From: a virus
Reading direction: 5' to 3' (one strand)
DNA: 22,513 nucleotides
IMG/VR virus record: IMGVR_UViG_3300003690_000083
Location: 1-22,513 of that record
A program made the translations under genes and the position numbers. Below are positions 1 to 22,513 of the stretch, one piece after another. The notes under the pieces were generated by a model. It was not told the origin of the DNA and ran no database searches. It saw only the letters and a program-made list of their open reading frames with translations. Position 1 is the stretch's first letter. Every line of letters begins with the position of its first letter.

Positions 1-372
1 ACGCTCTGGAACGGTGGTCAAAAGTGGAATCCTTTTAGAGGGACCGCCAGCGATCTTCGAGTCAGCATAGGAGCCAGCGATGAATATAATGCATTTGAGG
101 TAGTATGGTATTTTACGGGACAGGCGATGGTTACTTCCTCTCCGGATGCTGGTGTAACAACACTGGCGGCCCCCCTGGTTATGAATTCACAGCGCGCTTA
201 TTCTAGCTACATCGGCGCAATTTCGCCCACAGAGACTGAAGCAAGTGTGACCGGCGCAGAACTTTCAATTTCTAATACGAAAGTGATGTTTTATACGATG
301 AAAGTTGGTTCGGGGAATGACTTCTCGGGACTTACTACAAAATTTAGAATGTTTAGAGCATCGGTTGCATAG
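1..372 (+). CDS. 3' end of an unidentified phage gene (partial, start outside window)
   Basis: The frame is open from the first base to the TAG at 370-372, giving 123 visible codons. A start at the internal ATG (127) is possible, but no ribosome binding site precedes it and the open frame runs through, so a truncated longer gene is preferred. The visible protein is rich in Ser, Thr, Gly and aromatic residues (for example VVWYFTG and MFYTMKVGSG), alternates hydrophobic and polar residues, and has no obvious coiled coil or membrane segment. That suggests a beta-rich virion protein such as a decoration, fibre or lectin-like domain, but no family is recognised. It sits upstream of the scaffold gene, where T4 carries the portal and prohead protease genes, and it resembles neither. 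It may be co-transcribed with the next small gene, 9 bases downstream. Confidence 0.6.
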   Translation, partial: TLWNGGQKWNPFRGTASDLRVSIGASDEYNAFEVVWYFTGQAMVTSSPDAGVTTLAAPLVMNSQRAYSSYIGAISPTETEASVTGAELSISNTKVMFYTMKVGSGNDFSGLTTKFRMFRASVA

Positions 373-381
373 GAGAGAAAC

Positions 382-579
382 ATGTTTGATACTGCTAAGT
401 GCGATGAAACAACTCAGGAATGCATGGAATTCCTAGGTCTTTCGGACGCGGACTATACCAGCATCCAGTCTGGCATTTCAGAGGACGGCCTAACATTTAC
501 GGTTTCCTTTTATGATGTCAACGGGACCCTGGCTGGAACGCGCACGGTGAATATAGAGTCCCAAAATCATAACTATTAG
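382..579 (+). CDS. Small hypothetical protein, 65 aa
   Basis: ATG start with a GAGAG ribosome binding site (372-376) that overlaps the stop of the preceding gene, so the two are probably translated together. The product is acidic and soluble. Two cysteines lie close together near the N terminus (CDETTQEC), followed by a short stretch that looks beta-forming (TFTVSFYDVNG, then TRTVNIES). No signal peptide or membrane segment is seen and no family is recognised. The location just before the scaffold and capsid genes suggests a head-related accessory role, but that is inference from neighbours only. The good ribosome binding site and tight packing support a real gene. Confidence 0.6.
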   Translation: MFDTAKCDETTQECMEFLGLSDADYTSIQSGISEDGLTFTVSFYDVNGTLAGTRTVNIESQNHNY

Positions 580-597
580 TCATTTCCCCATCTTACA

Positions 598-608
598 GAC
601 TATTTATT
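598..608 (+). promoter_or_regulatory. Candidate late-promoter motif (CTATTTATT) upstream of scaffold gene
   Basis: GACTATTTATT lies in the 60-base gap before the scaffold gene. The core CTATTTA recurs only in intergenic gaps of this window (also at 3645, 5923 and 10699). Used like the T4 late element TATAAATA, it would start transcription near 614, leaving a leader of about 25 bases that contains the GGAG at 629-632. The promoter role is inferred from recurrence and position. Confidence 0.45.
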
Positions 609-639
609 TTTGACGAGTCATCAGAATTGGAGTATTTTC

Positions 640-1794
640 ATGTCTTCACTATTAGAAGAAGCGATTGTAGACGCTAAAGCCCTTAAAGAAGCAGCACTCA
701 AAAATGCTGAAAATACTGTATTGGAGAAATACTCCGGAGAGATTAAAAAAGCCTTGGATACTCTTTTAGAACAGGATCTAGATCTTGGTCTGGGTGAAGA
801 AATAGAAGGTGAAGGCGCCGACGCTGAACTAATGGAGTTTGCTAAAGATATCCCCTATGGTCACCAGAACGAAGACCTCGATGCGCCGCCTCAGCAGGAA
901 ATTATTGAGATTGATTTCGATGAATTGAAAGCGCGTCTTGAAGAAGAGGATGAAGCCGTCGAGGGCGGCGATATGATCGATGCCACGGGGCTGGCTGATG
1001 AACTTGCTCTACAAGAGGCGGGTGGCGGCGCTGGTTATTTAGGTATTAAAACCCCAGCTGAAGCTGGATTAGAAGATGAGCCTACCAGCCAAGCAGACGT
1101 TACTCAGGATACAGACGAGGACGAAACTCCCAAATCCCGAGCCGCTCCGTCGACGATGTCCCTGGAAGAAGACGAAGACTTTAATCTCACCGAAGAGATG
1201 ATTAACGATCTTATCGAGGAATTAGTAGTTGATATGGTACCACGGCCCCAAGGATGGGCCTCCGTTAACTCCGCTGACAATAGCGTAGAGCAGGCCAACA
1301 ACAACGCCATGGCCCGAGCCCAAGCCGCACACCTCGATGAAGAGGAAGAAGAATTAGAAGAGGAGTCTACCGCACCAGATGTCGTGCCGGATGTGACCCT
1401 CTATGAGACGAAAATCTCAGAACTTACAGAATCAACAAAAGAGCTACATTCTCTTTTGACTGAAGCCAAGACTCAGCTGACTCAGTTGAACTTGGCAAAC
1501 GCTAAGCTTGTTTATCAAAACAAGGCCTTGAATAGCACCTCCTTGAATGAGCGACAAAAATATCAAATTGTCGAAGCTGTTCAATCTGCCAATTCTGTTG
1601 AAGAAGCAAGTATGATCTTTGAAACAATTCAAAATGCAGTGGGGGCTCCGATTGATCATCGTATACGCCCACAAACACTTCGTGAAGCAGTTCAGAGACC
1701 TACATCGCTTTTACTCAATTCCAAGAAAAACAATACGGCAACTAAAGACCCAGCTTTGGGTCGTATGCTGCGTTTAGCAGGTTTGAATAAATGA
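640..1794 (+). CDS. Prohead core scaffolding protein, T4 gp22-like
   Basis: Probable internal scaffold on which the capsid shell assembles and which is later degraded or expelled. The ATG at 640 is chosen because GGAG (629-632) lies 7 bases upstream; an in-frame TTG at 610 has no such site. The 384-aa product is very acidic. It has a helical Ala/Glu/Lys-rich N terminus, an Asp/Glu-rich middle with a nearly pure acidic run at about 233-243 (DEEEEELEEE), a predicted coiled coil at about 255-298 (leucine-spaced ISELTESTKELHSLL), and a basic C-terminal tail ending RMLRLAGLNK. Acidic rod plus basic tail is typical of phage scaffolds. It lies 36 bases before the gp23-like capsid gene, exactly as gene 22 precedes 23 in T4. 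T4 gp22 is shorter (269 aa). The call rests on composition and position, not on residue-level identity. Confidence 0.75.
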   Translation: MSSLLEEAIVDAKALKEAALKNAENTVLEKYSGEIKKALDTLLEQDLDLGLGEEIEGEGADAELMEFAKDIPYGHQNEDLDAPPQQEIIEIDFDELKARLEEEDEAVEGGDMIDATGLADELALQEAGGGAGYLGIKTPAEAGLEDEPTSQADVTQDTDEDETPKSRAAPSTMSLEEDEDFNLTEEMINDLIEELVVDMVPRPQGWASVNSADNSVEQANNNAMARAQAAHLDEEEEELEEESTAPDVVPDVTLYETKISELTESTKELHSLLTEAKTQLTQLNLANAKLVYQNKALNSTSLNERQKYQIVEAVQSANSVEEASMIFETIQNAVGAPIDHRIRPQTLREAVQRPTSLLLNSKKNNTATKDPALGRMLRLAGLNK

Positions 1795-1830
1795 CATTCA
1801 ATTATTACAATTATAAGGAGGTTATATAAA

Positions 1831-3588
1831 ATGTCTATTGTACAAAAACTAACCGAAGGTATCGTTAATCGTGATCTCTCTGGAGAAGGGGCTGCACTCA
1901 TTAATAAGTGGGAGCAGACCGGTCTTCTTGAGGGTCTCGGATCCGATGACCGTCGGAATAGTATGGCTCGATTGCTTGAGAATCAGGCAAAAGAGCTACT
2001 TCGTGAGGCCAGCTCTATGGCAGTTGGTCAGGACGTGGAGGGCTTTGCGGCCGTCGCGTTCCCACTCGTTCGCCGTGTATTCGGCTCGCTGATCGCTAAT
2101 GAACTTGTTAGTGTTCAGCCGATGAGTCTCCCTTCGGGACTTATCTTCTTCCTTGACTTCACCTATGGTGGTGTTGTCAGTGATACATCAACCGCGCGTC
2201 TCGGATTCGAGGTTGGTAAATCAGTGTATGGTGGCGACGTTGTCGGTGCCCAGATCACTGGTGGTGTTGACTTAGCTGGTCACGATGGCGAAGACGCCGC
2301 CGGCGCGTATAATCTGCGCAATGGCTACTCTTCTCCAACGGGATCTGTTGCTACTGGTACGACAACCATTTCCGGTACTATTACTGGTAACGGGGGCGCC
2401 GGGACGGTCGCTGACTATCTTGTCGGACTGCAGGGGCTTTCGTCTGACTATGTCAGTGCTCAGATTCTGCGCTTTGATCCCGATCTTACTTCTGGTTCTA
2501 ACTTTGCTGTTCTGACCCAGGACCTTTCGGCCACACAGTTCAACTATGATGACCTTGTTGGCATCGATGCAGCGTGGACTACTGCGCTCAACCCCGATGA
2601 TGACATTGTTATCGTGCGTCGTCTCTCGTCACTGAGTAAGTCAGCTGATCTGGCAACTGAGTCTGAGAAGATTCTTCGAATTGTTGCTGTTGGTACCGGT
2701 TCGGCGGCTGAGATTGTTACTGCTCTTAATGCTGCTACACTTAACATGCCGATCGTGGATAACTTCCAAGGTAACACTACAGGTAATCCCATCGGTGCGG
2801 TTCTGCCGACTACCACGTGGGGACTTGAGAATAACCAAGATATCCCCGAGATCGACATCAAGGTCGATTCCGTGGCCGTTACGGCGATCACTAAGAAGCT
2901 CAAGGCTAAGTGGACCCCAGAGTTAGGACAGGATCTTAACGCTTACCACAACCTTGATGCCGAGGTCGAACTGACTCAGATTCTTTCTGAGCAGATTGCT
3001 CTTGAGATCGATCAGGAGATTCTTGAGGATCTCGTTAAGGGTGCTAGTGCAGGAGTTCGCTTCTGGTCTCGTAACCCAGGCGATTTCTTGAATCGTGAGA
3101 CCGGCGCAGCCAACTCTGCTCCGGAGTTCACCGGTAACGTTTCTGAGTGGTATGAGACTCTCGTTGAGACAATCAACGATGTTTCTGCTCAGATCCATCG
3201 CAAGACTCTTCGTGGTGCGGCTAACTTCGTGGTGTGTTCACCAGAAGTTGCCAATCTCCTTGAGTTCACAGCTGGTTTCCGTGCCAACGTGACAGCTGAT
3301 AGCGACAAGGGTGATATTGGTGCCGTCAAGGTGGGTTCTCTATCGAGAAAGTTCGACGTTATGGTCGATCCTTACTTCCCGCGTAACATCATTTTGGTGG
3401 GACGCCGCGGCAGTAGCTTCCTTGAGAGTGGTTATGTGTATGCACCTTATGTGCCGCTGCAGACCACACCTACTATCTTCGGTGTTGAAGATTTCGTGCC
3501 CCGCAAGGGAGTCATGACTCGATACGCCAAGAAGATGGTGCGTCCGGATATGTACGGTTTGGTAGTCGTCAAGGCTCTCAACGAGTAA
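1831..3588 (+). CDS. Major capsid protein, T4 gp23-like (HK97 fold)
   Basis: Precursor of the main shell subunit. The start has a perfect site, AAGGAGGT (1815-1822), 8 bases before the ATG. The N terminus follows gp23 closely: a LINKWEQTGLLEGLG block (24-37), a RLLENQAKELL helix (47-57), a candidate protease site LLRE/A at E59-A60, then LVRRVFGSLIANELVSVQPM (79-98), matching the gp23 region ending GVQPM. In T4 gp23 the N-terminal 65 residues are removed by protease gp21 after a similar L-x-E site. At 585 aa it is longer than gp23 (521); much of the excess seems to be a Gly/Ser/Thr-rich segment at about 140-220. Arginine codons are almost all CGN, unlike the AGA-rich neighbours, which fits high expression. 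A strong terminator follows. The protease and portal genes must lie outside the window. Confidence 0.93.
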   Translation: MSIVQKLTEGIVNRDLSGEGAALINKWEQTGLLEGLGSDDRRNSMARLLENQAKELLREASSMAVGQDVEGFAAVAFPLVRRVFGSLIANELVSVQPMSLPSGLIFFLDFTYGGVVSDTSTARLGFEVGKSVYGGDVVGAQITGGVDLAGHDGEDAAGAYNLRNGYSSPTGSVATGTTTISGTITGNGGAGTVADYLVGLQGLSSDYVSAQILRFDPDLTSGSNFAVLTQDLSATQFNYDDLVGIDAAWTTALNPDDDIVIVRRLSSLSKSADLATESEKILRIVAVGTGSAAEIVTALNAATLNMPIVDNFQGNTTGNPIGAVLPTTTWGLENNQDIPEIDIKVDSVAVTAITKKLKAKWTPELGQDLNAYHNLDAEVELTQILSEQIALEIDQEILEDLVKGASAGVRFWSRNPGDFLNRETGAANSAPEFTGNVSEWYETLVETINDVSAQIHRKTLRGAANFVVCSPEVANLLEFTAGFRANVTADSDKGDIGAVKVGSLSRKFDVMVDPYFPRNIILVGRRGSSFLESGYVYAPYVPLQTTPTIFGVEDFVPRKGVMTRYAKKMVRPDMYGLVVVKALNE

Positions 3589-3613
3589 TATAACCGACGT
3601 AGGTCGAATTAAT

Positions 3614-3650
3614 GAAAGCCCCGTCTCTTTTGAGGCGGGGCTTTCTATTT
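3614..3650 (+). terminator. Rho-independent terminator after the capsid gene
   Basis: A perfect 10-bp inverted repeat, GAAAGCCCCG (3614-3623) and CGGGGCTTTC (3636-3645), extends inward by four more pairs (one G-U) to a TTTT loop. The stem is GC-rich, followed by a short imperfect T-rich tract (TATTT). It lies 26 bases after the capsid stop codon and would end or attenuate the head transcript. Confidence 0.85.
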
Positions 3651-3655
3651 AGTAG
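3643..3655 (+). promoter_or_regulatory. Candidate late-promoter motif (CTATTTAG) before the neck gene
   Basis: CTATTTAGTAG begins at 3645, at the last base of the terminator stem, and shares the CTATTTA core with three other intergenic sites. A start about 6 bases downstream (near 3659) would leave a 20-base leader that includes AGAGGA (3665-3670) before the GTG at 3679. It would restart transcription for the neck and tail genes. Function is inferred. Confidence 0.45.
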
Positions 3656-3678
3656 TGGACAAATAGAGGACTTCTTTA

Positions 3679-4947
3679 GTGGCTATACCAAAACTTAATC
3701 CCGCATCTACTTCAAATTCTAATGTATTGCCTGTCACAGGGAGCACTACCAATGTTGCGCCTACTTTGCCATTTGGAATTTATGCTGCTTCTACTGCGTT
3801 TGTATCGGGGGCTGCTGATCAGGTGGCATATACCTATAAAAAGCTTGGTGGAGATGTTTTAGACATCGAGTTAACGGAGGGGAACGTCTATTCCGCGTAT
3901 GAAGAAGCTGTTTTAGAATACTCCTATTTGGTAAACCTACATCAAACTAAAAATTCACTATCCAGCTATCTTGGAGCAGCCACGGCATCCTTTGACCAAG
4001 ATGGCCAAATTATTTCGGGCGACAATCTCTCAGGATCAAACATTGAATTAAAGTATCCGAGGTTTAATTATGGTTATGTACGCCGCGTTTCGAATGAGCT
4101 AGCAACGGAAGCTGGCTTCGGGGGTCTTACTCCAATCTACTCGGCCTCTATTTCTACAAATGCTGACACACAAGATTATGATCTACAGACCTTAATCTCA
4201 GGATCATCGGCCTTAAGTACGTCGGTACCTTATTATGGGAAAGTACAGGATAAAAGGATTATTATTCGTAAAGTATTTTTTAGGACCCCTCGCGCTATGT
4301 GGCGTTTTTATGGTTATTATGGTGGATTTTCGGTGGTTGGCAACATGCGGACATATGGTCAGTATGCTGATGATTCTACTTTTGAGATTGTCCCCACATG
4401 GCAGAATAAGCTACAGGCCATGGCCTATGAAGACGCTTTGTGGACACGCATTTCACACTATTCTTATGAGATAAAAGATAACTGGTTAAGGATATTTCCA
4501 AATCCTGATTCCACAAGCCCTGTAAAGTTCTGGGTTCAGTTTACTATTGATCAAGAATATGAACCCTGGCAAGAAACTGGCCGCGGCGCAGACGGTGTTT
4601 CCGGTATTAATAATATGAATACCGTACCCTTTAACAATTTACCCTATGAAAGTATTAATTCTATCGGAAAACAGTGGATTCGTCGTTTTGCTTTAGCATT
4701 AACAAAAGAAGTGCTTGGACAGATCCGTGGTAAATTCGCTGTGGTACCTATTCCGGGCGAAAGCATAACACTTAATGCGGCAGATTTGCTAGGTCAGGCG
4801 GCAACGGAGCAAGCTGCCCTGCGCGATGAATTGAAGTCCCTTCTAGATGAACTAACTTACGAAAAACTGGCTGCCACCGATTCTACACTGCAAGATTCAA
4901 CCAAGAAAGTATTGGAGAATGTCCCCGCCGGCATTTATGTAGGGTAG
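3679..4947 (+). CDS. Neck protein, T4 gp13-like head-completion protein
   Basis: Probable head-completion/neck protein that seals the portal vertex and forms the platform for tail joining. GTG start with AGAGGA (3665-3670) 8 bases upstream. Against T4 gp13 as I remember it, three landmarks match in order: a VLDIELTEGNVYSAYEEAVLEY block at about 59-80 (gp13 has INVELTPDQIYDCIQRALE), a late WIRRFALALTKEVLGQIRG helix starting at W333 followed by a PGESITLNAADLL turn and an EQAALRDEL helix, and a C terminus AGIYVG like gp13's GILVG. At 422 aa it is longer than gp13 (309 aa), with a low-complexity N-terminal extension of about 50 residues. It begins a new block after the terminator and runs into the gp15-like gene 9 bases later. 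No gp14 homologue is seen next to it. Confidence 0.85.
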   Translation: MAIPKLNPASTSNSNVLPVTGSTTNVAPTLPFGIYAASTAFVSGAADQVAYTYKKLGGDVLDIELTEGNVYSAYEEAVLEYSYLVNLHQTKNSLSSYLGAATASFDQDGQIISGDNLSGSNIELKYPRFNYGYVRRVSNELATEAGFGGLTPIYSASISTNADTQDYDLQTLISGSSALSTSVPYYGKVQDKRIIIRKVFFRTPRAMWRFYGYYGGFSVVGNMRTYGQYADDSTFEIVPTWQNKLQAMAYEDALWTRISHYSYEIKDNWLRIFPNPDSTSPVKFWVQFTIDQEYEPWQETGRGADGVSGINNMNTVPFNNLPYESINSIGKQWIRRFALALTKEVLGQIRGKFAVVPIPGESITLNAADLLGQAATEQAALRDELKSLLDELTYEKLAATDSTLQDSTKKVLENVPAGIYVG

Positions 4948-4956
4948 GGGAGAACG

Positions 4957-5901
4957 ATGTCCCGAAGCAAAAGAACTCAAGCGCAGATTCAAGACACAGA
5001 AGCGCAGAAATATGATTATGTGGGCGATAAAAAGGTTGCGGCTCATTTACATGAAATAGAATTGGCGCCCTCCACGCTGGAAACTATCGATGGTGCGATG
5101 ATGAAATTTATAAATGAAGATTTAAATCTCTCAATTACGCGAAACGATGGATTTGAGAAAGTTCCGGTGCTCTGGGTAAGTGCCGAACGCGCCTATCAGA
5201 TTAAACATAATAAAGATTTAAGAGATTTAGAAGAAACACTTGTTCTCCCGTTAATCACTGTTAATCGCGCGTCAGTTGTTAAGGAGGCGGACTTTAGGGG
5301 GACAGTCTTTGCTAATCTTTACCCTGAACCTGGCGCAAGAGGTGGAACTATTACATTAGCACGAACAATTAATCAAAAGAAGACAGCAGAATTTCAAAAT
5401 GCGTATGCTAACCGCAAGTATGGCACCAACAAAGATGTTACCAGCAAGATGAAGAATACCAATAAAAGAAATATGTCGGCCCAGCGTGTTGTATACGAAA
5501 CCATTACAATGCCACTACCCGTTTGGGTGAAGGCTACGTATGAGATTACTTTACGTACCGAGTATCAACAACAGATGAATACTCTCATCACTCCGTTTTT
5601 TACGATCGCCGGAAATTCGCGGATGCCTAAACGTATTGAGAACGAAGGGCACGCCTATGAGACGTTTATAGATGGAAGCTTCAGTAATAATTCCAATAAA
5701 GCTGATATTGGGATGACGCAGCGAAACTACGAGACAAGTATTAACATCGAGGTGTTGGGATACCTAGTGGGAGAAGGGGAAAATCAGGAAAAACCTAAGA
5801 TTGTCAGAAGAGAAAGTCCAGTGGAATTTAAATTTTCCCGAGAAAGAACAATTATGGGGGATATACCCTCCAATATTAAAGATGGATTTTATAAAGAATA
5901 G
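4957..5901 (+). CDS. Tail terminator / sheath stabiliser, T4 gp15-like
   Basis: Probable ring protein that caps tube and sheath and joins the tail to the neck. ATG start with GGGGAGA directly upstream, 9 bases after the neck gene. Recognisable gp15 landmarks are KVPVLWVSAERAYQIKHN (68-85; gp15 has a similar RVPITYASKEHF stretch), then LEETLVLPLITVNRASV, and in the second half PLPVWVKATYEITLRTEYQQ (about 186-205), ITPFF, a glycine-rich SFSNNSNKADI turn and a closing INIEVLGYLV strand like gp15's LTFEVNGWMY. At 314 aa it is close to gp15 (272 aa), with an extra N-terminal tail of about 45 residues rich in Gln, Asp and Lys. T4 also places gene 15 shortly after gene 13. Family assignment is good; the exact role is taken from T4. 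Confidence 0.83.
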   Translation: MSRSKRTQAQIQDTEAQKYDYVGDKKVAAHLHEIELAPSTLETIDGAMMKFINEDLNLSITRNDGFEKVPVLWVSAERAYQIKHNKDLRDLEETLVLPLITVNRASVVKEADFRGTVFANLYPEPGARGGTITLARTINQKKTAEFQNAYANRKYGTNKDVTSKMKNTNKRNMSAQRVVYETITMPLPVWVKATYEITLRTEYQQQMNTLITPFFTIAGNSRMPKRIENEGHAYETFIDGSFSNNSNKADIGMTQRNYETSINIEVLGYLVGEGENQEKPKIVRRESPVEFKFSRERTIMGDIPSNIKDGFYKE

Positions 5902-5920
5902 TTCTGTTAGGATTGTGTAA

Positions 5921-5931
5921 GACTATTTAAC
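5921..5931 (+). promoter_or_regulatory. Candidate late-promoter motif (CTATTTAA) before the sheath gene
   Basis: GACTATTTAAC lies in the 75-base gap between the gp15-like and sheath genes. It shares the ACTATTTA core with the copies before the scaffold gene and the 108-aa gene. A start near 5937 would give a leader of about 40 bases containing GAGGAGA (5961-5967). No hairpin precedes this copy, so it may boost rather than restart transcription for the highly expressed sheath. Function is inferred. Confidence 0.45.
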
Positions 5932-5976
5932 TTTGAAGATTTAGTTACTTAAAAGTATGCGAGGAGACCGTAACAC

Positions 5977-8844
5977 ATGTCAGTAAAAAAATATAGATTC
6001 GTATCACCAGGTATATTTGTCCACGAAATAGATAATTCACAGGTACCTGCTTCTCCGGCGGGGATAGGACCAGTTATTATTGGCCGAGCCGAAAAAGGCC
6101 CAGCACTTCGCCCCATTACTGTAAACTCTTTTGAAGAGTTTGTACAGGTATTCGGTACGCCCGCCCCCGGTGGAATCACCAGCGCCCGTGCTGGCGACAT
6201 ATGGAGAAAGGGCAACGACAAGACTGCAGCCACTTATGGCATGTACGCGGCGCAGGCATATCTTAAAAATAGTTCTCCTCTAACATATATCCGTCTCCTC
6301 GGAGCGCAGACCACTGCTGACGGTGGTCCTACCGCCGCATCGCAGGGTGAGGGTGGCTGGAACATGAGCAACGCTTATGGCCTCGTCGTATTTGACTCTG
6401 GGTCTGATAACAACGTTACGGGCGCTCTTGCGGCTATTTTCTATGGTGGCTCAACAGCTACTTTTGAGCTGACAGGTACTTTGCAATCCCCCGGCGGCGT
6501 AGGCTCTGGCCCGAGCGGCTCCACCATGGCGATTCAGGGAGCTGATTTTGTCATTGGCAACGTAAGCGCTAATAATCAGTTTAAGATGGTAATCGGGAAT
6601 TACAAGAGTACGAGCACCCTTACCACAACCTTTAACTTTAATGAGAGCGATTCCCGGTACATTCGTAAAGTATTTAATACAAACCCTCAAATGACAAATA
6701 GCGACCTTATGGGCTCTGGTGAGACGGAGCTTAATTATTTCTTGGGTGAATCCTTCGATCGACACCTGAAGTCCAACATCACAGCTGGCTCCTCGGCCGC
6801 CATTGTTAGACTATACAATACGGGCTCATCGCTCGCCGGCTCTGACTGGAATGGTGGGTTGAACGGCGCCCAGACGCCCTCCATCATTAGCTGTCGTCTA
6901 GATCCTACCGACGATCCCGTTGATCTCTTTACGATCCATGCTCTCGAAGAGCCGGGCGACTGGACCAACCGAAATCTTAAGATATCCATTCAGGATATTA
7001 AGCGTCCTGTAGGCAACGACGACGATTATGGATCATTTACGCTGCTCGTGCGCCAGCTTAGTGACTCTGACAATGTTGTTCAAATAGTCGAGCAGTTTAA
7101 TGGGTGTAATCTCAACCCCGAGTCTAGTGGTTTTATTTCTCGTAGAATTGGTGATAAGTACAGAGAGTGGAACGAGAATGAACGCCGTTATATTGAGCGC
7201 GGAAATTATCCTAGTAACTCTAGTTATATCCGTATCCAAGCGAGCAGTATGGTTGAGGGCGGCATGGCAAATGCATCACTTCTTCCCTTCGGCTTCCGCG
7301 GAATGGTTAAGTATGACGATGAATCGATGTCAACCCGCACTGAGGCCGGCCATTGGGTGACTGGCTCCGATGATCCCGTGCCCAAGGCGGCAGTCGTCGC
7401 CAAGTACCCTGGATCGACTGTTAATACTACATTTATTTATGGCGGGGCGGGGGCTCTTACTCACAGCGTTCTCTACCCTGCACCCGAATTGCGCATCAGC
7501 GCTTCGAGTGGGGATTTGAGTAATGTGAGAGACGCATATTTCGGTTTCCAGACCGCTCAGGGCGCCGGAAGCACCGTTTTCGACCACTCAACAATTGATG
7601 TGTGCCGCCCACTCGGTGGTGAGATTGGTTCTATGTTCTCGGTCGGAGGACAAATGGAACGCTCCATCGATTTCACACTTGATGATGTTTGCGGCAATAC
7701 TAACGGACTTGGCAACGGTGTTTGGATTAGTGGATCTCACAGTTCTGCTAGCAACGCCGCTAGCTTCACGTACCTCAGTGGTGCCGTAAGCGGCGTCCTC
7801 GACGCTGGTTTCGATCAGTTTACAATTCCTCTGTACGGCGGTTTCGATGGAACTGACGTTAAAGAGATGGATCCGTTCAATAGCAGCACACGATTCTTGG
7901 ACTCTAGTGATACCAATCTGACAAGCTATGTACTTAACACTCTTAACCGCTGTGTCGACGCAATTGCCGACCCAGAGGTTGTTGAGATGAACCTAGCAGC
8001 TATTCCGGGTCTCACATTCGACGGTCTTACAACGAAGCTTGTTCGTACCTGCGAAGATCGCGCTGATGCATTGGCGGTTATTGACTTGCCGTATGGTTAC
8101 ACTCCGCGCGAAAGCAGCGTCGTTAGTAATCCGCGTCAGAACGTTGAGAGCACCATTCGATCCAATATTAATGATTTGCGGTCGCGAGGGCTGAATTCTT
8201 CTTACGGCTGTACTTTCTATCCGTGGGTCCGAGCACGAGATACCATTAACGGAACTTTCGTATGGGTTCCCCCGTCTGTTGCCGCGATTGGCACATTCTC
8301 AAGTTCGCAGCGAAAGACACAGGTTTGGTTTGCTCCAGCCGGATTCAATCGTGGGGGTCTCTCTGAAGGCTCCGCTGGTATTCCGATCACGGATGTAGCT
8401 CATGGGCTGAGACGCAAGGATCGTGATGATCTTTACGCCTCAAACATTAACCCAATTGCGAAGTTCCCTGCGGAGGGTATCGTGATCTTCGGACAGAAGA
8501 CACTTCAGACCACCGTCTCGGCACTCGATCGCATCAATGTTCGTCGCCTGATGATTTTCGTGAAGAAGCGTATTTCGCAGATGGCTACTACGATCCTTTT
8601 CGATCCGAACGTCAAGACTACGTGGAAGAGGTTTACCTCACAGGTTGATCCGTTCCTTAGCGAAGTTAAGGCTCAGTTTGGTCTCTCCGATTACAAGCTT
8701 ATCTTGGACGAGACTACTACTACGCCAGAGATGGTTGATAGAAATATTATGTATGCACAAATCTTCTTGAAGCCGACCCGAGCAATTGAATTTATCGCGA
8801 TTGATTTCAATATTACAAGAACAGGGGCGTCTTTCGACGATTAA
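5977..8844 (+). CDS. Tail sheath protein, T4 gp18-like
   Basis: Subunit of the contractile outer tail sheath. ATG start with GAGGAGA (5961-5967) upstream. The N terminus has the classic sheath opening: VSPGIFVHEIDNS (about 9-21), then GIGPVIIGRAEKGPALRP and the NSFEEFVQVFGTP block that other sheaths use for linking to neighbours. The C-terminal third also follows sheath pattern: VWVPPSVAAIGTFSSSQRKT (from about 764), APAGFNRGG, FPAEGIVIFGQKTL, INVRRLMIFVKKRISQ, and a closing FLKPTRAIEFIAIDFNIT strand. At 955 aa it is about 300 residues longer than T4 gp18 (659 aa). The extra sequence is a Gly/Ser-rich middle (roughly 110-620), probably surface domains. Few AGA codons and a good ribosome binding site fit high expression. 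The tube gene follows, as in T4. Confidence 0.95.
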   Translation: MSVKKYRFVSPGIFVHEIDNSQVPASPAGIGPVIIGRAEKGPALRPITVNSFEEFVQVFGTPAPGGITSARAGDIWRKGNDKTAATYGMYAAQAYLKNSSPLTYIRLLGAQTTADGGPTAASQGEGGWNMSNAYGLVVFDSGSDNNVTGALAAIFYGGSTATFELTGTLQSPGGVGSGPSGSTMAIQGADFVIGNVSANNQFKMVIGNYKSTSTLTTTFNFNESDSRYIRKVFNTNPQMTNSDLMGSGETELNYFLGESFDRHLKSNITAGSSAAIVRLYNTGSSLAGSDWNGGLNGAQTPSIISCRLDPTDDPVDLFTIHALEEPGDWTNRNLKISIQDIKRPVGNDDDYGSFTLLVRQLSDSDNVVQIVEQFNGCNLNPESSGFISRRIGDKYREWNENERRYIERGNYPSNSSYIRIQASSMVEGGMANASLLPFGFRGMVKYDDESMSTRTEAGHWVTGSDDPVPKAAVVAKYPGSTVNTTFIYGGAGALTHSVLYPAPELRISASSGDLSNVRDAYFGFQTAQGAGSTVFDHSTIDVCRPLGGEIGSMFSVGGQMERSIDFTLDDVCGNTNGLGNGVWISGSHSSASNAASFTYLSGAVSGVLDAGFDQFTIPLYGGFDGTDVKEMDPFNSSTRFLDSSDTNLTSYVLNTLNRCVDAIADPEVVEMNLAAIPGLTFDGLTTKLVRTCEDRADALAVIDLPYGYTPRESSVVSNPRQNVESTIRSNINDLRSRGLNSSYGCTFYPWVRARDTINGTFVWVPPSVAAIGTFSSSQRKTQVWFAPAGFNRGGLSEGSAGIPITDVAHGLRRKDRDDLYASNINPIAKFPAEGIVIFGQKTLQTTVSALDRINVRRLMIFVKKRISQMATTILFDPNVKTTWKRFTSQVDPFLSEVKAQFGLSDYKLILDETTTTPEMVDRNIMYAQIFLKPTRAIEFIAIDFNITRTGASFDD

Positions 8845-8853
8845 AAAAATAAT

Positions 8854-8886
8854 GTAGGAGGTTTGCTTCTCCCACACTATATAATA
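8854..8886 (+). promoter_or_regulatory. Sheath-tube gap: weak hairpin and degenerate promoter-like motif
   Basis: The 70-base gap holds an orphan Shine-Dalgarno-like GTAGGAGG (8854-8861). Its GTAGGAG can pair with CTCCCAC (8869-8875), one mismatch, 8-base loop. Directly after comes CTATATAAT (8877-8885), 7 of 9 matches to CTATTTATT and containing TATAAT. This copies, in weaker form, the hairpin-then-CTATTTA layout at 3614-3655 and 10662-10707. There is no T tract, so termination is doubtful. Confidence 0.25.
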
Positions 8887-8914
8887 TAAGGATTATAATA
8901 AGGAGAATTATATA

Positions 8915-9577
8915 ATGACTGGAATGTTCTGGAGTCAAGCCGCGGCTGAGCCGAAAAGACAACATAGATTTTTATTGGAATTGCCTATGCTCGGGGCCGG
9001 CCAGGGCGGCCCGACAGGCGCTTACGAGAAGTATCTCGCTAAGACTGTTTCCAAGCCCTCTTATACCATAGGGGTGACGGAACACAAGTTCCTTGGGAAC
9101 ACTTTCCATTATCCTGCCGCCGTTACGTGGGACGAAGTCTCCGCAACGATTGTAAACTCCATTAATCCGAATGGCGATGAGCTACTTTATGAGGCTCTGT
9201 ATGCCGCTGGTTATCATGACCCCGAAGATCTAGAAGGGTTTTTCTTGGGTACGAACCCGTCCAAGCCCGGTACTCCCAACAAGGTTAATTCCCTCGCGGC
9301 CCTTGGACAGGTTCAGATTACTGAATTAAACGGAGCAGGCACCGAGATTGATCGCTGGATTCTTAAGAATGCCTTTATTACAAGCGTTAAATTTGGTGAT
9401 CTAGATTATTCTGGCGAAGAATTACTTAATATTGACCTGGTATTCCGGTATGATTGGGCTACGTATGAGACGTTGTCGTCGGAGGTTCCCGGCATGTCCG
9501 AAGGCCCGACCGTCACCGACGAGGCCCAACAACAAGTACTGCGGGCGCCAAGAGTTATCGACCGAGGTCGGCTGTAG
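8915..9577 (+). CDS. Tail tube protein, T4 gp19-like
   Basis: Subunit of the inner rigid tail tube through which DNA passes. ATG start with AAGGAGA (8900-8906) 8 bases upstream. The pattern is that of contractile-tail tube proteins: a short N-terminal helix, a first strand QHRFLLELPML (about 11-21), LAKTVSKPSYTIG (about 46-58; the 'KATALP' position of T4 gp19), FLGNTFHYPAAVTWDEVSATIV (gp19 has NVAGDRTFDDWTVTV), and a closing LLNIDLVFRYDWATYE (gp19 ends LALDYWE). At 220 aa it exceeds gp19 (163 aa), with extra sequence mid-protein (GFFLGTNPSKPGTPNK) and at the C terminus (EVPGMSEGPTVTDEAQ). Its place after the sheath gene is conserved in contractile tails. Confidence 0.9.
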   Translation: MTGMFWSQAAAEPKRQHRFLLELPMLGAGQGGPTGAYEKYLAKTVSKPSYTIGVTEHKFLGNTFHYPAAVTWDEVSATIVNSINPNGDELLYEALYAAGYHDPEDLEGFFLGTNPSKPGTPNKVNSLAALGQVQITELNGAGTEIDRWILKNAFITSVKFGDLDYSGEELLNIDLVFRYDWATYETLSSEVPGMSEGPTVTDEAQQQVLRAPRVIDRGRL

Positions 9578-9606
9578 GTCAGTCACTTAGAGAAAGAAGG
9601 TAATTT

Positions 9607-10470
9607 GTGAGTAGAAGAAATAACTTGGAGCGACTGGGTGCTCATGATAAAGATGCGTCCAGTCCTCCACCTGCTGTTACACAGCAAGAACCGGGTGACA
9701 TATTTTCATTTATAACCCCCACAGAATTTGTGGAGCTTCCCAGTCAGGGCCTCCGATATCCAGAGGATCATCCTCTACATAATATATCAACGATTGAAAT
9801 TCGTCATATGACGGCCAAAGAAGAAGATATTCTTACTTCCGAGTCCTTGATTAAGAAGGGTATTGCTTTGGATAGACTGGTGATGTCAGTTGTTGTTGAT
9901 AAAAGAATTAAGCCAACTGATTTGTTGATTGGGGATAAAAATGCTGTCCTAATTGCGGCCCGAATAACTGGTTTCGGCCCGCAGTATAATACAAATCTTA
10001 CTTGTCCCGCTTGTCTGACAACAAGTGAAACATCTTTAGATCTAGGCGATATACAAAACAAGGATCTCAGTAATCTTCCTGAAAATGTTACCACAACAGA
10101 AGAAGGAAATTTTGTAATTACTTTCCCTGATTTTGATGATCTAGAGGTGGAGGTTAGGTTGCTTACGGGACATGATGAAAAATACATCATGAAAAAAAGA
10201 GAAAAGCGTCGTAAGCTTAAGCTCCCCGATACTAACGTCACAGATCAATTATTGGCCATTATTGTCAGAGTAAACGACATTACCGACCCAGCACTTCTTG
10301 AGCAGTTTACAGCACAGGTTCCAACTCGCGTTTCCCGTGAAATTCGGAACACTTATGAAGAGTTGGTGCCGGACTTAGATATGACGTTTGGTTTTGAATG
10401 CGATACTTGCAGCCACGTGGGAAAGGTGGACATGCCGATTACGGCAGACTTTTTTTGGCCTGACACATAA
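9607..10470 (+). CDS. T4 gp26-like baseplate/tail assembly protein with zinc ribbon
   Basis: Member of the T4 baseplate family that includes gp26; probable tail or baseplate assembly factor. GTG start with GAAGG (9596-9600) 6 bases upstream. Family landmarks are EFVELPSQGLRYP (about 38-50), IEIRHMTAKEEDIL (about 61-74), LIKKGIALDRLVMS, and LLIGDKNAVLIAARITGFGP. Two cysteine pairs, CPAC (133-136) and CDTC (265-268), can form one zinc ribbon. A charged linker between them, rich in Lys and Arg (KYIMKKREKRRKLKLP), may be exposed. The normal product is 287 aa, ending FFWPDT. Seven T (10450-10456) immediately before the Trp codon could let some ribosomes enter the +1 frame, giving a 348-aa extended form (see 10457-10654). 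Position between the tube and tape-measure genes is where tail-assembly chaperones lie in many phages. Confidence 0.78.
   Translation: MSRRNNLERLGAHDKDASSPPPAVTQQEPGDIFSFITPTEFVELPSQGLRYPEDHPLHNISTIEIRHMTAKEEDILTSESLIKKGIALDRLVMSVVVDKRIKPTDLLIGDKNAVLIAARITGFGPQYNTNLTCPACLTTSETSLDLGDIQNKDLSNLPENVTTTEEGNFVITFPDFDDLEVEVRLLTGHDEKYIMKKREKRRKLKLPDTNVTDQLLAIIVRVNDITDPALLEQFTAQVPTRVSREIRNTYEELVPDLDMTFGFECDTCSHVGKVDMPITADFFWPDT
10450..10459 (+). promoter_or_regulatory. Candidate +1 programmed frameshift site (TTTTTTTGGC)
   Basis: In the gp26-like frame this reads TTT TTT TGG. A Phe tRNA on the second TTT can slip one base forward onto TTT with full pairing, and the next codon becomes GGC instead of the single-codon Trp TGG. 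A -2 slip onto TTT also works and reaches the same frame. The target frame has no ATG or GTG start before its conserved-looking segment. Seen: slippery run and open frame. Inferred: that shifting occurs. Confidence 0.55.
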
Positions 10471-10654
10471 GTACCAAGAGGGCGTTTATGAGGAGCTTTT
10501 TGTTCTAAAACATCATGGTGGGTGGTCTATCTTTGAAGCATACAATCTTCCTACCCAATTACGCCGATGGTTCGTTAAAAGATTGATAAAAGAGTTCGAA
10601 AGCCAAAACAAAGAAATGGAAAAAGCGTCGAGAGACACCAATCGAAAAGGTTAG
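10457..10654 (+). CDS. +1 frame extension of gp26-like protein (gpG/GT-type or gp51-position product)
   Basis: 65 codons in the +1 frame overlapping the gp26-like stop. The text is protein-like: HKYQEGVYEELFVLKHHGG, then WSIFEAYNLPTQLRRWFVK, then a Lys/Glu/Gln helix to KASRDTNRKG. The pattern of a short helical segment, a 'LPxxLRRW' turn and a charged C-terminal helix resembles small tail-assembly chaperone products. No ATG or GTG lies in this frame between the in-frame stop at 10382 and the final ATG at about 10616. TTG codons at 10388 and 10394 have no ribosome binding site. Expression by frameshift at 10450-10456, giving a 348-aa fusion (283 + 65), is therefore the best model. The place matches T4, where gene 51 adjoins gene 26, but sequence identity to gp51 was not established. 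Alternative: poorly initiated separate gene from TTG. Confidence 0.55.
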   Translation, partial: GLTHKYQEGVYEELFVLKHHGGWSIFEAYNLPTQLRRWFVKRLIKEFESQNKEMEKASRDTNRKG

Positions 10655-10661
10655 ACGTATA

Positions 10662-10694
10662 GAAAGTCGCTCGAAGGAGCGGCTTTTCTTTTAT
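10662..10694 (+). terminator. Rho-independent terminator after the frameshift gene
   Basis: A 10-bp stem, AAAGTCGCTC (10663-10672) with GAGCGGCTTT (10677-10686), one G-U pair, closes a GAAG loop and is followed by a T-rich tract (TCTTTTATT). It sits 8 bases after the +1-frame stop codon and 184 bases after the gp26-frame stop. That placement supports the +1 frame being part of the transcribed gene rather than untranslated spacer. Confidence 0.8.
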
Positions 10695-10696
10695 TC

Positions 10697-10707
10697 TACT
10701 ATTTATT
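10697..10707 (+). promoter_or_regulatory. Candidate late-promoter motif (CTATTTATT) after terminator
   Basis: TACTATTTATT, with core CTATTTATT at 10699-10707 identical to the copy at 600-608. It lies just behind the terminator stem, as at 3645. The GTG start at 10723 is only 16 bases downstream. A start 6 bases after the motif would put the GAGG (10711-10714) at the very 5' end of the message, which weakens the promoter reading for this copy. Confidence 0.38.
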
Positions 10708-10722
10708 CATGAGGTATATTCA

Positions 10723-11049
10723 GTGGAAAAATTAACCCTTGATTTGAATGCGGCCGGCCCCGATAATCGTTTGCAAGAATTCCGAACGATTACAGGCTTT
10801 GCGGCGAAAACCCAAGCTCTGCTCACAGATCTTTATCTTGCCGGATTTAATACACCTATAAGTATTAGAGGAACTCGGCTACAAATTGATAAGTTTTTTA
10901 ATGCACTTAAGTCTGAGAAACGCTATATGGATGCTTACCTCAAGCATGGATTGGGCGATAATCGCACAATGAGAAACCAGCACGAACTTAATCGATCCAT
11001 TGAGGCTTTCGAAAGAGAAACAAATTTAAAGTGGCCCTTTAAAAACTAG
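10723..11049 (+). CDS. Hypothetical 108-aa protein preceding the tape measure gene
   Basis: GTG start with GAGG (10711-10714) 8 bases upstream; ends 12 bases before the tape measure start. The product is soluble and looks alpha/beta: MEKLTLDLNAAG, a helix around FRTITGFAAKTQALLTDLYLAG, a short strand (TPISIRGT), then helices rich in Lys, Arg and Tyr (KFFNALKSEKRYMDAYLKHG), ending NLKWPFKN. No signal peptide, membrane segment or cysteine is seen. No family is recognised. The conserved-looking position right before the tape measure gene, after a frameshift-type gene, suggests a role in tape measure handling or tail assembly; that is inference from context only. It is first in the transcript that would start at the CTATTTATT motif. 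Confidence 0.7.
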   Translation: MEKLTLDLNAAGPDNRLQEFRTITGFAAKTQALLTDLYLAGFNTPISIRGTRLQIDKFFNALKSEKRYMDAYLKHGLGDNRTMRNQHELNRSIEAFERETNLKWPFKN

Positions 11050-11061
11050 GGAACTTAAGCT

Positions 11062-14000
11062 ATGTCCAACGGAGATACTCCAGACCCGTCAGCGGCCGCC
11101 CTGCAGGCGATCCTCGCCGCTATCCAGCGCCAATCATCGCTTCTGGAAAAGATCGTCGGCGCCGAAGGACCCCCGGGCCAAGCCGCAGCCCGCCGGTCGC
11201 GTGTGGATCCCACGCAGACCGCCGAGGAACAGGCTAAGCAAGCCCGTACGGCGGTGGAGCGCCTAGGCGAGGAGATCGAGCTAGACCCGAAGCAGTTCGC
11301 AGCACTCCAGCAGAAGATACTAGATTTACAAAACGGAGTCGACGGCGCCTCCGAATCCTTCGCGAACCTTTTTGAAGAAATTGGCGAAGGTGGCGCGAAG
11401 GCGAAGAACACATATTCGCAGCTCTTCAAGATCACTGGCGCGGCCGAGAACATAAACCGAGTAGTCCCCACCTCGGTTGAGGGATTCAAATCGCTCACCG
11501 CAGAATTTACAGCGAACATTAAGAGCGGTAAGATCTTTGTCGATCTGGCCAAGAAGCTCTATGGCACGATGATTAATATAGCGATCGCCGCCGATAAGGC
11601 CGCGGCCAGCTTCGCCCGAACGACCGGAGCTTTTGGCAAAGGAAATCAGGGAGCCAGCGCATACGGACAGGTTCTCAAGAAAACAGAACGTCAGGTAGCA
11701 ATCTTCGGCGCGTCTCATGACGACGTAGGGAATGCCATGGGAGATCTCTATGGGTCTTTCATGAATTTTACGAATCTGTCAGGTAAGCAACAGCAAGCCC
11801 TCACAGCTCAAACTGTGGCTCTCGGTAAGTTGAACGTTTCATCACAACTCACAGCTCAGGTTTTTGATGGCGCCACGAAATCCCTCGGTTTCACAGACGA
11901 TCAGCTGGTAGGCCTTACTGAGACCTTACACGCCACAGCCCAGAGTATCGGAAAGAGCACTTCACAGGTTGTTGCTGACTTTGCGACGGTGTCAAAACAG
12001 CTGGCTTTCTATGGCACCGACGTTGTCGGCGTTTTTCAGGAGCTAGAGAAACAATCTAAGGCTACGGGCCTCACCATGGAGCAGTTGATTGGAATCGCCG
12101 GCGAGGCTTTCGATACCTTTGATGGCGCAGCGGAGAAAGTTGGGCGCCTAAATGCGATATTGGGGGGACCATACCTTAATTCTATTGACATGCTGAATGC
12201 TTCCGAATCTGAACGTATTGAGATGATTAAGGCCTCGATGGACGCGAGTAATCAAATGTTCTCTGATCTGGGGAAGTATGAGCAAAAAGCAATTGCAGCA
12301 GCCCTAGGTATAGATGTTGATACCGCACGCAGAATGTTCGGCGAGCTGTCGGCTGCTGAAGAGATACAAATTAGACAGCAAGAGAAGGTTGCCGAGACTG
12401 CACGCAAGGCCCAAGCAATGTGGGACAAGCTTAAGAAGGCTTTCTATAGTTTGGTGGTGGTTCTTGATCCGTTAGTTAATCTTTTTGGCTATCTCGCCGA
12501 GGCCATCTCGGCCGGCTTTGCGAAGTTGGGCTTCATTCCCAAGCTTTTCATAAATATTGGAGTTCTGGTTGGGGGGCTTTGGGCATCCTTTAAAACATTG
12601 GGGAAGACGCTGAAAAGCGTTGGCAGCAGGTTCACCGGTGCGGGCAACACTATAAAAGCAGCCTTTGGTCCGACCTCGGTCCTTGGAAAGGCCGGCACGA
12701 TGATCACGAATACTGGCGTGTCTATTAAAGCGTTTGGGAAGACGGTTTCAAAACCACTGACCATGGCCTCCGATGGGTTTAAAGCCGTAGGCTCGGCCAT
12801 GAAAAAGGTAGGCTCTTCCGGCAAGACTTTGCTTAAGCCGGTACAGGCGATCGGCAAGGGGTTTAGGTTTCTGGGCTCTGGTTTTAAGCTACTGCTTAAG
12901 CCGGCCACCTTGGTAACAAAGGGATTTAAGGGCCTCTTCGCTCTTTTTAAAGGAGGCCGGGCAGCAGCCACCGGCTTGATGATTTCGCTGCGCGCAGGCA
13001 TGGCGGGCATTAAGGGGGCTTTTGCTGGAAGCGGAATCGGCCTGCCTATCTATTTTATTATTGCTGCGATTGAAACTCTTATTTTTAGTTTAAATAATTT
13101 GTGGGCTATTTTCAAGAACATGTTTAAGTTAATTGTCGGTATTGTTACGTTTGACGGCGCCAAGATATCAGAGGCTTTTCATACCATTATGGAAAATGTA
13201 GCCATGATTTGGTATAAGGGGCTCAATGCCCTGACGTTTGGCCTTTTTGGGCTTATTGTTAAATTGACCGGAGGCAAAGAGAAAATCTTAAAGATATTTA
13301 AGGGCCTCGCGATCGCCATGCTCTTTATGATACCAGGGGTGAATGTAATCATGGGAGTCGTCGCCGCCGTCTGGGCCCTCAAGAAGGTGTGGGCGAAGTA
13401 TAGCGACCAGATTAAGCTTAGTTTAAAAATTGGTTTCTTACCTCTCATAGTGACATTTAAGCTCCTAATGTTTAACCTTAAGATGTTGTGGAAGGGCGTG
13501 AAACTGATCTTTAAAGGCATCGTATTCCAATTTAAGATGCTTTGGAAGGTGACCAAGATGTATTTGTGGATGATGACACTCCCCTTCCAGTTCCTATGGA
13601 AGGTCATCAAGACTATTTTCGGAGGGATTAAAGACGTCTTCAATACGACGGTCTCATCATTCAAGGATGCCTTTGCACCCGTCATAGACGCTTTTAAGGG
13701 AATCGGTGCCTCATTCGGGAAAGCGTGGGCCACCATTCAGTCGGCAATTCAACCCATTAAAGATGCGTTTGCTTCTATCGGCGCAGCATTCGGAAGCATG
13801 TTCGGCGGCGGCGCCGGCGGAGGCGGCGGCTTTTTGGATGCGGTTTTTGGCGGCATAAAGAAGACTTTTGGTTTTATAATGAATGTCGTATTAATCCCCC
13901 TTAAGCTCGCCTTTGGATTTATTGGCCTCGCCATTAAGGTTTTTGCAGCACTGGTTCAAGTTGCTCTAACCCCCGTTGTATGGCTTTTTCAGGGCATCGG

Positions 14001-14658
14001 CCTCGCCATAGAAACCGTGGCCAATATAATTAAATTTGTTTTGTCTCCTATTGAGGCTCTGAAGGCGGCATTCGGTGGCATCGCGTTCGTTATGGGGAAA
14101 GTAGTGGACGGCTTCAGGCTCATATCCAAGGTCCTCCTGGCACCATTTAAAATGATAGCCAAGTTCATGGGCGGCGTTGGCGGATGGTTTGCTCGCAAGT
14201 TTATGAAGGATGAGAAGGAGCCCGAAGCAACTGGCGCGAAGGGAGAGATAGAAAAGGTTGATGATGTTATCATCACCTCTTCCGGAAAGATTATAAAGCC
14301 CAACAAGAAAGATACGATCATCGCTGCATCCCCGGGAAGCCCCCTGCTGCAGCCTCAGGAGCCTGATCCAAAACGGAAAGGCGCCTTATCCTTCGCGAAT
14401 CCCTTAGACGATATTGGTGACAAGATGACGGGTCTGGTCGGAAAACTCTACGCGAAGAGTCCTATGGGAATGCTCCTCAAAGCCGCCGGCGGAATGGCCG
14501 GGCAAGCACTCGGAGGCGCCACGGGCAGTGAACAGGGCGCTGCAAATGTAAAAGTAGATGTTAACGTTAAAATTGGTGAAAAACAATTAACCGACATCAT
14601 TATAGAGGCGCTACAAACGCCGGAGGCTGGAAAGGCAATATCGCCTTTCTTGAATTAG
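11062..14658 (+). CDS. Tail tape measure protein (T4 gp29 role)
   Basis: Sets tail length and occupies the tube lumen until DNA ejection. ATG start with a GGGAA site upstream. At 1198 aa it is the longest protein in this part and has tape-measure composition throughout. The N-terminal 150 residues are Ala/Gln/Glu-rich and helical. Residues about 480-660 repeat Gly-Lys-Phe-rich amphipathic segments (KTLGKTLKSVG, KAFGKTVSKPL, KGFRFLGSGFKLL). Strongly hydrophobic segments follow at about 658-680 (LPIYFIIAAIETLIFSL) and 748-773 (AMLFMIPGVNVIMGVVAAVW), with more between 940 and 985. A glycine-rich hinge (GGGAGGGGG) lies at about 915-923. The C terminus is polar, ending in a VKVDVNVKIGEKQ strand and ISPFLN. 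At about 0.15 nm per residue, a rule of thumb from other phages, it would span up to about 180 nm. No peptidase motif was recognised. Confidence 0.9.
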   Translation: MSNGDTPDPSAAALQAILAAIQRQSSLLEKIVGAEGPPGQAAARRSRVDPTQTAEEQAKQARTAVERLGEEIELDPKQFAALQQKILDLQNGVDGASESFANLFEEIGEGGAKAKNTYSQLFKITGAAENINRVVPTSVEGFKSLTAEFTANIKSGKIFVDLAKKLYGTMINIAIAADKAAASFARTTGAFGKGNQGASAYGQVLKKTERQVAIFGASHDDVGNAMGDLYGSFMNFTNLSGKQQQALTAQTVALGKLNVSSQLTAQVFDGATKSLGFTDDQLVGLTETLHATAQSIGKSTSQVVADFATVSKQLAFYGTDVVGVFQELEKQSKATGLTMEQLIGIAGEAFDTFDGAAEKVGRLNAILGGPYLNSIDMLNASESERIEMIKASMDASNQMFSDLGKYEQKAIAAALGIDVDTARRMFGELSAAEEIQIRQQEKVAETARKAQAMWDKLKKAFYSLVVVLDPLVNLFGYLAEAISAGFAKLGFIPKLFINIGVLVGGLWASFKTLGKTLKSVGSRFTGAGNTIKAAFGPTSVLGKAGTMITNTGVSIKAFGKTVSKPLTMASDGFKAVGSAMKKVGSSGKTLLKPVQAIGKGFRFLGSGFKLLLKPATLVTKGFKGLFALFKGGRAAATGLMISLRAGMAGIKGAFAGSGIGLPIYFIIAAIETLIFSLNNLWAIFKNMFKLIVGIVTFDGAKISEAFHTIMENVAMIWYKGLNALTFGLFGLIVKLTGGKEKILKIFKGLAIAMLFMIPGVNVIMGVVAAVWALKKVWAKYSDQIKLSLKIGFLPLIVTFKLLMFNLKMLWKGVKLIFKGIVFQFKMLWKVTKMYLWMMTLPFQFLWKVIKTIFGGIKDVFNTTVSSFKDAFAPVIDAFKGIGASFGKAWATIQSAIQPIKDAFASIGAAFGSMFGGGAGGGGGFLDAVFGGIKKTFGFIMNVVLIPLKLAFGFIGLAIKVFAALVQVALTPVVWLFQGIGLAIETVANIIKFVLSPIEALKAAFGGIAFVMGKVVDGFRLISKVLLAPFKMIAKFMGGVGGWFARKFMKDEKEPEATGAKGEIEKVDDVIITSSGKIIKPNKKDTIIAASPGSPLLQPQEPDPKRKGALSFANPLDDIGDKMTGLVGKLYAKSPMGMLLKAAGGMAGQALGGATGSEQGAANVKVDVNVKIGEKQLTDIIIEALQTPEAGKAISPFLN

Positions 14659-14668
14659 AGGTATAAAT

Positions 14669-15538
14669 ATGTCAACGTCAATACCCGTAGCAAAACAAGG
14701 CGATCCTGGATTAATTGGGGACTCGTTTTTTCAGATTCATGTTACACATTTGCCCACCAATAGGACTATTAGTTTTAAAGGATGGGTAACAGAGTTCGCT
14801 GATGCATTTACATCGAATTGGAATTCGGAAACTGTTTATGGTAGAATGGACCCCTTGGTAACATTTCAGAATACAATGCGCGTTATTTCCTTGAGCTTCG
14901 ATGTGCCCGCAGCTGATGGACTGGAGGCTGCCGACAATCTAGCTCGTCTGAATCGCCTCACACAATTTTTATACCCCGTGTACTCATCGGGGCCCGACCG
15001 CACGATACAAAACACGCTGCAGGGGGGCCCCCTTATCGGTCTTCAGTGGACAAACATGATCGGAAACGCACAAAATGGGGATAGACTTATTGGCTATTTG
15101 GATGGGTTCACCTATGCCCCCGACATTGAAGCAGGATCCTTTTTTCAGACGGGCGCATCTACAGACGTGGTGGATAGCACGACAGAGGACGAACGCCAAG
15201 AAGGCTATGAAACCCGAAAAGCTATCAACGCCTCTGAGCGAGCCTATATACCAAAGAAGGTGAGCGTAAGTTTAAATTTTACGGTTTTACACACTCATTT
15301 GACCGGTTGGTATAAGACTGGGGGCACCGGCGGGTATACTTTTGGAAATTCTGATGTGGACTCTAAATTTCCTAATGCTCATTTTGTTACAAACACAGAA
15401 ACACAAGCACAGCAATCGGATGTAGGGGGAGGCGACGACGATAGTTATGAAAATCTGGGAGAGATTCAAAAGAGTAACGAGACTGAAGTACTCTTGCCCA
15501 ACGCGCTCAGAGAGGGCTTCTTCGAGAAGGTGAATTAA
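14669..15538 (+). CDS. Baseplate / tube-proximal structural protein (gp48/gp54 position)
   Basis: ATG start with AGAGG (14657-14661) 7 bases upstream, 10 bases after the tape measure gene. The 289-aa product has an ordered beta-rich body: FFQIHVTHLPTNRTISFKGW (about 22-41), FTSNWNSETVYGRMDPLVTF (about 49-68), ISLSFDVPA, a LARLNRLTQFLYPVY helix, and LIGYLDGFTYAPDIEAG. A second strand pair (KKVSVSLNFTVLHTHLTGW) precedes a polar C-terminal tail rich in Gln, Asp and Glu. I associate this layout with a conserved family in environmental myoviruses annotated as tail or baseplate proteins, but I cannot name a Pfam entry. By position it fills the place of the T4 tube initiators gp48/gp54, or of a baseplate ring protein. 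The gp53-like gene follows after 3 bases. Confidence 0.6.
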   Translation: MSTSIPVAKQGDPGLIGDSFFQIHVTHLPTNRTISFKGWVTEFADAFTSNWNSETVYGRMDPLVTFQNTMRVISLSFDVPAADGLEAADNLARLNRLTQFLYPVYSSGPDRTIQNTLQGGPLIGLQWTNMIGNAQNGDRLIGYLDGFTYAPDIEAGSFFQTGASTDVVDSTTEDERQEGYETRKAINASERAYIPKKVSVSLNFTVLHTHLTGWYKTGGTGGYTFGNSDVDSKFPNAHFVTNTETQAQQSDVGGGDDDSYENLGEIQKSNETEVLLPNALREGFFEKVN

Positions 15539-15541
15539 ATA

Positions 15542-15883
15542 ATGCCAAAAAGATATGATAATCGAAGAATACTTCTTAATAGGGAACCGCTGTATGATAA
15601 TTATTTCGAAGAGCGCCATATTAAATCAATTCGTCAGTATAATTCTGCCACTATGAGATATCCCACCTCCGATGAGCTAAGCCGGATGACCAAGAAAAAA
15701 CATATTTGGACAACTGGCGATCGTTACTATAAGGTAGCAATTGAAAACTACGGCGCAGCCCAGTATTGGTGGGTGATTGCGTTGTTCAACAAAAAGCCTA
15801 CCGAGGCTCACATTCAAAATGGCGAAGTGATATGGATTCCACTTCCCTTAGAAAATATACTGAGACTGTATAATAGGGTTTAA
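15542..15883 (+). CDS. Baseplate wedge protein with LysM-like fold, T4 gp53-like
   Basis: Small baseplate protein, 113 aa. ATG start 3 bases after the previous stop, using GAGAAGG (15524-15530) inside the preceding gene. The C-terminal half carries the LysM-like pattern found in gp53 and related baseplate proteins: WTTGDRYYKVAIENYGAAQY (about 57-76), WWVIALFN, then KPTEAHIQNGEVIWIPLP (about 86-103). In a LysM fold the first block is strand-helix, WWVIA is the second helix and the final block is the closing strand. The N-terminal half is basic and Tyr/Arg-rich (RYDNRRILLN), probably an arm contacting neighbours. T4 gp53 is 196 aa, so this is a short version. Expected role: linking wedge components around the hub. 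It is translationally coupled to the hub gene 2 bases downstream. Confidence 0.75.
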   Translation: MPKRYDNRRILLNREPLYDNYFEERHIKSIRQYNSATMRYPTSDELSRMTKKKHIWTTGDRYYKVAIENYGAAQYWWVIALFNKKPTEAHIQNGEVIWIPLPLENILRLYNRV

Positions 15884-15885
15884 TT

Positions 15886-18800
15886 ATGGCAATTCGTACA
15901 TTTATCTGGGGTAATACTGAGTACTATAAAATTGAGCAACACGTGCCCGTTATGCAATCGGACGCTGCGACTGGAACTTCCGCCATCCCCGCCACCCGAG
16001 ATCGAGCAATGCAGTTCGCCCTGTCGGACCTCCGCGGCCTGCTAGCACCTAACTATAGCTGGAGCGGGAGTGAGATATGGACCTTCGAAGATTTGGAGAT
16101 GATGGAAGAGGATACGGCTGCCATGGCCCTCTCGGTGGGCATCTATAATGTTGTTTATCGTATCCCTAAGGCCGACGCCGAGGCTGCTGCTCAACAAGAC
16201 TATGTTCTTAATAATAATCGGCGGCCCGAGGAACCGGTCGCCCCGCCAACACCGCAAGAACTAGCCGACGCATGCCCGGACCGTGCAGCATTTGCCATTC
16301 ACGGAAATTACTATAAAGTTACGGTTGTTCTTGATGATGTTGATTTAGAACTTGACCCCATTCTGAATGACGCCTACATTGAGGCCGAGTTCGACGCAGC
16401 ACGACAAATTGCTGCACATTTTAACTCCAGTATTCCTGGCAATCCAGTAATGTATCAAAGCGAAAGTCCTTCGGGCACCTACGTTGGGCCGCCCGGCGCC
16501 CCTGGTGTGCGCATTCAGGGCCTGACCCCCATCATGGTGGCGCTCCCCTCGGACCCGAACACTTCTTACCAGTGCCGGTACTCCCAGGCGGTTGTTGAAT
16601 CAACTGGCAAGTTTATTGGATCTTACAGGGCTCCAGTTTCCGGAGTAACAAACGTAAATGTGGTGCCCGGGGACGCCGCTGCGCCAACTGAGGCGCCAGC
16701 TGAGGCGCCGTCCGAGGCGCCCGCCGATGCCGCGTCCCCCTTGGGCCCAGACGACGCCAACCCCGACGCTCCACCTGGTGTAGAAGAGCGCGACGGCAAT
16801 TACGTAATTACGGTTGTTGTTCCTGACGGAGAAGACGCAAGCGATGAAGCTAAAGATCAGCTAGCCCAATATGTTACTGATTCTTCGCGCGGATCCGCAG
16901 CTAATATCAGCATTGATGGAGATTTAACTGAGCTAAGTTCGACTCCCATAGAGGGAAGTGTCGCCGGCAAGAAAATCTTGATCATCGGCGACAGCCAGTG
17001 GGACGGGACCTCCATGGGCAGCGCTGTTAAAGACGGTCTTATTGCGCAGGGAGCGGAGGTGCGCACCTTATATAGGTATGGAAAAGGACTCTGGCTCGGG
17101 GCCGACTATTGGGGACTTACAGTCAACAAGAATACTGGTACGGTTAGTATCTCATCTAGCGGACTGCTTGCTTCTATGCTCAGTAGTTTTAGGCCTGACC
17201 TTGTAATTGTGGGGCTGGGAGGTAATGATACCTATACTTTTCATAATAAAAAAACTGTTTATCAGCAGATTTTAACAAGGTGGATTGAAATATTTCAAGC
17301 TGCTGAAGTAAGTGAGGTCCGCTGGATGGGTCTCTCTTATGCTTCGAAGAGTGGCTATGATCGACTTCGTCAAAGAATCCGAGACCACCAGCAGGAGCTT
17401 CTTTCTGCTTCTCCAGTGACTGGGATACAAACTACGTGGACCGATACGACTCCCTTTACTAGAGATCTTGCATTCGAGCCGCGGGACGCCGGCTACGATG
17501 GTGTCCACTTCACCGGCGAGAGCGCCGGATATCCCACATGGGGACAGCGAATGACCTCCACTTCGGGCCCCCTAGGGGATCTCATGAGTGGCGAATCGGC
17601 CGGCGCCCGCAGAATGCAATATGCTGTGCCTATTGGGAATGTTCAGGTTACCTCTAAGCCTCCCAAAGGGGGAGCGGGCTACGAACCTCCTCCTGCCGAG
17701 GGGGCCCCCGTCGAATCGAGGGCGGAAGAGCCAGGCCCGGTTGGCGAAATCAATATAGAGCCCATTGATTTTCAGTGTATTCTAATGCAGAATATTCGTC
17801 AGCTGGCGAAGCGCCATGAGGAAGAGCCCTACCAATATATTGTGCGTCTTAACACGGAGGGGTCTCCTGGAAACGTAATGTCGATCATTGATCATGGCAA
17901 TATGACAGATGAAGTAAGAGAACTGTTGAGCCTGTGCCCTGAAGTTTATGGAGTGCTTAGCCCTTATCTCAAGATTACACGTGTAGAATATGACGAGAAA
18001 GGTAAGGTTAAAAAAGACAGCCGCGGCATCCCAATAGAAAAGGAGTTACGAATTCCTAATTTTGTATCTGAGAGAGATGTGGAAGATATTTTGGCCGGCG
18101 GAAAAAGTAGAATTTCGGGCGCTGGTATCAAAAAGTTCTCGTGGGAACTAAAAGGTGTGCAGCCTGCCGAGGTAGATAACAACATTACGGCCGTCCTTGA
18201 AATATATTTTCAGTCGGTAGGAGATTTTTTTGGAGGGGCAGCCCAAGCCGGCGGAAACGTACCCAACTTCTTAGATTTAATAATAAATTCACCTGCAGTA
18301 CGACAGGTAAAAAATAAAAGCGGCACAGGTAGTCAATCCCCCAGCAAGAAACCCCTGGGAATCTGTCCCGTCAACAAAGCTGTCTCGGCTGCTTATGATG
18401 GAGCGAATTTTAGAATTAAGGTTTGTGCCGGGTGGGCACCCCCAGAAGATATGGAAAGCATATTTCCTACGATGCCTGCCTCTAAGATTAAGCTTTTGAG
18501 GGAAGCCATTATGGCCTCGCGCGCTTCGTTATTCTTACAGCAAGTTCGACATAATATTCAATTTAATGAAAATGGGTCAATGCTGCTAAGTATCGATTAT
18601 CATGCTGCTTTGAGTGGTCTTCTTCGAGGTTCCACTGCGGATATCTTTGCAGACGGCAAAGCAAAGGACGAAATTAAAAAATTACGAGAAGACAAGAGGA
18701 TCCTTGCCGCGGACAGCGCCGACGAAGATTTGGGCGAGAAGGACAAAGAGGCGCTGGGGGAAAAAACCGACGAGTTGCTTAAAAAGATTGATGAACTCGA

Positions 18801-20349
18801 ACAAGCCGACAAACTTCAAAAATATAGAATGCTTTTAGAGGGACTTTTTCGAAGTGAGAAAGTTATGATCCTAGAGCTGCCGGCCGCAGAAATATATACC
18901 AAAGGAATAGACCAGATGACTCATGAAGAGAGAGTTGAGTTTGCTCGCACACGACAAGCACCTGGTTATATTACCGAACGTGTTAATGCTGGTGTGTTTG
19001 AATCATCTACTCTTGAAGCGATTCCTGAGGAAGGGGGCAAAACAGAAGATGTTGGCAATAGGGCCAACAGGGAGATAGAAAGAGAGAGGAGAGGAGACGC
19101 TAAGAAAATCAAAAAGGGGGATGACGACCTCATAAAGATCCCTTACATGTACATGGGTGACATTGTTGATAATGTACTGAATCAGATTAAAATTAATAAT
19201 GGTGAACAACTGAATTTTAAGTTTTTCCTTTCAGAAGTAGACCTGATTGATCCCCTCGTCGCATTCCAAGTTAAAGGTTTTGCTGACTATGTGGCATGTG
19301 GTAATGTTAAAGATGATCTGGTTTTAGATGCAATGGAAGCAGCAGGGGACGTTACGGTTAAAGGGGAGTCCGGCCTCGTCCTTGTCCTCAATATTGGGGA
19401 CATCCCCATTTCTCTGGATGCCTTCCAGAAGTGGTTTACGGACAAGGTAATTAAGAAGAGTCTTGATAAATATTATTTTTTGAACTTCATCAAAGATGTG
19501 AGCGCGCAACTTATCTCTAATGCTCTCAAGGGTCGCTGCTATGGTAAGAAGTATAAATTCTTCCAGCGCTTTGATGCTCAGCCCGTGAGCTTAGGGGACT
19601 CCAGAAACTTAAAAAAGAAGGGCACAATCAGAGTCACAACATTAGCCAACTATAAGAGAAAGTTAACATGTGAGACTTCGGCTGATAATACGGCATTGGG
19701 AATTGTTTTAATGTCGACCGATTCTAAGCCAAAATCGTTACGAGGAGACTTTGAGCAAGATCTTAAAAATGGAATTTATCATAACTATATTGGTTCTTCT
19801 TGCGGATTGGTTAAAAAGATTAGTTTTAATCGAGAAGACATGCCGTACCTTAGAGAATCTAAGATACAGAAACAGGGCGCCCTTGGCGCAGCTCAGCTAA
19901 GAGAATTATATTCCGTTAATATTGATTTGGTGGGCAATAATCTCTATCGAAATGGTTCTTATGTTTACGTGAGTCCACTCTTGCTTGACACCACCATGGA
20001 AGAGTTGGAATTTCTAGGACTGCATGGCTATTATATGGTCACCTCCGTGAGCTCGGAGATAACTGAAGCTTCATTTACTACTTCCATGAGGGCTCTCCAC
20101 GAAGGTGTTAAATTCCCCGAGAATAGGGGAGCATCTACGGCGAAGGATCCGCCTCCCCCTGCGCCGTCGGCTAACCCAGCTAAAGAAGAGGAAGAAGAGG
20201 AGACTCCTCCAGCAATTAGAAAGACCATTACTACCACCCGCAGCGGGGGATCCCCCACGCTCAATCCCAATATCCGTCAGTCCGGCGGCCTGACGACGAA
20301 ACAAGCTGAAGATCTCGCCAACACGACACCCGCGGAAGGAGATTTTTAA
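15886..20349 (+). CDS. Giant baseplate hub protein with inserted SGNH/GDSL hydrolase domain
   Basis: 1487 aa. ATG 2 bases after the previous stop, weak ribosome binding site (AGGG), so probably coupled. In order: N-terminal domain (1-260); four PxEA/PxDA repeats (267-282); an SGNH hydrolase domain (about 325-585) with IIGDSQW (nucleophile S370), VGLGGNDT (N447) and DGVHFT (D538, H541); a Pro/Glu linker (about 588-622); a long hub body from about 625 with IKKFSWELKGVQPAEVDNN, a charged coiled coil (about 925-985) and a C-terminal GNNLYRNGSYVYVSPLLLD / GLHGYYMVTSVSSEI block (about 1347-1393) typical of gp27-like hub proteins; then a low-complexity tail with PPPPAP and EEEEEE. T4 puts cell-wall digestion in gp5 lysozyme at this place; here an esterase/deacetylase-type domain may take that role. 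Catalytic residues look complete. Substrate unknown. Confidence 0.8.
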   Translation: MAIRTFIWGNTEYYKIEQHVPVMQSDAATGTSAIPATRDRAMQFALSDLRGLLAPNYSWSGSEIWTFEDLEMMEEDTAAMALSVGIYNVVYRIPKADAEAAAQQDYVLNNNRRPEEPVAPPTPQELADACPDRAAFAIHGNYYKVTVVLDDVDLELDPILNDAYIEAEFDAARQIAAHFNSSIPGNPVMYQSESPSGTYVGPPGAPGVRIQGLTPIMVALPSDPNTSYQCRYSQAVVESTGKFIGSYRAPVSGVTNVNVVPGDAAAPTEAPAEAPSEAPADAASPLGPDDANPDAPPGVEERDGNYVITVVVPDGEDASDEAKDQLAQYVTDSSRGSAANISIDGDLTELSSTPIEGSVAGKKILIIGDSQWDGTSMGSAVKDGLIAQGAEVRTLYRYGKGLWLGADYWGLTVNKNTGTVSISSSGLLASMLSSFRPDLVIVGLGGNDTYTFHNKKTVYQQILTRWIEIFQAAEVSEVRWMGLSYASKSGYDRLRQRIRDHQQELLSASPVTGIQTTWTDTTPFTRDLAFEPRDAGYDGVHFTGESAGYPTWGQRMTSTSGPLGDLMSGESAGARRMQYAVPIGNVQVTSKPPKGGAGYEPPPAEGAPVESRAEEPGPVGEINIEPIDFQCILMQNIRQLAKRHEEEPYQYIVRLNTEGSPGNVMSIIDHGNMTDEVRELLSLCPEVYGVLSPYLKITRVEYDEKGKVKKDSRGIPIEKELRIPNFVSERDVEDILAGGKSRISGAGIKKFSWELKGVQPAEVDNNITAVLEIYFQSVGDFFGGAAQAGGNVPNFLDLIINSPAVRQVKNKSGTGSQSPSKKPLGICPVNKAVSAAYDGANFRIKVCAGWAPPEDMESIFPTMPASKIKLLREAIMASRASLFLQQVRHNIQFNENGSMLLSIDYHAALSGLLRGSTADIFADGKAKDEIKKLREDKRILAADSADEDLGEKDKEALGEKTDELLKKIDELEQADKLQKYRMLLEGLFRSEKVMILELPAAEIYTKGIDQMTHEERVEFARTRQAPGYITERVNAGVFESSTLEAIPEEGGKTEDVGNRANREIERERRGDAKKIKKGDDDLIKIPYMYMGDIVDNVLNQIKINNGEQLNFKFFLSEVDLIDPLVAFQVKGFADYVACGNVKDDLVLDAMEAAGDVTVKGESGLVLVLNIGDIPISLDAFQKWFTDKVIKKSLDKYYFLNFIKDVSAQLISNALKGRCYGKKYKFFQRFDAQPVSLGDSRNLKKKGTIRVTTLANYKRKLTCETSADNTALGIVLMSTDSKPKSLRGDFEQDLKNGIYHNYIGSSCGLVKKISFNREDMPYLRESKIQKQGALGAAQLRELYSVNIDLVGNNLYRNGSYVYVSPLLLDTTMEELEFLGLHGYYMVTSVSSEITEASFTTSMRALHEGVKFPENRGASTAKDPPPPAPSANPAKEEEEEETPPAIRKTITTTRSGGSPTLNPNIRQSGGLTTKQAEDLANTTPAEGDF
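16681..16732 (+). repeat. 12-base tandem repeats encoding PxEA linker
   Basis: GAGGCGCC recurs with exact 12-base spacing at 16690, 16702 and 16714, followed by a degenerate fourth unit. It encodes four Pro-x-Glu/Asp-Ala units (hub residues 267-282). The stretch is GC-richer than its surroundings. It forms a flexible, extended linker between the N-terminal domain and the SGNH domain and could vary in copy number by slippage. Confidence 0.8.
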
Positions 20350-20350
20350 T

Positions 20351-21640
20351 ATGAGCGCTATAATTTTCAATCCTAAAGACCTGATAAACCCACAGGGGAA
20401 CAACAAGCTTTCATCGTTGGGGCTTTACTATCAAAGACTCCTCTATAAGGAAGAAATATACCCTGATGACGTTACACCTCCTCTCGATACATGGTATGAT
20501 AAAATCTATTACGGCAGGGTTGATAGACAACAGAATACAATTATACCCAAGGAGTCGCGCCTTAAAGGAATTGCAGGATCCCCAGAAATATATGTTTTGA
20601 ATTTTGTGGCCGATGCTTTTGAAGCTTTTGCAAATCACATGCGGGAGGCGACAATTATTGGAATTTGTGTTAAGCGCGGCAACCCTACTCTTACAAATCC
20701 GGTGCCTAAAAAAGGTTATGAGCCTCTTATGAATCGGTATAATGAGTTTCTGGGCGACAGTTTTGCAGCATATGTAAATTCTATTCCCGTTAATACTCCT
20801 AAAATTGTTGATCTGGCGTCGTTTGCCACTCAGTTTGTTAGTTTCCTCAAAAAAATTGCACAGATGATCCCCGTAACTTTATGTAATTACACTCTCACGA
20901 ATCATTTTAATACCTTCAACGGCGCGCTTTCGGTTTCTATTGCGACCGCGAAGCCCGGCGACGACGCGCCCAAATATTCTGATTTTATTAGTGACCCTAA
21001 TTTTGATTTTTATGTAGGAGCAGCCAAAAAGTTTGGCTTTACTGTCAACAAGAATATGCCCTGGATTTTGACCGCAGATCTTTTCACAGACGCGGCAGTA
21101 AAATATATTTCCCAGTATAAAGACGAGAATGGAGACCCCATTACAGATCAAACCTTTTTTGATGTTTTATATACTAAAGCATGTTACAAAGACATTCAGC
21201 GCTTGCGGTTATTTATTAAAAATAGTTATGAGACATTTGTAATATATCATCCTTACACCGAGAAGTTTGAGTTTTCGCCAAGATGCAATAAGGTAAGTTT
21301 AAAATCTCGCGGCCGCCAGTTACTGCCACCAGATATTAATACTATACTTACTGATAAATATATGATAGATTTATACCTGCACTTGCGCAGCCTCGAAAGC
21401 GGCACACCCGTACAAATTACCACAAAGCTAAAGACTGAATTAGCCAACATATATAGGCTTAAGCCCGATTCCTCCCTAACGGAGCTAGAAAATGCTATAG
21501 CCTATATCAACATGATCTACCGTGACTACATTTACGATGTTACCTACCCCTCGATAAATGAATTTATAAAATTACTTGACAATAACGCCATGGTTGGTAC
21601 AATATCTACAGCAGCCTCGATTGCAACCGAGCTATATTAA
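20351..21640 (+). CDS. Conserved-looking phage structural protein of unknown function
   Basis: 429 aa. ATG start 1 base after the hub stop, with GGAAGGAG (20335-20342) inside the hub gene 8 bases upstream, so it is co-translated with the hub. Soluble mixed alpha/beta protein rich in Tyr, Phe, Asn and Lys. Notable blocks: LDTWYDKIYYGRVDRQQNTI (about 46-65), a mid-protein DPNFDFYVGAAKKFGFTVNK (about 215-234), PWILTADL, then a helical FFDVLYTKACYKDIQRLRLF, and a long helical C-terminal third. The pattern matches an uncharacterised protein found near tail genes in environmental myoviruses as I remember it, so a minor virion or baseplate role is likely. There is no membrane segment, signal peptide or known catalytic motif. 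The polymerase gene starts 9 bases later; a link to replication cannot be excluded. Confidence 0.7.
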   Translation: MSAIIFNPKDLINPQGNNKLSSLGLYYQRLLYKEEIYPDDVTPPLDTWYDKIYYGRVDRQQNTIIPKESRLKGIAGSPEIYVLNFVADAFEAFANHMREATIIGICVKRGNPTLTNPVPKKGYEPLMNRYNEFLGDSFAAYVNSIPVNTPKIVDLASFATQFVSFLKKIAQMIPVTLCNYTLTNHFNTFNGALSVSIATAKPGDDAPKYSDFISDPNFDFYVGAAKKFGFTVNKNMPWILTADLFTDAAVKYISQYKDENGDPITDQTFFDVLYTKACYKDIQRLRLFIKNSYETFVIYHPYTEKFEFSPRCNKVSLKSRGRQLLPPDINTILTDKYMIDLYLHLRSLESGTPVQITTKLKTELANIYRLKPDSSLTELENAIAYINMIYRDYIYDVTYPSINEFIKLLDNNAMVGTISTAASIATELY

Positions 21641-21649
21641 GGAGGGCGC

Positions 21650-22513
21650 ATGCTATTTCAGGTGTTGGATTCTAAATCTGACTGTGTTGGATATTTCGCC
21701 GACAATACTATAACTTCCACTTCCCATCTTCCGATGGAAGGGTCTACGTGGGAGTACTCAGAACATTTAGGCGGCAAGAATTATGAGATAGGGCGTATTT
21801 ATAGCCATGGAGCGTCCCTTACAGACGTTTGTCCAGAAGATATGAAACAGGACTGGGAGGAGATTAAAAAGACTCTTAAATCTTGTCTTAAGGCCTTTAA
21901 GACAGCTCACCTTTCTTTGAACGAGAACTGTTTTTACGACGTATTGCCGGAGTATTTTTTGTTTGAGTACATGAACGCGAAAAATAAAATTACACGACAC
22001 GTTTTAGAGACCTACCCCCGCCCTAAAAACTATCAGCTTACCTACAATCTCATAGAAATGCTTAGTACGATTCGTGGGCAGCTTTTAAATATTGATATAG
22101 GTCCCATTAAGCATCTTTTAAGCTCGGTACGTGGAAAGAACTTTCATCGGACGTTACAAACTGTCAAACACACTTGCGACTACAATCCATGGGGGACTAT
22201 AACGGGACGCCTCTCGACGACTCCCTGTAGTTTCCCCATTCTTACTATGAATAAGGAGTTCCGCGCGTGTATTAGGCCGAAGAACGACTGGTTGTTGGAG
22301 CTTGATTTTAATGCGGCAGAGTTGCGCACCCTCTTGGCTCTTGCTGGGGTAGAACAACCAAAGAATGATATCCATGACTGGAATGTAAAGAACATTTTTG
22401 GTGGTAAGCTGACCCGCGAAGAGGCTAAAGTAAAGACCTTCGCGTGGTTATATTCTACGAAGAAAAACAAGGCCTTAGAACGGCTATATAACAAGAATTT
22501 GGTACGAAATAAG
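21650..22513 (+). CDS. Family A DNA polymerase, apparently lacking 3'-5' exonuclease domain (partial)
   Basis: 288 codons without a stop; the gene runs off the window. ATG with AGGAGGG (21640-21646) that overlaps the preceding stop. Polymerase family A motifs appear in order: TGRLSTT (T185-R187-L188; E. coli Pol I has TGRLSS), a SFPILTMNKEFRACIRP segment (the QNIP region), motif A LDFNAAELR with catalytic D219 and E224, DIH (240-242), and motif B R256-x3-K260-x3-F264-x3-Y268. The F at 264 is the residue that in Pol I and Taq favours discrimination against dideoxynucleotides. The O helix ends YS rather than YG. Motif C lies beyond the window. Only about 184 residues precede TGRL, too few for exonuclease plus thumb, and no DxE exonuclease motif is seen. 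Expected role: phage DNA replication. Unusual: it lies in the late structural operon. Confidence 0.85.
   Translation, partial: MLFQVLDSKSDCVGYFADNTITSTSHLPMEGSTWEYSEHLGGKNYEIGRIYSHGASLTDVCPEDMKQDWEEIKKTLKSCLKAFKTAHLSLNENCFYDVLPEYFLFEYMNAKNKITRHVLETYPRPKNYQLTYNLIEMLSTIRGQLLNIDIGPIKHLLSSVRGKNFHRTLQTVKHTCDYNPWGTITGRLSTTPCSFPILTMNKEFRACIRPKNDWLLELDFNAAELRTLLALAGVEQPKNDIHDWNVKNIFGGKLTREEAKVKTFAWLYSTKKNKALERLYNKNLVRNK

Follow-up and report, generated by a model that had tools for sequence, protein, structure and literature searches.

The window, meaning the whole stretch of 22,513 nucleotides analysed here (positions 1 to 22,513 of IMG/VR record IMGVR_UViG_3300003690_000083), carries tail and baseplate genes in the order tape measure protein, a 289-residue protein, gp53-like protein and hub protein, so that the hub gene lies downstream of the tape measure gene and inside the baseplate cluster. 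A contractile sheath gene is also present. The hub reading frame encodes an N-terminal arm containing an SGNH/GDSL hydrolase domain, followed by a gp27-like body (Table 1). An artefactual gene fusion was ruled out, because the joining of arm, SGNH domain and hub recurs on four independent records. The tail sheath protein is unusually long (955 residues, window 5977-8844), and only residues 654-953, approximately, match the common sheath family phrog_23.

Table 1. Features of the hub gene and its surroundings in the window (residue numbers are those of the hub protein).
Feature	Position	Strand	Evidence
Tape measure protein, encoded 5' of the hub gene	11062..14658	+	phrog_1535, phrog_58
gp53-like baseplate wedge protein, directly 5' of the hub gene, synteny conserved	15542..15883	+	phrog_7145, E 1.1e-8
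Hub protein CDS (arm, SGNH domain and gp27-like body), 1487 aa	15886..20349	+	Open frame; homologues in at least 58 viral loci
Arm repeat unit R1, aa 1-105, beta-beta-alpha-beta-beta	15886..16200	+	Predicted secondary structure; profile match to R3, 0/150 permutations as high
Arm repeat unit R2, aa 131-262	16276..16671	+	Predicted secondary structure, low confidence; profile match to R3, 1/150 permutations as high
Ala/Pro/Glu-rich linker, aa 263-298	16672..16779	+	Sequence; pLDDT under 50
Repeat unit R3, first part before the SGNH domain, aa 296-357	16771..16956	+	Structure prediction and profile comparison
SGNH/GDSL hydrolase domain, aa 358-569 (fold compared over 358-570)	16957..17592	+	Pfam; Foldseek and VIA-align matches to SGNH structures
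Putative catalytic Ser S370, block I GDS (aa 368-370)	16993..16995	+	Sequence; invariant in homologues
Putative oxyanion-hole Asn N447, block III GGND (aa 445-448)	17224..17226	+	Sequence; invariant in homologues
Putative block V DGVH (aa 538-541; D538, H541)	17497..17508	+	Sequence and invariance; loop pLDDT under 50
Repeat unit R3, last part after the SGNH domain, aa 570-597	17593..17676	+	Permuting this part alone abolishes the R1-R3 score (0/150)
Pro/Gly/Glu-rich linker, aa 598-620	17677..17745	+	Sequence; pLDDT about 30
gp27-like hub body, aa 685-1411, with large internal helical/coiled insert	17938..20118	+	AlphaFold2 pLDDT 77, pTM 0.77; VIA-align Z 11-13.6 to phage, T6SS and eCIS hubs
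Conserved 429-aa protein, 3' of the hub gene	20351..21640	+	tblastn; syntenic in 7/8 relatives examined

The hub body was modelled with AlphaFold2 (residues 606-1425, alignment of 48 sequences) and compared with known structures using VIA-align, which returned Z scores of 13.5 for eCIS hubs, 12.9 for pyocin R2, 12.6 for P1, 11.1-11.3 for T4 gp27 (1k28/2z6b), 10.7 for VgrG and 9.9 for 80alpha Tal. Residues 80-806 of the model, which take in the pair of tail-tube-like domains typical of gp27, matched T4 gp27, Mu gp44, pyocin R2, 80alpha Tal and VgrG with Z 9-13.6; the best eCIS hub match by Foldseek had an E value of 6.7e-4. A PHROG search with the hub protein gave no family. The gp27-like reading of the hub, already proposed in the preliminary description together with an SGNH domain in the same polypeptide, is supported by these fold matches, by the tape measure and gp53-like genes upstream, and by the sheath gene.

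The hub body family was found at 58 or more loci in IMG/VR, a lower bound given by a pattern-seeded scan. A tblastn search of 50,697 phage records gave no match for the SGNH domain or the hub body, nor for the complete hub protein. Judged by the hub gene (hub body, window 17746-20160), this group of contractile phages has no relative in culture. A scan of genome contigs for the hub body was also without a match and thus offered no hint of a host; a marine origin of these viruses is a guess. The SGNH domain was found in the window and in three further records, two of them nearly identical (L009 and L010) and the other designated L011. A scan of all other hubs for the GDS..GxND..DxxH motif found none, and comparison of the SGNH arm with all other arm groups by hhalign gave nothing convincing. 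A search for an SGNH domain elsewhere in the relatives whose hubs are without one produced a single very weak match (G004, E 0.0037), which was not believed.

Blocks I (GDS), III (GxND) and V (DxxH) of the SGNH superfamily are all found in the arm, in the right order and with the Ser, Asn, Asp and His residues; S370, N447 and D538/H541 stand in the 1487-residue frame where they had been reported. Candidates for the oxyanion-hole Gly of block II are G399 and G401 in YGKG, which are invariant, as judged from the sequence. With loose spacing, the ordered motif arose in 19 of 20,000 composition-preserving shuffles of the protein, and a chance origin was rejected. The Pfam profiles provide evidence for the domain that is independent of the GDS/GGND/DGVH motif. 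With the full-length protein, PF13472 (23.5 bits, E 9e-5), PF04311/DUF459 (1.6e-4) and PF00657 (2.6e-4) all scored under their curated cut-offs; with residues 306-590 in isolation, DUF459 (27.7 bits, cut-off 27.2) and PF00657 (24.9, cut-off 23.6) rose over them, and PF13472 (27.2 bits) stayed under its cut-off of 32.9. Three divergent homologues are likewise matched by SGNH profiles. The four homologues, whose arms are 56-62% identical to that of the window, all have S370, N447, D538 and H541, residues that are unchanged across three divergent lineages. Searches of PDB sequences using phmmer and hmmsearch gave marginal matches for the SGNH domain and none for the hub.

The arm was modelled with AlphaFold2 from residues 1-620 and a four-sequence alignment, which gave a mean pLDDT of 54.6, with 55-87 over much of the SGNH core. 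In this low-confidence model the order of strands and helices is that of a flavodoxin-like alpha/beta/alpha core, and the best structural matches (Foldseek and VIA-align) were SGNH enzymes, with Z 11.8-13.5 over 163-190 residues. These included 1z8h, a C. jejuni GDSL esterase, PatB, CE2 esterases, TesA and the acetylxylan esterase Axe2, and among the 50 VIA-align matches listed essentially all were SGNH or related GDSL enzymes. The SGNH assignment, previously made from motifs, thus holds at the level of predicted fold. A Foldseek comparison with viral models brought up numerous fold matches to SGNH tail proteins of phages and to lipases; superposition over the arm as a whole was poor. The geometry of the Ser-Asp-His triad stays putative, since the loop bearing D538 and H541 (residues 526-550) has a pLDDT under 50.

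Substitution rates were estimated between L009 and L011. For the SGNH domain, dN was 0.12 and dS approximately 3, giving an omega of approximately 0.04, where dS is near saturation (and undefined for this domain in pairs with the window); omega was 0.06 for the hub body, and the first 262 residues evolve faster (0.28). The SGNH domain is under purifying selection and as constrained as the hub body. An esterase or deacetylase role is a reasonable inference from the invariant triad and this selection. The first 262 residues of the window protein (15886-16671) are 63% identical to L011 and 45% to L009, yet the SGNH domain of L011 is nearest to that of L009 (82%). Because the arm N-terminus and the SGNH domain have different nearest relatives, recombination within the arm of the hub gene is suggested.

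Predicted secondary structure divides the arm into three related units of the beta-beta-alpha-beta(-beta) type. When the SGNH domain was excised from R3, the profile of the rejoined unit aligned with R1 with a score of 22.6, which was equalled in 0/150 column permutations and 0/122 windows of the hub body. The corresponding scores were 19.5 against R2 (1/150 permutations as high) and 23.1 against the first arm unit of a 165-kb relative (0/150 permutations as high). The R1-R3 alignment spans the point of excision, and permuting the part after the SGNH domain removes the excess, which makes an insertion of the domain within the third repeat unit the most likely arrangement; with thin profiles of four rows, we hold it with good but incomplete confidence. 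The domain had been described as flanked by Pro/Glu-rich linkers. The second linker indeed follows at about residues 598-620, but the first (about residues 263-298) does not border the domain directly, which sits inside the third unit (residues 296-357 and 570-597).

The arm preceding the hub body ranged from 14 to 894 residues across the family, and many arm groups were mutually unrelated by BLAST. Besides the SGNH domain, the other arms (hub N-termini L009-L066) had no Pfam or PHROG match, the PHROG search covering 45 arms. At least four hubs carry only 14-21 residues ahead of the body, and four with practically no arm directly follow the gp53-like gene. The arm is therefore an optional, highly variable slot that is dispensable for the hub itself. 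In a tree of hub bodies, the SGNH-bearing hubs formed a single clade (100/100 support) nested in an 11-member clade (100/100), whose remaining members lack an arm, carry a short one or have that of the 165-kb contig. Because of this nesting among hubs with no arm or another arm, one acquisition of the SGNH domain in this lineage is the simplest reading.

Wall enzymes were recognised on gp5-like proteins of two relatives whose hubs are without the SGNH domain. In the 165-kb relative, a baseplate-cluster protein (L080:10260-11423, minus strand) that adjoins gp25- and gp6-like genes has a weak VanY match (E 1.5e-4). In a 148-kb relative, the C-terminal part of a protein (L083:787-2040, minus strand) is a GH24 phage lysozyme (E 5.5e-19). 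The two proteins have their first 170 or so residues in common (32% identity, E 3e-20), and their genes lie beyond the region equivalent to the window. Between these relatives the wall enzyme that the gp5-like spike protein carries appears to be swapped (VanY-type peptidase or GH24 lysozyme). From these two relatives we infer that the wall cutter of the group sits on the spike, the SGNH-positive records being too short to span the spike gene.

We think it probable that the protein is the central hub of a contractile-tailed phage, in which an optional arm with an SGNH domain in its third unit would hydrolyse surface esters and might thereby aid the enzyme on the spike. Of this reading, the data show the reading frame, the fold matches, the conservation, the restriction to one clade, the position inside a repeat unit and the fact that the arm is optional. 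The hub would be of the T4 gp27/Tal type, presumably a trimer, with the arm projecting from it in the virion. Once the baseplate has docked, as many as three copies of the SGNH domain would hydrolyse esters, most likely O-acetyl, on surface polysaccharide or peptidoglycan lying under the hub. Removal of these esters may open the way, or it may lift a block on the wall enzyme of the gp5-like spike, a separate protein. A more ambitious version, which is possible though doubtful, would make the hub N-terminus of a large group of uncultured contractile phages a dedicated tool slot built on a repeated beta-beta-alpha-beta scaffold, with an SGNH deacetylase plugged into a repeat in one lineage and a tip working in two steps there, O-acetyl removal before the spike cuts the wall.

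SGNH folds also include acyltransferases (PatB), lipases and thioesterases (TesA) and inactive members, and other uses of the domain have to be weighed. It might be a lipase or lysophospholipase that attacks the host membrane where the hub makes contact and aids membrane penetration rather than deacetylating a glycan. One of the top structural matches is TesA (Z 12.3-13.3), a lysophospholipase/thioesterase, but carbohydrate esterases and PatB-type enzymes match equally well and a substrate cannot be read from similarity of fold; we consider this use unlikely. A receptor-binding module for an acetylated surface glycan, with hydrolysis weak, absent or serving reversible binding, would suit an arm that is highly variable, as expected for parts engaged in host recognition, and the segments of which appear mosaic among relatives. 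Against it stand a triad invariant in all copies and strong purifying selection on the SGNH domain, and its probability is low. That the domain is a catalytically dead remnant with a structural use only would be in keeping with full-length Pfam scores under the curated cut-offs, but is scarcely credible for a domain with an omega of approximately 0.04 that keeps its Ser, Asn, Asp and His unchanged over three divergent lineages.

A stronger reading of the preliminary description makes the SGNH domain the main wall-opening enzyme, in place of a tail lysozyme. No other wall enzyme was recognised among the proteins scanned in the 22.5-kb window, as this reading would have it. However, deacetylation alone does not cut peptidoglycan, and the relatives bear VanY or GH24 lysozyme domains on a gp5-like protein encoded outside the equivalent stretch, which leaves it very improbable. 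Because contractile-tailed relatives carry a wall enzyme on this separate protein, the hub SGNH domain is probably an accessory remover of esters, as in our preferred reading, rather than the wall cutter.

A hub and an SGNH domain are already known from one polypeptide in the Tal proteins of the S. aureus siphophages phi11 (gp44) and 80alpha (gp59), where a gp27-like hub is followed by a C-terminal SGNH/GDSL domain of putative activity (PMC7048315, PMC4876445). Those proteins belong to non-contractile tails and a Gram-positive host, whereas the present hub is that of a contractile phage, and in them a coiled-coil rod stands between the hub and the C-terminal SGNH domain, which here is N-terminal and lies inside a repeat. 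Comparison of the hub and SGNH parts with a single Tal sequence by hhalign gave no significant match, so that the fold classes alone are in common; the Pfam families TT1_Tal and Prophage_tail match phi11 gp44 and not the present hub protein. The gp27-gp5 device of T4 has the gp27-like hub fold, and relatives have an OB-like gp5-type protein with a GH24 lysozyme, but in T4 the enzyme is in gp5 and not in the hub, and T4 gp27 (approximately 370 residues) is without an arm or an SGNH domain. SGNH domains of virion tailspikes or fibres are reported to deacetylate surface polysaccharides in Pectobacterium phages PP99 and Possum and in Acinetobacter phages such as Aristophanes. The PP99 and Possum tailspikes were among the Foldseek matches to viral models; their enzymes are on peripheral spikes or fibres, in contrast to the central hub here. 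The CE2 esterases, PatB, Axe2 and TesA resemble the domain in fold and motif order and as its best structural matches, but are cellular enzymes, and their sequence identity to it in the structural alignments is 10-22%.

In the open-licence literature, no contractile phage with an SGNH domain in its hub was found. The view that the hub-borne enzyme is an uncommon solution holds within the hub family (4 of at least 58 loci), but the type of fusion had been described for phi11 and 80alpha. New are the N-terminal position of the SGNH domain, its nesting in a repeat and its occurrence in an uncultured group of contractile phages. If our reading is correct, hub-borne SGNH enzymes extend from Gram-positive siphophages to contractile phages, and the variable arm is a place where enzymes may be acquired while the hub stays intact. 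Should the spike enzyme act after a deacetylase, this would explain how a phage overcomes O-acetylation that blocks lysozyme.

In the 165-kb relative (G001), in which ARAGORN found no tRNA gene, positions 105358-123664 hold an apparent cluster of nucleotide-sugar epimerases and glycosyltransferases, judged by eye from the translations. In the window, a DNA polymerase gene (phrog_17, E 5.1e-10) starts directly after the baseplate genes (21650-22513); in L003 and L004 the polymerase frame is complete at 395 residues, which is shorter than the usual DNA polymerase I.
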